Below, piece by piece: positions 1-64,000 of a stretch of DNA of 64,000 nucleotides. This DNA comes from Bdellovibrio svalbardensis. GTDB lineage: Bacteria > Bdellovibrionota > Bdellovibrionia > Bdellovibrionales > Bdellovibrionaceae. The notes below the pieces were generated by a model, which saw only the letters and a list, made by a program, of their open reading frames with translations, was not told where the DNA came from and made no database searches. Position 1 is the first letter of the stretch. Each line of letters begins with the position of its first letter. The stretch covers positions 124,001 through 188,000 of the forward strand of contig NZ_JANRMI010000005.1 of the NCBI RefSeq assembly GCF_029531655.1, given 5' to 3'. The position numbers and the translations under genes are program-made.

Positions 1-1
1 A

Positions 2-604
2 ATTGAAGATCGAACTATGGATGCTGAAGAAAAGCGGGAGCTTCTTGGCAAGATTGAATATACCACGCAAAATCAAACAGAGCTGATCTTGGCGCAAGAA
101 CTTTCTTTGCCATTTGTGACTGAACAGCGGGAGCAAATTCACAGAGATGAGTCGGTCACTCTGTCGATCACCTTCAGCAAAGAACAATTCGCATTACTCC
201 AACAAGTTCAAGATTTGATCTCCCACAATGTTCCTACCAAGAAATGGGCCGAAGTCATGACCTATCTGGCACAACAAGAAACGAAACGTAGAACTTTGGT
301 TAAAAGGTCCACCCGTGCTTCGCAAAAGTCTTCATCCACTTCAAAGACAGAAATCTCTGGCTCAGAACGAAAAGCGATTCGAACCAACTTGCGAAAGTCC
401 ATTTTTGCCAACGGGAATTGTTGTGAATATCAAGATCCTGTCACTAAGAAGATTTGCGGCGGCACTCGCTTTTTGCAAATAGACCACATCCAACCGGTAT
501 GGGCCGGTGGCGACAATAGTTCTGAAAATTTAAGGGTACTGTGTGCTCGTCATAACAGTTTGAAATACGCCAAGGAGTCTGGACAACACCCGCTACGGAG
601 GTAA
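2..604 (+). CDS. HNH endonuclease-type protein, 5' end outside window
   Basis: The C-terminal part (about residues 130-180, counting from the ATG at 17) is an HNH nuclease fold: CCEYQD, then C at 147, IDHIQPVWAGGD with the Asp-His metal/catalytic pair, and NLRVLCARHN with the last Cys and His. Cys pairs before and after suggest a structural zinc. The N-terminal part is a charged helical region without a recognised fold. The frame stays open from the ATG at 17 to base 2 and there is no ribosome site before that ATG, so the gene probably begins outside the window. From general knowledge, Bdellovibrio genomes carry several HNH proteins of this layout with unknown role; the nuclease activity and target are inference. 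Nothing nearby suggests a restriction or phage system. Confidence 0.75.
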   Translation: MEDRTMDAEEKRELLGKIEYTTQNQTELILAQELSLPFVTEQREQIHRDESVTLSITFSKEQFALLQQVQDLISHNVPTKKWAEVMTYLAQQETKRRTLVKRSTRASQKSSSTSKTEISGSERKAIRTNLRKSIFANGNCCEYQDPVTKKICGGTRFLQIDHIQPVWAGGDNSSENLRVLCARHNSLKYAKESGQHPLRR

Positions 605-705
605 TAAGATCCACCAACTACTCGGGAGGACACTGCCCTTCTGAGTAGCTTGGTCTGAAATGGCGACAGTGCCTTGCTAATTTGTAGTTTGACACTCCAG
701 CAGAT

Positions 706-741
706 CAAAAAAACAAAACCCGCTGATTTCAAGTCAGCGGG
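706..741 (-). terminator. Rho-independent terminator of ilvA
   Basis: The arms CCCGCTGA (719-726) and TCAGCGGG (734-741) form an 8-bp stem with a 7-nt loop. Read on the minus strand the stem is followed by a T-rich run (TTTTGTTTTTTTG), as expected for transcription leaving ilvA. On the plus strand only CTCTTT follows, so it is a weaker stop for the HNH gene. Confidence 0.7.
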
Positions 742-761
742 CTCTTTAACGCCTGGCATCG

Positions 762-780
762 CAAAAAGGTACGGCGTACC
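762..780 (-). repeat. Dispersed 19-bp palindromic repeat, copy 1
   Basis: The sequence CAAAAAGGTACGGCGTACC touches the ilvA stop codon and occurs again without change at 25213-25231. On the minus strand it reads as a small hairpin, GGTAC-GCC-GTACC, followed by five T. Diverged relatives lie near 53130 and 58892. Function is unknown. Confidence 0.7.
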
Positions 781-1986
781 CTAAATGATTTTTGCGCCGG
801 TTGCCTCGAGGGCGCGTTTGATTCTTTCGACGTGTTCGATGCTGGTCGTCTCAAGGGTGAAGTCAATGCGTGTTTCACGCAGAGACAAACCTTGTGAGAC
901 ACGGTCATGGCGCACTTCCAAGACGTTGGCTTTTTCAGTAGCGATAGCTGAAGTCAAACGACTGAGATTTCCTGGAAGGTCATCGACGATCACAGACAGT
1001 TCGCACAGGCGACCACGCAGGATCTGACCGCGATCGATAATTTTGCTGACGATGTTCAAATCAATGTTGCCACCGCTGATGATCACGCAGCATTTTTTTC
1101 CCAGATTCAAACCACGGTGCATGGCTGCTGCCATTGCGGCAGCTCCAGAACCTTCGGCGACCGTTTTGGTTCTTTCCATCAAAAACACAATGGCCTCTGC
1201 GATCTCGTCATCACTGACCGTCACCACTTCATCGACATATTTTGAAATGAAATTTTCATACATCAACGCGGATGGATTTTTAATTGCGATACCATCGGCA
1301 ATCGTTGCGGCACGTTTCTTTGCTTGATCGACTGTTTGCTTGTTGTAAAGACAAGCCATACCTGGCGAGCGATCACTTTGCACACCGATCACGCGGCACT
1401 TTGGATTGATCGACTTCACCGCCAAGGCCACGCCGCTGATCAAACCCCCACCACCGATTGGCACAATCACGCAATCCAGATCAGGAATTTTCTCCAGAAT
1501 CTCGATGCCGATGGTCCCCTGTCCCGCGATCACAAAAGGATCTTGGTAAGGGTGAACGAAGGTGTAACCAAATTGCTTCTCAAGGCTTTGTGCATGCTCA
1601 TAGGCCTCATCATAGATTTCACCTTTAAGCACCACCTCAGCCCCATAAGAGCGTGTCGCGCTGGCTTTACTGATCGAACAGTTTACCGGCATCACGATGG
1701 TCGCCTTTACTCCGGCAAGAGTCGCAGACAAGGCCACGCCCTGTGCGTGATTGCCAGCAGAGCTTGCCACCACACCGCGCGATTTTTCTTCCGCCGTTAG
1801 ATTTGAAATTTTATTGAAGGCGCCCCGGAATTTAAAGCTTCCAGTGCGCTGAGTGTTTTCGTACTTAAAGTAGACTTCGCTTCCCAGAAGTTTGCTCGCG
1901 CTGATTGAGTGGCTCAACTCAGTGGTGTTGATAATGTCTTTAATCGTCTCGCGAGCTTTTTTGATATCTTCTAAGGAAACTTTCAT
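781..1986 (-). CDS. ilvA: Threonine dehydratase (threonine ammonia-lyase), single ACT domain
   Basis: A PLP enzyme that deaminates L-threonine to 2-oxobutanoate, the first step to isoleucine or of threonine breakdown. The 401-residue protein has the PLP lysine in GSFKFRGAF (Lys52), the phosphate-binding GGGGLISG loop (about 178-185) and SGGNID (304-309). The last 70 residues (about 328-401) form one ACT domain. This matches the short one-ACT class rather than the 500-residue biosynthetic form with two regulatory domains. A GTG at 2022 would add 12 residues, but the ATG at 1986 has GGGAG upstream and leaves the upstream gene intact. The small zinc-ribbon gene ends 5 bp upstream, so the two are probably co-transcribed. 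Confidence 0.92.
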   Translation of the reverse strand: MKVSLEDIKKARETIKDIINTTELSHSISASKLLGSEVYFKYENTQRTGSFKFRGAFNKISNLTAEEKSRGVVASSAGNHAQGVALSATLAGVKATIVMPVNCSISKASATRSYGAEVVLKGEIYDEAYEHAQSLEKQFGYTFVHPYQDPFVIAGQGTIGIEILEKIPDLDCVIVPIGGGGLISGVALAVKSINPKCRVIGVQSDRSPGMACLYNKQTVDQAKKRAATIADGIAIKNPSALMYENFISKYVDEVVTVSDDEIAEAIVFLMERTKTVAEGSGAAAMAAAMHRGLNLGKKCCVIISGGNIDLNIVSKIIDRGQILRGRLCELSVIVDDLPGNLSRLTSAIATEKANVLEVRHDRVSQGLSLRETRIDFTLETTSIEHVERIKRALEATGAKII

Positions 1987-1991
1987 CGAAG

Positions 1992-2270
1992 TCAGGACTC
2001 CCAATAAACTGTTAATCCCCACACTGGGGGATATTCTTTATGTGGCAGCACAGACTCTGTCTCTCTCTCTGTCGCCTTCACTCCCATATCATCGGAAATT
2101 TTAGCGGAGCAAAAACTCGAGTCTGTAAGGCCCATGGCCCTACTCTCGTCGAAAAAATAAAAGGGCGCAAGATGCTTTCCACAGCATTCGCAAGCGGTCA
2201 CAAGATCGCCCTCCGCAGAGTTGGCGGTCCCGCAAATATGGCATCGTCGGAAGTGTGTTTTTACGTTCAT
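1992..2270 (-). CDS. Small putative zinc-ribbon protein
   Basis: This 92-residue protein starts with CHICG (Cys10, Cys13), followed 13 residues later by CECCG (Cys27-Cys30), a spacing that fits one zinc ribbon. A conserved-looking LAPFYFFDE stretch follows. The second half is polar and ends in a low-complexity ATERETE segment coded by an AG dinucleotide run (about 2058-2070). I cannot name a family. It is followed after 5 bp by ilvA on the same strand and is divergent from the CHAP-like gene. The Cys pattern argues that it is a real gene; a nucleic-acid or protein-binding role is inference. Confidence 0.65.
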   Translation of the reverse strand: MNVKTHFRRCHICGTANSAEGDLVTACECCGKHLAPFYFFDESRAMGLTDSSFCSAKISDDMGVKATERETESVLPHKEYPPVWGLTVYWES

Positions 2271-2492
2271 GATCTTCCTCTCCTATGTTCTTTAAGCGTA
2301 GGCTTCCCCCCTCCCAGGGGCAAGGGGCCGTCTCAATTTAAGTTATTGAATTCACGACACAAATTGATCAATGACTTTTCGCATCACACGCAAACCAAAA
2401 GCCTTCCAAGAGCTTAGGACCAAAGGCGGGATTTTCTCGCCAAGCCTCAGACTTTACTCATAAACACCGAAGAGCCTAAAAGGAGTATCAAT

Positions 2493-3686
2493 TTGAGTTT
2501 ATTGAATCGCCTTCTTCGCATGACTATGGCCTTTTCGCTGATTGCAAGTTCAGCGCTTGCTGATATTCCTCAAGAGTTGCAAACGGTCATTCTGGAAGGA
2601 AATCTTTACGGACGCTCCTCTGTCGACTTCCGCAAAAAAGCCCGGAATGTCACTTCTTTGATTCCGCAGGGAACTCAAGGCACGGTCCTGGAAACTCGCA
2701 AACTCAGCCGCACCGGTTCTTACGGTGTGAAAATCCGCATCACTCAAGTTTCAAAAAATCTTGGCTCAACGACAGCTAAAGAAAATGACGAAGTGTGGGT
2801 TTACTACTCACAAAAAGATCCTTGGTTGAGCTTCCAGGATAAAGCTGGCAGCGATATTCAAGATCCGGAAGAAGCCCTCAGCAGCACAGCTAAGCGCGAT
2901 GGCGTGGGTTTGCCTGCAGAAGGTACGGTGCCGAATCCAACTCTGCCAACGAAAAAAGAAATTAAAGAGCGCGAAGCTCAACGCGAAAGAGAATTGGCCG
3001 AAGCCGAAGCAAAAAGAAGAGCTGAAGCTTTAAAAACAGTCGATCCGAATCTTGCGATGAACAAAGACAAGACTAAAACTGAAGGTGGTTTCACTGAAGT
3101 TTGTACAACTTGTCAGACCGGCACTGTTGCAGACAAGAACGTTAAAGATTTAAGTGCCGTCAGCAAAGAGGCTGAAAAACCAGCCAAATTATCAGACCCG
3201 AATGACCCGTGGGCCGATGATCCTTACATTTCCAAATACAGCCACAGTAAGAAAGTTGAAAAAGCGATTCGAGCTGCGAAAAAATCAGCGTCTCGCTCGA
3301 AAAGACTTTGCTATCGCTATGTCAAGAATGCCCTCCTTGCCGGAGACTTGATTGACTCGTATCCTCCAGGTGGAAAAGCCAAGCAAGGTGTCAGCGATTT
3401 AAAAGCTCAAGGCATGGTCAACCTTTTGGATAATCCAAAATATGCTTCTAGAATCAGAACTCCTGCTGACGCCCCAAAAGGTGCGGTCTTGGTATACAGC
3501 ACCGGCGAATCCAAAGAAGCCGGACATATTGAAATTAAAACTGGAGATGGCAAAAACGCCACCTACGTCAGCGACTATCAATCAGCAAAAAATATTCAAC
3601 AGACGACCAAGGGCATTTACAAAGCTAGAATTGGCAAGCCATACAAAATTATCGGCGTGATGATTCTTCCTCCGGGGAAATTATGA
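2493..3686 (+). CDS. Secreted CHAP/NlpC-like amidase with N-terminal SH3-like region
   Basis: A signal peptide (about residues 1-23, ending SSALA-D) is followed by a region that looks SH3-like (about 30-115), a charged Glu/Lys/Ala linker (155-185), a CTTC pair (204, 207) and a C-terminal domain (about 265-397). In that domain RLCYRYVKN (Cys273) and AGHIEI (His345) sit as the Cys/His pair of CHAP or NlpC/P60 peptidoglycan hydrolases. The likely substrate is a murein peptide bond, in the own or prey wall; this is inference. The start is TTG at 2493 with AGGAG 12 bp upstream. Its stop overlaps the next start (ATGA), so the two products are translationally coupled. Confidence 0.72.
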   Translation: MSLLNRLLRMTMAFSLIASSALADIPQELQTVILEGNLYGRSSVDFRKKARNVTSLIPQGTQGTVLETRKLSRTGSYGVKIRITQVSKNLGSTTAKENDEVWVYYSQKDPWLSFQDKAGSDIQDPEEALSSTAKRDGVGLPAEGTVPNPTLPTKKEIKEREAQRERELAEAEAKRRAEALKTVDPNLAMNKDKTKTEGGFTEVCTTCQTGTVADKNVKDLSAVSKEAEKPAKLSDPNDPWADDPYISKYSHSKKVEKAIRAAKKSASRSKRLCYRYVKNALLAGDLIDSYPPGGKAKQGVSDLKAQGMVNLLDNPKYASRIRTPADAPKGAVLVYSTGESKEAGHIEIKTGDGKNATYVSDYQSAKNIQQTTKGIYKARIGKPYKIIGVMILPPGKL

Positions 3687-4093
3687 TCAGAAAATTCTTA
3701 TTGATCACAGCTTTATTCTTTGCAACTTCGGCGGGGGCTGCAGAATACAAATCTTCGGAAGAAATTCTTAAGGACCTTGCGGTCTACACTTCCGCTGACA
3801 GCAAAAAAGACGAAGAACACTTGGCAAGCATCGTTGTAAAAATCGATGAGGCTGTTCAGTTTTCTTTGAAAAACAAACCCAGTGAACAACTTCTGCACGA
3901 GATTCTTCGCGTTTCTTATATTACTCTAAAAAATGATCCCACAGCGGCGGTCGCCGATGTTCTTGTTCCTCTTTATAAAAAAGACGAGAAGGCATTTAAA
4001 AAGGCCTTGAAGACTCTTCCGAAGTCAGAAGGAAATGCCCTTTTGAAGGCCATCAAACAAGCCATTCATGAAGAAGATGTTGGTAACGGCTAA
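3683..4093 (+). CDS. Small secreted protein coupled to the CHAP-like hydrolase
   Basis: This 136-residue protein has a clear signal peptide (MIRKFLLITALFFATSAGAA). The mature part is about 115 residues, Lys/Glu-rich and probably all helical, with no cysteine and no motif I recognise. Its ATG overlaps the TGA of the upstream hydrolase gene by 4 bp, which suggests matched expression. In paired hydrolase operons the small partner is often an inhibitor, chaperone or immunity protein. That role is only a hypothesis here. Confidence 0.7.
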   Translation: MIRKFLLITALFFATSAGAAEYKSSEEILKDLAVYTSADSKKDEEHLASIVVKIDEAVQFSLKNKPSEQLLHEILRVSYITLKNDPTAAVADVLVPLYKKDEKAFKKALKTLPKSEGNALLKAIKQAIHEEDVGNG

Positions 4094-4186
4094 CAGATCC
4101 GAAAACCAAGATTCAAAACCGATCCAATGCCTTGATCTTCCCTTTCAGCCAGTGCTAGGATTTCCTAATTAAACAAAGGACGTCCC

Positions 4187-4909
4187 ATGAAAAAGATTTT
4201 CGCAGCCAATTGGAAATTGCATAAAACTCCTGCTGAAACGCGCGCCTTCTTTAAATCATTTAAAGAGGTTTCTGCCAAAGCCACTGGCGAATTGGTCTTC
4301 TTCCCGTCTGCCATTTCTTTGGAAGCGGCTTGCGATACCGTCAAAGGATCCAACATTCATATCGGTGCACAAAATTGTTATGCACAAAACCAAGGGGCCT
4401 TCACTGGCGAAAACTCTGCCCAGGTCGTGAAAGAACTTGGTGGTGATTATATTCTGATTGGTCACAGCGAACGCCGTCAGCTTTTTGGCGAAACCGATGG
4501 CTTGATTGCAGAAAAAGTGGCCATGGTTCAAAATCTGGGACTGACTCCGATGCTTTGTATTGGTGAAACCCTGCAAGAGCGCGAAGCCGCACACACCTTC
4601 CGTGTTCTTGAAACACAACTCCTTCTTGGACTTGCGAAAGCTGATAAATCCAAACCCCTCGTGATCGCTTATGAACCGGTGTGGGCAATTGGTACGGGTA
4701 AAGTAGCGACTCCGGAACAAGTGGCGGAAACTCACACAGACGTTCATGGCATTCTCACAAAACTCGGCTTCACGGCTCCTATTTTGTATGGCGGCAGTGT
4801 GAAGGCCGACAATGCTCCAACCTTGATTGCTCAACCTCATGTGAGTGGCTTCTTGGTGGGCGGCGCCTCCCTGGAAGTAGATTCATTTATCAAGATCGCC
4901 ACTGTTTAA
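4187..4909 (+). CDS. tpiA: Triosephosphate isomerase
   Basis: Interconverts dihydroxyacetone phosphate and glyceraldehyde 3-phosphate in the cytoplasm. The catalytic set is visible: NWK (Asn8, Lys10), IGHSERR (His93) and AYEPVWAIGTG (Glu163 followed by the flexible loop 6). GGSVK and GFLVGGASL near the C-terminus bind phosphate. At 240 residues it is slightly shorter than the usual 250. A short AAAGGACG sequence lies before the ATG. It faces the gap-pgk operon, so three consecutive glycolytic steps are grouped here with a shared terminator. Confidence 0.97.
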   Translation: MKKIFAANWKLHKTPAETRAFFKSFKEVSAKATGELVFFPSAISLEAACDTVKGSNIHIGAQNCYAQNQGAFTGENSAQVVKELGGDYILIGHSERRQLFGETDGLIAEKVAMVQNLGLTPMLCIGETLQEREAAHTFRVLETQLLLGLAKADKSKPLVIAYEPVWAIGTGKVATPEQVAETHTDVHGILTKLGFTAPILYGGSVKADNAPTLIAQPHVSGFLVGGASLEVDSFIKIATV

Positions 4910-4944
4910 TAAGCTAACAACTTAGCAGACCTGATTTCAGGCAT

Positions 4945-4979
4945 AAAAAAGCCCACTCTTATCGAAGTGGGCTTTTTTT
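4945..4979. terminator. Bidirectional terminator between tpiA and pgk
   Basis: Arms AAAAAAGCCCACT (4945-4957) and AGTGGGCTTTTTT pair over an 8-nt loop. Both strands show a GC-rich stem followed by a T run, which suits two convergent genes. Confidence 0.9.
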
Positions 4980-5001
4980 ATTTCAATTATACTCAGAGAA
5001 T

Positions 5002-6225
5002 TTAGCCGCGGATTCTAGTTCTTAGAATCTCAAGACCTGGAAGCTTATCACCTTGAAGGTATTCAAGACTTGCTCCGCCACCTGTAGAGATGTGAGTCAT
5101 TTTGCCAGCCAAGCCTGATGCTTCTGCCGCCGCAGCTGAATCACCACCACCTACGATTTTCGTTGCCTCAGCATTGTCAGCGATCGCTTGAGCAACGCCG
5201 AAAGTACCTTTAGCAAAAGCTGGGTTTTCGAAAACTCCCATAGGACCATTCCAGAAAATAGTTCCCGCAGATTTCAAAGCTGCTGAATAATTTCTGATCG
5301 TTTGAGGTCCAATGTCCAAACCCATTTCATCTTCAGGGATCACTACATCACGAGTCACATGAGCACTCGCGACATCATTGAAAGCTTTCGCTGCCACGTG
5401 ATCCACTGGAAGAAGAATTGTTTTATCACGAGCTTCAATACGCTCGATCATTTCTTTGGCGAATTTAACTTTATCAGCTTCCACCAATGATTTACCCACC
5501 GCAAGGCCTTGGCCCTTCAAGAATGTGTAAGCCATCGCACCACCGATAACAAAACCGTCAACGACGTCCATCAATCTTTCGATAACTGCAATTTTGTCGG
5601 AAACTTTCGCTCCGCCCATCACCGCAATATACGGACGTTTTGGATTCACCAACAAAGAGTCCAACATATTGATTTCTTTTTCGATCAAGAAACCAATACC
5701 TTTTTCCTTCATCACTGAAGGCAAAGCGTGGATCGTTGCGTGTGCGCGGTGAGAAGCGCCGAATGCGTCGTTGATGTAGATCTCTGCATAGTTCGCAATT
5801 TTCTGTGCGAACTCGATAGAGTCTTTCGTCTCCCCTTCTTCAAAACGAACGTTTTCAAGAAGGATCAACTGGTTCTTTTTCAAAGAAGGCAAAAGATGAA
5901 CTGGTGCATCTGAATCCGGCTCTTCAACCAAGATCACTTCTGCATTCAAAAGCTCTTGCAGACGTTTCGCCACAGGCTCCAGAGAAAACTCTTTGTCTTC
6001 TTTAGATTTGGGACGACCCAAGTGCGAAGCCATAACGATCTTCGCGCCCTTTTCCATGCAATACTGAATTGTAGGCAAAGAGGCTGTGATGCGGTTTTCA
6101 TCTGTGATTTTTCCGTTGGCCATTGGCACGTTCAAATCAAGACGAAGGAAAACCACTTTTCCTTCCAGTTCGAAATCACGAACTGTTTTGATACCCTTAA
6201 GACCCAAAGGTGCAATAATTGCCAT
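5002..6225 (-). CDS. pgk: Phosphoglycerate kinase
   Basis: Transfers phosphate from 1,3-bisphosphoglycerate to ADP, giving ATP and 3-phosphoglycerate. Of 407 residues, the N-terminal substrate domain shows FLRLDLNVPM (the family signature RVDxNVP with Leu for Val), SHLGRPK and GASHRAH. The C-terminal nucleotide domain shows GGAKVSDK, NGPMGVFE and GGGDSAAAAEASGL, where most bacterial forms have GGGDTxAA. Ser for Thr is a mild change. It starts 2 bp after the gap stop codon, so gap and pgk form one operon. Confidence 0.97.
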   Translation of the reverse strand: MAIIAPLGLKGIKTVRDFELEGKVVFLRLDLNVPMANGKITDENRITASLPTIQYCMEKGAKIVMASHLGRPKSKEDKEFSLEPVAKRLQELLNAEVILVEEPDSDAPVHLLPSLKKNQLILLENVRFEEGETKDSIEFAQKIANYAEIYINDAFGASHRAHATIHALPSVMKEKGIGFLIEKEINMLDSLLVNPKRPYIAVMGGAKVSDKIAVIERLMDVVDGFVIGGAMAYTFLKGQGLAVGKSLVEADKVKFAKEMIERIEARDKTILLPVDHVAAKAFNDVASAHVTRDVVIPEDEMGLDIGPQTIRNYSAALKSAGTIFWNGPMGVFENPAFAKGTFGVAQAIADNAEATKIVGGGDSAAAAEASGLAGKMTHISTGGGASLEYLQGDKLPGLEILRTRIRG

Positions 6226-6227
6226 TA

Positions 6228-7235
6228 CTACAGACCTTTCTTCGCCATGTACAAAGCTACGTCAACCATGCGGTTTGAGAAGCCTGTCTCATTGTCGTAC
6301 CAAGAAAGAACTTTCACCATGCGTGGGCCCACAACCATTGTTGTTGCAAGGTCTACGATAGATGAGTGCTTGTTGCCGTTGAAATCAACGCTCACAAGTT
6401 CGTTTTTCTCAACTGCCAGGATGCCTTTCAAAGCGCCTTGAGAAGCTGCAATCAAAGCCTCGTTTACTGATTCTTTTGTCACATCTTTTTTAGCTGTGAA
6501 AGTGAAGTCCACCAAGCTCACGTTAGGAGTTGGAACACGCACCGAGATACCGTCAATACGACCTTTCAATTCTGGCAATACAAGTCCTACGTTTTTCGCA
6601 GCCCCTGTTGTTGTTGGAATCATGCTGACTGCAGCGGCACGAGCACGGCGCATATCAGAGTGAGGAGCATCCAAGATTTTTTGGTCGTTCGTGTAAGAGT
6701 GAACTGTCATCATAGTACCGTGTTCGATACCGAATGTGTCGTTCAATACTTTTGCAAGAGGAGCCAAGCAGTTTGTTGTGCAAGAAGCATTAGAAACAAC
6801 ATGGTGCTTAGACGGATCATATGATTCATGGTTGATACCGTAAACCATTGTGATGTCCGCGCCTTTTTCTGCAGGGCCTGAAACCAAAACGCGTTTTGCA
6901 CCCGCGTGGATGTGATGCATGAAATCTTCTTTGTTTTTAAATGCGCCTGTGCACTCAAGAACGATGTCGACTCCCCAGTCACCCCAAGGAACGTCTGCAG
7001 GATTGCGATGTTTAGAAACGTGAACCTTTTTGCCGTTCACAACCAAGTTGTTGCCTTCAGTAGCAACATCAGCGTTGAAAATTCCATGAGCTGAGTCGTA
7101 CTTCAAAAGGTGGGCGTTGCCTTCAAGGCTGTCCAAAGAGTTAATTCCGACGATATCGAATTTCTCGAAACCTTCACGGAAAAGTACGCGACCAATACGA
7201 CCGAAACCGTTAATACCAACACGAAGTTTAGACAT
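6228..7235 (-). CDS. gap: Glyceraldehyde-3-phosphate dehydrogenase
   Basis: Oxidises glyceraldehyde 3-phosphate with NAD and phosphate to 1,3-bisphosphoglycerate, handing the product to Pgk encoded next. The 335-residue protein has the Rossmann start GINGFGRIGR, the catalytic SCTTNCLAP (Cys152) and TVHSYTNDQ (His179), and the C-terminal SWYDNETGFSNRMVD. A longer frame would add 8 residues from 7259, but the ATG at 7235 has AAGGAG at the right distance and matches the family start. gap leads the gap-pgk operon. Confidence 0.97.
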   Translation of the reverse strand: MSKLRVGINGFGRIGRVLFREGFEKFDIVGINSLDSLEGNAHLLKYDSAHGIFNADVATEGNNLVVNGKKVHVSKHRNPADVPWGDWGVDIVLECTGAFKNKEDFMHHIHAGAKRVLVSGPAEKGADITMVYGINHESYDPSKHHVVSNASCTTNCLAPLAKVLNDTFGIEHGTMMTVHSYTNDQKILDAPHSDMRRARAAAVSMIPTTTGAAKNVGLVLPELKGRIDGISVRVPTPNVSLVDFTFTAKKDVTKESVNEALIAASQGALKGILAVEKNELVSVDFNGNKHSSIVDLATTMVVGPRMVKVLSWYDNETGFSNRMVDVALYMAKKGL

Positions 7236-7280
7236 GAGTAAGCTCCTTTTAAAACCCACTCAATATCGGTCTTAGCCATA

Positions 7281-7322
7281 AAAAAAGCCAGTCTAGACAC
7301 TCTGTCCTAGACTGGCTTTTTT
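7281..7322 (-). terminator. Terminator downstream of the glycine-zipper protein gene
   Basis: The 16-nt arms AAAAAAGCCAGTCTAG (7281-7296) and CTAGACTGGCTTTTTT (7307-7322) are perfectly complementary around a 10-nt loop. On the minus strand it ends in a T run, so it stops transcription from the gene at 7352-8323 before gap. Confidence 0.9.
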
Positions 7323-7351
7323 AGCCCTGTATGAGGCTTTTTAGCACTATC

Positions 7352-8323
7352 TTAGTAGCGAGAGACGCTCAAAGAAGGACGTCCTTCGTTTGAAAGCACC
7401 GTGATCAAGATATCTGGGTTGCCGCCCATACCTTCCGCATTGATATCCACAGTCGTAACGCGCTCACGAAGATTCAATCTTTCAGACACGGCCTTATCCC
7501 CAGCATAGAAAGTTGGAGTTTCATCAAACTCACGCACATTCACCTGGCGACCAGTCTCAGTATAGACCGTTGCAGCATGGACTTTAACTCCCGCTGACAA
7601 AGCACGGACTTCCAATTGATCCACAGAAACCGGTCTAGCCAAAGTCACGCGAACCCATTCGCCACCAGAACGGCGGGAAATGCTGGAAACTTGCACTGAA
7701 CCTTCGCGGTTTTGTTGAACCGGAGCTGGAGGAGGAGGCACTGGACGAGTCGGAGCCGGATTGTAAGGAGCTGGGCGAACGTCGTTGCCACCGTAGCCAC
7801 CGCCATTGTCTCTGCCACCCCAACGGATGTTGGTTTCTTGAGTTTCATACCAAGAACCATCACGGCGAGTACACGCGATACCACGAGTGTCTTCCGTGCG
7901 GTCACTCAAATAAATTGTGCTGCGATATTCACGGCAATATTCGCCTGTGTATTGATTGTAACCTTCCCTAGTTGAAGTCACACGACCACGCGCACCTGTG
8001 CGTGAACCATAGCTACGTCCATCCCAGTCACAATTGTTATTCAAACGCCCCTCTAAGGCGCGGCGTTGAGCTTCTGCCACTGCACGACGATCATTTTCGT
8101 CCATGTTGGCGCCGACTTTACTGCCAATCATCGAACCCGCAACAGCGCCAATGATAATCGCTGCAGTATTTCCATTTCCTTTACCAATTTGGGTCCCTGC
8201 GAGACCGCCGATAAGACCACCGATGACTCCACCGATATCTTCTTTATTAACAGCGTGAGCAACACTTGCAGTTTGAGCGATTGTAGTTACAAGCAATGCA
8301 CCAACGATCATTCTTTTTTTCAT
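7352..8323 (-). CDS. Glycine-zipper envelope protein with a C-terminal beta domain shared with the upstream gene
   Basis: The 323-residue protein has a signal peptide (1-24) and a glycine zipper (about 30-72; GGVIGGLIGGLAG and IIIGAVAGSMIGSKVGA) of the 17-kDa surface-antigen type that inserts in or packs against the outer membrane. A central region with CREYRSTIYL and GIACTRRDGSWYE resembles the tail of that family. A Gly/Pro-rich linker (175-205) and a C-terminal domain (about 208-321) follow. That last domain aligns by eye with residues 58-170 of the product of 8440-9909. The start at 8323 has AAGGAG upstream. Role: probable outer-membrane structural protein; the C-terminal domain is unknown to me. 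Confidence 0.8.
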   Translation of the reverse strand: MKKRMIVGALLVTTIAQTASVAHAVNKEDIGGVIGGLIGGLAGTQIGKGNGNTAAIIIGAVAGSMIGSKVGANMDENDRRAVAEAQRRALEGRLNNNCDWDGRSYGSRTGARGRVTSTREGYNQYTGEYCREYRSTIYLSDRTEDTRGIACTRRDGSWYETQETNIRWGGRDNGGGYGGNDVRPAPYNPAPTRPVPPPPAPVQQNREGSVQVSSISRRSGGEWVRVTLARPVSVDQLEVRALSAGVKVHAATVYTETGRQVNVREFDETPTFYAGDKAVSERLNLRERVTTVDINAEGMGGNPDILITVLSNEGRPSLSVSRY

Positions 8324-8439
8324 GTTAGACTCCTTAAGTCTCTGCTCTGGATCACCAAAGCTAAATTTTTGAAAACGAAATCCATTATCCAAACTTTATG
8401 CCAACGAACCTGGTGGCAAAATGCCCTCTGTAAAAAGTG

Positions 8440-9909
8440 CTAGCGAGGGCGCGCCAAGTCACTGTTCGCCCAGTTGCCACCAACCAAGCCATTATCAAGA
8501 AATCTCAATACATAGAGGCCATTCATTTGAATTCCCGCAATACGGGCTCTGCGATTGTTTCTGCTGACAACAATAACGTCGTCATTGACGCAAAAGCCGT
8601 TCCCACAGCCCGTCAACAAAGCCAGGCTACTGAAATCCCAATTGCCACCACTGGTTCCATTATCCTGGAATGTCAGGACAAACTTACCATCAGCCTGAAT
8701 CGCCATCACGCGGGTAAGGCGGTAATCTCTTTCAATATTGTAAGCCATCGTGCCCACACAAACTTGGCCCACACAGCCCTTCATCACAGCTAAATCCGCA
8801 CGCGACCAACCGCCTCCGATTCCGCCATTATCATCAAAGCGCAGCAGTAAACGCTGATCAGCTTGAATGCCCACAACCGTGACACGTCGGTAGTCTCTTT
8901 GAATATTGACGGCCTGAGTGCCAACGCAAATATCACTCACACAACCAGACATCATCGCTAGGTCAGCACTGCTCCAGCCTCCGCCCACGCCGCCATTGTC
9001 GTTAAAGCGCAGGACGAGTTTGCCGTCAGGACTAATTCCAACCACAGTCACCAGACGATTATCTCTGCTGATATTGTAAGCTTGGTTTCCGACGCAGAAT
9101 TTCTCGTTGCAACCACTCATCTTCGCAAGATCCTTGCGGGTCCAACCAGCTCCTTGTCCTCCATTATCCAGAAAACGAAGAACGAAAGTTCCATTCGTGA
9201 TATTCACGATTTCTACCTGACGGTAATCTCGTTGAATATTAAAGGCGCGATCACCCACACACAGATCTTCCAAACAGTTTCCATAGCGAGGCGGTCTGTC
9301 CGGCACCGTAGGAGGAGGTGGTGGTTGCGGTGGAACGGGAGCTGGAGGAGTCGGCTGCTTCGGTGGTGCCGGTGGTTGCACCACTTCGCGAGGTTGAACA
9401 CTCAGACGCGGAACTCCGGCATTAGAAATAGCTTTCAATTCAAGATCGGATTCGGCCTGATAAGATTCGGCACGCAACTCAATAGCCATAATAGCTTCCG
9501 TCAGATTTAAGTTCTCTGACACCAAGGTGCTGGTGTCTTTCAGTACACCCGTTTCTTTGAACTCACGGACCGCGATTCGCTGCCCTGTCGCAGTGATCAA
9601 TGTAGACTCGTAGATTTTAACTTGGCTTTTTAATACTTTTACTTCCAAACGCTGTAAAGCCAACGCTGGCGATAGATTCACGCGCAGCAAAGTGCCACCG
9701 GTTTTTCGTGAAACAGAATTGATTTGAACAGTCCCGACATATTCAGACTGTACGGGTGATGGTGGAAGAGGTTGTGGGAGAGATTGCTGTTCGCCACCAA
9801 TATCAAATGGATTGGGCAAGTCGACGACGATTTCGTCAGCCTGAGCGACGCTCACACCCTGAACTAATACTATGGAGGCTAAAAAGCCCGATAGCCAACG
9901 ACGTTCCAC
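8440..9909 (-). CDS. Secreted protein with five Cys-anchored repeats of about 56 residues
   Basis: This 489-residue protein has a signal peptide, the same beta-rich domain as its downstream neighbour (about 58-170), a proline-rich hinge (178-208) and five tandem repeats. Repeats begin at Cys217, 272, 328, 384 and 440, each with a CVG start, an NIxRDxR core, an LRFxDNGGxGGGW segment and mostly a closing SADLAxMxGC. The even spacing and two Cys in most repeats suggest small disulfide-tied beta units. The GTG at 9909 is chosen over a TTG at 9921 because GGGAG sits 6 bp before the GTG. I know no named family for the repeat. A surface or adhesive role is inference. Confidence 0.8.
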   Translation of the reverse strand: MERRWLSGFLASIVLVQGVSVAQADEIVVDLPNPFDIGGEQQSLPQPLPPSPVQSEYVGTVQINSVSRKTGGTLLRVNLSPALALQRLEVKVLKSQVKIYESTLITATGQRIAVREFKETGVLKDTSTLVSENLNLTEAIMAIELRAESYQAESDLELKAISNAGVPRLSVQPREVVQPPAPPKQPTPPAPVPPQPPPPPTVPDRPPRYGNCLEDLCVGDRAFNIQRDYRQVEIVNITNGTFVLRFLDNGGQGAGWTRKDLAKMSGCNEKFCVGNQAYNISRDNRLVTVVGISPDGKLVLRFNDNGGVGGGWSSADLAMMSGCVSDICVGTQAVNIQRDYRRVTVVGIQADQRLLLRFDDNGGIGGGWSRADLAVMKGCVGQVCVGTMAYNIERDYRLTRVMAIQADGKFVLTFQDNGTSGGNWDFSSLALLTGCGNGFCVNDDVIVVSRNNRRARIAGIQMNGLYVLRFLDNGLVGGNWANSDLARPR

Positions 9910-10047
9910 GATAACTCCCAAAAAAAGAATTCATCGCATAACGTACAAACTTCGTGCTCAGCCTAAGAAACCCCAGATCCTGATTATTGAGATCTGAGGG
10001 CCACGGCCCTGTCTCAAAATTAGACAGAGCCGCCAAGAGGGTCACTT

Positions 10048-10548
10048 TTAGTAACGGAAAGATCCCCAAGCCATAATTCTTCTGTCGCTGATTCCAGTTT
10101 CAGATTGATAAGAATAAATCGCACGAACTAGCAACTCCGTGCCACGCTCAAGCTTTTCAAGGTTCAAAACTTCGTGAGAAGTTAGACCCAAATCATTCAA
10201 AGTATGAATTTCGATAATGTTTGAGTTTTTATCCAACAATACCAATTCAAAGTTGCTGTAACGCTCTTGAACGATTTCACCGTTAACAGCTTTAAAACTT
10301 CTTTCAGCTACAGATGTGTCTGGTACATAACGACCAGAACCGTCTTTGTCCGCTTCACATTTCACCAATTCAATGGAAAGCACAGAACCGCGCAAAGCCA
10401 TTTTTACGTTCATTTCAGTTTTTGCATCGGCCGCTGTCGCGCAATATCTCGCAGTGCCATCAAGAATTTTCTTTAAAGAGTTTTCTTGCTCTGCGTGAGC
10501 CACGCCAGTCATCGCCAATATCGCCAAAGTTACCAAACCAAGTTTCAT
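10048..10548 (-). CDS. Secreted protein of unknown function
   Basis: The protein has 166 residues with a clean signal peptide (MKLGLVTLAILAMTGVAHA) and GGAGG 8 bp before the ATG. The mature part of about 147 residues has two cysteines (35 and 63), which could form a disulfide, and a beta-rich second half ending RIMAWGSFRY. No family recognised. It lies upstream of the repeat-protein gene on the same strand, 138 bp away, with a weak hairpin (about 10002-10031) between. Confidence 0.7.
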   Translation of the reverse strand: MKLGLVTLAILAMTGVAHAEQENSLKKILDGTARYCATAADAKTEMNVKMALRGSVLSIELVKCEADKDGSGRYVPDTSVAERSFKAVNGEIVQERYSNFELVLLDKNSNIIEIHTLNDLGLTSHEVLNLEKLERGTELLVRAIYSYQSETGISDRRIMAWGSFRY

Positions 10549-10756
10549 TACATATCCTCCATTTTGAACAATGCAGAACCCTTAACAGAAACCAGACTAT
10601 GTTTAAATGAAAATTACGAAAAAATAGAACAAGTTACAAAAGTGTCCAAGGTTCTAACAGCTAGATATGGCCGCACTTTTGTGTATTTCCGCATACTTTC
10701 GTTCGGAGTGATTCCCCGTTGAGCGATCTCAAGTATGGTACGACCCCGAGGATAAT

Positions 10757-11662
10757 ATGACTGAAACTATCTTAATCTCCCCCCTCCGAAGACTTGGCGT
10801 GGCTCTCCTGCTCGCCACGATGCTCGTAGGCTGCAACCAGAGCAATATCGAGCACCCTGGTGCAGACAAAAATGATTTCTCCAACCGCGCGGATATCATC
10901 GGCGGAGAAATCAAAATTCAACGCAACACTCCAGCCTCGCGCAGCGTAGTTCTGATCGAGCTCCTGGATGAGCAACTTCGACCATTGACCTTTTGCACGG
11001 CCACATTGATCGGAGCCCATACTATTCTGACGGCAGGGCATTGCTTTGACGTGAAGCTGATTGGCCCTGTTAAAAAGTTTCGAGTCCTCTTTGAAAACTT
11101 CTATAAACCTGAAGGCCCCAGAGAACAGCGCCAAGGACTCGCCTACCTCGTCAATCCCACCTACAACAGTCGCGGCATCTACGATCACGACATCGCCTTA
11201 GGAGTCTTCGCCGGCGCTCTTCCCGCAGGCTTCGCTCCTGTCAGCATCGATGAAAATATCAACGCCAACTATGCCAACGAATTGGTTTTCGCCTATGGGT
11301 ATGGTCGCACTAAAGACTACACCGGCCAGCGCGCCGAGGATCTTCGCTATTCATCGGGAACTTTGTTTCGCGGAATCCTGAAAGTAGATCCTTGGTTTAA
11401 AGAAACTCCAGATCGCTATTTCACCTTAAACGAATGGCCCACGCACCTCTGTCAGGGTGACTCTGGAGGACCTCAATTTCTTGATCGAAATGGAGAGCTG
11501 AAAGTGATTGGCGTGAACTCGGCCTCTTTCGGCAAAAAATTACCCAATGGCATACAAGATTGTTCAGGAAAGTCTCAAGCAACGAAAGTGGCGCCCTTTG
11601 CAGGTTGGCTGCATAAAGAAGAGCGCAAACTTCTTCGAATGATTTCTACCACTGAATTTTAG
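10757..11662 (+). CDS. Trypsin-like serine protease, lipoprotein
   Basis: An S1-family protease. The catalytic triad is visible as TAGHC (His95), HDIALG (Asp145) and GDSGGP (Ser236). IIGG (about 48-51) resembles the new N-terminus of activated trypsins, which hints at zymogen cleavage. Residues 17-26 (LLATMLVGC) form a lipobox with Cys26, so the precursor should be lipid-anchored. GAGG-like purines lie before the ATG. The substrate is unknown. Cys80-Cys96 matches the usual disulfide around the active His. The 3' end overlaps the convergent tatD by 17 bp. Confidence 0.9.
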   Translation: MTETILISPLRRLGVALLLATMLVGCNQSNIEHPGADKNDFSNRADIIGGEIKIQRNTPASRSVVLIELLDEQLRPLTFCTATLIGAHTILTAGHCFDVKLIGPVKKFRVLFENFYKPEGPREQRQGLAYLVNPTYNSRGIYDHDIALGVFAGALPAGFAPVSIDENINANYANELVFAYGYGRTKDYTGQRAEDLRYSSGTLFRGILKVDPWFKETPDRYFTLNEWPTHLCQGDSGGPQFLDRNGELKVIGVNSASFGKKLPNGIQDCSGKSQATKVAPFAGWLHKEERKLLRMISTTEF

Positions 11663-12419
11663 GGAACATTTTTAAAGCATTCAGTTTGGTTTGCTCCGCC
11701 AATTGCTCTTCGCTGACGCCTTTGAGTTCCGCGACGAACTTGGCTGTGTGAACAACATAGGCCGGAGTGTTCTTCTTGCCACGCATAGGAATCGGCGCCA
11801 AAAACGGCGAATCCGTTTCAACATGAATGCGATCCAGCGGAAGCATTTTCGCAATGGCGCGAAGCGAGTCCGCATTTTTAAATGTCAGAACTCCACTCAA
11901 GGAAATATTGAATCCCAAATCCAAAGATTCACGAGCCAGCATTTCTGTGCCGGTGAAACAGTGAATGATCCCTGTGACTTGGCCTTTGAATTCCTTTAAA
12001 ATCGCAACTGTGTCTTCATCCGCATCACGAGTGTGAATTTGTACAGGCATCTTCGTGCGCTTGGCGATTTCCAGTTGCGCGCGGAAAGCTTCTTTCTGTT
12101 CTTCCCGTGGAGATTGATCGTAGTAGTAATCGAGTCCGATCTCACCGATCGCCGCGACGACCGGATCACTGACATGCTCTTCGATAAATTTGCCAATTTC
12201 TGCAGTATATACTTTGCCATCATGAGGATGAACGCCCAGCGTGCAATACACTTCCGGATAATACTTATGAGCGATATCCAAAACAGTTTGAAAATCACCC
12301 GGCTCTGTCCCGATGGTGATCAGACGACGAACGCCCGCAGCTTTCGCATTTTGAATGGCGGCATCAACGCCCTCTTCGAGCATATTCAAGTGACAGTGAA
12401 CATCAATCCATTGCTGCAT
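11646..12419 (-). CDS. tatD: TatD-family metal-dependent hydrolase/DNase
   Basis: A TIM-barrel hydrolase of 257 residues. Metal ligands are seen in VHCHLN (HxH), GEIGLDYYY (Glu), IHTRDADED (His), HCFTG (His) and ETDSPFLAP (Asp). Family members are 3'-5' exonucleases or deoxyribonucleases with possible repair roles. It is the last gene of tmk-holB-tatD (gaps 9 and 12 bp), an order common in bacteria where this paralogue is often named ycfH. The assignment within the TatD group is less certain than the family. Confidence 0.92.
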   Translation of the reverse strand: MQQWIDVHCHLNMLEEGVDAAIQNAKAAGVRRLITIGTEPGDFQTVLDIAHKYYPEVYCTLGVHPHDGKVYTAEIGKFIEEHVSDPVVAAIGEIGLDYYYDQSPREEQKEAFRAQLEIAKRTKMPVQIHTRDADEDTVAILKEFKGQVTGIIHCFTGTEMLARESLDLGFNISLSGVLTFKNADSLRAIAKMLPLDRIHVETDSPFLAPIPMRGKKNTPAYVVHTAKFVAELKGVSEEQLAEQTKLNALKMFPKIQW

Positions 12420-12428
12420 GACTAGATT

Positions 12429-13379
12429 CTACCTTAATTCCTTGGTGGAGATAAAGTATTCTTCCATCACCAATTGAGGATCTCTGTTGGCTGAAAGCGC
12501 TTGCTCGGCCTGGAAGGCTCCTTGAGTCAGCTTTAAAAGCATTTGACGTGAACTTTCGGCCAAAGTCTTAATCAAAGGCGCCTGATCTATACTCACAATT
12601 TGAGCTTTTGCATTCTCTTGCAGGAAGATGGCGTCTTTAAAGAAACCGGCCCAATAGGAAAGCAAACGCTGCCCCTGTGCGCGATCTTTAAATTCACCTC
12701 TCCACATATCATTCACGATGAAATCATCGTCCTTCAAAAAGACATTCAAAATATCGACGGATTTTTGGCGAAGCTCCAGCTCCGGGCCTTCTTGCAATTG
12801 CGCCAGCTTTTCAAAGCTGCCACCCGCCGATTTCAAAGCCCATGTCGGAGCTTTCACCCGCTTACCGAGTTCCTCCATGGACAATGGCTTAAACTGCACA
12901 ATGCGGGAACGCGAACGGATGGTCGGCATGATACCGGCAACACTGGGAGCAATCAAAAAGAAGAAGGTCCCTTCAGGAGGCTCTTCCAAAGTTTTTAGCA
13001 AGGCATTCGCTGTCTGCGCATTCATGGTCTGCGCTTGATCGAAAATGATAACGCGGTTGCCGCCCAAACTTTTGAGACTCAGAAATTCTAAAACTTCTTT
13101 GGCTTGTTCAATTTTAATATTGGCGCCATTCGGCTGTATGATTTTTAAGTTCTCGTGCTGCCCTTGAGCCGCACGAAAACAAGAAGGGCACTTTCCACAA
13201 CCACTGCGGCTTTGGGGGCACATCAACGCTTGGGCCAAACCCAACGCCGTCGTTTTTTTTCCAACACCGCTGGGACCCACAAAAAGAAAAGTCTGCCCTG
13301 GCTTTCCGGCCTCAAAGGAATCCACCATCTTCTTGATGATACCTTGATGTCCTAGAATAAAATCCACGAGCCTTGCCAC
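12429..13379 (-). CDS. holB: DNA polymerase III delta-prime subunit
   Basis: A clamp-loader AAA+ subunit of 316 residues. It shows a P-loop GPSGVGKKTT, a zinc module with four cysteines (CPQSRSGCGKCPSC), a Walker B-type IFDQAQTMN in place of the canonical DEA(D/H), and the sensor stretch ANALLKTLEEPP. The P-loop sequence and the missing DExx fit delta-prime, which has little ATPase activity, better than tau/gamma. It sits between tmk and tatD. Confidence 0.9.
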   Translation of the reverse strand: MARLVDFILGHQGIIKKMVDSFEAGKPGQTFLFVGPSGVGKKTTALGLAQALMCPQSRSGCGKCPSCFRAAQGQHENLKIIQPNGANIKIEQAKEVLEFLSLKSLGGNRVIIFDQAQTMNAQTANALLKTLEEPPEGTFFFLIAPSVAGIMPTIRSRSRIVQFKPLSMEELGKRVKAPTWALKSAGGSFEKLAQLQEGPELELRQKSVDILNVFLKDDDFIVNDMWRGEFKDRAQGQRLLSYWAGFFKDAIFLQENAKAQIVSIDQAPLIKTLAESSRQMLLKLTQGAFQAEQALSANRDPQLVMEEYFISTKELR

Positions 13380-13391
13380 AGTCAGATATCC

Positions 13392-14027
13392 TTATTTCAA
13401 AATTCCACGCTCTTGCAGAGCGTTCAAAAGTTGCAAATACAAACCTTCAGGAGTTTCGCGGGCATCCAGAACCAACCACCCCTGAGGATCTTGTTTGGCT
13501 TGCTTCAAAAATGACTGCCGAACTTTTTCATGAAAAGTGTCTGCTTCAGATTCGATGCGATCTTCTGACTCACCGTTTTTTTCGCCACGCCCTTGACGGC
13601 GCTTGCGCGACTCTTCCACAGAAAGATCCAACAAAATAGTTAGGTCCGCTTTCAATCCACCCGTCGCAAAGTTATTCAAAGTCACCACGTCAGTTTCAGA
13701 AATATCACGACCGCCACCTTGAAACGCCACTGAACTTGCCGCGAAGCGGTCACACAAAATCCAATGATTTTGTTGCAGTTTGGGACGAATCACTTCCTCG
13801 ACATGCTGAGCACGACTGGCAACATACAAAAGCAATTCAGTGCGTGGCAGAGGTGAAGGCCCCTGCGTGCGCAGAATCATCTCGCGGATTTCATCACCTA
13901 GTGGAGTGCCGCCAGGTTCACGGGTTCTATGAAATGAAATGGCACGTCTCTCAAGCTCTTTTTCAAGCGCTCTCATCAACGAACTTTTTCCAGAGCCATC
14001 CAGCCCTTCAAAAACCAAAAATGCCAT
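13392..14027 (-). CDS. tmk: Thymidylate kinase
   Basis: Phosphorylates dTMP to dTDP for DNA synthesis. The 211-residue protein shows the P-loop FEGLDGSGKSS, the TREPGGTPLGDEIR motif and DRFAASSVAFQGGGR for thymidine binding. The lid carries RRQGRGEKN. GAGGGG lies before the ATG. First gene of tmk-holB-tatD. Confidence 0.95.
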   Translation of the reverse strand: MAFLVFEGLDGSGKSSLMRALEKELERRAISFHRTREPGGTPLGDEIREMILRTQGPSPLPRTELLLYVASRAQHVEEVIRPKLQQNHWILCDRFAASSVAFQGGGRDISETDVVTLNNFATGGLKADLTILLDLSVEESRKRRQGRGEKNGESEDRIESEADTFHEKVRQSFLKQAKQDPQGWLVLDARETPEGLYLQLLNALQERGILK

Positions 14028-14130
14028 TTCAACCCCTCAGACCGTGCAGACCAGCCAACCGCCTTTGTCAGCCATCCCCCGCCCTCGGTCAACAAATCGC
14101 ATCGCGCCAAGGGAAGAGTGCAGATTTTGA

Positions 14131-14592
14131 CTACTTTTCAAGCACCCACGTGCCGGAGGAATTTTTATGATACTTAAAAACACCGCTATTTTGCTTCTCC
14201 GGCTTCACAGACTCCCCGGTTTGCTGAGAGATCAATTGCAGGGCATTTCCAAAGTTAAACTGGCGAACTTTGCCGGGATCCACAGTCCCGGCGATCTTCG
14301 CCACTGTTTTTCGCTGTGATGATGAATAGGTCGCCACAGAGACTGAAGCGATGGCCAGGGTCTCATTGACCATTTTGATTTCGGCTTCAAACTCGCTGTT
14401 CTTTTTCATATAGCTGACATAAGCCTCTCGTAGCCAGTCCGATTGAGGTATAAGATCGGTCGCTTCCTTCTGAAGGATCTCTTCATAATGAGCCTCACCA
14501 TCGGCGAGGGCGAGTTTTTTGACCGCGCCTTCATTCGAGGTGCAAGAGGTAAGAAGCAAAGATAAAGTCAGTAAGCCTAGGATTTTTCTCAT
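14131..14592 (-). CDS. Small lipoprotein of unknown function
   Basis: A 153-residue precursor with signal LLTLSLLLTSC and lipobox Cys17, so it is probably membrane-anchored by lipid. The mature part is charged with a helical first half and a beta second half ending FKYHKNSSGTWVLEK, somewhat like small tail or DUF4878-type lipoproteins, though I cannot assign a family. It lies 103 bp upstream of tmk on the same strand and may or may not share its transcript. Confidence 0.7.
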   Translation of the reverse strand: MRKILGLLTLSLLLTSCTSNEGAVKKLALADGEAHYEEILQKEATDLIPQSDWLREAYVSYMKKNSEFEAEIKMVNETLAIASVSVATYSSSQRKTVAKIAGTVDPGKVRQFNFGNALQLISQQTGESVKPEKQNSGVFKYHKNSSGTWVLEK

Positions 14593-14741
14593 CCTTTAAG
14601 TTTAAAGAGACCCAAGCTGGAGTGCCAAGACCTTTGTGGCTGCGTGGCGTCAAACGGGGCTAATTGTGAATAATCGGGCCACTTTGGGATGGACGGAACG
14701 CCCCCTTTGTCTTTATATTCTGGGTCTTTGGGAGACTTTAA

Positions 14742-15143
14742 ATGAATACTTTCGTTGGCATTATCCACATCGTTGTTGCTCTTATTTTGATCATCCTAGT
14801 TTTGATCCAAGATTCTAAAAGCAATGGTGCCTTGGGCATGGGTGGCAGCAGCGGTTCTAACTCTTTGTTGGGTGCAACTGGCGCGCAATCTTTGGCGAGC
14901 AAAATGACAGTTTGGGCAGCGATCATCTTCGCAGTAACTTGCCTCACTTTGTCAGTTTTGACTTCTTCCAAAACTAAATCTGTTGTTGATGCTTTGCCTG
15001 CAGCCGCTCCTGTTCAAACTGCGCCTGCAACTCCGGCAGCGGCTCCAGCGGCTGATGCAAATGCAGCGGCTGCAACTGCGGCTCCAGCAGCATCTGCTCC
15101 AGCGGCAACTCCTGCTCCTTCTGCAGCACCAGCTACAAAATAG
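14742..15143 (+). CDS. secG: Preprotein translocase subunit SecG
   Basis: The 133-residue inner-membrane protein has two membrane helices (about 3-22 and 57-77) joined by the family loop with SKSNGALGMGGSSGSNSLLG. After TSSKTK the C-terminus is an Ala/Pro-rich tail of about 50 residues, longer than in E. coli and of low complexity. SecG supports protein export by SecYE-SecA. It is followed after 35 bp by an AgmX-type membrane protein. Confidence 0.92.
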   Translation: MNTFVGIIHIVVALILIILVLIQDSKSNGALGMGGSSGSNSLLGATGAQSLASKMTVWAAIIFAVTCLTLSVLTSSKTKSVVDALPAAAPVQTAPATPAAAPAADANAAAATAAPAASAPAATPAPSAAPATK

Positions 15144-15178
15144 TACATTCCGAATAAGTTCTTCGTTATAGTTTCACT

Positions 15179-15988
15179 ATGACGAAGAACAATTGGTTGA
15201 TCCCCTCTTTAATCGGTATTGGTTTGCTGAGCTTAGCTCTTTCTTTTTTAATCGCAACTCGTACTGAAAAACAAAAGCCCGGCGAAGCACCTCTAGCTCG
15301 CATCGAACTCAATCTGGGCAAAGTCTTCGTTCTTCGTAAAAGCATGACTCAAAAAGAAACTCTCACTAAAAGAGCCGCTCTTTTTGCATTGGACTCCGTG
15401 GAAACCGGCCCCGATGGCGACGCAACGATGGATTTCGATTCCTCTTACAGAATTCGTGTCGAAGAAAACTCTTTGATCACATTGGATGAAGAAGCTGATC
15501 GCACAGTGATCATCATCAAGCGCGGCGATGTCCAAGTAGAATCATTCGGCAAAGAAGGTTCCGTCTACATTTCTCGCGATGGCATTCGTTGGACAGCCAC
15601 AGACTACGAACAAAACTACAAGAAACAAGCACCCACCCAAAATCTCCCAGACCTCGCCCCTTCTACCGAAGGCACGCCCGAGATGGCAGCCGGAAAAATC
15701 GAAGGCGGCCTGACCGCTGAATTCATCCAAGAAACTTTGCGCCTGCAAAGAGGTTCTTTTTTTAAATGCTACACCCAACTTCTGCAAAAAACCCCAGGCG
15801 TGGTAGGCCAAGCCTCCATTAGTTTCACAATCGAAAGATCCGGCAAAGTCTACAACGCAGAAATCGCCTCCTCCTCCATCAGCGACGCCAACTTCAAAAA
15901 ATGCCTGGTCGACACCATCCGCCGCGTAGAATTCAAATCATTCACCGGCGACGCCATCTCCACAGTCTTCCCCCTAAAATTCGAATAA
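15179..15988 (+). CDS. Membrane-anchored protein with FecR-like region and AgmX/PglI-type C-terminal domain
   Basis: Of 269 residues, 8-26 form one membrane helix. Residues about 40-140 look FecR-like (AALFALDSVETGPDGDATM, SLITLDEEADRTVIIIKRGDV). The C-terminal region (about 175-269) fits the AgmX/PglI domain, a TonB-C-like fold: LQRGSFFKCYTQLL, GQASISFTIERSGKVYNAEI, KKCLVDTIRRVEF, with paired Cys. Such proteins in myxobacteria are linked to gliding or envelope machines. It follows secG closely; a periplasmic location and a role in envelope sensing or force transfer are inference. Confidence 0.75.
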   Translation: MTKNNWLIPSLIGIGLLSLALSFLIATRTEKQKPGEAPLARIELNLGKVFVLRKSMTQKETLTKRAALFALDSVETGPDGDATMDFDSSYRIRVEENSLITLDEEADRTVIIIKRGDVQVESFGKEGSVYISRDGIRWTATDYEQNYKKQAPTQNLPDLAPSTEGTPEMAAGKIEGGLTAEFIQETLRLQRGSFFKCYTQLLQKTPGVVGQASISFTIERSGKVYNAEIASSSISDANFKKCLVDTIRRVEFKSFTGDAISTVFPLKFE

Positions 15989-16018
15989 AAAAGCAGGCCC
16001 ATTGGGCCTGCTCGAAAA
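15988..16018 (-). terminator. Terminator downstream of the 16057-17073 gene
   Basis: AGCAGGCCC (15992-16000) and GGGCCTGCT (16004-16012) form a 9-bp stem with a 3-nt loop. On the minus strand a T run follows (TTTTTTATT). It lies between convergent genes and touches the stop of the plus-strand gene. Confidence 0.8.
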
Positions 16019-16056
16019 ATCTCAGTTCGAATTTCCTTGAAGGGATATCTATCGAT

Positions 16057-17073
16057 TTACTTCTTTACTACACTCAACTGAATTTTTGAATCTCTCCGCC
16101 CAAATACCTTTACTTTAATTTCATTAGCGGTCTTCATATTTACGATTGCGTAGGCCTCAGACACAGGAACACATCTTCGACAATGATCTTCGTTTTCGTC
16201 GTCATTATCGTCGTCATCTTTCCTGCCGACGTACTTCTTTGGGGGCAAAGTTTTACAGAAATCCTGCGGCTTTAAAACAACCGAACCATTGACAACTACC
16301 TCTGCTCGTACTGATCTATTGTGATCAGATACATTTTTAACTGTAAGGATATAAGTTCCTTCTTCTTTAAATGCACCGCTTATATTCTGAACTTTAGAAC
16401 CATTGAGATTACCAAGGTAAGATACCAAATCGTATTCACCAACTAATTCAATTTTCCCATTCTCAAACCTATATATTCGCGATTTTGAAAATTGATCGTT
16501 GGCAAAGTCATCATCCAATATAATCAGACGGCGCTGTACCGGTTTCTCAAAAATCGTAATATTCCTAAATATACTCGTTGCGGGATTCGTGGGATCCATC
16601 GGAGTAACGTCTTGCAGTTGCTTTCCATTCCATTTAAGGATTGTTGGTGACATAATAGCCACGTTATCAATCCTCTCTACAACCACCTCATCAATGCCGT
16701 CCTGATCGAGATCATATTTTGTTAACTTAAAACACCCCTGCAATTGATCTGGATCATTTAAAAGAGTCTCCCCCCCCGCCACATATCCCTTTTTGTCTTT
16801 AGAAAGAACAATCATTCTGCATTTCCCATTAGAAATGGCATATTTCACCACAAATTTTTTCTCAAATGATCTATTGAATTTTACTTCAACATAAGAAACA
16901 CGAACCCCATCACCAACTGTATTCGCAGCTCCATTTGAATCTTTTCTAAATTCCCCAGGTATAAAAGAATTTAAAACAGCGTCTGGCAGTTTAAAATCCG
17001 ATTTAGCGAAACATGAGCTATGCAACATCTGACTCAATAAAACAGCCGAAATACATTTAATCATTTGTTTCAT
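16057..17073 (-). CDS. Secreted protein with an acidic Cys-rich segment and one VCBS/EF-hand-like repeat
   Basis: The 338-residue protein has a signal peptide (about 1-23). Near residue 135 DLDQDGIDEVVV has the DxDxDG calcium-loop pattern of FG-GAP/VCBS repeats. Near residue 285 an acidic run (KDDDDNDDENED) is followed by CRRC. No catalytic motif recognised. The ATG at 17073 is chosen over 17088 because GGAG sits 6 bp before it. The coding strand has a run of eight G (plus-strand C at about 16790-16797), a possible slippage site. The region is more AT-rich than its neighbours. It follows the lysozyme-like gene by 17 bp. Confidence 0.7.
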   Translation of the reverse strand: MKQMIKCISAVLLSQMLHSSCFAKSDFKLPDAVLNSFIPGEFRKDSNGAANTVGDGVRVSYVEVKFNRSFEKKFVVKYAISNGKCRMIVLSKDKKGYVAGGETLLNDPDQLQGCFKLTKYDLDQDGIDEVVVERIDNVAIMSPTILKWNGKQLQDVTPMDPTNPATSIFRNITIFEKPVQRRLIILDDDFANDQFSKSRIYRFENGKIELVGEYDLVSYLGNLNGSKVQNISGAFKEEGTYILTVKNVSDHNRSVRAEVVVNGSVVLKPQDFCKTLPPKKYVGRKDDDDNDDENEDHCRRCVPVSEAYAIVNMKTANEIKVKVFGRRDSKIQLSVVKK

Positions 17074-17090
17074 ACATACTCCAATCAAAA

Positions 17091-19124
17091 CTATTGTTGA
17101 GCCTGAGTTGCTACAGGTAAATACTTATCCCACTTACTCCAAACATTACTATTGTAACTCATGGGTAAGATGCGTGCAGCCGCTAACTTGCTATTTATCC
17201 CATTATATTTTTGACTAGCTTTCCTCAGCAAGACCGAGAACTCATTAAAATTACCTACAGAAGATATTTGCAAAGGTGAATTGATGCTTGTAAACGCTGA
17301 TCCAAACTTCAGCGCCCCAAATTTTATGTTAACATCTGGATTGAACAGCCCCGCAGCGCGATCTGTTGGATCTATTGCAACTCCGGACGCATTTACAAAC
17401 TTAAAGTCAGCCACCATATAGTAATGAACTACATGCATTAGGCCATAGCTAGATGCTACAATTGTTTGAGCAGTGAAGTTATAATCATCCGTATAAGGGT
17501 TTGCCTTTCCACTGCCACTCGTTTGATTTCCTTGTCCAAGGACTCCTCCTTGTGAAACAACTTTAATAGCAGAATTAGCAACAGCCGACGGAATCCAATT
17601 CTGCCTAGAGAACCCAAATCCGCCATCATTGTTATAAAAAAGAAGATCCGAGCATAACGCATTTCTCTTTTCAACAATTTCAAAATCATTTCCTAGATTC
17701 TGTACTAGGTTTTTTGACTTATAAAACACTCCATAAATTGATCGCGGATAAACTGATGATGGCGCTCTCAAAACAGTTGGACTCAAATCTTTAATCAATA
17801 GATCGCCGAACAGAACTCTATTCTTTGCCCCAATAGATGCTCCCAGCAAAGTTAAGTCTTTAAGCGGTTCATATCTAAACGATAAAGGATCAAACGTTCC
17901 GCCAGTCTCGTGATCTATAGTTGCTTTTAACATTTGCGGAGGTATCCCAAATTGGTGAGCATATTTTATTATTGATTGGTCATAGTTTGAGTTCCCGCCA
18001 AACTGAGCAGGAGACACGACATTAAGAGCCAAATTAAATTCTGTTCCAGATTGATCTTCGGCAACAATTTTAAGGTTCTCTGACCCCATATGCAAAGATA
18101 CCCATTGCTGATTTTCTGTGACTAATCCCGCATTAAACAATAATCCAAGATGATTCGGATATAGAGACTTTTCCGTATCAATTGCTGTTATAAAATTTAG
18201 ATTGCCGTTTAGAACAAATTTCGCTGGGATGATAGTACCATCAGCTTTTAACAAGGTAAGAGAAGAGACTGCCCCTAACGCAAATGAAATACTTCCACCA
18301 TCTTTAATTGAAATGATCTGAGGCGAACCAACAGCCACACCATTTCTGTTGAGAGTTTGATTGGCGATTTTATATCCACTCGCCTCTGCGGGCATTCGCC
18401 GGATATTTAAATAGCTCATAAGCAAAAAATTAAGATTGGTGTATGCATCCGAATATCCGCTTGTACTTGTCGGCCCAATTGAGATGACATCTAACGGTGT
18501 ATCGCAGCTTACTGATGCATTAAGAGAAGTTGAATCTGTTCTTAGTGGAGCGATATAGTTTATAGTAAGCCCAAACAGCCCATCCGAAACCCTTGAGACC
18601 ACATTTCCGACACTACTAAAACAAATTGGACGACGCCCCTTTCCTACTACTCTGATATCAACTGAACGAGGTGGGTAGGCGTTATAAACATTAAGTTGTG
18701 CTTCGTCCAATGAATTCGCAGTCGGAATTATCAGACCAAAGTTAAACTCTTTAATAGATTCGCTATTGGTCCGCACTATCTGACTATATGCCCCCTGCTC
18801 CCCCTCTGTATTTTTACATATTGGGTAGCCAGCAAAGTCTTCACTTGCATAATATTGTTCCGCAGTACAACGAACGATTATGCCAGAAATGTTTAGCCCG
18901 GTCTGGATATTCAAGTATGAGTTTGGCTGATACTTTGAAAGAGCTTGTAGTTGGGCCGACTTCTGAATTGGATTTGAAAACAATGTAGGATCGCTAAAGT
19001 TATATAGTATACTGTTCCCAATGTATGAAGGGTTCACAATGGGAATGTCGCCATCGGAAGCATGAACACTTGAAACAAGCAGATGCAACAAAAAGAAAAA
19101 CAGGTTACAAGAGAGTCTTTTCAT
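17091..19124 (-). CDS. Large secreted protein with lysozyme/lytic transglycosylase-like region
   Basis: The 677-residue protein starts with a signal peptide (about 1-23). Residues about 25-375 are beta-rich without a recognised family. From about 384 IIKYAHQFGIPPQMLKATI-DHETGG resembles the start of SLT/goose-lysozyme folds, with Glu406 as candidate catalytic acid. FDPLSFRYEP follows, and SSYGLMHVVHY about 160 residues later resembles the second SLT motif (GLMQ). The likely activity is cleavage of murein glycan strands; this rests on motifs only. GGAG lies 9 bp before the ATG at 19124. The AT-rich gene is followed after 17 bp by the acidic secreted protein gene, probably one operon. Confidence 0.7.
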   Translation of the reverse strand: MKRLSCNLFFFLLHLLVSSVHASDGDIPIVNPSYIGNSILYNFSDPTLFSNPIQKSAQLQALSKYQPNSYLNIQTGLNISGIIVRCTAEQYYASEDFAGYPICKNTEGEQGAYSQIVRTNSESIKEFNFGLIIPTANSLDEAQLNVYNAYPPRSVDIRVVGKGRRPICFSSVGNVVSRVSDGLFGLTINYIAPLRTDSTSLNASVSCDTPLDVISIGPTSTSGYSDAYTNLNFLLMSYLNIRRMPAEASGYKIANQTLNRNGVAVGSPQIISIKDGGSISFALGAVSSLTLLKADGTIIPAKFVLNGNLNFITAIDTEKSLYPNHLGLLFNAGLVTENQQWVSLHMGSENLKIVAEDQSGTEFNLALNVVSPAQFGGNSNYDQSIIKYAHQFGIPPQMLKATIDHETGGTFDPLSFRYEPLKDLTLLGASIGAKNRVLFGDLLIKDLSPTVLRAPSSVYPRSIYGVFYKSKNLVQNLGNDFEIVEKRNALCSDLLFYNNDGGFGFSRQNWIPSAVANSAIKVVSQGGVLGQGNQTSGSGKANPYTDDYNFTAQTIVASSYGLMHVVHYYMVADFKFVNASGVAIDPTDRAAGLFNPDVNIKFGALKFGSAFTSINSPLQISSVGNFNEFSVLLRKASQKYNGINSKLAAARILPMSYNSNVWSKWDKYLPVATQAQQ

Positions 19125-19377
19125 AAACAATCTCCACCATTAAATGGCCCAGAATTTATCGCCATAAACAGAAATTACTTAAGTCAAATAATATTGATCT
19201 CTAAACGAGGCACGTAGATTACACAAGTGACTAAATGTTTGGACGTTAAAATTCAGCCACCTGAACGTGTGGCCGATGAAAAGGGCGAATCTACCCCATT
19301 AAAGACTGTGATCGAATCACACAACGGACGAAAATATTTCGGCTTTTGCATTTTGACGACGGCTCCTCACCAGCCGC

Positions 19378-20460
19378 CTAGCGATAGTCGTGAAGATAGT
19401 CTATGCGTTCTGGAATCCAGGGTTCATGCGCCCCTTCCATTTCATAAACGCGCCCTTCAACAATAAGCTTCTCTTTCAGAGGAGCGACTGAAGGTTCATA
19501 GGATGGATAGAGCAATCCTTTTTCAACAAAGAAATTTCTCACTTCAAGATAGGCCGCCTGACCAAGCACTCCGCGACGAATGAATTCGTCGAAGCTCTTC
19601 ATGAGCTCTTCAGGCGTATAACCGTAGTTGTAAATCATGTCTTGAATCACAGAGTACAAACCATCCAAAGCAATGCGGCGATCCTGGAACAAGTCCAATG
19701 CCACTTGGAAAGTATTGTAAGTCGCTAAAGTTCTGCGCCCAAATTTCAAATAGTAATCAGGGTCTGTGTCCGTCGCGAGATTGATATAGATTTTCTCGAC
19801 CGGATCGTTCTCTGGAATGCTCGCTTGCAGCTCTAGAATTGTGTCCACCTGATCACCCGTCACATTGAGCTTTTCCAATGTCGTGCGAATCTCGTGCGCC
19901 CCCAAACGGCGGGAGCAAATATCCGAATACAAATTGTAGATGATCGCATCTGTCTCGCTGTCATCTCCCCAACAGATCTGGCGAACGTTTTCCCCTAAGC
20001 GCGTGCGCAGCTGCAACAATGCTTGCAGCTTATAACCAACTTGCTTGGTCAAACGCCAAAATCTTCCTGGGCGAATGTTGGCTAAGTTGTCTTTATAGAA
20101 ACAACCAAACGGTCTGATATTATCGAGAGCGAATTTTTCAGAAATTCGCTCTTCCAACTGCGGAGGCGATGCCGTGATAAAGTAAATCGGAAAATACATA
20201 TAGCCCTTTTGCGCTTTTCGATATTCCGAAAGAGATTGCAAAAGAGAATTAGTCCCGGGAACGTTTTTCTTGTTCAGAGCTTTTTCCAGAACCGTCGTCA
20301 GCAGACCTGACAAAGAGTCGATGGTGGTATCTAAATAAGTTTTGTCAAGATCCCACAAGAAGACCTCTTCATGACTCTTCTCCATGCCCTCAGAGACATA
20401 ACGGAAAAAAACCACATCACCATTCATTTCACTGCGTTCACGCCAGTCAGCCATGGGCAT
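19378..20460 (-). CDS. App1-type HAD-like phosphatase domain protein
   Basis: The 360-residue protein has the HAD motif FLWDLDKTYLDTT (DxDxT nucleophile) near residue 37, YFITASPP (motif II Ser/Thr) near 93, a Lys in GYKLQAL, and CWGDDSETDAIIY (acidic motif) near 170. This is the pattern of the App1/DUF2183 lipid-phosphatase-like group. The C-terminal half is helical and unassigned. No signal peptide, so cytoplasmic. It lies 43 bp downstream of the MepA-like gene. The phosphatidate-phosphatase activity of yeast App1 cannot be assumed here. Confidence 0.75.
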   Translation of the reverse strand: MPMADWRERSEMNGDVVFFRYVSEGMEKSHEEVFLWDLDKTYLDTTIDSLSGLLTTVLEKALNKKNVPGTNSLLQSLSEYRKAQKGYMYFPIYFITASPPQLEERISEKFALDNIRPFGCFYKDNLANIRPGRFWRLTKQVGYKLQALLQLRTRLGENVRQICWGDDSETDAIIYNLYSDICSRRLGAHEIRTTLEKLNVTGDQVDTILELQASIPENDPVEKIYINLATDTDPDYYLKFGRRTLATYNTFQVALDLFQDRRIALDGLYSVIQDMIYNYGYTPEELMKSFDEFIRRGVLGQAAYLEVRNFFVEKGLLYPSYEPSVAPLKEKLIVEGRVYEMEGAHEPWIPERIDYLHDYR

Positions 20461-20503
20461 ATACTCTCAATGAATTGGAAAGATAGCAACTATTCTGGCA
20501 AGG

Positions 20504-21949
20504 TTAGAAGCAGCCCGTTCCCGGGGCTGGATCCGCCATTTGACGACAACGAACCTGAGTTTTTGAGCATTTCACTCGCAAATGGAAGTGATTGTAGTGA
20601 TTCTTTTCGGGACGCAAACGACGGAGCAGCTCATAGGCATCGCCTTCTGTTTGCCCTTCTTTGATTTCACCATTCTTAATGGCAATCTGACATAGCGCTG
20701 ACTTCAAAGTTTGGTGAATAAAAATACGATCCACATATTTCGTGCTGATGGCACTCTTAAACAACTTCCACTGCTCTTCAGGCATCCAACTGACGACTGG
20801 CTTTCCTGACTTACCAGCCTGGAGGGCCGAGAATAAGTTGCCCTGAATTTTTGCGTCTCGGAAATAGAATGCGATGTCAACATCCAGACCATTCTGATGA
20901 GAAGCGTGCGAACCAAGCTTGCCACCGGTTTTTCTGGAGAGGTCTCCGATCGGCAACGCATAATTTGGAATCAGCTTTTTAGTAAACTCACCCATTTTAG
21001 CGATCAAATAAACCAACTCAATGGATCCGAAATATCTTTCACGTTGCGGATTCACGATATGGAATCCTGCGGGACGATTTGCGATTTCATAAGCTAAAAG
21101 ATTCGTCGCTTTTTCCAAACGCCCCGCCGTCACCGGACCAATCACCTGATCCAATTTAGATCGCGTTGATGTTTTTGTTTTATCAGAATTTTGCGGTTCT
21201 AAAATCTTCTCGATATCGCCTTGAATATCACCCACGTAGCGGCCGTTAGCCTCGAGCTCACCGCCACCCTCATCAACTTCATCTTCGCCATCAGGAATTT
21301 CCGGCGTCGTTTTTACTTCTGTTTTTTTAGGATCCGTCTTTTTGTCTTCTGGTTTTGTATCTGGTTTCTTCGGCTCTGACGGCGCTGCAGGCACACTGGG
21401 CTTCGTCGGAGCCGTTGCACCCGGTTTGGTTGGCGTTGTTGGTTTTTCTTGTTCTTTCCCAGGAACTGGGTAAGCCGGAGTCTCGTGCGACTCTACCTGA
21501 TGGTGATAAACTTTCTCACGATATTGAATGTAGATATCAATGAATGAGCTTGTGCACTGATTGTCTTTACCCAAGCAAGTCGCCTTAACACCCATTTTCA
21601 CATCGGGCGGCAAAGCCGGCTGATTCGCACCGGCCTTCATCACCACAAATCCGTCGCGATCGGACTGCCCTTCCAGATCCACTTCGACAACGAAAGGATT
21701 TGTGCCGTCAATTGGTCTGACATTGATTTTACCACGCAAGAACAAGCCTTTTTTAGAGCTGTCATATTGCGTGACCATATCCTTCACTTCTGTCGCACCA
21801 TGCACGACAGAGTAATTGCCTTCCTGAGAAACTGTTGGTGCTGGAGGTGAATAAGTGGTCGTGACAGACGTCTGCTCATCCTTGCTACCAGGAGCACAGG
21901 CTGAGAGGAACAACGCAAAAAATAGAAAAGGCCAACAGACGATCTTCAT
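20504..21949 (-). CDS. MepA-like murein endopeptidase, lipoprotein
   Basis: The 481-residue precursor has a lipobox (LFLSAC, Cys18). Residues 25-155 are a beta domain without family. A Pro/Lys/Thr-rich linker spans about 160-235, and the catalytic part about 235-475. GSHASHQNGLDVDIAF (His348, His351, Asp356/358) and, near the end, HYNHFHLRVKC supply the zinc ligands and active residues of penicillin-insensitive murein endopeptidase, which cuts D-Ala-mDAP cross-links. The typical MepA is about 270 residues and not lipidated, so this one has an added N-terminal half. The start codon lies at the top of a strong hairpin (21928-21960). Whether it acts on the own or prey wall is unknown. Confidence 0.85.
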   Translation of the reverse strand: MKIVCWPFLFFALFLSACAPGSKDEQTSVTTTYSPPAPTVSQEGNYSVVHGATEVKDMVTQYDSSKKGLFLRGKINVRPIDGTNPFVVEVDLEGQSDRDGFVVMKAGANQPALPPDVKMGVKATCLGKDNQCTSSFIDIYIQYREKVYHHQVESHETPAYPVPGKEQEKPTTPTKPGATAPTKPSVPAAPSEPKKPDTKPEDKKTDPKKTEVKTTPEIPDGEDEVDEGGGELEANGRYVGDIQGDIEKILEPQNSDKTKTSTRSKLDQVIGPVTAGRLEKATNLLAYEIANRPAGFHIVNPQRERYFGSIELVYLIAKMGEFTKKLIPNYALPIGDLSRKTGGKLGSHASHQNGLDVDIAFYFRDAKIQGNLFSALQAGKSGKPVVSWMPEEQWKLFKSAISTKYVDRIFIHQTLKSALCQIAIKNGEIKEGQTEGDAYELLRRLRPEKNHYNHFHLRVKCSKTQVRCRQMADPAPGTGCF

Positions 21950-21960
21950 CTGTTGGCCTT
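21928..21960 (-). promoter_or_regulatory. 12-bp hairpin enclosing ribosome site and start codon of the MepA-like gene
   Basis: AAGGCCAACAGA (21928-21939) and TCTGTTGGCCTT (21949-21960) are perfectly complementary with a 9-nt loop. Read on the minus strand the first arm holds AAGG, the only candidate ribosome site. The ATG lies at the stem/loop border, the second arm is codons 4-8, and TTTTCTATTTTTTG follows. It could act as a translation lock and/or as a terminator for the upstream 724-residue protein gene. Confidence 0.65.
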
Positions 21961-22054
21961 ATTTGCAGAAACCATGCTGCTTCTATTACAATTTAGAAGC
22001 TTTAAGGACATCTGGGGGTGTCAAACTTCCTGACACTGCCCCAGTTTGGTGCTC

Positions 22055-24229
22055 TTAAAGAGACGGCTGAGGGCAAGCCAAAGCATCAACTTTAGACTTC
22101 AAAAGAAGCGCCCACTCAGATGTATGCTCTTTCACCAAAGTATTTTTCATCTGTTGCAAAGTCGACTCGTTTACATAAGTCCCACCGAAAGCGGCTTGAA
22201 CTGTTTGACCACCACGGCACATTTGCACAAGAACGCGGTCTTCCTGGCGGTTGTCGTAGATGTACGGCTCAATCATGCTACAGAATGATTCCAATGCGGA
22301 AAGATGGTCCACGGCTGCCGTCCAGCGATTCCAGACGTCTTGAAGTTCACGGCATGAGTTCGTGTACTCAACTGTTCCTCGTTTCAATGTCGTCGGATTG
22401 TAAAGTCTTAACTGGTAAGCATCATCCCAATCTTTATCAATCTGTTTTCTATTCACCAACATGACTCCCAATGATGTGTTCATTGGATCCTGACCCGATT
22501 TGGTCGTTGCATAAGCTTTGTTACGAACGCTGATCAAACCTTCTTTGAATTTCGTCACAGACGAACGGTGCAAACCTTGAGTGTAATTGAACCAAGCCAT
22601 CACTGGAGAATTAATTCCCATCACACGTTGACCGAAGAGACCCGCACGAAGACGATCCATCTCTGCATCGATTTCAGATTGGGTGAAGCTGGTTGCATAC
22701 TTCTTCAAGTTGTCCAATGAACCAGTTACACGCTCCGCTTGCAGTTGTTTCTGATTCAATGCTACCAAGTGAGATTGGAATTGGTTGTAATCAGGACTTG
22801 CCTTCAACTCTTTATCCAACTTGTCTTGAGCCAATTTCACGATACGTTTTGCCAAACCTGCAGATTGCTCAACAGTTTCAACAAACGATTTGGTCGCTTT
22901 CGCGCAACCAGAGAAATCTGAATTGATTGTGAACTGTGTATTCGCAAATTGGTTCAAGCTATTCACTGCGATCATGCCTGAGAATTTCAAAGCACGAGCT
23001 TCAGCAATGCTTGTTGAACCGTATGCGATCATCGCCTTATCAACGCTTGCAAGCATCGTATTTACATAGGAACCTGGCTCTTGAGTCATTGATGCCAATT
23101 GGATACCGATTTGGCAAATCTTGATATCATCTGAAGTGCTCGTCACGAAGGCTTTGTCCATGGACAACTGTGCGACTGCATTACTCAGGTCATTGTCAAT
23201 TTCCAACGAAGTATTGCTCAAAGCATTTTTTCTGCTCACGAGGTTATTCAACGGCTTAGACAAGCTGTTGATGCGAGCACTGAATGTTCTTTGTGAAGCA
23301 CTGATCTCTTTAGAGATTTTGCTGACTTGCTCATCACGGTTTTTGATCAGGAATTTATACTTTTGATCAAGACGAATGAATTGGCAGGTGTTCTCAACAA
23401 CTGCGCGACGAACTTGCGCATCATTGATCTTCGTTGAATTCTCCGTCACGATTTTGTTCATAGAGCTCAAAGCCCCGGTGATCACAGAACCACCCACGAT
23501 GAATGGGATCGCCGCTGTTCCGCCCGTCATCGTTGCTGCCATCAAAGCGTAAGGAGTCAAACCGTTGACGATGTCGTTCAAGGCCAAAGCAACTTGACCA
23601 CCGCTCATTTGATCGCGGCAGTTTTTATTCATCAAATCGGTACTTGCGAATGTTGTCGCCAAAGAATTGGCGGCGCGAATTGCCACGTCGACGTTATTTA
23701 CGATGGTCGCAGCATTTTCTGGCTGAACAGAATCTGGATTTTCAAGGAAACCTTGCAAGGCCTTCACAGCATCAGAAATCTTCTTATTGTTATCCTGAAC
23801 CCCTTGAACATTGATACCGCTATTGCCACCACAAGAAGGCGATCCCACAGCTTGATTCAACGAATTCACTGCGCTCAGGATATCTGCCGTCTCGGTGTTC
23901 TCGAAGAGATTACAGCGGAATTCACCTTTAAGGCCTGACTCTTTAGGATTCGCGCCAGACCCTGGTTTTTGCGAGCCACCTGTGCTGCCACCCGAGCCAC
24001 CACCAGGAGAAGCGCTGCCACCCTGACTGCCGCCTACTGGAATCCGTGGTTGCGTTGGGAAAAGATCATCAACCGAAGTCCCGGTTGACGGAGACGTTTC
24101 AATTGGAAAAAGACTGGAATCAATGTCACCAATCTTTACTTGAACCGCAGACGCTTTCGCTGCGTGAACTTGTAGAGTTTGGAACTGGATAAGAGTGATC
24201 ATGGCCAAGCCCAATCGACCCCATTTCAT
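22055..24229 (-). CDS. Large secreted Cys-rich helical protein of unknown function
   Basis: The 724-residue protein has a signal peptide (about 1-23), a Gly/Ser-rich hinge (66-93), and then a mostly helical body. It has ten cysteines after the signal peptide, an even number that fits disulfides in the periplasm. Residues about 212-257 form a long apolar stretch (e.g. YALMAATMTGGTAAIPFIVG) between polar helices. A long coiled-coil-like part follows (about 290-350). No family recognised. The layout, a buried hydrophobic hairpin between long helices, recalls alpha-helical pore-forming proteins, but this is only an impression. GGAG sits before the ATG at 24229. The MepA-like gene follows on the same strand. 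Confidence 0.75.
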   Translation of the reverse strand: MKWGRLGLAMITLIQFQTLQVHAAKASAVQVKIGDIDSSLFPIETSPSTGTSVDDLFPTQPRIPVGGSQGGSASPGGGSGGSTGGSQKPGSGANPKESGLKGEFRCNLFENTETADILSAVNSLNQAVGSPSCGGNSGINVQGVQDNNKKISDAVKALQGFLENPDSVQPENAATIVNNVDVAIRAANSLATTFASTDLMNKNCRDQMSGGQVALALNDIVNGLTPYALMAATMTGGTAAIPFIVGGSVITGALSSMNKIVTENSTKINDAQVRRAVVENTCQFIRLDQKYKFLIKNRDEQVSKISKEISASQRTFSARINSLSKPLNNLVSRKNALSNTSLEIDNDLSNAVAQLSMDKAFVTSTSDDIKICQIGIQLASMTQEPGSYVNTMLASVDKAMIAYGSTSIAEARALKFSGMIAVNSLNQFANTQFTINSDFSGCAKATKSFVETVEQSAGLAKRIVKLAQDKLDKELKASPDYNQFQSHLVALNQKQLQAERVTGSLDNLKKYATSFTQSEIDAEMDRLRAGLFGQRVMGINSPVMAWFNYTQGLHRSSVTKFKEGLISVRNKAYATTKSGQDPMNTSLGVMLVNRKQIDKDWDDAYQLRLYNPTTLKRGTVEYTNSCRELQDVWNRWTAAVDHLSALESFCSMIEPYIYDNRQEDRVLVQMCRGGQTVQAAFGGTYVNESTLQQMKNTLVKEHTSEWALLLKSKVDALACPQPSL

Positions 24230-24396
24230 ACGTACTCCTTGCAAAGGTTTCTAATCCGCGAAATCCTGTGCAGAGAAGATGCCAAGCACCTACCTCCCCT
24301 GTAGTGGCGATGATCCACTGGAAGGGTGTATGCATTTTAGACAGTTTGGAAAAATTAACTTTATGGATTTAGTTCTTGAGCCCTAATTCTTAAGCC

Positions 24397-25248
24397 CTAA
24401 TTCTTTAGATAGTCGAGAACCCGCGCACGCAGCTCACCGTTATTCAATTCATAGAGATCGCCATGATGCCCACCCGGGATCATCCAAATTTCCTTCGGAG
24501 CTTTCGCTTGAGCGAACATCTCTTGGGAACTTACCGGCTCCACCGCGGGATCATCTGTTCCATGAAGGAAAAGCATCGGAATCGGCGAGATCTGATCTAT
24601 CGGTTCTGGAGAATACTGGTCACTGACAAAAACATAGGTGACTGGCTGCAACCACCAGGTAAACCACTGACGACTCAAGACCCGGCGGGACATCTTTTGA
24701 TAAGAAGAGAAGCTGCCATCAATGATCACACAACGCACAGGAATAGAGGCTTTGATTTCCTCTACCGCCTTCATTGCGATCGCGCCTCCTAGACTATGTC
24801 CATATATAATAAGAGGCCGCTTTTCCTTCTTTTCGTGCAACCACTCCGCTGCAGCAATCCCCGACTCCACCGTACTTTGTGGATTGGGTTTCCCTGTCGA
24901 CAGGCCATATCCCGGGTAATCAAAAATGAAATAGTTGTAACCGTTATCAGGCAACCAACGCAGCATCAAAAAATGCGAAGTCAGATTTTCGGCATTACCG
25001 TGAAAAAACAAAACAGTGCCCTTGGTCTCCTTCATCGTTGAAGGAAAATACCAACCATGGATCTTATTTCCAGACAGGGTCGACAGAAAAACATCATCGT
25101 ACTTCATATTGATTTTTGCCGGATCGAATATCTTTTGATTCATCGGCATATAGAAGAAGCTCTGACATCCCGCCAGAAGAAGTAACGCACTACATAAAAA
25201 AATACAGCGTTTCAAAAAGGTACGGCGTACCTTCGAAATTTTCGTCAT
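24397..25248 (-). CDS. Alpha/beta hydrolase, lipoprotein
   Basis: A serine hydrolase of about 284 residues with LLLLAGC lipobox, the oxyanion stretch LFFHGNAENLT, nucleophile YGHSLGGA, acid LHGTDDPAVEP and final GGHHGDLYEL (catalytic His). It resembles BEM46/YfhR-type hydrolases. Substrate unknown. The start is uncertain: the ATG at 25248 has no ribosome site and lies 6 bp from the divergent corA start. A TTG at 25215 would give MKRCIFLCSALLLLAGC, a more usual lipoprotein signal, and would leave the 19-bp repeat outside the gene. A 13-bp direct repeat (AGCCCTAATTCTT) spans the stop codon (24379-24405). Confidence 0.85.
   Translation of the reverse strand: MTKISKVRRTFLKRCIFLCSALLLLAGCQSFFYMPMNQKIFDPAKINMKYDDVFLSTLSGNKIHGWYFPSTMKETKGTVLFFHGNAENLTSHFLMLRWLPDNGYNYFIFDYPGYGLSTGKPNPQSTVESGIAAAEWLHEKKEKRPLIIYGHSLGGAIAMKAVEEIKASIPVRCVIIDGSFSSYQKMSRRVLSRQWFTWWLQPVTYVFVSDQYSPEPIDQISPIPMLFLHGTDDPAVEPVSSQEMFAQAKAPKEIWMIPGGHHGDLYELNNGELRARVLDYLKN
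25213..25231 (-). repeat. Dispersed 19-bp palindromic repeat, copy 2
   Basis: CAAAAAGGTACGGCGTACC, identical to 762-780. It lies either inside the first codons of the hydrolase gene or just upstream of it, depending on the start used. Confidence 0.7.
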
Positions 25249-25254
25249 ACTTGA

Positions 25255-26187
25255 ATGATGAAGCGATTTGAACATCAATGGCAAGATTTTAAATGGACCG
25301 ATATTGAATCCCCGACACAGGAGGATTTTGTTCGCTTAGCTGAAGAGTTTGAAATTCCTTTTCAGCCACTGGCGACCTCTTTGGATTCCGAGCATCTGCC
25401 AAAGTTTCTGACTCTCAGTGAATCCGTCAGCTTCATGATTTTGCGCCTTTATGATGTAACCGCAAAACACCAGGCTGGAACTATGCAGGATCTTTCTACG
25501 AAGTTGATCCTTTTCTTTGGTAAAGACTTTTTGCTGACCATTCATCGTATGCCGCTGGAGTGTATTGAAGAGAAAAAAATGAAGTGTTCATTCGAGCAAT
25601 TGAGCTTGGATGGTTTGATCAAATCACTCTTTATCAAAGTGATCGCAACCTATGACAAACCCCTCGATGAAGTTGAGTCGAAAACACAGGTTATTGAAAG
25701 TCGGGTCTTCACTTTGCGTCGCCGAAACATCTTACGCGAAGGATATCTGATCAAGCGTAGAACCTCCGTCTTCAAAAAAATATTTAAATTCACAACAGAT
25801 GTTCTGAATAAGCTGCAGACAGTTCCAGGTCACGCATTTCAGGATATGGAAGAGACCCGCGAACCCCTCGAGAAGTACTCCTTCTATGCAGACAGCATCT
25901 ATGAAGATATCACCGGCCTTTTAAACCTGCATCTTTCATTGATGTCGCAAAAGACCAACGAGGCTTCTTATAAAACCAACGAAATCATGCGCATCTTAAC
26001 GGTCGTTTCGATTTTCTTCCTTCCTTTGAATTTTATCGCTGGTGTTTATGGAATGAACTTCGAACACATGCCTGAACTAAAAATAGAACAAGGCTATCAC
26101 ATGACCTTGCTTGCGATGTTCTTAATTGCGGTTGCAATCTTTGCGTGGATCTACAAAAAAGGATGGCTCACCAAAGACGACCTTTGA
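25255..26187 (+). CDS. corA: CorA-family divalent cation transporter
   Basis: Channel-like transporter for Mg2+ or related ions. The 310-residue protein has a large cytoplasmic N-terminal domain with the long stalk helix and two C-terminal membrane helices (about 250-269 and 282-302). The signature YGMNF follows the first helix; the usual loop Glu follows in MPELK. Two start codons stand in tandem (ATGATG) with no clear ribosome site. The ion cannot be told from sequence. The 3' end meets the convergent methyltransferase gene after 8 bp. Confidence 0.9.
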   Translation: MMKRFEHQWQDFKWTDIESPTQEDFVRLAEEFEIPFQPLATSLDSEHLPKFLTLSESVSFMILRLYDVTAKHQAGTMQDLSTKLILFFGKDFLLTIHRMPLECIEEKKMKCSFEQLSLDGLIKSLFIKVIATYDKPLDEVESKTQVIESRVFTLRRRNILREGYLIKRRTSVFKKIFKFTTDVLNKLQTVPGHAFQDMEETREPLEKYSFYADSIYEDITGLLNLHLSLMSQKTNEASYKTNEIMRILTVVSIFFLPLNFIAGVYGMNFEHMPELKIEQGYHMTLLAMFLIAVAIFAWIYKKGWLTKDDL

Positions 26188-26195
26188 GATCATCT

Positions 26196-27017
26196 TTAGG
26201 TGCGCGCGCTGGCTTGTACGAAGGAATAGAAGAAAACGGCATTCGGGTCATTGGCGACCTTGGCCATTTCTTCCTTCATTCCATTCACCACATCTATGCT
26301 GACCAGTTTTGCACTTATCAACTGTTCACTGGCGCTCAAAAGTAGCTCCGCCCAATACTCGATGCAATCCTTGCGTGCTTGAGGATAACGATTGTCCAGG
26401 AACCAGGTTTTTACTTCTGTTTGAATATCGTGATAACCCAACTGCATAAAGAAATTTCCCAGCTTCGCACCAACGAAGGGATCGCCCCGTTGTTCAAGTT
26501 GGTACTCATTGAAGGCCATCCAGTACTTCCACACATTCGGCGAATATGGATCCAGGAAGAAAGAAGCGTTCATCACTTCAGTGGCATAGACCACCGATCC
26601 CGGGCGCAGCACGCGACGAACTTCTGAAAGCACGCGGATCGGTTCTGGAACATGCTCCAGAATCCAACAAAGATAGGCACCATCAAAAGAGTTTGCCGAA
26701 AACTCCATGCTGGTCGCATCCATTTCCTTCAGTTCAAAGCGGCCCTCCGCCCCCGGCAAATGACTGAGACGGTGTTTTGCCGCCGCCAATTGCTTGGTAC
26801 TGCGATCAATTCCCGTCAGCTGGATCTCGGGAAAGCGACGAAGAATGATCTCACTCTGCGCGCCCACCCCGCAGCCGACTTCCAAAAGTTTCTGCACGCC
26901 TGATAAATTCACATTCTGATAGACGGTGTACTCACCGAAGCGAGCCTGCTTGCGCAAACGCTCCTGCTCATCTTTTGAAAAACCATGCAAATATGGAAAG
27001 TCAGCACCCTGAGACAT
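26196..27017 (-). CDS. SAM-dependent methyltransferase (class I)
   Basis: The 273-residue cytoplasmic protein has motif I LLEVGCGVGAQS (about 46-57), an acidic end of strand 2 (LTGIDRS), KEMDATSMEF and the motif IV/V region GAYLCWILEHVPEP. It matches the Methyltransf_11/25 group. The C-terminal third, WFLDNRYPQARKDCIEYW, is helical. The substrate cannot be told. It precedes nothing co-directional that explains it; the upstream DUF4105 gene ends 24 bp before its start, so they may be co-transcribed. Confidence 0.88.
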   Translation of the reverse strand: MSQGADFPYLHGFSKDEQERLRKQARFGEYTVYQNVNLSGVQKLLEVGCGVGAQSEIILRRFPEIQLTGIDRSTKQLAAAKHRLSHLPGAEGRFELKEMDATSMEFSANSFDGAYLCWILEHVPEPIRVLSEVRRVLRPGSVVYATEVMNASFFLDPYSPNVWKYWMAFNEYQLEQRGDPFVGAKLGNFFMQLGYHDIQTEVKTWFLDNRYPQARKDCIEYWAELLLSASEQLISAKLVSIDVVNGMKEEMAKVANDPNAVFFYSFVQASART

Positions 27018-27041
27018 ACAACCTCCGGAACTTGAAAGCCC

Positions 27042-28985
27042 CTAGTAGTAATTAAATAACTGGATGCTATATTCCTCAAGGAATCTCTGATTGCGGTACA
27101 CACCGCGCAGGCCCCAAGTCTTCGTAAAGCTGTATTGAGTCTCAACTGTGGACTTAAAATAGTCTTTTATATCCCATGCTGAATCACGACGATATTGCAC
27201 ACTCGCCTGTGACAACAAATAAGGGGTCCATTGGTAATGCGCTTCCAAAAAAGGCCCGGCCCCGACCCACATCTTATTTTCGGAGTGAGCTCCATCGTAG
27301 TGAGCCTCCCCAAGAACTTGTGCGCTGACATCTAATTTTCCGAACAAGAAAGTCCAACCGCCACCCATTCGCAAAATAGCTTCTTGAGTTGGAGAGAAAT
27401 TCTCGTTGTAAGTACGCTCCACCCCTAGTTTGAATCTCCACGAATGATCGGGAATTAAGGTCGACCACGCACTGGCAGAAATCAATTCAAAGGCCGCAAA
27501 GTTTTCCAGTTGAAGCTCTTTTTCATTATTTCCCGAAAAAGGGCTTCCATATGAAAAATCCAAGTCAAAAAAACTGATCAATGAATAGCGTGGATAACCA
27601 ATCGCCGGATCCAGACGATCATGAAGGGCAAATCGATGTGACAACAGTGCCAAATCTTTGTCACTTGTCGTATGACGATAGCCCACACCCCAACGACCCG
27701 ATGGATGCGCCAAATGAGGACGTTCTTCTGGCGCGGGGTCTATCGAAATTTTGACAGGCTCTTCTGAAATACCACTGCGTTTTTCCAGCACCTGCATTTT
27801 CAGCTGAAATTCGCGACCGGCCTCTTGAACTTCTTTCGAATAGCGGTAGTCAATAAAATCAATAAAGGCGTCTAATATCTTCGCCTGCGAAGCTGCAGAC
27901 ATTTTATTGAAATTCTCTGAGTAAGTGAAACCATCCTGAATCTTGATTTGCTTCGCCAAAATTTTTAGCTCTTTACTTTCCTCGGGGCTTAGCAAAGCTT
28001 CTCGCTGAAAAAAGACCTGGCGAATTGATGGACGATAGACATAACTTTCAACCAAATCCGTTTTATTCCAAAGCACTCGAACGGTGTCTGCGGGAATCAC
28101 ATATTGATCCAACTTAGACAGTATATCCACGGACGGATCTGCGGCCTCTAGAATTGAAAGCATGTGGTAAGAACAGTTTTCAGTGACATACCAATAATCG
28201 ATCTGCCCGGGCCCCAATTCCCAAACATGAGCCACCAGCATATCAACCGCTTCAGGTTTTAAGCGAAGCTGGTACTCCCACAGATCGCGAGATTCAGCAT
28301 TATTATATTCGCGAACTTTGAAATAATAAGGTATCGCCTTGAATTTCCCCTGAAACATTCCAAAGAGACCTTTGAAGCCATAAAGAAAGGCGTTGTTCGT
28401 GTCTGCTTCCGCGGCGTAGTTCAAACCGTAATCAAGCAGCTCATAGCGCTTTCCATCTCTTTCCGAAGGCGCCTTGTTCACGCGCAAGAAAGTATGACCA
28501 AAAGCCGACGAAGGATTATTCAGATAGTAACTTGAGAATACCAGGGAAACAGACTGACCTTTAAGACCTTTTGCGAAAGCCAGATAACGTTCGCATTGTG
28601 CTTCCGGCCATTTGATATTCTGAGAAACTAAATGTTTTTTAAGCCAACGATAACGAGCTGGGAAGCGACACTGTGCTTTTTCATAGGAATCTTGAATTTC
28701 ATCGTCGTGAAAGAAAGCCTTAATGGTAGCTTGCAACTCAGCCTGAGGGTTCTGTTTCCCGTTGGGAGCAAAGAAAAACTTGGCACTGTCGACCTGACTT
28801 TCTGTGGTGCGGAAGAAATCAGTCTCAAAATGAAGGAGCTTCCGCCACTGTCGATCTTTATGTAGCTGCTGATCTTCAGCAAATTTTAGCACCCGATTTA
28901 AATCAGCCTCTGCAGCCAAAGCCTGGGCGGATGTTTGAAAAACAAAGACGGCACTTAAAAAAACAGAAAAACCAAATAGCTTCAT
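27042..28985 (-). CDS. DUF4105 (Lnb-type) periplasmic/outer-membrane protein
   Basis: The 647-residue protein has a signal peptide (about 1-24). An N-terminal helical domain is followed by the DUF4105 core (about 145-300). There SSYYLNNPSSAFGHTFLRV (His164) and ENCSYHML (Cys271) give the conserved His and Cys of a papain-like fold. Residues about 430-647 are rich in alternating aromatic strands and end SIQLFNYY, which fits a C-terminal outer-membrane barrel of the DUF7840 kind. Lnb-type domains are thought to be peptidase or acyltransferase-like; activity unknown here. Probable location is the outer membrane with a periplasmic catalytic part. Confidence 0.82.
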   Translation of the reverse strand: MKLFGFSVFLSAVFVFQTSAQALAAEADLNRVLKFAEDQQLHKDRQWRKLLHFETDFFRTTESQVDSAKFFFAPNGKQNPQAELQATIKAFFHDDEIQDSYEKAQCRFPARYRWLKKHLVSQNIKWPEAQCERYLAFAKGLKGQSVSLVFSSYYLNNPSSAFGHTFLRVNKAPSERDGKRYELLDYGLNYAAEADTNNAFLYGFKGLFGMFQGKFKAIPYYFKVREYNNAESRDLWEYQLRLKPEAVDMLVAHVWELGPGQIDYWYVTENCSYHMLSILEAADPSVDILSKLDQYVIPADTVRVLWNKTDLVESYVYRPSIRQVFFQREALLSPEESKELKILAKQIKIQDGFTYSENFNKMSAASQAKILDAFIDFIDYRYSKEVQEAGREFQLKMQVLEKRSGISEEPVKISIDPAPEERPHLAHPSGRWGVGYRHTTSDKDLALLSHRFALHDRLDPAIGYPRYSLISFFDLDFSYGSPFSGNNEKELQLENFAAFELISASAWSTLIPDHSWRFKLGVERTYNENFSPTQEAILRMGGGWTFLFGKLDVSAQVLGEAHYDGAHSENKMWVGAGPFLEAHYQWTPYLLSQASVQYRRDSAWDIKDYFKSTVETQYSFTKTWGLRGVYRNQRFLEEYSIQLFNYY

Positions 28986-29021
28986 CGCGAAAGACTATCC
29001 GGTGTCCCCATTGAAGGAAAT

Positions 29022-29058
29022 AAAAAAACGCAGTGGTTTTAGCCCCTGCGTTTTTTTT
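29022..29058 (-). terminator. Terminator of the DUF3015 gene
   Basis: AAAAAACGCAG and CTGCGTTTTTT pair around a 12-nt loop. It lies 32 bp downstream of the minus-strand DUF3015 gene and has a T run on that strand. Confidence 0.8.
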
Positions 29059-29090
29059 GTTTTCATTTAAATTCAAATTGAATCTAAAAA

Positions 29091-29582
29091 CTAAGCGCCA
29101 CAAGCGCCGTTTGAAGCAACAACCTGGTGGATGTTTGCTTCAATAGCAGCTGGTTGCATGTTTGTTTCAACGAAGATTTTGTTGTAGTTCTTTTTCAAAG
29201 AAGAACCCATTACTTTAGCATCGCAATTCATAAGATTTGCAAGACCTGCCAAAGTTTCACCTTGTCCACGAGCAGCGTCGTTAGCCAAAGCCACTTTGTT
29301 CACTTCGATAAATGCAGGAACTTCTTTACCAGATTTGAAAACTGCATCTTGTTGGCAGTTCAAAGTTCCAGTTGAAATACCGAAAGTTTGGCTTCCAGAA
29401 GTACCGTTCGTTGTCGCCGCCAATACTTGATTTCCATCTTGGCCCATCACGATAGAACCGAATCCGCAACCCGCAGAACCGTAACCTTGGCCTGAAAGTT
29501 CAGACAAGAGACCTTTTTTACCTGCAGCGTGAGCAGCACCAGATACCAACATCGCGATAACAACATACTTAGCAAATTTCAC
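29091..29582 (-). CDS. DUF3015 secreted protein
   Basis: The 163-residue precursor has signal MKFAKYVVIAMLVSGAAHA. The mature protein carries YGSAGCGFGSIVMG, TFGISTGTLNCQQD, ALANDAARGQGETLAGLANL, LMNCDAKV and a final Cys, in line with the DUF3015 family of small exported proteins. Four Cys suggest two disulfides. GGAGGTTTACGTGAA-type purines lie before the ATG. Function of the family is unknown. The gene has its own terminator, so it is probably monocistronic and, from its strong signals, well expressed (inference). Confidence 0.85.
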   Translation of the reverse strand: MKFAKYVVIAMLVSGAAHAAGKKGLLSELSGQGYGSAGCGFGSIVMGQDGNQVLAATTNGTSGSQTFGISTGTLNCQQDAVFKSGKEVPAFIEVNKVALANDAARGQGETLAGLANLMNCDAKVMGSSLKKNYNKIFVETNMQPAAIEANIHQVVASNGACGA

Positions 29583-29640
29583 GTAAACCTCCGTGGTGTT
29601 AATTCAGTTCTAAAATTGTGTAATGTCACTGTATTGCAGG

Positions 29641-29671
29641 CAAACAAAAACCCCTGGAGTTACGCACCAGG
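29641..29671 (-). terminator. Weak terminator downstream of the Gld-like operon
   Basis: CCTGG (29653-29657) and CCAGG (29667-29671) form a short stem. On the minus strand GGTTTTTGTTTG follows. It would end transcripts coming from the DUF429 gene at 29741. Confidence 0.5.
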
Positions 29672-29712
29672 TCCTGACCACCAACGAACTCAGGACTTTG
29701 ATCTAGGAGACT

Positions 29713-29731
29713 ACTCCGACGAAGTCGGAGT
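29713..29731. repeat. Short stem-loop repeat, copy A
   Basis: ACTCCGAC-GAA-GTCGGAGT is an 8-bp perfect stem with a 3-nt loop, followed by GTAGA. A related element with a compensated base pair lies at 35971-35989. Both are between the stop of one minus-strand gene and the start of the next, in the style of REP elements. Confidence 0.65.
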
Positions 29732-29740
29732 GTAGACCAG

Positions 29741-30778
29741 TCAGAAGCTATTCCACTTAATCGCAGATAGAGGGAAATCAATCCAGTCTTCAGACTCTGG
29801 AAAACCTGCAGGACGAGGTTCCGTCAGTCCCTTAAATCGCAGGAATGCGGTCAAGGCGCAGATGAAAGACTCAAAAGCATGATTGTTTTCAATCATCAAT
29901 TTCACGTCTTGGTCATAAACGAAGGCAACGTTGTGACTGCTAAGTGCATTTAAAATGGCGCGACGGCTTTCATCACCACCAATGGCGTGTTTATGGAAAA
30001 GCAAATGACTCTTCATCACGTTAAGCGAACGGCCGATTCTCCACACCGAAAGCTTCGGAAAAACTTCAATGCATGGGAAAGTCAGACGCTTTTGAATGAA
30101 CATCGCACGAGCCAACAAGGGGGCACAGTTCGCACCCATGGCATGTTGTAAAATAAACGGCTCTTCAATTTCCGAGGAAAGATACATCTCAACACAGCGC
30201 TGAGTATAGGGAGTGAACAACTTGCGCGGTTTCTTCCTTTTATGAAGTTTGCGCGTGTACTCCCACATCCACTTCACATGGGGCTCTTTACATGCCTCAA
30301 TGCCAGGACAGCCCTTTTCACAATTCAAGCAATGGGGCAAACGAAAAGGCACGTCAAAGGCCAAGAGATCTATTTCATTGTGATACTGAGCTATGATTTC
30401 ATGAATTTTGTAATCGGCAGAGTGAACCTCATCACTCTTGATCTTTTCCACCAAGCGCGAAAGGAAAACTTTCTTATGCTTGGGGTAATACTCTATGATC
30501 GCAACGCAGGCTTTGTCGGTTTTACCCCCACCAAGAGAGACACCAATAAAACGGTGAACCTCTCCCGCATGGGACGACTCCACGGCCCGAGGTTTCGAAG
30601 AGGCCGCTTTTAAAGATGACTTTGCGGGCGCCGCTTTCTTGGCCTTCGCTTTGACGGCAGCCTTTTTCGCAACAGCCTTTGAAGTCCCTTTTTTAAGAGG
30701 GACTTTCTTAGTGGTCTTCTTTTTTACAGAGGATTGACGGGTTTTGCGTCCATCACCTGAAAGCCGGCTTCTTGGCAT
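29741..30778 (-). CDS. DUF429 protein with histone H1-like basic tail
   Basis: Of 345 residues, about 11-66 are a Lys/Ala/Ser-rich, histone H1-like tail (repeated KKA, AKKAA). The rest fits DUF429, a predicted RNase H-fold group: FIGVSLGGGKTDKAC, LLAFDVPFRLP (Asp142) and CIEVFPKLSVW. Inserted after the second strand is a CX2CX3CX5C cluster (Cys150, 153, 157, 163) that could bind zinc or iron-sulfur. A nucleic-acid role is inferred from tail and fold. The gene overlaps the end of the GHMP kinase gene by 55 bp; GGAG lies 10 bp before the ATG. It ends the Gld-like operon. Confidence 0.78.
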   Translation of the reverse strand: MPRSRLSGDGRKTRQSSVKKKTTKKVPLKKGTSKAVAKKAAVKAKAKKAAPAKSSLKAASSKPRAVESSHAGEVHRFIGVSLGGGKTDKACVAIIEYYPKHKKVFLSRLVEKIKSDEVHSADYKIHEIIAQYHNEIDLLAFDVPFRLPHCLNCEKGCPGIEACKEPHVKWMWEYTRKLHKRKKPRKLFTPYTQRCVEMYLSSEIEEPFILQHAMGANCAPLLARAMFIQKRLTFPCIEVFPKLSVWRIGRSLNVMKSHLLFHKHAIGGDESRRAILNALSSHNVAFVYDQDVKLMIENNHAFESFICALTAFLRFKGLTEPRPAGFPESEDWIDFPLSAIKWNSF

Positions 30779-31719
30779 GCGTTTGCCACTCCTTGTTTTT
30801 TATCGGGAGGACACCAAACTAACACACAGCCACCGCCTCCAGCTCCACAAATTTTAACAGCCTCAGCCCCGTTCTGCAAAGAGAGTTCCGCCAAACGAGA
30901 GATCTCAGGACTTGAAAATTCCGGGGCCAAACGTACACGGGCCTCAAATTCACGTCTAAATAGCCCAGCAAGATCGCCCCAATTTCCAGAGCGAACCGCA
31001 TGTTCCGTCTCAATCGCAATTGCTTTCAAATCTTTCAAGGCTTGAATTGTGCTTGGATCTTTTGTGACAGAATCCTTCATCACTTCAAAATTATTAAGTC
31101 CTGAGTGATGGGCCTTGCCTGTGTAGATAAGCATGAACTTTTCCGCCAATGGAGTATTGGTGACATTCAAAACTTCCTGGTGAATTCCATCATATCCATA
31201 ACGAAGAACATTCAAGCCCCCCGACGCTGCAGGATAGTAATCCTGTGTTCCCGTCGGAGTGTTCAAAATCTCGGCTTCAATATTGTGAGCCACATGGACC
31301 ATTTGATGAACATCTTTAAAAGGTCGTTCACAGAACTGGGAAAAAGCCTTCATCAAACCAATCGTCAAACTGGAGCTTCCCCCCAGACCACCGCCGACAG
31401 GACTGTCCGACGAAGTTTTTAAAGTGAAACCCTTTTTAGGCATCCAATAGCGAAGCTGTGTTTGCAGCAAAACCATTTTTGGATCCGGATCCTGAAGAGC
31501 ATCTACCAAATTTGTGTAGCCCTTGCGCATCTTCAAATCCACTGACTCAAGAACAATAGTCTCATCATCATGGGGAGTCAGTTCGACAGTTGTAAAAACG
31601 TCAATGGCTACATTCACGGTGGATGCGCCATTGATAAACAAATAAAGGGGCCACAAATCCAATGTGCCCCCTGCCAAATCCACTCGCGTGGGTGATTTTA
31701 CTACAATCTTCTGTGGCAT
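30724..31719 (-). CDS. GHMP kinase, HddA-like sugar kinase
   Basis: The 331-residue protein shows PTRVDLAGGTLDLWPLY at the N-terminus, the ATP loop PVGGGLGGSSSLT (about 105-117) and the C-terminal GHMP motif KICGAGGGGCVLVW. The DLAGGTLD start is typical of D-glycero-D-manno-heptose 7-phosphate kinase and related fucose/heptose kinases, so a role in LPS or surface-sugar supply is likely but the exact substrate is open. No other heptose gene lies nearby. Its ATG shares a base with the DUF4340 stop codon, which ties it to the Gld-like ABC operon. Confidence 0.85.
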   Translation of the reverse strand: MPQKIVVKSPTRVDLAGGTLDLWPLYLFINGASTVNVAIDVFTTVELTPHDDETIVLESVDLKMRKGYTNLVDALQDPDPKMVLLQTQLRYWMPKKGFTLKTSSDSPVGGGLGGSSSLTIGLMKAFSQFCERPFKDVHQMVHVAHNIEAEILNTPTGTQDYYPAASGGLNVLRYGYDGIHQEVLNVTNTPLAEKFMLIYTGKAHHSGLNNFEVMKDSVTKDPSTIQALKDLKAIAIETEHAVRSGNWGDLAGLFRREFEARVRLAPEFSSPEISRLAELSLQNGAEAVKICGAGGGGCVLVWCPPDKKQGVANACQEAGFQVMDAKPVNPL

Positions 31720-32711
31720 TACTTCTTATCTTTCTTTTCAGCCAGCTGAGCCCGCTGATCTGCTAATGGATCTCTTACTCTGTTATTCTCTTTCGAAGGA
31801 GGGGTTTCTTTCAAGTCCTCAATCGTAAGTTTGATCAATTTATCCATCGCCCCCGGCTCAAGCTTTAAAAAAAACTGCGGTTCCGAAACCTTGGCGTAAA
31901 TTTTCAAATCCTTCGACTGCCCCACATCGACTTTCCAGTCCTTTTCAGCCAACTTCAAAGACAAGCTAAAAAGGGGTTTCAAAACAGGCGCTGCACCCTC
32001 AATAAACTCGGCAGCCTTCGCATCCGCAATCCCCTGCAGCAGTTCACGCACCTTGTTCTGATCTAAAACAACAGCCTTCTTGGCTGGGACAATCCATTTG
32101 CCCTCTTGCAAAGAAAGATCGAGCAGGCCTGCCTGATTTTTAAGATGAAGAGAGTCAATGGAAGCCATATTATGGCGCAGGACTCGACGGTCTCTGAAAT
32201 CAATCACCGTTTTACGAATTCGATTCTGCCATACAGAGTTTACCAAAAGAACGCGGCTTTCATTATTTCTGCGTGCGTAGGCATTTTCTTCGAAGTTTCT
32301 TTTTTCAGAAATTTCAAAAGAATCCTTTGCCCCGGCTGTCGTACTAAAAGTGATTTTCCCCAAGGGCTTATCCAGCCCATACATGGACCAGTTGACGCTG
32401 TTTTCATCTTTTACAATTTCAATGATTTTTTCGGTCGCCGAATTCTTAATAAGATCTTCCACCGCCGTATTGTCGGCAAGATCCTTCAAAGGCTCTTGAA
32501 CATTCCAGCCATCCACGGAGCGCTTTAAAATAAGTTTCTGCCCCGCCTTTTCGATCTCCACCGTATCCACTTGATCAAAGTTCACAGTCATCAACCGAGA
32601 CTCTTCTAAAAACTTCGCCTCTTTTTTCTTGTCCTGAAAATAATCATAGACCGCGTAACCGCCAAACAATAACAGAGCAATGACAAGTATGGAGCGACCC
32701 TTGAGTTTCAT
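31719..32711 (-). CDS. DUF4340 protein of the Gld-like ABC system
   Basis: The 330-residue protein has an N-terminal membrane anchor (about 6-24, ILVIALLLFGGYAVYDYF) and a periplasmic part of beta repeats. DTVEIEKAGQKLILKR and GWNVQEPLKDLADNTAVE are typical of DUF4340. It is coupled to gldG by a one-base stop/start overlap. In many bacteria DUF4340 follows GldG-type genes, so it is probably a periplasmic partner of the transporter. A charged C-terminal tail (about 305-330) is of low complexity. Confidence 0.85.
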   Translation of the reverse strand: MKLKGRSILVIALLLFGGYAVYDYFQDKKKEAKFLEESRLMTVNFDQVDTVEIEKAGQKLILKRSVDGWNVQEPLKDLADNTAVEDLIKNSATEKIIEIVKDENSVNWSMYGLDKPLGKITFSTTAGAKDSFEISEKRNFEENAYARRNNESRVLLVNSVWQNRIRKTVIDFRDRRVLRHNMASIDSLHLKNQAGLLDLSLQEGKWIVPAKKAVVLDQNKVRELLQGIADAKAAEFIEGAAPVLKPLFSLSLKLAEKDWKVDVGQSKDLKIYAKVSEPQFFLKLEPGAMDKLIKLTIEDLKETPPSKENNRVRDPLADQRAQLAEKKDKK

Positions 32712-34240
32712 TAGGCATTTCTCCTTTTAACCCACAGTCCAATGCTGACACCCAAAAGTAAAATTGGGAAAGGAATGATGAAAGCGAACAAGAAAACAGA
32801 GAATTTTGTCTCTGTCAGAAGCAATTGTGTCGATTGCGGCTCTTTAGCTGTGATGCTGATCAGGTTCTCTTCTTTAGCCAAGGCTGCCACAGAATTCAGA
32901 ACCAGATCTCGATTGAGGTTTTGATACAGCATTTGATTGGTCATAAAGTCGACGTCACCAGCAACAATCACACGGAACTCTTTGCCATCTGCCTGCCATT
33001 TGCCAGTCACTTCATCGACCAAAGCATAACTGCCCTGCGGTCCGTCACCCTTTAAACTCAACGTAGGAAATGCCACTGAATTTGGTGCCGTTTTGACAAG
33101 CTCATCCACTGTCATGCCTTCGACCGGAGTGTGCTTCAAGGCCTGCGGATAGCGATACAACGTCACTTCGTTTTGGCCAAAGCCCTTCGTGATCTGATTC
33201 ATTGGCGCAAAAATAGGCGCCGAAGTGGGCCCTTGATTCACACCTTTACCAAGAACAGTTTCAACGACATTCACAACATAGTTGTTCTGCAATTCAATTC
33301 CCAGTTTTTTAACCAGCTTTTCCAATCCCGCAGAATTTTGCGATTCGATCGCCAAAAACAGACTTCCTCCACGCTTTAGATAGTCTTCCAAAGCGGTGAT
33401 TTCGAAGTCCTGAAATCCTTGAATCGGTCCCGCAACAACAACGACATCGGCATCGTCTGGAACTTTCGTCGTTTGAATCAAAGGCAAGGTCTTAACCGTA
33501 TAACGGTTATTCTCAAGCATCACCTTCAATGCATTCAGGCCTAGGCCTTCTTTCGCGTCCTCGAGGCTTTTTTCACCATGACCGACCGTGAAGTAGATAT
33601 TTTTATTTTGCGTGCGTGTGACCTTCACCATCGCACTGGTAAATTCTTGTTCATCAATTTTTTCAATACGGTTGCGGCGACCTTTGTAGTCCAAGAACAC
33701 CACACCACTGCCTTTGTCGACGCCATACTCTTTCGCCAGATCCGGACGTTCATTCGCCTCGACAAACTCCAGCAGCACGCGGGGATTTTGGTCTTGGTAC
33801 TTTTTAATCAGTTCCCGGAACATACGACGATTGTCTTCGTTGCCCTCGACACCTTTTTTGTAAAAGAACAAAACTTTCAAATCAGAATCCAGGGACTTTA
33901 CCAGCTTGATCGATTGATCCGCCAAAGTATTGGTGTGCGCTGTCGAGAAATCCCAAGTTGCATAATGCTTAACGCCCAAATAGTTGACGACAATCAAAAG
34001 AGCCAGCATCAGGGCAATCAAGACGCCCATGCTCATTCCCTCTTTGGTCGTCTTCATCGTCAAAAACTCTTTCAGGAAGCGACGATCCCAATAAAGGGTC
34101 AATCCCAGGAAGAAGATTGAAAGACCTAAAGCCACCCAACAAAAAGGGACCCAGTCGCCCAACATGGAACGAATGATGACCATCGAAGTGAGCGACAAAC
34201 CAGAAAACAAAAGTGAAATTTTACCAAGCTTACTCATCAT
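32711..34240 (-). CDS. GldG-like ABC transporter accessory protein
   Basis: The 509-residue protein has three N-terminal membrane helices (about 8-25, 31-49 and 70-88), a large extracytoplasmic domain and a final helix (about 482-502). WDFSTAHTNTLADQSIKLVKSL and YFTVGHGEKSLEDA mark the GldG/ABC_transp_aux family (a ThuA/GATase-like fold). GldG works with the permease GldF and ATPase GldA. In Flavobacterium these support gliding; in other phyla the role is unclear. The ATG overlaps the upstream TAA (TAATG) with GGAG 5 bp before. Confidence 0.88.
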   Translation of the reverse strand: MMSKLGKISLLFSGLSLTSMVIIRSMLGDWVPFCWVALGLSIFFLGLTLYWDRRFLKEFLTMKTTKEGMSMGVLIALMLALLIVVNYLGVKHYATWDFSTAHTNTLADQSIKLVKSLDSDLKVLFFYKKGVEGNEDNRRMFRELIKKYQDQNPRVLLEFVEANERPDLAKEYGVDKGSGVVFLDYKGRRNRIEKIDEQEFTSAMVKVTRTQNKNIYFTVGHGEKSLEDAKEGLGLNALKVMLENNRYTVKTLPLIQTTKVPDDADVVVVAGPIQGFQDFEITALEDYLKRGGSLFLAIESQNSAGLEKLVKKLGIELQNNYVVNVVETVLGKGVNQGPTSAPIFAPMNQITKGFGQNEVTLYRYPQALKHTPVEGMTVDELVKTAPNSVAFPTLSLKGDGPQGSYALVDEVTGKWQADGKEFRVIVAGDVDFMTNQMLYQNLNRDLVLNSVAALAKEENLISITAKEPQSTQLLLTETKFSVFLFAFIIPFPILLLGVSIGLWVKRRNA

Positions 34241-35013
34241 TATCTCCAGCGAGAGGATTCAACTACACGTTCCGCCAAGAAGCAGAACAACACGATGATA
34301 CTGGCAAAGAAGATCAATCCATTCGTACGGATAGTTCCTTCCACCAAACTTGAAAGGTGCGAACTTAACGACACATGTTCAAAGACCTTGCGGGCAACGG
34401 CACTGTCCACTGCCTCCGCTCCGATTCCCACAAACCAGATCGAAACGTTGAATATAACCGAAGCGACATAAGCAATCAGGCTGTTGTCCGTCAGCGAAGA
34501 ACAGAACAAATCCATCGCCGCGTAAACGGCCCCAACCAAAAAGATACCAAAGAAAGCAATGAACAAGGGTGCCCAGTTCAATTTCGCCAAGGCCGCTGTG
34601 GCCAGTGGATAGCAAAGCGCAACCAGAACAAGTCCCAGTATCGCCCCTAAGGCTGCTAAATATTTACCAATGACAATTTGGAATGAAGTCACTGGGGAGG
34701 TCAGAAGCAAATCAAAGGTGTGCATCTTTTTTTCTTCCGCAAACAATTTCATGGTCAATGCCGGAACAACGAAAATCAAAACCAAGTTCAAGTATGAAAG
34801 CACGCGAAGAAAGACACCATAGTGAATGTTCAACTGATTCGCAGGAACGTTCTGTTGCATGACGTAGTTCAATAGAAGTTGCGCGAACATGTTCAGTTGA
34901 ATGGGATAAATCCAACTAAAGATCAAACTGACCAAAAAGCAAATGATCCAAAAAGTTGGTCCAAAGACGAAACCCTTGAGTTCTTTCTTAAAGATTGTGA
35001 ATGTGCCACTCAT
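34240..35013 (-). CDS. ABC transporter permease, GldF-like
   Basis: The 257-residue protein has about six membrane helices (near 18-38, 60-82, 100-125, 140-160, 170-192 and 228-248) with EEKKMHTFDLLLTSPVTSFQIVIGKYLA, cut here into TFDLLLTSPV and IVIGKYLAA, typical of ABC-2/GldF permeases. It overlaps the ATPase gene by 4 bp (ATGA), giving a transporter encoded as ATPase-permease-GldG-DUF4340. Cargo or mechanical role unknown. Confidence 0.88.
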   Translation of the reverse strand: MSGTFTIFKKELKGFVFGPTFWIICFLVSLIFSWIYPIQLNMFAQLLLNYVMQQNVPANQLNIHYGVFLRVLSYLNLVLIFVVPALTMKLFAEEKKMHTFDLLLTSPVTSFQIVIGKYLAALGAILGLVLVALCYPLATAALAKLNWAPLFIAFFGIFLVGAVYAAMDLFCSSLTDNSLIAYVASVIFNVSIWFVGIGAEAVDSAVARKVFEHVSLSSHLSSLVEGTIRTNGLIFFASIIVLFCFLAERVVESSRWR

Positions 35014-35951
35014 ACTTGACCACCTTGTTGCTGCCCATAAGTAAGTTTGATGAAGACATCTTCCAAATCCAGTTTGGTTGGCGTGAGCTCAACCAGCCCC
35101 AAACCTTTTGTCACCAAACATGAAGACACGGCATCCACGATGTCATCACCACCCTGCACATCGATGCGCCATTCTTTGTGGGTCGCACCCTCTTGAATCG
35201 AAATCACTTCGCGAATTCCCGAAAGCACGGACTTCATATCGGAAACATCTTTGCGCAGGCGAACCTGCAAACGACTTTGTCCTTTTTCCATCGTCGACAA
35301 TCTGTGAATACTGTCTTGAGCAACAATCTTGCCCTGGTTGATAATGACAATCTTTTCACAAGTTGCTTGAACCTCGGGAAGAATATGCGTGGAAAGAATG
35401 ATCGTGTGCTGACCTTTCAAGGCTTTGATCAAATCACGAATTTCCGCGACTTGCTTTGGATCCAAACCGACAGTCGGTTCATCCAAGATCAACACTTCAG
35501 GATCAGAAACGATGGCCTGAGCAATCCCCACGCGCTGTCTGAAACCCTTCGACAAATGCTCGATAAGACGTTTTTGCACATCGCCCAAATTGGTTTTTTC
35601 GATGGCGTTATTAACCAAACTTTCGATTTTATCTTTTGGAACCTCTTTAAGGGCCGCCACATAGCGCAGATAATCGCGCACATACATGTCGCCATAAACA
35701 GGAGGCGTCTCCGGCAAATAACCAATACGCTTTTTCACTTCCAAGGGATTTTCAAAGACATCAAATCCCGCAACGGAAGCTTGCCCGCTGGTTGGCGCCA
35801 TAAAACCTGTGATGATTTTCATCGTCGTCGACTTACCGGCTCCATTCGGACCCAAAAAGCCAACCACATCACCTTTGTTAACAGAAAAATTGAGATGATC
35901 AATGGCGCGTCTAGGACCGTAGTCCTTGGTGAGATCCTTCACTTCAATCAT
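35010..35951 (-). CDS. ABC transporter ATP-binding protein, GldA-like
   Basis: The 313-residue cytoplasmic ATPase has Walker A GPNGAGKST (34-42), a Q-loop region (YLPETPPVYGDMYV), the ABC signature LSKGFRQRVG, Walker B VLILDEPTVGLDP and the switch His in STHILPEV. The last 85 residues form an extra domain, as in GldA/NatA-type ATPases. AAGGAG lies before the ATG. First gene of the six-gene operon that runs to 29741. Confidence 0.93.
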   Translation of the reverse strand: MIEVKDLTKDYGPRRAIDHLNFSVNKGDVVGFLGPNGAGKSTTMKIITGFMAPTSGQASVAGFDVFENPLEVKKRIGYLPETPPVYGDMYVRDYLRYVAALKEVPKDKIESLVNNAIEKTNLGDVQKRLIEHLSKGFRQRVGIAQAIVSDPEVLILDEPTVGLDPKQVAEIRDLIKALKGQHTIILSTHILPEVQATCEKIVIINQGKIVAQDSIHRLSTMEKGQSRLQVRLRKDVSDMKSVLSGIREVISIQEGATHKEWRIDVQGGDDIVDAVSSCLVTKGLGLVELTPTKLDLEDVFIKLTYGQQQGGQV

Positions 35952-35970
35952 GCTAACTTCTCCTTACGCT

Positions 35971-35989
35971 ACTCCGGCAAAGCCGGAGT
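35971..35989. repeat. Short stem-loop repeat, copy B
   Basis: ACTCCGGC-AAA-GCCGGAGT has the same 8-bp stem as 29713-29731 except one swapped pair (G-C here, A-T there), with GTAGA following. It lies between the NFACT stop and the gldA-like start. Confidence 0.65.
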
Positions 35990-36046
35990 GTAGAAAGCTA
36001 CAGAAGAAAGTTTAGTCCTGAAAGAGTCTCAGTCAAGGGTCTATAC

Positions 36047-37309
36047 TCAGACTTGACGCAAAGAAAAATGGAATGTCTTTTCCGAGTGATAAGTGACTCG
36101 GCCAAGCTTGTCACCTTTGATCGGACGAACAAAGCGGCACTCCACCATGACGACAGCGACTTTTTGCCCCACCATCAAAGATTTAGAAGATAGAGATTCC
36201 TTCGCCACCCACGCGGCCACCTCTTGAATCTCTGCAAGAGGAATCTCCTGATCGCGTTGACGATGAATGATCGCATGAGCCCCTGGATAATCTTTCAAAT
36301 GCAGCCAGTAGTCCCAGGCCTTTGCCTGACGTAGCAAAGCCAAGTTGTCGGCAGCGGACTTTCCGCAATAGGCCAAGGCTCCCGAGTCCAAATGAAACTT
36401 GCGACCTCGCGCCTCGGTTTTCTCCATCAAATCACCGAGTTTATTTTTTGCGGTCTTTTCGCTGAATTTTGACTTTTCAAGTTTTTCAATTTCAACTAAA
36501 AGCTCAGCGAGGCGCTCCCGCGCGCCTTCCTTCTTGGCGACCAACTGCTTTGCTTTACTAAAACAATTTTCAATATTCCAACTCAAGGACTCACGAGAAT
36601 CAATGCAGGCTTTTAGAGATTCAGGAACATCGGTGTGTCCTTCCGACTTCAAAAAGTTTCCCGCCTGCTGCCACAAAGACTCCTTGTCGCTGTCCAGTTG
36701 ACGATGAATCTCGGCCAGGGCCTTGCGTTTTTTTTCCAAGTCTTTTTGTTTTTGCTTTTCCCATTGCGCGACCGGATCCAGAGAAGTCTTCTTGCCCTGC
36801 CCCTGCTCGGCAAACCACTCTTCATAAAACTCATCCATCGAGCGCGGCGCCGGTGGATTTTCAACCTTCGGCGGAAGACACAGTTCCAAAGGTTTATCCC
36901 AGGCGATTTGCTTGCCATCCGCTTTCACAATGACATTGCATTGCTTGGGGATAAGCCGAATCTCCACTTCACATTCGCGATGGGGATTCTTAAGCAGCAA
37001 CTTGACCACTCGCCCCCATTGTTCATCGACGAACAAATCATGGACATAGAGATTACGCGCGTGGGAATTCAAAAATAAACTGACGGGCTTGGTCTTGGGA
37101 CCTTTTTTAAATGGATTCTGATTTTCAAACAGCAGCATCGAAGGAGTGTTCGGCACGAGGTCCAGAATCAACCAGTAAGATGTCTCTTGTCGAAACGATA
37201 AGGCCAGACCACGGTCGCTAACCAGCACCTCTTGAAGCTGGGCCCCTTCTAGGACGGACTTAAATGTGCTGACAAAGGTCTGAAGTTCTTGCTGGGTAAG
37301 GGCTTTCAT
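36047..37309 (-). CDS. NFACT-family protein (RqcH/FbpA-like)
   Basis: Of 420 residues, the N-terminal part is a reduced NFACT-N-like region (about 1-150; LQEVLVSDRGLALSF). A coiled coil (about 185-290) follows and then the NFACT-R domain (about 295-410): GRKFHLDSGALAYCGKSAADN, DYWLHLKDYPGAHAII and GDKLGRVTYHSEKTFHF. Full RqcH proteins have about 570 residues and support ribosome quality control by adding C-terminal alanine. Here the first part is shorter, so loss of the HhH or part of NFACT-N is possible. No secretion signal. Cytoplasmic, RNA or ribosome-binding by inference. Confidence 0.85.
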   Translation of the reverse strand: MKALTQQELQTFVSTFKSVLEGAQLQEVLVSDRGLALSFRQETSYWLILDLVPNTPSMLLFENQNPFKKGPKTKPVSLFLNSHARNLYVHDLFVDEQWGRVVKLLLKNPHRECEVEIRLIPKQCNVIVKADGKQIAWDKPLELCLPPKVENPPAPRSMDEFYEEWFAEQGQGKKTSLDPVAQWEKQKQKDLEKKRKALAEIHRQLDSDKESLWQQAGNFLKSEGHTDVPESLKACIDSRESLSWNIENCFSKAKQLVAKKEGARERLAELLVEIEKLEKSKFSEKTAKNKLGDLMEKTEARGRKFHLDSGALAYCGKSAADNLALLRQAKAWDYWLHLKDYPGAHAIIHRQRDQEIPLAEIQEVAAWVAKESLSSKSLMVGQKVAVVMVECRFVRPIKGDKLGRVTYHSEKTFHFSLRQV

Positions 37310-37391
37310 TGGTCCTATTTTGTCATCCTTTAGGCCAAATTCCTATCGTTAATACTTAGGTTCAAATACATCATGCCGATAAAAATGAGGT

Positions 37392-37661
37392 ATGCACAAA
37401 GATAACTTATTAAATATTATCACGACCCAGCTGAAAGAGACCTCCAACATGCGAGAGAAGACTCCGGACTTCATCCGCAAAATTGTGAATCTCTACACTC
37501 TTCAACTTATGAACCTCGGAACTATTCCTTTGGAATTTATGGACGAAGTCATGGCCGACATCGAAGAGGAAGCCATTGAAATCTTCCGTAAAAAAACCTA
37601 TGGCTTTTTGACTTTGGAAGAGTACCGCCGCCATAGTTTCCGTCAAAAAGACGACAACTAA
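37392..37661 (+). CDS. Small acidic/basic helical protein of unknown function
   Basis: The 89-residue protein is predicted all helical, with FIRKIVNLYTLQLMNLG and MDEVMADIEEEAIEIF, and no cysteine. Amino-acid use looks coding. The ATG at 37392 has GAGGT directly next to it, too close for a normal ribosome site. The ATG at 37449 (MREKTPDF) is an alternative. No family recognised. It stands alone between two minus-strand genes. Confidence 0.6.
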   Translation: MHKDNLLNIITTQLKETSNMREKTPDFIRKIVNLYTLQLMNLGTIPLEFMDEVMADIEEEAIEIFRKKTYGFLTLEEYRRHSFRQKDDN

Positions 37662-37861
37662 TTTAAAGACCCCATTTTCAGGCCTGAGCGACAATGACTA
37701 GAGTTGTCGCTAACAAAAAAATTGCAATGGCCATCGCTGATCTCATACTCACTCCGATTGATTTAGCACTCAGACATCATGTCCGAGTTCGCAATCACAG
37801 CTTAAGTCAGCTCTTGCGAAGCCCCTACTTTCCGTTATGACATGTGCCCGAAGGCAGGGTC

Positions 37862-38746
37862 CTAATTCTTCTCAATCACCGCGAAATACAAAGGTCCAAA
37901 GCCACTGTGATCAGGCATATAGGCCACGCCAAATTCGGTGCGTTCACCACCCACTCCCAAAGGAGCCTCGAGCAGACGAACGGCATCCTTCTTCTTTTTC
38001 AACAACTTGCGAATGACTTCATCATTCTCAGCGGGACTGATCGAACAAGTTGAGTAGACAATACGCCCGCCCGGCTTAACCGCCAATAAAGCTGCCGCCA
38101 ACAGTGAATACTGTCTAGAAGCAAGATGCTCCGTACGACGTGGACTCCACTCCGCTTGTGCCGTCGGATTTTCCAAGATGTGTCGCTCGCCAGAGCAAGG
38201 AGCATCCAACAAAACACGATCATAAGTGTCAGCCTCTTTCAGGCCAAACTGCACGCCATCTTTTCCCGTAACCCAAACGCGATCACGAATACTGCGCGGA
38301 ACATATTGTTGAATGACTTTTTTAAGACGCTCGCGACGTTCAGGAGAAAGATCGTTGCAGAAAATTTCTCCGGCCTCTTTCAAAGCTTCGATCATCACCA
38401 AACTTTTCCCACCAGGCGCCGCGCACATATCTAAAACACGATCGCCCTCTTGGACTTCCAAAGCACGCGCCACCATCACACTGGCCGGATCCATGACATA
38501 GACATCAAGCATCTCATCCGAATTTCTTTGCGGATGAGCACTTTGGCCCTCGGGAATCCAATAGCAATTCGGCAACTCGGGTTTTTGCTCAAAGGCCGAC
38601 CAGGCTTTGTCCTGATCAATCGACGCGCTGAGTAGATTTTTGCGAGCCACTTGGCACTCGCCTTTTTGCAAGGCCGCGAAGAGAGCGGGCCATCTGTCGC
38701 CATAAATCTTTTCGAAGTGAAGATAGAAAGGGTGCGTCGTATTCAT
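37862..38746 (-). CDS. RNA 5-methylcytosine methyltransferase, NOL1/NOP2/Sun family
   Basis: The 294-residue cytoplasmic enzyme has motif I VLDMCAAPGGKSLVMIEA (SAM binding), IFCNDLSPERR, motif IV LLDAPCSGERH and motif VI YSTCSISPAENDEVI with the two family cysteines. It is shorter than RsmB or RsmF (430-480) and lacks the NusB and C-terminal PUA-like parts, so the rRNA target cannot be named. No operon partners. Confidence 0.92.
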   Translation of the reverse strand: MNTTHPFYLHFEKIYGDRWPALFAALQKGECQVARKNLLSASIDQDKAWSAFEQKPELPNCYWIPEGQSAHPQRNSDEMLDVYVMDPASVMVARALEVQEGDRVLDMCAAPGGKSLVMIEALKEAGEIFCNDLSPERRERLKKVIQQYVPRSIRDRVWVTGKDGVQFGLKEADTYDRVLLDAPCSGERHILENPTAQAEWSPRRTEHLASRQYSLLAAALLAVKPGGRIVYSTCSISPAENDEVIRKLLKKKKDAVRLLEAPLGVGGERTEFGVAYMPDHSGFGPLYFAVIEKN

Positions 38747-38869
38747 AGAAGGAAAATTTATGACATTCTGACACCAAAGTCACGGGTATGATTTCTGCAG
38801 CTCTTCATGGGTTTGGAAAAACCGGAATCATTTTGGCTCTATTTTTTTACATTTCTAAAAGGAGAATCC

Positions 38870-39316
38870 ATGAAGAAGATATTTGTAATGCTGATGGCAA
38901 TGTTCGCATTGACTCAAGTTGCCCATGCAACTGTGGTTGATATTGAAGATAACGGTTACATTGTACCCGGCGGTCCACGTCCTTACCCAGAACCTCGTCC
39001 AAATCCTCGTCCTGATCCATATCCAGGTCCTGGCTATCCTCATCCACGCCCAGAACCACGTCCGCCGCAACCTTATCCAGGACCGGGTTATCCTCCACAA
39101 CCTCCATATGGTGACAGTGTTGATTACCTTCGCTGCGATTCTTACAACTGGAACTATCAAGAATGTTATTTCTCCCCATATCGCGTTTCTCGCGTAACTT
39201 TGATTGAGCAGAACTCTTATGATTCTTGCATCTACAATCAAACTTATGGAGTTTACCAGGATCGCATCTGGGTGACTCGCGGTTGCTCTGGAACTTTCGC
39301 GATCTACCGCTACTAA
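38870..39316 (+). CDS. Secreted proline/arginine-rich protein
   Basis: The 148-residue protein has signal MKKIFVMLMAMFALTQVAHA and AGGAG 5 bp before the ATG. Residues about 35-85 are a Pro-rich repeat (PRPYPEPRPNPRPDPYPGPG and relatives). The C-terminal 60 residues have four Cys (YLRCDSYNW, QECYFSPY, DSCIYNQ, TRGCSGTF), probably two disulfides. Likely a structural or wall-spanning envelope protein. A clear terminator follows. No family recognised. Confidence 0.75.
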   Translation: MKKIFVMLMAMFALTQVAHATVVDIEDNGYIVPGGPRPYPEPRPNPRPDPYPGPGYPHPRPEPRPPQPYPGPGYPPQPPYGDSVDYLRCDSYNWNYQECYFSPYRVSRVTLIEQNSYDSCIYNQTYGVYQDRIWVTRGCSGTFAIYRY

Positions 39317-39629
39317 GTTGTACTGATTTTTTTGAGTCGTTAAACAATATGAAATTCATGAAGGCGCTGTCTAAACTGACGGCGCCTTTTTTTATCTGGA
39401 TCTTGAGTGTTCGGAGCAATTAATTCGGCTTTCTTCGCTTAAGCACTCCACTCCGTGGTAATTTGAATTTCCCAAACGACACCGTGTCTCTACTAGTGAG
39501 CCTCGGTGGTGATGAGCGAAATGTCTCTGCCTTATGAATCATGATGTGGCTTGGAAGCATTGGGTTTCTATACGCTTCTCACCTAGACTGGATCTGCCCA
39601 GCGGTCATTGTTTAATATAAAATCAACTC
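39317..39629. other. Intergenic stretch with terminator only
   Basis: These 313 bases hold the terminator at 39360-39393. Just before the next ATG is an AT-rich stretch (TTTAATATAAAATC, about 39610-39623) that could be a -10 region of a short-leader or leaderless transcript. I see no further gene. Confidence 0.5.
39360..39393 (+). terminator. Terminator of the proline-rich protein gene
   Basis: AAGGCGC and GGCGCCTT pair around a loop of about 13 nt, followed by a run of T on the plus strand. Confidence 0.85.
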
Positions 39630-40034
39630 ATGAAGTACTTTCTTGTTATCGTCTCCAGCCTCTTCTGCCTATGCGCTAAGGCAAATACTCCTGATCGGTG
39701 GAGTGTCACCTTTAATGGTGCCGAGAAGTTTTCACTCAACGATAGTAGCTCTGGCAAAGAAAAAAACTATTCCATCAGTTTTTTTCGAGGCCATAACGAA
39801 TTGATGAATCTGCCGGCTCGTGAGGAAATCTGGTTAAAGTGGCGCCAAAGACTGACCGCGCTCTCGCAAAGAAATTTAGAAAGCAAACACTGCTTAACGC
39901 CGTTGATTTTCTCAATTGAAAGAAAAAATCAGGGTACGCTGATCAAAAGAATCTGTCTCAAAGAGAACTCACCAGATGCCACGGAAGCAAAGAATATTTT
40001 AATTGAATTCAATGGATATTTATATGGTAAGTAG
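39630..40034 (+). CDS. Small secreted protein overlapping a metalloprotease gene
   Basis: The 134-residue precursor has signal MKYFLVIVSSLFCLCAKA. The mature part of about 116 residues contains WSVTFNGAEKFSLN and a region with two Cys (90 and 115), one possible disulfide. No family recognised. No normal ribosome site is visible before the ATG. Its end overlaps the next gene start by about 11 bp, so the two are coupled. A role as propeptide-like partner or inhibitor of the protease is only a hypothesis. Confidence 0.6.
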   Translation: MKYFLVIVSSLFCLCAKANTPDRWSVTFNGAEKFSLNDSSSGKEKNYSISFFRGHNELMNLPAREEIWLKWRQRLTALSQRNLESKHCLTPLIFSIERKNQGTLIKRICLKENSPDATEAKNILIEFNGYLYGK

Positions 40035-41271
40035 CTTCCCGTTACTGGTGCTACTCGTCTCTAATTTCGGCGCGTTTGCTCAGACCTTTCCCGAAGGTTG
40101 TATCCTTGATAATATGGCAAAGGTTTGTCAGTCTCTGTCGCAAATAAATCCTCACGACACACTTCAATTCGCAGATGGCAGTAGTGTTCCAGCTTGTGTT
40201 ATTAGAACCGAAAATGTTTCAGCCCTGATAGCTGATCACAATGGTGAGTCGAAGAGCACAAAACTCGCTTCTCTGACCCGAAAATATTTTGATATACTCC
40301 AAAAAGATTCCTCCCTCTCGGACCAACGAATTGCGGAACTGCTTCGGAGCCCCGCGCGTTTAGAGACTTATCTTAAGAAGCATCGTTACTCGCTTAAATC
40401 AAAGGACTGGCTTGATTATCAACCTCTGGCTAAAGAACGACAGGTTCAAAATGCCGTCACCACCAAGTACACTGACCTGCAACCCGGATTCGACTTTGCA
40501 AAGAAGATTCTCTTGGATCTCGGCGGACAACAACTTGCGGCAGACTCGAGTAGCGATAAAAATTCCTTTAATGGCTTAAAAAATGTCCAACTCCACCGAA
40601 CTGGTATCCCGGAAAATCTTTTGTGCCGCCCGATGCTGAACTCATTCTATTATGGGCCTAATGGCATGCTAAAAAACTCAGTCTATTTCACTGAAGGCAC
40701 GACCCAGCTGAATGAAAAATCAATTTATTTTCTTACTGGTCACGAACTAGGTCATTCCTTTGACCCTTGTCACGCTTTAGTCGATCCTATTTCTGAAGTA
40801 CATCCTTACAGAAAGCTGATTTCTTGCCTTCGTAATGACGTCGGACATTTCAAATCTGTGACAAAAATCAAGAGCCATGCAGACTGGTGTAAGGACGACC
40901 ACACCAATGAGGCCTTCAGCGACTATTTCGGCCTTTACGTCTTAGAAGAATATCTAAAGAAAAATCCGACTAAGACACAAAAGATAGCTTCCCGCGCAGG
41001 AATTGTCGCTATGCCGCCGGGTTATGAAAATCTCTTTTTCTTGATCGATGATGCCTGTGCGGGCGGCATAGATGACGACGATTCAAAATCAGATCATCCG
41101 TCCGGATATCGACGTCTAAAAAATGTTATCACCAACAGCTCCATTATTGCTAAATCATTGGGATGCAACCTTCCTACGAATACCCCAAGATGTGATATTC
41201 GGACAGGTCTGACCGGATACGCCGGACCTGCAACCGGTGATAAAAACACACGCCTTAAAGGCACAAGATAA
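40024..41271 (+). CDS. Secreted putative zinc metalloprotease, M13-like motifs
   Basis: With the ATG at 40024 the product has 415 residues and a signal peptide ending FGAFAQ. FLTGHELGHSFD (His240, Glu241, His244) is an HExxH zinc site. NEAFSDYFGLYVLEEY (Glu296, Asp300) follows 52 residues later and fits the third ligand Glu plus Asp of gluzincins such as M13. HPSGYRRLKNVITNS near 365 recalls the C-terminal M13 motif. It lacks the large N-terminal half of neprilysins (about 700 residues). Eight or more Cys suggest an exported, disulfide-rich enzyme. Starts at 40003 or 40009 are also possible. Confidence 0.75.
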   Translation: MVSSFPLLVLLVSNFGAFAQTFPEGCILDNMAKVCQSLSQINPHDTLQFADGSSVPACVIRTENVSALIADHNGESKSTKLASLTRKYFDILQKDSSLSDQRIAELLRSPARLETYLKKHRYSLKSKDWLDYQPLAKERQVQNAVTTKYTDLQPGFDFAKKILLDLGGQQLAADSSSDKNSFNGLKNVQLHRTGIPENLLCRPMLNSFYYGPNGMLKNSVYFTEGTTQLNEKSIYFLTGHELGHSFDPCHALVDPISEVHPYRKLISCLRNDVGHFKSVTKIKSHADWCKDDHTNEAFSDYFGLYVLEEYLKKNPTKTQKIASRAGIVAMPPGYENLFFLIDDACAGGIDDDDSKSDHPSGYRRLKNVITNSSIIAKSLGCNLPTNTPRCDIRTGLTGYAGPATGDKNTRLKGTR

Positions 41272-41363
41272 ATTGAGATCATGCTTTCTGTAAAAAGGCG
41301 CCTACGTTCTAGTTAGCTGAAAATTTAAGTCTAACCCTCTTTCAAAAGGCTTAGACCGTAGGT

Positions 41364-41924
41364 TTACTTTTCGATGTTGCAAGCAGGGAGCGTGCTCACT
41401 AAGGCGTTAAATACGCCCTGACATTGGGAGCGAAGGGGAATCCATCTTGAAATTTCAGACTCCAATTCTCTTTCATACAGCGGCTGATATGTTGTGAACT
41501 CACCGACGTGTGCTCCATTAGAATCACTAATCGAATGTTTAAGTTCATTCTTCGGATCCGTCAGTTTAAAACCGCCGGCGCATCGATGCTTTTCGGTGCC
41601 CTCATCGTCATAACTAGGTGCCGTGACTCTGAATTCAATTGCTAACAAATTATTGTCCTTAGATCTTTGCATCCCCTCTTTTCCGAAGAAGCTAACATCA
41701 CCATAGTTTAGAGTTTTAACGACTTTATAGCCTTTCAATTCAAGTGCTTTTGTCACCAGTTTTGCATAACCATCAAAATCAATCTTGTAGGTACTGTTCA
41801 TGATATATCTGCCATCGGCACCCACGCTGAGTATTGCCTGGCAGGTCCGGTGCCTAACAGTGACCTCTGTCGCATTTGCGGAAATTGAAAAAATCGAAAC
41901 CAAGAGAACAATTAGGTTTTTCAT
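41364..41924 (-). CDS. Secreted protein of unknown function
   Basis: The 186-residue product has signal MKNLIVLLVSIFSISANA and AAGGAA before the ATG at 41924. The mature part has about four Cys (RTCQAI, HRCAGG, SQCQG, PACNIE) and the stretch YKIDFDGYAKLVTKALELKG, a DUF-like envelope fold with LIEF-type strands that I cannot name. It is convergent with the metalloprotease gene and divergent from the TIGR02147 regulator. Confidence 0.68.
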   Translation of the reverse strand: MKNLIVLLVSIFSISANATEVTVRHRTCQAILSVGADGRYIMNSTYKIDFDGYAKLVTKALELKGYKVVKTLNYGDVSFFGKEGMQRSKDNNLLAIEFRVTAPSYDDEGTEKHRCAGGFKLTDPKNELKHSISDSNGAHVGEFTTYQPLYERELESEISRWIPLRSQCQGVFNALVSTLPACNIEK

Positions 41925-42086
41925 TTGAGTTCCTTTCTTAAGTGTTTCATTTTGAACCATTCGCGCTCAGGAATATAACTCACTGCATCTATCGCGTGTT
42001 TATATTTATTCTTAACAATATAAGTTAATTTTAAGTATTTACTAACAATTGAACTTAGCCGATAAATCGTTTGGGGGAGCCCATTC

Positions 42087-42908
42087 ATGTCACAAGATAT
42101 TGATATTTTTAGATATATTCATTATCGCGAGTATTTAAAGGCCTGCCTACCTGCTAAAGGCGATGGCCGCGGGGGACGAAGCCGACTCGCCCAGATCTTG
42201 GGGTGCCAACCAGGATATATCTCCCTAGTGCTTTCAGGGAAATCTGATTTCAGCCCTGAGCATGGGATGCAGATCGCAGACTATTTTCACCTTAATATTG
42301 AGGAAAGGGATTTTCTTCTTCTGCTAATTCATAAAGATCGAGCGGGCTCTGTAAATCTAAGAACGCACTATGAAATACAGATTAAGACAATTCAAAAAGA
42401 GAAAATGGAAATCAAGTCTCGCATAGCGACCACGCATGCGCTGAGTAACGAGGAACAGCTTCAATACTATGAAAGCTGGTTCTTCACCGCTCTACATATG
42501 TGTACCCTTGTTCCCCAACTGAGAAGCATTTCAGCCATGTCGACCTACTTAAATATTCCCAAAGATCGTGTGAAAACAGCTTTGACGATCTTGATGAAGA
42601 TCGGTCTTGTGACGCAAGAAAGAGGTTCCTTCGTTAGTACACAAAAGCGAATACATCTTGGCGAAAAAGGTTTGGCGCTTAAAAAACATCATACTAATTG
42701 GCGCCTTCAGGCGATCAATTCATTAGATCATTCGACAGATGATGATCTTCATTATTCGTCGGTGATGAGTATTTCCAAAGAAGCTGCAATGCAGATCAAA
42801 CAGATCCTGCTTAAATCCATCCAAGATTCGGAACCAGTTATAAAAGGGGCCAAGGACGAGGGTGTCTTTGCCCTAGTCATTGATCTTTTTGAAGCGGGTC
42901 AGAAGTAA
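42087..42908 (+). CDS. TIGR02147-family transcriptional regulator
   Basis: The 273-residue cytoplasmic protein starts IFRYIHYREYLKAC, then a helix-turn-helix (about 30-60; SRLAQILGCQPGYISLVLSG). The second half (about 125-265, DUF4423) begins YYESWFFTALH and includes ISAMSTYLNIPKDRVKTAL, a second winged-helix-like part. This domain order fits TIGR02147, found in Fibrobacter and Bdellovibrio relatives, often next to genes for secreted proteins. The ribosome site GGGGGAG stands before the ATG. It probably controls the secreted gene at 42994. Confidence 0.88.
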   Translation: MSQDIDIFRYIHYREYLKACLPAKGDGRGGRSRLAQILGCQPGYISLVLSGKSDFSPEHGMQIADYFHLNIEERDFLLLLIHKDRAGSVNLRTHYEIQIKTIQKEKMEIKSRIATTHALSNEEQLQYYESWFFTALHMCTLVPQLRSISAMSTYLNIPKDRVKTALTILMKIGLVTQERGSFVSTQKRIHLGEKGLALKKHHTNWRLQAINSLDHSTDDDLHYSSVMSISKEAAMQIKQILLKSIQDSEPVIKGAKDEGVFALVIDLFEAGQK

Positions 42909-42993
42909 ATCGGGTGTTAAATCTCAAAATGATACAGGCCTGTGGCTTGCAGTAACTTTTCTTATGAAGTTCATCGCTAGCTGGGAGACTCTC

Positions 42994-44022
42994 ATGAAGG
43001 CATTTCTGACAATTATTGGCAGTCTATTGCTCTTTTCGGCTATGTCTCAGGCAGAAGAAAAATTGCAGCTTAATGTCGACAATGGCAAACAGATTTTTAT
43101 ATCCGACTCTCAAGTTGTAAATCTTAAAAATAATTCAGTTACAGTAAAGAAAATTCTTAATAAAGACCTATCAGAAATTTCAAAAATTCCGTCATCTCAA
43201 AAAGGACTTCTGATGGGTGGCGCGACTAGTGGCGGTGGCGATGATATTGGACTGGAAGTGCAAAGGGCTTTGAGCCTCGTCGTTCAGGCGATACAGATCG
43301 ATTCCGAATTGTACCCAAGCAAAGTCAAGCAAGCACTTTTAACGAAAGCACAGTCAGTCAAAATTCTTATTACTGAAGAGGCGCTTCCTGCTGGCGTGGG
43401 GAAACTATCGCAATATGGAGCGGCCTTTAGTGTCTTTGACGGCCGACAAGCTGTGATCCTGATTCAGCGTCAAAGATGGGTGGCCATTGATAATCCTACA
43501 ATCAAAGATTCTCTGATTCATCATGAGTTGGCAGTTTTGGCAGGGTTAGAAACAACCGGGGACTATCAATACACAAATCTCTTTGCCACTCAGCGCGCGA
43601 AGTTCTGGGAGCGTCTTCAATCGCAAAGTTTTGTCTGTACATTTAGTCTATACAAAAAAACAAATGATCGAAATTCCGTAAGTAGAAAGCTAATGGGTTC
43701 CGCCGGGGTATTTATTGGTGACCCTGGGGTATCATCAAACTTCGAAGTTATTCAAGACCTTGAGCCTCATGTAGACGGAAAAAGCAACAGAGCCATTATT
43801 GTGCGCTATGTACTTGCAGGCAGTGGCTACCTAAGAGCGCAAATTTCTGAGGCCGATGTGACACGGTATAAGAATAGTAGTTGGAAAACCTTTTCCAATC
43901 TTTCTGAAATCTCTGTGGAAAGAATTTACTTCAGTCCTTATGACTCTGTGGACACAGGGCGAGGATCAAATCTAGAAACTTGGGGAGACAATTTTCTCCA
44001 AGTGGCATGTTCGAAAATGTAA
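42994..44022 (+). CDS. Secreted protein downstream of the TIGR02147 regulator
   Basis: The 342-residue product has signal MKAFLTIIGSLLLFSAMSQA with GGGAG 8 bp before the ATG at 42994. GLLMGGATSGGGDD (about 71-84) and SLIHHELAVLAGLETTGDYQ (about 174-192) stand out. HHELAVLAGLE contains His-Glu in a helix with a later Glu, but not HExxH, so a zinc protease is not shown. Two Cys (214 and near the end) may pair. I do not know a family name. The gene lies 85 bp after the regulator; a regulator plus secreted-protein pair is likely (inference). Confidence 0.7.
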   Translation: MKAFLTIIGSLLLFSAMSQAEEKLQLNVDNGKQIFISDSQVVNLKNNSVTVKKILNKDLSEISKIPSSQKGLLMGGATSGGGDDIGLEVQRALSLVVQAIQIDSELYPSKVKQALLTKAQSVKILITEEALPAGVGKLSQYGAAFSVFDGRQAVILIQRQRWVAIDNPTIKDSLIHHELAVLAGLETTGDYQYTNLFATQRAKFWERLQSQSFVCTFSLYKKTNDRNSVSRKLMGSAGVFIGDPGVSSNFEVIQDLEPHVDGKSNRAIIVRYVLAGSGYLRAQISEADVTRYKNSSWKTFSNLSEISVERIYFSPYDSVDTGRGSNLETWGDNFLQVACSKM

Positions 44023-44176
44023 CCTTTTTAAAGAAGCGATATCGGAAAAGATCTGTCCTAAAAACACTGCCTAAAAGACCTTGTTACTACCGGCAACTAA
44101 AGACTTCGTAATTTTTTCCACCGAGGATCTCAGGCTTTTTTCCACTACCAACAATTGGGTGAAGATTTTCCTAAAC

Positions 44177-44228
44177 AGCTGAAGAAGCAATGCGACACCG
44201 GCGGTGGTGTTGCGTTGCTTCTTCAGTT
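44177..44228. ncRNA. Long 21-23 bp hairpin, possible processed or regulatory RNA
   Basis: The arms at 44179-44199 and 44206-44226 pair over 21 bp, with two G-U wobbles and no bulge (CTGAAGAAGCAA pairs with TTGCTTCTTCAG), plus a 6-nt loop. Two more weak pairs extend it. No T run follows, so it is not a standard terminator. It could be the 3' end structure of the 42994 mRNA or a small RNA. No promoter is evident. Confidence 0.45.
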
Positions 44229-44313
44229 CTCAAAGAGTTCGCCAATCTGTGACCGAAAAAACCTCACGAGAGTAATGACTTCTACTATCCAAAAAATGAA
44301 ACTCCCATTGAAA

Positions 44314-44351
44314 GATAAAAAAAAGGCTCAATGAATTTCGCTGAGCTTTCA
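44314..44351 (-). terminator. Terminator of the pho operon
   Basis: On the minus strand AAAGCTCA and TGAGCCTTT pair (one bulge) around a 12-nt loop and are followed by a T run. It lies 54 bp after phoR. Confidence 0.7.
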
Positions 44352-44404
44352 CTCAAAAATTCACTAAGCCCTATTCCATCCAATTTCCAGTCTCAAATTT
44401 CCAA

Positions 44405-45835
44405 CTATCTAATCGGGAATGTGCAGATAAATTCGCTGCCTTGGCCTTCAATGCTTTTTACTGTGACACTGCCGCCATGGCTTTGCATGATGTGCTTAAC
44501 GATGGCTAAGCCCAGACCGGTGCCTCCGCTGTCGCGGGTGCGGCCTTTGTCGATTCTATAGAATCGTTCAAAAAGACGGTCCAAATGTTCGGCTGGAATG
44601 CCTTGGCCGTCGTCGATCACTCTTAAGAGAATATTGTTTTTTGGATCTTTTTCCCAGCGGATTTGGACGGTCTTTCCGTTCGGGATGTATTTGACTGCGT
44701 TGGAGACCAAATTTCTTAGAACTTGTTCAACTTTTCTGGCGTCGGCAGTAAATGGCGGCACTTCGCCAATCACGCGGATCGCAATATTTTTTTCTGCGGC
44801 AAGAACTGCCAGCTCAGCCACGACATGCTCGGAAATTTGCAGTGGATTGATCTGCTCCAACTTCAGCTCGGAGTTCGTGGACTCCATCGTGCTGATGCTC
44901 AACAAATCATTTACAAGATCCATCAGACGATCAATGTTTCTTGAAACGATATCCAGAAATTTTCCAGCTTGTTGGATTTGCCCGGTCTTCACGTCCTCAA
45001 TGAGAGTATCGACATAACCTTTGATGGAGGTCAAAGGTGTACGCAATTCATGAGAGGCGTTGCCGACGAAATCGATGCGGATTTGCTCAGCCTTTTTCAT
45101 CTCCGTGATGTCATGGAAAATACCGACGACCCCGTAAATGACCTTGGTTTTTTCATTGCGGATCGGATTCACTGAAACGGCGAAGTAACGAGGTTGATTA
45201 TCCAACAAGGTTGACAATTTCACGGTGAAGCGATGACCTTTGCCTTCACGGATGGTTTTTTCAAAACCTTCGATCACATCGGGATCACGGATCGCGTCTT
45301 TTAAACGCAAATGTTCTTGTTTCAACTGCAAGCCAGTCAGAAATTGTGCTGCGAACTGGGAATTCGAATACAGAATCTTTTCATCAAGGCTGACACTGAC
45401 CAGCCCCTCGGCGACGGCACTCATGAAAGCTTGTGACTCTTCTTGAGCTTGCAGGAACTGCGCCTTACGTCGTTTCATCTTTTTATGAATCTTATTAAGG
45501 GCAACTTCCAGCTCTACAATGTCGTCGGCTTCATCGTCTAACAGGTCATCATCCTGCAGATCAAACAGCTCACCATAGGCGCGCTTATTGGAAATGCGCA
45601 AAGTTTTTAAAATCACTTTATGAATAGGCCGTGCAAAGCGGTAAGCCGTAAAAACTGAAACAAAAATGCTAATAACGAAGAAATTCAAAAGAGCTTCGTT
45701 GTAAACGAAGGCTCTGACTTGATAGCGCAGATCAATAATTGAGATGATCGCCAGGTGAACTAAATTAAAAGCTACAACCTGAGTGACAAAGAATTTCCAA
45801 TATAAACGCCAAGGGAATCTAACAAATCGACTCAT
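44405..45835 (-). CDS. phoR: Sensor histidine kinase, PhoR-like
   Basis: The 476-residue inner-membrane kinase has two N-terminal membrane helices (about 14-32 and 44-63), a HAMP-like region (to about 115), a PAS domain (about 145-255), the H-box GNASHELRTPLTSIKGY (near 260), N-box NLVSNAVKYIPNG, DDGQGIP and GTGLGLAIVKH. The short or missing periplasmic loop matches PhoR, which senses phosphate supply through PhoU and the Pst system rather than a periplasmic ligand. Its start overlaps the phoB stop by 4 bp. Confidence 0.9.
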   Translation of the reverse strand: MSRFVRFPWRLYWKFFVTQVVAFNLVHLAIISIIDLRYQVRAFVYNEALLNFFVISIFVSVFTAYRFARPIHKVILKTLRISNKRAYGELFDLQDDDLLDDEADDIVELEVALNKIHKKMKRRKAQFLQAQEESQAFMSAVAEGLVSVSLDEKILYSNSQFAAQFLTGLQLKQEHLRLKDAIRDPDVIEGFEKTIREGKGHRFTVKLSTLLDNQPRYFAVSVNPIRNEKTKVIYGVVGIFHDITEMKKAEQIRIDFVGNASHELRTPLTSIKGYVDTLIEDVKTGQIQQAGKFLDIVSRNIDRLMDLVNDLLSISTMESTNSELKLEQINPLQISEHVVAELAVLAAEKNIAIRVIGEVPPFTADARKVEQVLRNLVSNAVKYIPNGKTVQIRWEKDPKNNILLRVIDDGQGIPAEHLDRLFERFYRIDKGRTRDSGGTGLGLAIVKHIMQSHGGSVTVKSIEGQGSEFICTFPIR

Positions 45836-46536
45836 ACAGAGTCCATCTTAACCCTATAACCCACCCCGCGGATAGTCTCAATACGGTCACCCCACTCGCC
45901 TAACTTCTTGCGTAATCCGAAAACATGGGTGTCGATGGTGCGGCCAACAACATTAATGCCCTCGCCTTGAATATTCTCAATCAATTGCTCACGAGTCAGA
46001 ACAACACCGAGATTTTGCACCAATGCGCCCAGCAATTTAAATTCAGAAGGAGTCAGGTGAAGAGCTTCATTATTATAAGAAATATCGTAAGACTTAAAGT
46101 TCACGCGCAATCCTGCCACCAAAACTTCATCATCCGGCTTGCCGGCCGTCGCGAGACCGACTTCGGCTCTGCGAACCAAAGCCTTCACTCGGGCGATAAA
46201 GACTGCGGGATTAAAGGGCTTCGAAAGAAAATCATCAGCGCCTTTTTCCAGCCCCATAACAATGTCCTGAGGTTCGGTTTTTGCTGTGACCATCAGAACC
46301 GGGGATTTTCGATTTATAGCTTTGATTTTTTCGACGATATCAACGCCGCTTAAACCTGGGAGCATCCAATCAAGGACGAACAATTGGAAATTGTTCTTAG
46401 CCATTTCGTTCAGCGCTTCTTCAGCGGAAGTACATTCTGTGACTCGAAACCCTTGTCGCAACAAATGCAGAGCCATTAACTCACGAATCTCTTGTTCGTC
46501 TTCCACCACTAACACATGAACTGACTGGTCAGCCAA
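45832..46536 (-). CDS. phoB: Response regulator, PhoB-like (OmpR family)
   Basis: The receiver domain (about 6-120) has the acidic pair VVEDEQE, the phosphorylated Asp in FVLDWMLPG and Lys in FLSKPFNP. The C-terminal winged helix (about 140-234) shows LTPSEFKLLGALVQN, TREQLIENIQGEG, RTIDTHVFGLRKKLG and IRGVGYRV. It activates phosphate-starvation genes in the family. The TTG at 46536 is preferred because GGGGG lies 5 bp upstream and it only slightly overlaps phoU. A TTG at 46575 would add 13 residues and overlap phoU by 47 bp. Confidence 0.9.
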   Translation of the reverse strand: MADQSVHVLVVEDEQEIRELMALHLLRQGFRVTECTSAEEALNEMAKNNFQLFVLDWMLPGLSGVDIVEKIKAINRKSPVLMVTAKTEPQDIVMGLEKGADDFLSKPFNPAVFIARVKALVRRAEVGLATAGKPDDEVLVAGLRVNFKSYDISYNNEALHLTPSEFKLLGALVQNLGVVLTREQLIENIQGEGINVVGRTIDTHVFGLRKKLGEWGDRIETIRGVGYRVKMDSV

Positions 46537-47194
46537 ATTTACCCCCGTGACGAACGTCTTTGCCGGTATAGGCAAAGATCACATCTTCCGCAATATTCGT
46601 AGCGTGATCACCAAGACGTTCTAAATTTCTAGCAATTAAAATCAAATCAAGAGCTGCTTCAACGTCATCTGAATGAATCTTCATATGAGCGGTCGCATCT
46701 TTAAAAACTTTGCTTTTCAAAGCATCGATTTCGTCATCCATTAACAGGATTTGTTTTGCCTCATCAACATCACCGCGAACGAAGCAGTCCAAAGAACCCT
46801 TGACCATACGACCGGCAATCTCTGACATCTTCTGAATGTCACTCAATTGCGCTTGGATCGGCTTGCGCCCCAGATAGTCTTTACCAGAGTAAGAAATATT
46901 CACGGTCTGATCGCCCATACGCTCAAGATCGTTATTGATCTTAATCACTGACAAGATCAAACGAAGATCTTTTGCCACCGGGCCTTGTTTTGCCAAGATG
47001 TTCATGCACACGTTGTCCACGCGAATGTGGTCTTCATTAATACGCTTTTCAATAGCATGAACTTCATCAAACATCGCGAGATCTTTTGTCAAAAGAGCCG
47101 TTGTCACCTGGGACAAGGATTTTTCGACGTGACCACCCATAAGCAGAATCATCTTCTTTAGATCTTCAAGTTGAGTGTCGATGGCACGTTCCAT
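46529..47194 (-). CDS. phoU: Phosphate signalling protein PhoU
   Basis: The 221-residue cytoplasmic protein of two three-helix bundles has the family repeats: LMGGHVEKSLSQV, ERINEDHIRVDNVCMNIL, RLILSVIKINNDLERMGDQ and, in the second half, LILIARNLERLGDHATNIAEDV, here cut to RNLERLGDHATNIAED. PhoU restrains PhoR when phosphate is plentiful. It leads phoU-phoB-phoR, and there is a candidate Pho box 75 bp upstream. The pst genes that usually accompany it are not in the window. Confidence 0.95.
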   Translation of the reverse strand: MERAIDTQLEDLKKMILLMGGHVEKSLSQVTTALLTKDLAMFDEVHAIEKRINEDHIRVDNVCMNILAKQGPVAKDLRLILSVIKINNDLERMGDQTVNISYSGKDYLGRKPIQAQLSDIQKMSEIAGRMVKGSLDCFVRGDVDEAKQILLMDDEIDALKSKVFKDATAHMKIHSDDVEAALDLILIARNLERLGDHATNIAEDVIFAYTGKDVRHGGKFG

Positions 47195-47268
47195 CTGGAT
47201 CCCCCGTATTTTTCATTTATATGTTTTATTAGCTAAAGACACCGCTTAACACGGTATCTCTTTGTCAT

Positions 47269-47286
47269 TCTAACAGAATCTTAACA
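47269..47286 (-). promoter_or_regulatory. Candidate Pho box upstream of phoU
   Basis: On the minus strand TGTTAAG-ATTC-TGTTAGA forms two 7-bp direct repeats with a 4-bp gap, the 7-4-7 build of PhoB sites. A third TGTTAAG lies at 47245-47251. The site is 75-92 bp upstream of the phoU start and just after the barrel gene stop. The bases differ from the enteric CTGTCAT consensus, so binding is not certain. Confidence 0.55.
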
Positions 47287-47288
47287 TT

Positions 47289-48359
47289 TTAGAACAAAAC
47301 CTGAGCCGCAATTTCAATTTTAGAGTTGTCGCGGATGCCTTTTCCATAGTTTTCGCCGTACTTCGTATAGTCGGCAGCAAAAGCGGCCTTCACATCCGAA
47401 GTCACTTGATAGGCCAAAGAGGTCAGCCAAGTATTCAGCTCCTTCCCACTAGCGCCCACAACTGCGTTCAAATAGTCCCAACGAAGCATGACTTCCGCCT
47501 TCGGCCCTGTACTCACGATGCCAAAAAGACTGCCGCCCTGCCCATGCACCGCTTGCCCCGTCAAACTGGTCACGTCCACACCTTCTGCCATTTTTAAGTT
47601 TGTAATGGCATCTGCTGGGTCATGGGTGTCGAGAAATTCCAAGCCCACTCGCCAATGGTCATCTTCAGTTTTAAAAAGAGCCGAAGCTTGAATACGCTCC
47701 CGTAAATTCACCGAAGCATCGTACTTGTCATAGGTGCCACGAGAATAGTTCGCTGTGAAGGTCCAGGGATTCCACTTGGTGAAACGCAAAAATAAAGCGG
47801 ATTCTTTGTGCGGCTGTGGTTCTGCTGTGTCACGACCTTGTCCATTGACGACCGAAAGAGCCCACTCCCCCATATCCACCGGCAACTCGGACATAAAAGA
47901 AACCCCCAGATCGGAATAATACAAATACTTCCACTTCTCTGTAATCACCCAGCCCGTGGGCCCCAGAAAACGATAGTCCCACTCCTGATATTGAGCCTCT
48001 TGCCAAGATGTGGGGATCAACCCCAGTCGAAGTCCATGCATCCCCTCAAAAATACTGACCAGATCTAAATAAGCTTCGCGCGTTTGCACAGTGAAGGGCT
48101 TGCTTTGATCATCTCTTTTTTCGGCGCCTTCAAAAGAGACAAAGAGCAAATTTCCTTCCTTCAAGGGAACATTAAAATCCAAAAGAAGAGATGGAATGCT
48201 AAAGACAGACTCCCCGCGATCAGCCGTTGGGAGACTATAAATGCTCGCGTTAAGGTCCGCTTCACCCGTGATCTCAATATCAGCCAGGGCAAAAGCCTGA
48301 GAGCACACAAAGAGTGTCGTTAAAGAGAGAAAAAAACCAGGCAAAAGCAACTTTTTCAT
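47289..48359 (-). CDS. Outer-membrane beta-barrel protein (porin-like)
   Basis: The 356-residue precursor has signal MKKLLLPGFFLSLTTLFVCSQAFA. The mature part has alternating strands and ends with Phe (IEIAAQVLF), the usual sign of an outer-membrane barrel. Features such as LADIEITGEADLNA and LRLGLIPTSWQEA recall OprO/P-like phosphate porins, and its place between phoU and ppx supports a phosphate or anion role. That is inference; no residues prove it. The ATG at 48359 is chosen by the signal peptide; the longer frame from 48416 would overlap ppx. Confidence 0.75.
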   Translation of the reverse strand: MKKLLLPGFFLSLTTLFVCSQAFALADIEITGEADLNASIYSLPTADRGESVFSIPSLLLDFNVPLKEGNLLFVSFEGAEKRDDQSKPFTVQTREAYLDLVSIFEGMHGLRLGLIPTSWQEAQYQEWDYRFLGPTGWVITEKWKYLYYSDLGVSFMSELPVDMGEWALSVVNGQGRDTAEPQPHKESALFLRFTKWNPWTFTANYSRGTYDKYDASVNLRERIQASALFKTEDDHWRVGLEFLDTHDPADAITNLKMAEGVDVTSLTGQAVHGQGGSLFGIVSTGPKAEVMLRWDYLNAVVGASGKELNTWLTSLAYQVTSDVKAAFAADYTKYGENYGKGIRDNSKIEIAAQVLF

Positions 48360-48409
48360 GTCACTGATGCTCTCACTTTTATATACTATTGCCAAAGGAG
48401 AACTATCAC

Positions 48410-49321
48410 GTGTCACGCCGAGTATCAGCTATCGACATTGGATCCAATGCCATCCGCATGATGGTCGCTGATCTTTCAGAGACAGCTCCTTTTCTGCATA
48501 TTGATAAGAAGTTTCGCGCCCCCGTTCGCTTAGGTCATGATGTGTTCACTTCGGGATCCATTGGCCACGATGTGATGGAAGTCGCCAAGGCCACCTTCCG
48601 CCGCTTTGCCGAGACCAATCAAAAAATGCAGGTGCAAAAGTGCCGTGCCGTTGCCACCAGTGCTTGCCGTGAGGCGAAGAATCGCCAAGATTTTGTCAAA
48701 GCGATCAAGGAAGTTTCAGGCATTGAAATTGAGATTATCGATGGCACTGAAGAAGGCCGTTTAATTCATCTTGCCGTTCGCAAAGAAGTGGATCTTGATG
48801 GCAAAAAGACGATGCTCATAGATATTGGTGGTGGCAGCGTTGAAGTGACTTTTTCTCAAGGGCCAAAAATGATCGCTACAAAGTCCTTTCCTATGGGGAC
48901 CGTGCGTGTTCTGGAAAATCTTGCGAAACGAAAAATGAACGAAAGCCATTTGAATATCATCATGGGCGAATTTCTGGCGGAACTGGGCGAGCATATTTAC
49001 CAGAACGTCGATCACGACCCGGTCGACTTCGCCATTGGCACCGGCGGTAATTTGGAATGCCTCGGGCAACTGAAGGTGCAACTTCTGAAGCGCACACCCA
49101 GCACATTCATAACTTTGGCAGAGCTGACTGAAATTATTGATCGTCTTCGCGCGCTTTCAATTCGTGATCGTATTGAAAAATTAGGCCTTCGCACCGACCG
49201 CGCCGACGTTATTGTCCCGGCCGCCGTCCTAGTACAAACCATCATGCGCCAGGCAGAAACCGAGAAAATCGTCATTCCTGCTGTAGGTCTTCGCGATGGC
49301 CTAATCTGGTCGATGTTTTAA
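48410..49321 (+). CDS. ppx: Exopolyphosphatase/pppGpp phosphatase, Ppx/GppA family
   Basis: The 303-residue cytoplasmic enzyme of the ASKHA fold shows SAIDIGSNAIRMMVAD (phosphate 1), VATSACREAKN, IDGTEEGRLI, LIDIGGGSVEVTF (phosphate 2) and FAIGTGGNLECLG. It has only the catalytic half; E. coli Ppx is about 510 residues with an added HD part. It releases phosphate from polyphosphate chains or from pppGpp. GTG at 48410 is the start because AAGGAG lies 9 bp before it. A TATACT at 48382-48387 could be its -10. Convergent with sixA after 2 bp. Confidence 0.92.
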   Translation: MSRRVSAIDIGSNAIRMMVADLSETAPFLHIDKKFRAPVRLGHDVFTSGSIGHDVMEVAKATFRRFAETNQKMQVQKCRAVATSACREAKNRQDFVKAIKEVSGIEIEIIDGTEEGRLIHLAVRKEVDLDGKKTMLIDIGGGSVEVTFSQGPKMIATKSFPMGTVRVLENLAKRKMNESHLNIIMGEFLAELGEHIYQNVDHDPVDFAIGTGGNLECLGQLKVQLLKRTPSTFITLAELTEIIDRLRALSIRDRIEKLGLRTDRADVIVPAAVLVQTIMRQAETEKIVIPAVGLRDGLIWSMF

Positions 49322-49323
49322 AT

Positions 49324-49830
49324 TTAGTCTGCTAAAAATTTTGGTGGAATTGAAAACAGCAATTGAGCGGTGCCGATCTCGGCCTGAGCAAACGATTCCA
49401 ACTCCAAAGCGATGATTCCGCCTTTTTTCAGATCAATGAAACTTTCAGGCTTGCCCGTCAAAAGATAGCTCGCAAAGGTGCTCAGATGGGGCTCATGCCC
49501 AACAATCGCAATTCGTTTGTAATTGCGTCCTTGTGTGCGCAACCATTTCAACAGGGCCTGCGGAGGACTTTGCGGCACCAACTCTGGCACCTCAATCACT
49601 TTGGTTTCAAAATAGATTTGTGACATGATCTCAGCCGTCTGGCGCGCTCTGGTAAAGGGACTCGTCACAATCACATCAAAGTTCTTCACATAGTCGCGAA
49701 GCTTCACAGCGACTTTCTGCATGCGCTTTCGCCCCTTCAAAGTTAAAGGACGAAGCTGGTCCTCTTGGCCCTTTTTGGCAAAGTCTTCGCGTTCTTCTGC
49801 GACAGCATGACGAATGATGATGAGTTCCAC
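49324..49830 (-). CDS. sixA: Phosphohistidine phosphatase SixA-like
   Basis: The 168-residue histidine-phosphatase protein has LIIIRHAVAEERED (RHG-type motif, His8), SPFTRARQTAEIM and VGHEPHLSTFAS (second His). SixA removes phosphate from His-phosphorylated proteins; in E. coli it acts on a nitrogen-PTS protein. Here it lies between ppx and ppk1, 28 bp after ppk1 on the same strand, so the two are likely co-transcribed. Location with ppk/ppx suggests a phosphate-metabolism role, but the partner is unknown. Confidence 0.9.
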   Translation of the reverse strand: MELIIIRHAVAEEREDFAKKGQEDQLRPLTLKGRKRMQKVAVKLRDYVKNFDVIVTSPFTRARQTAEIMSQIYFETKVIEVPELVPQSPPQALLKWLRTQGRNYKRIAIVGHEPHLSTFASYLLTGKPESFIDLKKGGIIALELESFAQAEIGTAQLLFSIPPKFLAD

Positions 49831-49858
49831 GGATCGTTTTTCCCCTGACTTTTGTTTT

Positions 49859-52027
49859 CTATTCCAAATGCGATTCAGAATCTTCGTTGACCGTCACGCG
49901 GCTTTTCGCCGACTGCATAAGTACCTGATGGATGCCGACATCATTCGAAGCTTTCTTCGTATAAGTCCCATCTGAATTCATCACCCAAGCCTGGCGTTGT
50001 TCTTTCATATAAAGCTGAATGATTTCCCAACATTTCTCTTTAAGTGAACGATCCAAAACCGGAACGATCGCCTCCACGCGCGCATGCAGATTTCGGTACA
50101 TCCAATCTGCAGAACCCAAGAAGAACTCCCCATCGACAGGATCTTGAGCACCATTGCGGAAATAGAAAATCCGCGAGTGCTCTAAGAAGCGGCCAATAAT
50201 GGATGTCACACGCAACTTCTCACTCAACCCAGGAACTCCTGGGCGAATGGCGCAGAAGCCTCTGACAATCATGTCAATCTCAGTTCCTTTTTGCGAGGCC
50301 GCATACAGGGCGACACCCAGGTCATTTTCTTCAAAGTTGTTAAACTTCGCAATAATGTGGGCAGGTCTTCCCGCCACCGCATGCTCGGCTTCCCGTTCAA
50401 TCATTGCCTTGAAACGGTTGAACATATTCACCGGCGCAATCAAAAGATGCTGATAGTTGTTCTTTAAAGAACGTCCCGTGAGATAATGGAAGAATTCGAC
50501 GATATCATTCGTGACCTCTTCCCGGGCTGTCAGGATTCCCAGGTCAGTATAGAATCTGGAAGTCGTGACATTATAATTTCCCGTTCCAATATGAGCATAA
50601 CAGCGCAAGCCATCTTGCTCCTGGCGAACCACTAACGACGTCTTAGCGTGAGTTTTCAAACCGACAACGCCATAAACAACGTGAACTCCGGCATTCTCAA
50701 GCTCTGTGGCCCAATAGATATTTCTTTCCTCGTCAAAGCGCGCCTTGAGTTCCACCAGGCACACGACTTGTTTGCCTTGTTCTGCGGCGCGAATCAACGA
50801 ACGAATGAAGGGGCTGTTGTCACCGGTACGATACAAAGTCATCTTGATCGCAAGTACCTTCGGGTCATCACTGGCAATACGAATGAATTTTTCGACAGAA
50901 GCCGAAAAGCTCTCAAAAGGATGATGCACAAGCTGATCGCCCATCTTCAAGGCGTTGAAAATACCAACGCCCTCCTCCATAAAGGCCGGAGTCACTACTG
51001 GCGTGTAAGGTTCAAACTTGAGCTTCGGAAGATTGATGTCTGAAATGACCGAAAGGTCAGCATAATCCAACTCCCCCGGAAGTTCATAGATATCGTCCTC
51101 GGTCAGTTCCAACTCTTCCATCAAAAACTTGAGCATCCATTGATCTGGCTTGGGCCCATGCTCAAGACGAACAACTTCCGCAAAACGACGTTGACGAAGT
51201 TCTTCTTCGATCGCTTCGAGTAAATCTTCCGCATCCTCTTGATCCTGATCCGAGTCGGCATTTCTGGTCAGACGGAAAACCATGGCTCCGACAACTTGCA
51301 TTTGCGGAAAAAGATCCGCCAAGTTCTCTTTGATAACTTCCTGCAAACTCACGAAGCGGAAGGCCGCACCCTCCGGATCCGTACGAATCCACTGGGGAAG
51401 AACTTTCGGCACTTTGATGCGCGCAAAAAGTTTTTCATCGCTGTTTGGGTAAGTTAGGGTCACCCCTAAAGAAACTGACAAGTTCGAGATAAATGGAAAT
51501 GGATGCCCAGGATCCACTGACAACGGAGTCAGAACCGGAAAGACATTCTTGTTGTAGTATTTTTTAACATGTTCTTTTTCTTTTTCAGACAAATCTTTCC
51601 AGGAAAGAAGGAAGATACTTTCTTTCTCCAAAGCGGGCTTCAATGTTTTATTAAAGCAGTTAGCTTGATCCAAGAGCATGGGAATGACGGACTGACGAAC
51701 CTCTTGCAGCTGCATCAGAGGTGTTTTGCCATCAGCAGACTTCGGTGAAATTCCATAAGCAACGTGACGTTTGAGGCCACCCACGCGCTTCATGAAAAAT
51801 TCATCCAAGTTAGATCCTGAAATACTTAAGAACTTTAAACGTTCAAGCAAAGGATTGCGCGCATCCTCAGCTTCCGCCAAGACACGACGATTGAAGTTAA
51901 GCCATCCCGTTTCACGACTGGTGAAAAGACTTTCAGATGACAGAGGGTGTTCCACTATCTTGGGCTTGCGATTTGTTTTCTTTTTTGACGTTCTTTTCGG
52001 CCCAGTGGGCGCCTTCGGTGTGACCAA
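49859..52027 (-). CDS. ppk1: Polyphosphate kinase 1
   Basis: Makes polyphosphate from ATP; the protein has about 722 residues. The N-terminal domain shows ETGWLNFNRRVLAEAED and SGSNLDEFFMKRVG. The catalytic core shows KMTLYRTGDNSPFI, VELKARFDEE, GLKTHAKTSLV (phospho-His) and CYAHIGTGNYN (second site). The Lys/Arg-rich first 30 residues are extra. TTG at 52027 has AGGAGG just before it; a GTG at 52048 would add 7 residues. SixA follows on the same strand and Ppx lies beyond, so synthesis and breakdown of polyphosphate are encoded together. Confidence 0.95.
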   Translation of the reverse strand: MVTPKAPTGPKRTSKKKTNRKPKIVEHPLSSESLFTSRETGWLNFNRRVLAEAEDARNPLLERLKFLSISGSNLDEFFMKRVGGLKRHVAYGISPKSADGKTPLMQLQEVRQSVIPMLLDQANCFNKTLKPALEKESIFLLSWKDLSEKEKEHVKKYYNKNVFPVLTPLSVDPGHPFPFISNLSVSLGVTLTYPNSDEKLFARIKVPKVLPQWIRTDPEGAAFRFVSLQEVIKENLADLFPQMQVVGAMVFRLTRNADSDQDQEDAEDLLEAIEEELRQRRFAEVVRLEHGPKPDQWMLKFLMEELELTEDDIYELPGELDYADLSVISDINLPKLKFEPYTPVVTPAFMEEGVGIFNALKMGDQLVHHPFESFSASVEKFIRIASDDPKVLAIKMTLYRTGDNSPFIRSLIRAAEQGKQVVCLVELKARFDEERNIYWATELENAGVHVVYGVVGLKTHAKTSLVVRQEQDGLRCYAHIGTGNYNVTTSRFYTDLGILTAREEVTNDIVEFFHYLTGRSLKNNYQHLLIAPVNMFNRFKAMIEREAEHAVAGRPAHIIAKFNNFEENDLGVALYAASQKGTEIDMIVRGFCAIRPGVPGLSEKLRVTSIIGRFLEHSRIFYFRNGAQDPVDGEFFLGSADWMYRNLHARVEAIVPVLDRSLKEKCWEIIQLYMKEQRQAWVMNSDGTYTKKASNDVGIHQVLMQSAKSRVTVNEDSESHLE

Positions 52028-52104
52028 GAATCCTCCTTGACTCCTCACCTCTCTATTTCACAATAGAGGTACTTTTTTAGCAATGTCCTTCTGGAAACAA
52101 TGAT

Positions 52105-53091
52105 ATGCAAAATACCCCGAAAGAATGGAATCGCATTGATAGGATCAAATCTCTCGTCCAGCGTCATAATCCGCAGACGGTGGTTCCTTTGGGAGACGAT
52201 GCCTTTGTGTTCAAAAACTTTCCAGGACTCTCTGTTATCGCTCAAGATATGATGGTCGAAGATGTGCACTTTTCGCTCTCATATACGACTGCGGCAGATC
52301 TTGGACACAAAATTCTGGCGGTGAACTTAAGCGACCTTGCCGCGATGGGAGCGACTGCCCATTTCGGGATGGTTTCCTTAGCACTGCCCAAAGAGCTCAA
52401 GTCGTCGTCCAAAAACAACGATGGAACGTTAACAGAAACATGGCTTGACGAATTCTACCTAGCCATGACAGCACTGGCCGACAAGTTCTCTGTGGAAATT
52501 GTCGGTGGCGATCTTTGTGGGTCTCCGAAAAGTGTTGTGGTCGATCTCAGTGCCTATGGTTCTTGCGAAAAGCCCCTCACTCGGGCTGGCGCAAAATCAG
52601 GCGATCTTTTACTCTCGAGTGGTCCATTGGGACTTTCCCACACCGGGCTGTTGGCTTTGCAAAAAAATATGTCTGAATTGTTTCCAGAAAGTGTTCTTAG
52701 GCACAAGCGACCGATGCCACGACTTGATTTAGTCGAGCATCTCCAGCTTCATGCTGATAAAGTCCATGCTCTGATGGATTGCAGCGATGGTTTGATCAAT
52801 GACACTTTGATTCTCACTCGCGGAGAACTTGGATTTAATGTTTTTGGCGATCGCCTGCCAATCCATGCGGAAACTGTAGAAATGGCTACTTCCCTTAATC
52901 AAAGCCCCCTCGAATTGGCTTTGTGGGGCGGCGAAGATTATCAGCTCCTGATGGCCATTGCACCTGAAGATCTTCCCTCATTCCCCGGCTGGCATGTCGT
53001 TGGTCAGTTCACCGACAGCAAAGATTTCTATCTTCTTCAAGGTGACTTGAAAGCCAAAATCACCTCCTTCAAAGGATGGAGCCATTTCTAG
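52105..53091 (+). CDS. thiL: Thiamine-monophosphate kinase
   Basis: Phosphorylates thiamine phosphate to thiamine diphosphate. The 328-residue protein shows VVPLGDDAFVF, SVIAQDMMVEDVHFS, NLSDLAAMGATA, VGGDLCGS, DCSDGLINDT and WGGEDYQLL, the PurM-fold pattern of ThiL. No other thi genes or TPP riboswitch are visible around it. It is divergent from ppk1 and upstream of the cpaF-like gene. Confidence 0.92.
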   Translation: MQNTPKEWNRIDRIKSLVQRHNPQTVVPLGDDAFVFKNFPGLSVIAQDMMVEDVHFSLSYTTAADLGHKILAVNLSDLAAMGATAHFGMVSLALPKELKSSSKNNDGTLTETWLDEFYLAMTALADKFSVEIVGGDLCGSPKSVVVDLSAYGSCEKPLTRAGAKSGDLLLSSGPLGLSHTGLLALQKNMSELFPESVLRHKRPMPRLDLVEHLQLHADKVHALMDCSDGLINDTLILTRGELGFNVFGDRLPIHAETVEMATSLNQSPLELALWGGEDYQLLMAIAPEDLPSFPGWHVVGQFTDSKDFYLLQGDLKAKITSFKGWSHF

Positions 53092-53129
53092 CACTAACCT
53101 TAGTCCAGTTCATCTGACACTCTGAGCCT

Positions 53130-53148
53130 CAAAAAGGCACGACGTATC
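53130..53148. repeat. Diverged copy of the 19-bp repeat
   Basis: CAAAAAGGCACGACGTATC differs from the copy at 762-780 in three positions and no longer forms a full stem. It lies between thiL and cpaF. Confidence 0.4.
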
Positions 53149-53199
53149 TGGCATGTTTTTTTGTCAAGTTAGGGGTGTTTTACTCCGATACTTAAGACT

Positions 53200-54249
53200 A
53201 TGAAACTGGATTATGGCCCGCTGACATCGCTCCTTTCTGATTCGACAATTTCTGAGATCATGGTGAATTCACCTGAACAGATTTTCGTTGAACATAAAGG
53301 CGTCCTTGTTGAAACAGGAGTTCGCTTTATTGATGAGCGCGCCCTGTGGGATTTCGTATTCGCTGTTTTACATGTGGATGGCAAAGATAAATCTCAAGCC
53401 AGTTCCTTTGATGGAACGCTACCGGATGGCAGCCGTTACAATATCGTTGTGCCACCGATGACTCCGAAGTTTCCCTGCATCACCATTCGCAAATTTCAAA
53501 GCAAACGTTTTACTCTTCAAGATTTAGTACAAAACAAATCTTTGAACGATAAAGCCGCCCATTTCCTTTCGCAAGCGGTGAAAGCCAAGATGAACATCTT
53601 GGTTTCCGGTGGAACAGGATCCGGCAAGACATCCTTCTTGCAAGCGTTGACCTTTGAAATTCCAAGTGAAGAACGAATTGTTACGATCGAAGATGTGGCT
53701 GAACTGAAAATTCAGCAAAAAAACTGGGTGCAACTGCTGTCTGTACAACAGGGCACTCACCCCGTGAGCACTCGTGAATGCGTTGTCAGCTCATTGCGCA
53801 TGCGTCCCGATCGAATCCTGGTCGGTGAATGTCGCCAACAAGAGACCTTCGATATGCTCCAAGCGATGAACACCGGACATGAGGGCTCTATGACGACCCT
53901 CCACGCCAACTCTCCTCAGGAGTGTTTGACTCGCTTGGAAAATCTTTTGTACATGTCAAAATTCGAACTGCCTCTTAAGGCTTTGCGCGCACAAATCGCA
54001 AACTCTGTGAATTTCATTGTCCAGGTGAAACGCCTGACCTCTGGCCAAAGAGTGGTCACTGAAATCATGGAAATCTCTGGCATGGAAGGGGATGTGATCA
54101 CCCGCGCTCCTGTTTTTTCTTTGGATAACAAAGGGGAACTGGTTCCGGTGGGGTATGTTCCACGCAGCATTAAGACCTTCCAGGCCCGCGGCTTCACCTT
54201 CCCTGAAAGCTTCTTTGATCCTACAAAAGCCTTCCGTCGCGCATCTTAA
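53200..54249 (+). CDS. CpaF-like secretion/pilus ATPase, short form
   Basis: A hexameric ATPase of the type II/IV secretion superfamily. The 349-residue protein has the N-terminal domain reduced (about 1-105; SEIMVNSPEQIFVEHKG), Walker A SGGTGSGKTS (Lys143), the Asp/His boxes VTIEDVAEL and TLHANSPQE, and a Walker B-like RILVGECRQQE. CpaF drives Tad pili and usually has 420-480 residues. No other tad genes lie in the window, so its partners must be elsewhere. A PilZ-domain protein follows after 79 bp. The extended C-terminus (about 300-349) is unassigned. Confidence 0.88.
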   Translation: MKLDYGPLTSLLSDSTISEIMVNSPEQIFVEHKGVLVETGVRFIDERALWDFVFAVLHVDGKDKSQASSFDGTLPDGSRYNIVVPPMTPKFPCITIRKFQSKRFTLQDLVQNKSLNDKAAHFLSQAVKAKMNILVSGGTGSGKTSFLQALTFEIPSEERIVTIEDVAELKIQQKNWVQLLSVQQGTHPVSTRECVVSSLRMRPDRILVGECRQQETFDMLQAMNTGHEGSMTTLHANSPQECLTRLENLLYMSKFELPLKALRAQIANSVNFIVQVKRLTSGQRVVTEIMEISGMEGDVITRAPVFSLDNKGELVPVGYVPRSIKTFQARGFTFPESFFDPTKAFRRAS

Positions 54250-54328
54250 TTTGAGACATATTCGATGAGAAATTCATAGCGAATAAAATCAGGTCAAGAA
54301 GAGAGGCTCTTTTGCCGAAAAGTCCTGT

Positions 54329-54868
54329 ATGACAAGTCTCGCTCGTTATCACGGCCGCTCTCCAAGATACATTCTCGACACTGAGGACGAAAGCCTCGTG
54401 CGTGTTGCGGGACCGAAGCAAATCCCATGGGAAGAAGGAACTGAAATCAAAAACGTCTCTTTGACGGGCCTTGCTTTCACCGCTCCCGATGATCTGTGTC
54501 CCCTTCTGGGCGAAGTCATTAAAATCCAATTCTCTCCTCCTGGCGCAAAGCAAATGGCGTGCTATGGCATCGTCACTCGCCTGGAGAATATCACCGAAGC
54601 GCGCACCCTGGTCGGTGTGCATTTTTATAAAATGGAAATGGCGCAAAGAATTGTTCTCGCGCAAGGCTTGGCGAGACGCTTCAAAGAAGCACAAGAGCGC
54701 GGGCAGATCGACGACATGCTCAATCGCCCCTCTTCCAAAATCAGCCTGGCGAACTTGCCACAGCTTGTGATGATGAGCCTTCTGGCTTTCATCTGGAGCG
54801 CGACCATCTATTCACTGTTCCATTTGCAGTATGAAGGTCTTTACAAATTGTTGCTCAAAACTTTCTAA
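54329..54868 (+). CDS. PilZ-domain protein with C-terminal membrane helix
   Basis: The 179-residue protein has RSPRY and, about 35 residues on, NVSLTGLAFTA, the second PilZ motif (N/DxSxxG). The first motif RxxxR is not perfect, so c-di-GMP binding is possible but not sure. A helix with charged residues follows and then one membrane segment (about 145-165, LVMMSLLAFIWSATIYSLF). It may tether c-di-GMP sensing to the inner membrane near the CpaF-type machine encoded just upstream. The first ATG lacks a clear ribosome site (AAGTCCTG). Confidence 0.78.
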   Translation: MTSLARYHGRSPRYILDTEDESLVRVAGPKQIPWEEGTEIKNVSLTGLAFTAPDDLCPLLGEVIKIQFSPPGAKQMACYGIVTRLENITEARTLVGVHFYKMEMAQRIVLAQGLARRFKEAQERGQIDDMLNRPSSKISLANLPQLVMMSLLAFIWSATIYSLFHLQYEGLYKLLLKTF

Positions 54869-54881
54869 AGGCCCTTCGCAG

Positions 54882-55784
54882 CTAAGCTTCGTTGAACATT
54901 TCCTTCAGTCGCTTTGAAGCAAATTCCACGAACTTCTTTACTTTCAACGGCACCTCTTTTTGTTCCGGCATCACAAAGCTAATGGGAACTTCCTCACTGT
55001 GCAAATTTTTATGAACATGCACCAGCCTTCCGTTTTTTATGTGCTCAAGAACTAAAAACTCTGGCACATAAGCCAAGCCTCTTCCGCTCAAAGCCATGCC
55101 GACCACCAAGGCCGGATTGTTGCACGAAAAGATAGAATTCATTTTTAAAGTGATCTTCTTCCCATCATTGGTTCTGACGGGGCTCACTTGATTGTTGGAA
55201 CCCAAAGAAAGATAAGGCAGTTTGGCCAACTCAGAAAACTCATCCGCATTGCGATAGCGCTCTAAGAAACCTGGAGTTGCCACGAAGATGTTTCGCAACA
55301 CGGTCACCTTTTTTACTTTCAAGGAACTGTCTTTAAGACGACCGATTCTTAGAGCCACATCAATGGATTCTTTCACCAGATCGACATAGGCCTGAGAAAG
55401 TAAAACCTCAAAGCGCACTCGCGGGTAAAGGCGCATGAACTCATCCAAAATAATCGGCAGTTTTACCGCCCCCATATCGTCGGAAGCTGTTAGCTTAATC
55501 ACTCCCGAGACATCCGAAGTCGCTTCACTCATTTCGGCGGTGAGATTTTCCAGTCCCTCGATCAAACCCTTACAACGCTCAAAATAGATCCGGCCACTGT
55601 CAGTCAGCTGAAATTGTCTCGTCGTGCGATAGATGAGCTGCACTCCCAGCTCTTTCTCAAGAGCTGCCAGGCGTCGGCTGACGCGAGACTTGGGTTGATG
55701 CAGAATCTCCGCTGCTTTGGTGAAGCTTCCTGCTTGGACTATTCTCACAAAGGTACGAATTTGGTTTAAATCTAATTGTTCCAT
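54882..55784 (-). CDS. LysR-family transcriptional regulator
   Basis: The 300-residue protein has an N-terminal winged helix (about 1-60; LDLNQIRTFVRIVQAGSFTKA, here LNQIRTFVRIV and AAEILHQPKSRVSRRLAALE) and a periplasmic-binding-protein-like effector domain (about 90-295). It is divergent from yceI, as LysR regulators usually are from the genes they control. The ATG at 55784 is the family start (MEQLDLNQI) and lies within a perfect 16-bp palindrome; a GTG at 55814 would add ten residues. No ribosome site is clear. Effector unknown. Confidence 0.92.
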   Translation of the reverse strand: MEQLDLNQIRTFVRIVQAGSFTKAAEILHQPKSRVSRRLAALEKELGVQLIYRTTRQFQLTDSGRIYFERCKGLIEGLENLTAEMSEATSDVSGVIKLTASDDMGAVKLPIILDEFMRLYPRVRFEVLLSQAYVDLVKESIDVALRIGRLKDSSLKVKKVTVLRNIFVATPGFLERYRNADEFSELAKLPYLSLGSNNQVSPVRTNDGKKITLKMNSIFSCNNPALVVGMALSGRGLAYVPEFLVLEHIKNGRLVHVHKNLHSEEVPISFVMPEQKEVPLKVKKFVEFASKRLKEMFNEA

Positions 55785-55794
55785 ATATGGAACA
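55779..55794. promoter_or_regulatory. Perfect 16-bp palindrome over the lysR start codon
   Basis: GTTCCATATATGGAAC is its own reverse complement and includes the lysR ATG. It lies in the 107-bp region between lysR and yceI and is a good candidate operator, for example for autorepression by blocking the start. Confidence 0.6.
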
Positions 55795-55891
55795 GTATAT
55801 CTCAACCGTGTCACCTACCGCAATAATCAAATCGGCCCGATACTAATCCCGTTCCATGAAATGAAATTAAACAAAATAAAGGAAAATCAAA

Positions 55892-56497
55892 ATGACTAAG
55901 CTACTAACCACCACTGCTTTCGTAACCTTGATGAGTGTTTCTGCATTTGCCGGAAAAACAATTCCAGCGGGCACTTATGCCATCGACAATGCTCACTCCA
56001 AAATTGGTTTTGAAGTCCCCCATCTTGTGATCGCCACCGTTGAAGGCCGCTTTACAAAGTTTGACGGCTCAATCGTGATTGATCCTAAACTTGAAAAATC
56101 AAAAGCTAATTTGAACATCGACGTTGCCAGTGTAGACACAGACAATAAAGACCGCGACGGTCACTTGCAAAGCCCGGATTTCTTTGACGTCGCTAAAAAT
56201 CCTAAGATGACTTTTGTCACAAAAAAGATCGTTGGCACGGCGGACAATTTGAAACTTGTTGGCGATCTGACTTTGAAGGGTAAAACTAAAGAAGTCACTT
56301 TAGACGTTAAATACTTGGGTGATGTGAACGATCCGTTTGGTAATCACAAAGTTGTATTCTCTGCGACCGGCAAAATCAATCGCCAGGACTTCGGTTTGAC
56401 TTGGAGTAAAGCGGTTGAAGCAGGACCTGTCGTAGGCGATGAGATCACTTTGTCGATCAAAATCGAAGCGAACAAACCTGTTGATAAAAAGGGGTAA
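55892..56497 (+). CDS. YceI-family periplasmic protein
   Basis: The 201-residue precursor has signal MTKLLTTTAFVTLMSVSAFA. The mature beta-barrel of the lipocalin-like YceI fold shows GTYAIDNAHSKIGFEVPHL, VDTDNKDRDGHLQSPDFFD and FGLTWSKAVEAGPVVGDEI, here as short signature pieces. Family members bind isoprenoid or amphiphilic lipids and respond to acid or osmotic stress. AAAGGA stands before the ATG. The dioxygenase gene follows after 4 bp, so they share a transcript. Confidence 0.93.
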   Translation: MTKLLTTTAFVTLMSVSAFAGKTIPAGTYAIDNAHSKIGFEVPHLVIATVEGRFTKFDGSIVIDPKLEKSKANLNIDVASVDTDNKDRDGHLQSPDFFDVAKNPKMTFVTKKIVGTADNLKLVGDLTLKGKTKEVTLDVKYLGDVNDPFGNHKVVFSATGKINRQDFGLTWSKAVEAGPVVGDEITLSIKIEANKPVDKKG

Positions 56498-56501
56498 CCT
56501 T

Positions 56502-57272
56502 ATGTCTCGCATGCCTGTGTTATTCGTTGGCCATGGATCTCCTATGAACGCGCTCGCTAAGAACGCGTTCACAGACTCTTTGACTGAATTAGGAAAGAGA
56601 CTTCCGAAACCGCAGGCTGTTCTTTGTGTCTCCGCCCACTGGGAGACACAAGGAACACAAGTTCTGTATAACGCCGAACCTCCGACCATCCATGACTTTT
56701 ACGGTTTTCCGAAACCTTTATTTGATGTGCAATATCCCGCGCGCGGCCCCTTAAGCCTTGCCCATGAGACACAACGGCTCGTGCCGGGCTCAACTCTCAA
56801 TGAAAAGTGGGGCTTGGATCATGGAACGTGGTCTGTTCTGGTCCATATGTATCCGCACGCGGATATCCCGGTGTATCAACTTAGCATCGACGTTTCCAAA
56901 ACTCCTCAGCAGCATCTTGAAGTTGGAAAGCTGCTAAAACCCCTCCGTGATCAAGGTGTTTTGATTGTTGGCAGTGGCAACATCGTTCACAATCTCAGAC
57001 TCATCAACTGGCGCGAACAAAATGCCGCCTACGACTGGGCTGTCGAGTTCGACAAAGACATCAAGCAGGCTCTCGAGAAAAGGGATCCCAATGCTTTGAC
57101 TCACTATGAGGACCAGTTTGGCGAAGCCGCGAGGAAATCAGTCCCTACTCCTGAACACTTCTACCCGCTGCTTTATACATACGGCGCTTCTGATGAGAAC
57201 GACAAGCTCAGCTATCCTTATGAGGGTTTCGAGATGGGCTCTCTCTCTATGCGCAATGTTCTTTGGTCCTAG
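56502..57272 (+). CDS. Class III extradiol ring-cleavage dioxygenase (DODA/YgiD type)
   Basis: The 256-residue cytoplasmic enzyme of the LigB fold shows LFVGHGSPMNAL (His ligand), SAHWETQG (second His), WGLDHGTWSVL and GSGNIVHNLR. This matches 4,5-DOPA dioxygenase YgiD-type proteins that use Fe(II) or Zn. The natural substrate in this organism is unknown. The ATG at 56502 has AAAAGGGG upstream. It ends an operon with yceI, likely controlled by the divergent LysR gene. Confidence 0.92.
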   Translation: MSRMPVLFVGHGSPMNALAKNAFTDSLTELGKRLPKPQAVLCVSAHWETQGTQVLYNAEPPTIHDFYGFPKPLFDVQYPARGPLSLAHETQRLVPGSTLNEKWGLDHGTWSVLVHMYPHADIPVYQLSIDVSKTPQQHLEVGKLLKPLRDQGVLIVGSGNIVHNLRLINWREQNAAYDWAVEFDKDIKQALEKRDPNALTHYEDQFGEAARKSVPTPEHFYPLLYTYGASDENDKLSYPYEGFEMGSLSMRNVLWS

Positions 57273-57281
57273 GACAATTCT

Positions 57282-57306
57282 CGGCGGGTTTCTTCCCGCC
57301 GTTTTT
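57282..57306 (+). terminator. Terminator of the yceI-dioxygenase operon
   Basis: CGGCGGG and CCCGCCG pair around TTTCTT and are followed by five T on the plus strand. Confidence 0.9.
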
Positions 57307-57412
57307 ATTATGGAAAGCATAAGACTAACCCACGGTGTCAGTTGTAGCTTTGTTATTAATCCTATCGACAAGTTCACAAATGTTTACTACGACTGAAAAC
57401 AGGGGGGACACA

Positions 57413-58096
57413 ATGAGGGGATTCATCTTTTCTTTTTTATTTCTTTTTTTAGGAACACTTTCTGTGAAAGCAGAAGTGAACTTCGATCGTAGCATTTCTG
57501 AAGCGACCAAAACACAAATCACTGAAGATTTAGGTTTCGTCAAAACTCTTGAAGGTAAAGGCGGCTCGGCTCTTTACAAAAATATCTTCCAAAAAGACGT
57601 GCTAAGGGGCTCCGACTTGATGGATTTCTTCTCAGATCGCATCACAACTTTCTCTATGAACAGTTGTGGAGGTGGCAATGCCGTTGCCGCATGTGTGATT
57701 CCGTGGATGGATTCTCACACGATGTGGATCACGCCAAACTATGTGAAAAATAGCATTCCGCAAATCTTCCGTATCAGCATCATTTTCCATGAATCTCGTC
57801 ACACAGAAGACATTCATGGCAACTGGATGCATGCGACCTGCCCCGTTCCTTATTTGGATGACAATGGCAAAGACATCGTCGGCATTATTTCCGGAACAAA
57901 AATGGAAGGCATGCCAGCTTGTGACAACCAAGCTGTTGGAGCTTATGGACTGCAAGCCGTTCTTCTTAAGAACATCGAGAAAAACTGCAGCAACTGTAAT
58001 CAAAAAGTGCAAATGGATGCGAAGCTTTTTGGCGACGACTCTATTTACCGTATCAGCAACTTAAACTCTAGAAAACAATTGAAGAATGATCTCTAA
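57413..58096 (+). CDS. Secreted protein with HExxH zinc-site motif
   Basis: The 227-residue precursor has signal MRGFIFSFLFLFLGTLSVKA and GGGGGA before the ATG at 57413. IFHESRHTEDIHGNWMH (His126, Glu127, His130) is an HExxH helix, with more His at 135 and 140. It is not the metzincin spacing. MNSCGGGNAVAACVIPWM and CSNC near 192-195 give several Cys for disulfides. I know no family name. A zinc protease or related hydrolase is possible; the third ligand is not clear. The stop overlaps the next start by 11 bp. Confidence 0.7.
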   Translation: MRGFIFSFLFLFLGTLSVKAEVNFDRSISEATKTQITEDLGFVKTLEGKGGSALYKNIFQKDVLRGSDLMDFFSDRITTFSMNSCGGGNAVAACVIPWMDSHTMWITPNYVKNSIPQIFRISIIFHESRHTEDIHGNWMHATCPVPYLDDNGKDIVGIISGTKMEGMPACDNQAVGAYGLQAVLLKNIEKNCSNCNQKVQMDAKLFGDDSIYRISNLNSRKQLKNDL

Positions 58097-58808
58097 ACAA
58101 CAGCCCACCCGCTTGTTCATTGTTATACTTGCAAGCTTGGGCCTTTTGTTTTTATTAGTGAAATATATGATGCCGAACTCTTTTTTAGGAAAGAGTTCGG
58201 ATATTCCAAGTCCGACAATTCAGGCCAGTGATTTACAAACAAATCCAACGGCACCGTCTGCAGATTCCACTTCGACACCGATCAGACATGACATTCCCGT
58301 TGATGCGAAAGCCGAAGAGCAAACACGTATTTTACAAGAAATTCTTAAAGCCAAAAACGACAATGATCCGCGTATGGATACGGCTTTGTTGGTTTTAAGT
58401 GAAAACACCAAGATTCTCTTCCGTCAGCTCTATAAGAATACTCAGGCAGAAAAACGCAACGACCGTGGCACCATCGTCTTTTTGTTGGGACGAAATATTT
58501 CCAATGCGGCTGACTTAAGCTTCTTCTCCGAAGTACTGAATGAACGCCCTTGCCTCAGCCTAGCTGATTGCTCCAAGACAGAGACTGGTGGGCTCAGCAA
58601 AGAGGAAGACGAGCACCAAGGTGGATTCGCCGTCAGCCTCGCCTACCCTCAACTGGTCACTCTTCATTCTCTTGATCATTATCTCGAGCTACACGGTTCC
58701 AGCGAGCTCAGCGACAAGGTGAAGGACCTCATTGCCGAGGCCAAACACTCTTCTGTTCCCGAGATTGCTCAGATGGCTGAAGCCATCGAAGCCAAACGTC
58801 GTCGTTAA
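58086..58808 (+). CDS. Membrane-anchored periplasmic protein
   Basis: The 240-residue protein has one N-terminal membrane helix (about 9-27, LFIVILASLGLLFLLVKYM) and a periplasmic part. A Ser/Thr/Pro-rich linker (about 35-70) is followed by a helical domain with one Cys pair (near residues 158 and 164). No family recognised. It overlaps the HExxH gene by 11 bp and must be translated with it, so it could hold, guide or restrain that protein (hypothesis). A strong terminator follows. Confidence 0.7.
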   Translation: MISKQQPTRLFIVILASLGLLFLLVKYMMPNSFLGKSSDIPSPTIQASDLQTNPTAPSADSTSTPIRHDIPVDAKAEEQTRILQEILKAKNDNDPRMDTALLVLSENTKILFRQLYKNTQAEKRNDRGTIVFLLGRNISNAADLSFFSEVLNERPCLSLADCSKTETGGLSKEEDEHQGGFAVSLAYPQLVTLHSLDHYLELHGSSELSDKVKDLIAEAKHSSVPEIAQMAEAIEAKRRR

Positions 58809-58833
58809 TATTCAACGCCAACATTCAACTTCA

Positions 58834-58875
58834 TAAAAAAACCCACACTCTTATCAAGTGTGGGTTTTGATTTTT
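58834..58875. terminator. Bidirectional terminator
   Basis: AAACCCACACT and AGTGTGGGTTT form an 11-bp stem with A/T runs on both sides. It lies between the convergent 58086 gene and the RND gene. Confidence 0.88.
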
Positions 58876-58891
58876 AACGCAATGTAGACCC

Positions 58892-58914
58892 AAAAAGATG
58901 GCAGGCACCTTTTT
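58892..58914. repeat. Imperfect palindrome touching the RND stop codon
   Basis: AAAAAGATGGC-A-GGCACCTTTTT is an inverted repeat. It overlaps the RND stop codon, as the copy at 762-780 touches the ilvA stop. It is a looser member of the same kind of element. Confidence 0.45.
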
Positions 58915-61900
58915 AGCTGAGGGCTTCGTCGCCGACGGCTTCGAAGGCGCGCTTTGTTTTTTCGCGGACTTCGTCACGTTTTCTGAAGCGGTCCATGAGT
59001 GAGTACACGCATGGGACTACGAACAAAGTAAGGACTGTGGAAACAAGAACACCGCCGATGAGGCAAAGAGCCATCGGGCGCATTGTCTCTGAGCCTGCTC
59101 CTGTCGCTGTCGCCGAAGGAATTGCTGCGGCGATCGTCGCAATCGAAGTCATCAGAATCGGACGCAAACGCACCGGGCAGGCTTCGATCAATGCCGCATC
59201 CGCCTCTGTGGTTCCGCGATCCCGTGTCGTGTTTGTGAATTCGATCAAAAGAATCGAGTTCTTCTTAACGATACCCATCAACAACAACAAACCGATCATC
59301 GAGTACATATTCAAAGACTGACCCGTGATCAAAAGGGCAAAGAAGGCTCCACTGAAACTAAACGGCAAGGCCATCAAGATGGTCACCGGATCGATGAAAG
59401 AATTAAACTGACTTGCTAGAACCATGTAGGCGATCACCAGACCCATGACCAAGGCAAAGATCAAGCTGCGGAAAGATTCTTTGAAAGTCTTCGAGCTACC
59501 ACCCTGGTCAATCATATAACCTGGCTCAAGAACTTGCTTGGCAATAGCTTCCACTTTGTTCATGGCATCCTGCTGAGAGGCTCCCGGCTTTAAGTTGGCT
59601 GTGATCGTAATCGCCCTTTGACGATTCGAACGGGAGATCGACTGCAAGCTCTTATTCATCTCTTGCTTCGTCACCTTACTGATAGGAATCAGATTTGATC
59701 TGTAATTTCCAATCAACAAAGTCTTGATCTCTTTCATCGCCTCTTCATCCTGGCTCAGCTTCACCTTGATATCATAACGATGACCACCATCAGCGTATTG
59801 ACCAGCTTTCACGCCACCGATCATCGCATTCACAGTGGTTCCAATCGCATTGATGCTCACACCATGTTGAGCCGCTGCGATTCTATCTGGAACAACTTGG
59901 ATCTCGGGCATACCCAACAGGTAGTTGGAATCCACGTCGACCATAGTGCCTGTCGCCTGCATCTCTTTCATAATTTTTTGTGACATATCCGCGAGCTTGC
60001 CCCAATCAGAGCCCAAAACTGTGAACTCAATAGGATAACCACGACCACTCGAGAATCCACGTTGTGACATATCCATTAAGACCGGGCGTACATCTTGAAT
60101 TTTCGAAAGCTCTTTACGAGCAATTTGCATGAAGTCCTGCTGGCTCAAGCGTTTACCCGTTTCTTTGTCTTTCGGGCGCTCTCCATATTCCTTCATCGTC
60201 ACGAACATCATCGCGGTATTGGCATCAGAGATACCTCCCCCGAAACCACCCACGCTGGCATAGACTTGTTTCACCTCTGGACGAGAGCGCAGCCACTCTT
60301 CAGCTTTCTTCACTTGACCATCGGTGTAAGCCAAAGAACTGCCTACCGGTAAAATCAAACGCGCCATGAAGATGCTTTGATCTTGTGCGGGGCTCATCTC
60401 TTTGGTCAAAAATTTAATAGAGAAGAATGAAATAACAACGAACACGATGGAACCCAAAATCACAGTCCAACGGTGGCTTAAAGATTTACGAAGAAGTCTT
60501 TCGTAACCCACCACCAACGAAGCCATGAAGGCCTCAAAAGCACGGCCAATTTTAGTTGTTCTCTCACCGTGGTGAACGAAACCCGCGCAACGCATTGGTG
60601 TGATCGTCAAAGATTCTACCAACGACAAGAACACTGCGAGTGAGATCGTCACACCGAACTGCATGAAGAACTTCCCGATAATACCTTGCATGAAGGCCAC
60701 CGGAAGGAAGATCGCGATAACCGCAGCTGTCGCCGCCAATGCCGCAAAACCGATTTCGCGCGCGCCCAGAATCGCAGATTCAATCTGCCCATGGCCTTTC
60801 TCGTTATACCGGAAGATATTTTCCAGAACCATGATGGCATCGTCGACGACGATACCGATGGCCAAGGTCAATCCCAACAAAGTAAAGGTATTCAAAGTAT
60901 AGCCAAGGAAGTACAAACCGATGAAGGCGCCCAGCAATGACGTTGGAATCGACAGCAACACGTTGAAAGTCGCTGACCAACTTCCCAAGAACATCCAACA
61001 AACCAGAGACGTCAAAATCACAGCCAGCATCAAGTGATGAGTCAACTCGCCCACTGATTTCTCAATGAACTGAGTGCTATCGAAGTTGACATGGATTTTC
61101 ATCCCCTCTGGAAGTTGAGGCTGAATCTCTTTGATTTTTTCTTTAACCGCTTTGGCGACCGCCACGGCATTGGTGCCGCGCTGCTTACGAATACCCAGAC
61201 CCAATGCCGGCTCGCCATTAAAACGAGAAACACGGGTGATATCGTCCAAAGTCATCTGCACATCAGCGACATTACGGATTCTTACCATGTTGGTTGGATC
61301 TTGAGTTGTCTGACCCGCCCGTTTGCTGATGACAATGTTCTTGAACTCTTCGATGGTCTTAGCTTCCCCCATCGTGCGCACATTATAGTTATTTTTTTCA
61401 GTTTCGATATAACCACCCGGAAGCTCCGAGTGCTCATTTTTGATCGCATCAATAACGTCATTGACTGAAATATTGTAGCTTGGAAGTTTCTTGGTATCTA
61501 CTGAGACACGCAATACCGGATCAGTATAGCCGCCCAAGAAGATATCGCCCACACCGTCTACAGTCGTGAAACGATCACGCAAATAATCGCGGGCATATTT
61601 CATCAAGAACTGTGGGTCATTTTTATCATAAGTTAGTGCCAACCAAAGAATGGGTTGATCATCAGGATTGGTTTTTGAAATTGTCGGAGGATCAACTTCT
61701 TTAGGCAGTTGCTTTTGAGCACCGGCCACTTTGGCCTGAACATCTTGAAGAGCAATATCGATATTACGATCCAGGCTGAACTCAACCGTGATATTCGCAG
61801 AACCTGTCTTACTGTTGGAAGTAATGCTCTGCACCCCTTCAACACCCATCAAGGCGCTTTCAATAGGATCGACGACTTGAGTCTCCATAACTTCAGGTGC

Positions 61901-62062
61901 GGCGCCCACCAAAGTGACGTTAACCGTAACTGTCGGGAAATCCACGTCTGGCAGCTGACTCACACCCATTCTTGAGAATGAAATCAGGCCGAAAATCATC
62001 AAACCGAACATCAGCATCCACGCAAAAACGGGGTTCTTAATCGATAAATCCGAGATCTTCAT
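58913..62062 (-). CDS. RND-family efflux transporter (HAE1/AcrB type)
   Basis: The 1049-residue inner-membrane pump drives proton-coupled export through a TolC-type channel. It shows the N-terminal helix start SIKNPVFAWMLM, QLPDVDFPTVTV, the proton-relay Asp pair in GIVVDDAIMVLEN (helix 4), FLPVAFMQGIIG, and the helix-10 Lys in MGIVKKNSILLIEF. This fits the HAE1 group rather than the heavy-metal group. The periplasmic adaptor is not next to it; it may lie after tolC beyond the window. GGAGGACAGCGC stands before the ATG. Confidence 0.96.
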   Translation of the reverse strand: MKISDLSIKNPVFAWMLMFGLMIFGLISFSRMGVSQLPDVDFPTVTVNVTLVGAAPEVMETQVVDPIESALMGVEGVQSITSNSKTGSANITVEFSLDRNIDIALQDVQAKVAGAQKQLPKEVDPPTISKTNPDDQPILWLALTYDKNDPQFLMKYARDYLRDRFTTVDGVGDIFLGGYTDPVLRVSVDTKKLPSYNISVNDVIDAIKNEHSELPGGYIETEKNNYNVRTMGEAKTIEEFKNIVISKRAGQTTQDPTNMVRIRNVADVQMTLDDITRVSRFNGEPALGLGIRKQRGTNAVAVAKAVKEKIKEIQPQLPEGMKIHVNFDSTQFIEKSVGELTHHLMLAVILTSLVCWMFLGSWSATFNVLLSIPTSLLGAFIGLYFLGYTLNTFTLLGLTLAIGIVVDDAIMVLENIFRYNEKGHGQIESAILGAREIGFAALAATAAVIAIFLPVAFMQGIIGKFFMQFGVTISLAVFLSLVESLTITPMRCAGFVHHGERTTKIGRAFEAFMASLVVGYERLLRKSLSHRWTVILGSIVFVVISFFSIKFLTKEMSPAQDQSIFMARLILPVGSSLAYTDGQVKKAEEWLRSRPEVKQVYASVGGFGGGISDANTAMMFVTMKEYGERPKDKETGKRLSQQDFMQIARKELSKIQDVRPVLMDMSQRGFSSGRGYPIEFTVLGSDWGKLADMSQKIMKEMQATGTMVDVDSNYLLGMPEIQVVPDRIAAAQHGVSINAIGTTVNAMIGGVKAGQYADGGHRYDIKVKLSQDEEAMKEIKTLLIGNYRSNLIPISKVTKQEMNKSLQSISRSNRQRAITITANLKPGASQQDAMNKVEAIAKQVLEPGYMIDQGGSSKTFKESFRSLIFALVMGLVIAYMVLASQFNSFIDPVTILMALPFSFSGAFFALLITGQSLNMYSMIGLLLLMGIVKKNSILLIEFTNTTRDRGTTEADAALIEACPVRLRPILMTSIATIAAAIPSATATGAGSETMRPMALCLIGGVLVSTVLTLFVVPCVYSLMDRFRKRDEVREKTKRAFEAVGDEALS

Positions 62063-62415
62063 GCGCTGTCCTCCTAAACCCGGCCAATGTAAACCACACC
62101 TTGTAAATTAGTCATTAGCATTTTTTCAACACATCCGCTCTCAAAGTATTGAAAACAGACATGTTTAGTGACCCTTAGCAACCTAATCGGTTGTTGACTC
62201 TCCTGCCTGCTCGGACTATTCCTGACGCCGCTTTTAATCAACTGGGGTTCCTTGTGAACGCACCATTATACCTTGGCGGGTAAAACCCACGAGTCCAAAT
62301 TAGAGATCAGACTTCGAATCTTCGAAGATCATCACGAAATTGGGCTAGGTCGATTCACTTGATTGAACGTGATTGAAAGCCAAGCGGATACGCCAATTGA
62401 TACGACGGAGTCATT
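62063..62415. other. Divergent promoter region of the efflux genes
   Basis: This 353-bp region lies between the RND gene and the barrel-tolC genes. It contains a small inverted repeat CAACC-TAATC-GGTTG (62179-62193) that could be an operator or RNA hairpin. I see no gene and no convincing promoter boxes. Confidence 0.45.
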
Positions 62416-63195
62416 ATGAAGTTGTTTTTCATTGCGAGTTTACTCATCTCATCCACCAGCTTCGCACAATCCACGTCCGTTTCATCCAGCTCAAAATTAA
62501 GTTTGCGCGAACAAGCAGCCGCCGAAACCCGCGTTGAAGGCCAAACACAAAAAAATGCCAGTGATGCTCAATTAGACGCAACGACCGCAAGTGGAATGCT
62601 CAGTCTTAAAGACCCACGTCCTGAAGTCATCACTCGGACTTGGCAATACTTCGCAGGACTAACAGCTCAAAGCTTCACTCCGCGTGGCATCGTCAGCACC
62701 GATTCTGTTGGCAATTTTGACCTGAGCGAGAATGGCTCAACCTTCATGCCTGGACTCGCGGCGGGATTCCTCAGCCCCGAAATGAAAACTAAAGCCCTTC
62801 TATGGAGAGTCGGTTTGCGCGGCAATGCTGCGTTCTCATCTCAAGAGGCTGCCGTAAGGTTTCCGACTGGCTATACCGTCAGTGACGCTCGCTTGAACTC
62901 CACTTTGTTCGCTTTCGGACCGACAGTAAGTCTTCAATGGGATCGCTTGCAATGGCTCGCCCTCACATTCACACCACAGTATGGAACGGTTAACTATACG
63001 CAAACCTCAGCCAATGAGTTTGCCCATTTCTCGAAACAAACCGGTTATATGAGCTTGAACTTTGGCTTGGATTTTCAATTTTCAAAACAATGGTCCATAT
63101 TCACAGAGTATTCACAACGCAGCTTGCGCGACTCTTACCAAGAGCTGGCGCTTCAACGAGACAACTTCGGGTTAGGAACTAAAGTCACATGGTAA
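62416..63195 (+). CDS. Outer-membrane beta-barrel-like secreted protein
   Basis: The 259-residue precursor has signal MKLFFIASLLISSTSFAQ. Residues about 20-70 are a Ser/Ala/Gln-rich helix. Then come strands with alternating aromatics (TWQYFAGLTAQSFTPRGI, YMSLNFGLDFQFSKQWSIF), ending FGLGTKVTW with a final aromatic, as in small outer-membrane barrels. No cysteine. Function unknown. Its stop codon overlaps the tolC start by 7 bp, so it belongs to the efflux operon. Confidence 0.75.
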   Translation: MKLFFIASLLISSTSFAQSTSVSSSSKLSLREQAAAETRVEGQTQKNASDAQLDATTASGMLSLKDPRPEVITRTWQYFAGLTAQSFTPRGIVSTDSVGNFDLSENGSTFMPGLAAGFLSPEMKTKALLWRVGLRGNAAFSSQEAAVRFPTGYTVSDARLNSTLFAFGPTVSLQWDRLQWLALTFTPQYGTVNYTQTSANEFAHFSKQTGYMSLNFGLDFQFSKQWSIFTEYSQRSLRDSYQELALQRDNFGLGTKVTW

Positions 63196-64000
63196 AAAGT
63201 TTTCTTTTCCTACTTAGCACAACTGTTTTGAATTTCAGCTGGGCCGCAACAGAGCCGAGCCCACAACCAGCTCCCTTGGCGACGGCCACGGGTAAAGATA
63301 TTACCTTGACCCAAAAACTGGTGGCAGAGCTTGCTTTGAGCCAAGGTTACAGAACAAAAGAAGTAAATCTTCAGTATCAAACTTTCCGTTTGAATGTTGC
63401 GCAAACTATGTCCGCTTATGATTGGATTGTGACAGCAGAGACTGGCTATCAGTACGAAAAACCGGCGGGCTTGCTCAGCAGCGGAACCTCTCAGTTGGAC
63501 AATAAATACCAACAGTACAAAACGTCCATTGCCCTCAATAAGCCATTTACAACGGGAACTTTGTTGGGAGTACAGATAAACCGTTTGTCGCAACAGGCGG
63601 ATCTTGATCCTGTTATCACAAATCCTCCACCGACAAATCAAACCACTGACAGTGTCGGTATTATTCTTGAGCAGTCCCTTTGGCAGAACTTTTTTGGAAC
63701 TGCCGATCGTGCCACTGTGAACTCCGCAAACTACACTTACACTGCTCAGGAAATTCTTCGCGCCAATGATCTTGAAGACGTTGTCCTTGAGGCCATCCGC
63801 CAATATTGGACCACGTTCGCGGCCCAAGAGAACTTTAAAGAGGCGATCGTTTCCAGAGACCGCTACAAGAAACTTGTTGACGCTGTTAAACGTAAAACCT
63901 CATTGGGCTACTCTAATCCTGGTGACTTGCCTCAGGCTCAGGCTGAATTTGAGACTCGTGAACAAGCTGTAAAAACGGCTTCGACTTCATACCTCAATAA
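63189..64000 (+). CDS. TolC-family outer-membrane efflux protein, 3' end outside window
   Basis: The open frame runs from the ATG at 63189 to the window end without a stop (about 270 residues). It has a signal peptide (about 1-20, ending FSWAA). The mature start TLTQKLVAELALSQGYRTKE and VILEQSLWQNFFGTAD, shown here as ITLTQKLVAELALSQG and LEQSLWQNFFG, plus long helices with VLEAIRQYWTTFAAQENF are typical of TolC/OEP repeats. It forms the outer-membrane duct for the RND pump encoded divergently. An adaptor gene probably follows. Confidence 0.85.
   Translation, partial: MVKSFLFLLSTTVLNFSWAATEPSPQPAPLATATGKDITLTQKLVAELALSQGYRTKEVNLQYQTFRLNVAQTMSAYDWIVTAETGYQYEKPAGLLSSGTSQLDNKYQQYKTSIALNKPFTTGTLLGVQINRLSQQADLDPVITNPPPTNQTTDSVGIILEQSLWQNFFGTADRATVNSANYTYTAQEILRANDLEDVVLEAIRQYWTTFAAQENFKEAIVSRDRYKKLVDAVKRKTSLGYSNPGDLPQAQAEFETREQAVKTASTSYLN

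Follow-up and report, generated by a model that had tools for sequence, protein, structure and literature searches.

A putative secreted wall amidase with a Tae3-like domain and its small helical partner, a candidate self-protection pair of Bdellovibrionota

In a 64,000-nucleotide stretch of the Bdellovibrio svalbardensis genome (contig NZ_JANRMI010000005.1, positions 124,001 to 188,000; hereafter the window), the stop codon of a gene for a probable secreted wall hydrolase overlaps the start codon of a gene for a small, apparently secreted protein. The question raised by this locus is what the small protein does for the enzyme. The preliminary description supposed a matched pair, in which the small protein could be an inhibitor, an immunity factor or a chaperone of a CHAP-like hydrolase. 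Here, the two proteins are characterized, their pairing is followed through the phylum, and the possible roles of the partner are weighed.

The enzyme and its overlapping partner gene

The enzyme gene (2493..3686, + strand) encodes 397 amino acids and starts with a TTG codon, preceded by the Shine-Dalgarno sequence AAGGAG (2480..2485, +). Such a start recurs among the enzyme loci: in 17 of the 30, counting that of the window, the best Shine-Dalgarno sequence belongs to a TTG and has a match of 5–6 bases. Residues 1–23 (2493..2561, +) look by eye like a Sec-type signal peptide, MSLLNRLLRMTMAFSLIASSALA (first codon read as M). They are followed by a probable SH3b-like domain at residues 24–119 (2562..2849, +), with beta strands in model m450749ff7245, and, at about residues 253–393 (3249..3671, +), by the catalytic domain, which is predicted to have a Tae3-like papain fold. 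The enzyme model, computed from an alignment of the window protein with 27 further rows, has a mean pLDDT of 81.4, with values of 91–98 in blocks from mature residue 221 on and of 87 in the last four residues. The structural matches listed for the N-terminal domain include 9a7d_A (YrvJ; Z 7.2), 8a0m_C (a capsule enzyme; Z 7.0), lysostaphin (4lxc; Z 6.2) and ALE-1 (1r77; Z 5.8); these scores of 5.8–7.2 all lie below the caution level of Z 8, and weakly suggest an SH3b-like domain. Relatives of the whole enzyme were found in 55 of the 99 genomes searched, and part of them match the N-terminal portion only. Further matches to the N-terminal domain only exist in other genus members, and at L057 (G000:C2 382000-387000) a paralogue of this domain precedes a different C-terminal part that belongs to no Pfam family; no ORF of at least 70 amino acids starts within 400 nt downstream of it.

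According to its model, the catalytic domain is closest in fold to Tae3, an amidase effector of type VI systems that has been crystallized together with Tai3, its immunity protein: it aligns with 4hz9_A at Z 15.4 and rmsd 2.5 over 117 of 118 residues, and with 4hzb, from the same Tae3 complex, at Z 15.0. The best structure other than Tae3 reached Z 9.4, with an rmsd of 17, and NlpC/P60, CHAP and related enzymes reached Z 9.2 and below. The entry 4hz9_A was also the best profile match among the sequences of solved structures (E-value = 0.0028, one distinct sequence), and in this profile alignment Cys273 falls on residue 23 of Tae3, with the GH..I and SD motifs also in register. Used by itself, Foldseek returned nothing under an E-value of 0.001 for either the enzyme model or the partner model. 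Cys273 (codon TGC, 3309..3311, +) is a cysteine in all 30 enzyme rows, and His345 (codon CAT, 3525..3527, +) is an aspartate in 11 of them. Asp361 (codon GAC, 3573..3575, +) lies in a Ser-Asp pair, of which both residues are invariant in the 16 rows of the enzyme-domain profile, and which aligns with the SD of Tae3. The residues Cys273 and His345 that had been assigned to the hydrolase were thus confirmed, and Asp361, as a third conserved acid, would complete a papain-like triad with them.

The designation CHAP-like applies only loosely, neither Pfam nor NCBIfam having returned any family for the window enzyme at E-values up to 10. The curated cut-off of Pfam CHAP (PF05257) was not reached; three of the 16 domain rows match this family at E-values up to 1 (best 0.022), and a Bacteriovorax relative of the enzyme scored 19.1 bits against the cut-off of 26. 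A search of PHROGs gave a single weak endolysin match (E-value = 0.1). The enzyme looks like a wall amidase, for which peptidoglycan would be the substrate. It is not a typical type VI effector, in view of its Sec-type signal (by eye) and of its own genome, in which VipB, the single type VI marker searched, had no match (an E. coli control was positive). A phage origin was considered and rejected: the enzyme had no match in 50,697 phage records (E-value up to 1), and none of 42 candidate stretches was confirmed in IMG/VR.

Tae3-like domains were also seen in sphingomonads, at seven loci (L188, L190, L191, L192, L194, L195 and L196). There, the domain follows LysM repeats (Pfam; both of the two proteins scanned, from the seven loci) and stands before a segment that matches SLT weakly (E-value = 0.05–0.3). 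A lipoprotein-like gene lies 7–63 nt behind each of these enzymes, with no Pfam family in the four scanned of the seven loci; the idea that its product is an LprI-like lysozyme inhibitor was dropped on this result. The sphingomonad enzyme and lipoprotein gene are possibly another, unrelated enzyme-partner pair.

The partner gene (3683..4093, +) encodes 136 amino acids and is one of 64 genes of its family. It shares the ATGA at 3683..3686 (+) with the enzyme gene, whose stop codon and the ATG of the partner lie in these four bases, as the preliminary description had it. The protein begins with a Sec-type signal peptide, again judged by eye, at residues 1–19 (3683..3739, +; MIRKFLLITALFFATSAGA), which agrees with the earlier view that it is secreted. 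The remainder is predicted to form a domain of six helices and zero strands (3740..4081, +; model m9e109a9c3c7f, mean pLDDT 86.8, pTM 0.80), which contains a DPT motif, DP[ST] in the family, at residues 85–87 (3935..3943, +). Across the 20 rows of the partner profile D85 is invariant and P86 is conserved in at least 90%. The chain ends in a Gly-Asn-Gly tail (4082..4090, +). Relatives at loci with the enzyme are 116–168 amino acids long.

A Pfam search with the 20 partner rows returned 55 families at E-values up to 1 (best 0.0023), and each of the best 25 of these matches at most two of the 20 rows. No ankyrin family is found among those best 25, nor among the four Pfam rows of the window partner (E-value up to 10). 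Entries of Tai3, the partner of Tae3, are absent from the matches listed for the partner profile and from the best 50 structural neighbours listed for the partner model; a relationship to Tai3 may nonetheless exist. The best structural neighbour has Z 9.1, below the level advised for helical proteins, and no structural relative is claimed. By sequence and model, the partner thus appears to be a new all-helical family, without a name in the libraries searched.

Layout was surveyed in 30 enzyme loci, including the window. A small ORF lies directly downstream of the enzyme in 28 of them, with an overlap of 4 nt in 13 pairs, an overlap of 1 nt in two, and a gap of 1–21 nt in the other 13; the exceptions are G010, which is cut by a contig end but in which both pieces of the small gene were found, and G037, which is without it. 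The arrangement is therefore not accidental. Though frequent, the ATGA overlap does not occur in every pair, and 11 of the 21 uncut genus pairs lack any overlap, with gaps of 1–21 nt.

Several other genes of the window are of note in their own right. Two secreted-looking proteins of 679 and 343 amino acids (17091-19130 and 16057-17088, -) have no significant Pfam match and are located in a stretch of lower G+C content (0.386 at 16001-18000); the larger contains GIPPQMLKATIDHETGGTFDP, which by eye resembles lytic transglycosylases. Two adjacent proteins at 7352-9921 (-) carry the Bdellovibrio beta-sandwich PF18820 (E-value = 2.3e-25 and 8.7e-40), and in G006 the place of these genes is taken by a run of four similar-looking genes. 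Because of this run, no HD100 locus tags are assigned to the pair from its neighbours; none of the tags Bd1047 to Bd1051 turned up in the literature searched.

Pairing of the two genes across Bdellovibrionota

The preliminary description suggested asking whether the two genes stay adjacent across Bdellovibrionota. A profile built from 20 partners was searched against the order (140 genomes) and the phylum (368 genomes), and the enzyme-domain profile against the order and 14 partner-bearing genomes outside it. Partner matches were found in 41 of the 140 order genomes and in 54 of the 368 phylum genomes, or 55 genomes altogether; G065 was matched in the order search and is absent among the matches of the phylum search. 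The 65 partner places correspond to 64 genes, the gene of G010 being split by contig ends. All 64 adjoin a gene for such an enzyme, 63 lying behind it and one before it, and no lone partner gene was found in the order and phylum searches. This is the reverse of what the preliminary description had named as its refutation, a small gene alone in most genomes.

Of the 64 partner genes, 61 are downstream of a match to the enzyme-domain profile, on the same strand and within 405 nt from domain to domain, the widest of these gaps, in G367, coming from partial matches. In G044 the order is reversed, with the partner 3 nt upstream of the enzyme. In G065 and G015 the partner is right behind CHAP-like Cys/His genes that are too divergent for the enzyme-domain profile, and the pairing persists with a different enzyme subtype (G015, the second pair of G020, and G065). 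A second, diverged pair type, in which a Cys/His CHAP-like enzyme of 216–225 amino acids precedes a partner that lacks the GNG tail, was seen at L156 (G020:C1 3109500-3114500) and L060 (G015:C1 274000-279000). Six genomes outside the order (G141, G169, G176, G177, G178 and G367) each have two or three partner matches beside enzyme-domain matches. These observations support a dedicated pairing of enzyme and partner genes.

The dependence runs in one direction. Within the order, the enzyme-domain profile matches 78 of the 140 genomes, and all 41 genomes with a partner match are among these 78, whereas in the other 37 no partner was detected. Fourteen distant enzyme loci were inspected: a member of the partner family is present at three (G060, G067 and G044), ORFs of 174 and 181 amino acids with signal-like starts, unmatched by the partner profile, occupy the partner position at two (G024 and G097), and the remaining nine (G037, G028, G030, G079, G055, G061, G084, G057 and G051) are flanked on neither side by a small ORF that convincingly encodes a secreted protein. 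Because 37 of 78 order genomes and nine of 14 distant loci are without the partner, the enzyme does not always require it; it is the partner that depends on the enzyme, not the reverse. One genus member, G004, is matched by neither profile. The pair is also not tied to glycolytic genes, since tpiA is convergent to it in G006 (L204, G006:C1 988000-1003000) and runs in the same direction in the window.

The Asp-type enzymes and the tail of the partner

In 11 of the 22 genus members that have the enzyme, His345 is replaced by Asp and Glu347 by Gln. These Asp-type enzymes form one clade (support 95/95), in which the change of His to Asp, coupled with that of Glu to Gln, took place once. Among the differences listed, H345D and E347Q are the only fixed ones at sites that are constant throughout the His-type and outgroup rows, and Cys273 and the Ser-Asp pair are retained in all 11 Asp-type enzymes. 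The window enzyme itself has an intact Cys-His-Asp triad. The dN/dS ratio of the enzyme domain is 0.008–0.049 in four Asp-type pairs and 0.014–0.022 in three His-type pairs, with a domain dS above 1 in three of these seven pairs and two more His-type pairs saturated and giving no ratio. By these ratios, the Asp-type domain is not in decay and remains under purifying selection. The partner evolves faster (dN/dS = 0.059–0.235, as against 0.008–0.049 for the enzyme domain in the seven pairs), and none of the 11 Asp-type members lacks it, its gene being split in G010 into two pieces at contig ends. The Asp-type proteins raise a clean question, namely, whether they are still enzymes. If they are inactive, no inhibitor is needed, and simple immunity fails to explain the partner there.

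The C-terminal tail is the other feature by which the partners can be compared. The protein ends in GNG in 45 of the 64 partners, in GHG or GDG in two, and otherwise in 17. In 43 genes the codons of the GNG vary freely, four Gly codons, both Asn codons and three stops being used, so that selection acts on the protein rather than the DNA. As a control, ORFs of at least 100 codons were collected from the window, from 15 kb of G006 and from 32 loci: 15 of these 698 ORFs end in GNG, all 15 being partners, and none of the other 683 does. The eight residues before the tail have a mean charge of -2.25 in the His-type group (12 members: 11 from the genus and G050), +1.55 in the Asp-type group (11 members) and -0.15 in the others (20 members). 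Between the His-type and Asp-type groups this is the most shifted eight-residue segment of the partner, and the next most shifted distinct places are segments on the DPT motif; the segment at partner residue 65 shifts in the opposite direction, by 3.0. The body of the partner also becomes more acidic in the Asp-type group (mean -0.36 to -2.60), opposite to the tail region. The charge shift would fit a position of the tail near enzyme residues 345 and 347, though as a single evolutionary contrast it is no proof of one.

Possible roles of the partner and known systems

We regard the pair as a self-protection module in which the partner is a dedicated inhibitor of a secreted wall amidase, a reading in which our confidence is slightly better than even. 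The first gene would yield a Sec-exported peptidoglycan amidase composed of a probable SH3b wall-binding domain, a linker and a Cys-His-Asp domain with the papain-like fold of Tae3, and the second, translated right after it, a small helical protein of the periplasm. The partner would bind the enzyme and prevent it from acting inside the predator's periplasm before the enzyme is released onto the prey wall, probably by means of its DP[ST] loop and C-terminal GNG tail in or beside the active-site cleft. Of this picture, gene order, pairing and conservation are established, as is, by a confident model, the enzyme-domain fold, whereas export, the peptidoglycan substrate, binding, inhibition, the part played by the tail and use on prey are inferences. 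An inhibitor is favoured because the Tae3 fold is held by a partner protein in type VI systems, because Bd3459 and Bd3460 of B. bacteriovorus share this gene order, and because dependence runs from partner to enzyme only. However, the Asp-type clade keeps its partner, partnerless enzymes exist, and no Tai3 likeness was detected in the partner. The earlier idea of a matched pair stands as regards dedication, with all 64 genes adjacent, but the Asp-for-His enzymes that keep the partner and the many enzymes with no detected partner speak against plain immunity. The small protein may instead be a dedicated periplasmic chaperone, an export factor or an activating subunit, which we see as possible though rather less than probable. 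An accessory of this kind would explain the linkage of the two genes equally well, since any dedicated accessory would never be found without its enzyme gene, and the Asp-type members better: there the partner is kept although neutralizing a Cys-His enzyme should be pointless, and both the enzyme domain and the partner are under purifying selection. Yet many relatives have the enzyme and no detected partner, so that folding is not generally dependent on it, and the fold nearest to that of the enzyme belongs to a protein held by an inhibitor.

It is rather unlikely that, in the Asp-type part of the genus, the Tae3-like domain has lost hydrolysis and turned into a binding module, with enzyme and partner as a structural wall complex; the enzyme of the window species may on this reading still be catalytic. 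The restriction of the fixed differences to H345D and E347Q, together with the single origin and low dN/dS of the Asp-type domain, would suit such a module, but Cys273 and the Ser-Asp pair, needless for pure binding, are kept in all 11, and the window protein has its triad intact. A common operon without any interaction of the two products is highly improbable: the gaps in place of overlaps in 11 of the 21 uncut genus pairs would agree with this, whereas the adjacency of all 64 genes over the phylum persists with differing enzyme subtypes, the pair occurs in more than one copy in some genomes, and it is once reversed with 3 nt between the genes. A further joint reading, doubtful as a whole, makes the GNG tail a product-like active-site inhibitor, or plug, that co-evolves with a still working Asp-type wall enzyme. 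There, the change from His-x-Glu to Asp-x-Gln in one clade would have been accompanied by a charge flip, acidic to basic, just ahead of the plug, and the Asp-type enzymes would have a new kind of active site, with Cys and two Asp. If this is true, the plug would represent a further, phylum-wide kind of predator self-protection.

The inhibitor reading can be set beside several known systems. Tae3 of Ralstonia pickettii (4hz9, 4hzb) is inhibited by its partner Tai3, which is reported to insert a loop into the Tae3 cleft (PMC6099711). The Bdellovibrio pair resembles Tae3-Tai3 in the modelled papain-like wall amidase fold, in the aligned Cys, His and Ser-Asp residues and in having a dedicated partner protein; it differs in that the enzyme carries a Sec-type signal together with a probable SH3b domain where Tae3 has type VI delivery, in a partner without detected Tai3 likeness (sequence profile and best 50 structural matches), and in the Asp-type active sites of part of the genus. 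NlpC/P60 and CHAP wall hydrolases (such as 6bim, 5d74, LysK 4csh and Spr 2k1g) share the superfamily and the order of the triad, at Z 7.1–9.4 only and with the Pfam CHAP cut-off not reached. Staphopain with staphostatin (1pxv) is likewise, by the title of the entry, a papain-like enzyme with a protein inhibitor, but reaches Z 5.5. Staphostatin is encoded by a linked gene and has a key inhibitor glycine; it is cytoplasmic and beta-rich.

Literature searches on Tae3 in Bdellovibrio turned up only another effector, judged by title, and the retrieved passages on CHAP domains in Bdellovibrio name another protein, Bd2744. A biological parallel comes from B. bacteriovorus, in which the endopeptidases Bd3459 and Bd0816 are reported to have a secreted protector, Bd3460, called the first such protein; its gene follows that of Bd3459 and is co-transcribed with it, and this gene pair is described there as absent from epibiotic strains (PMC4686830). 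In both systems, the gene of a secreted wall enzyme comes first and that of a small secreted protein second, secretion being judged by eye and the wall substrate probable in the present case, whereas theirs is a DD-endopeptidase with an ankyrin-repeat protector and the present partner has six predicted helices and no ankyrin family among its listed matches. How wall-eating predators avoid self-digestion is reported for one case, that of Bd3460 with the two endopeptidases, and the pair described here is another, phylum-spanning candidate, in which an enzyme with the fold of a type VI weapon seems to leave by the general export route. In short, the principle of enzyme and partner is already known, and what is novel here is the family of the partner and, apparently, a different way of exporting a domain of the Tae3 type. 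If the inhibitor reading is true, effector-immunity logic operates outside injection machines, in the ordinary export of a predator.
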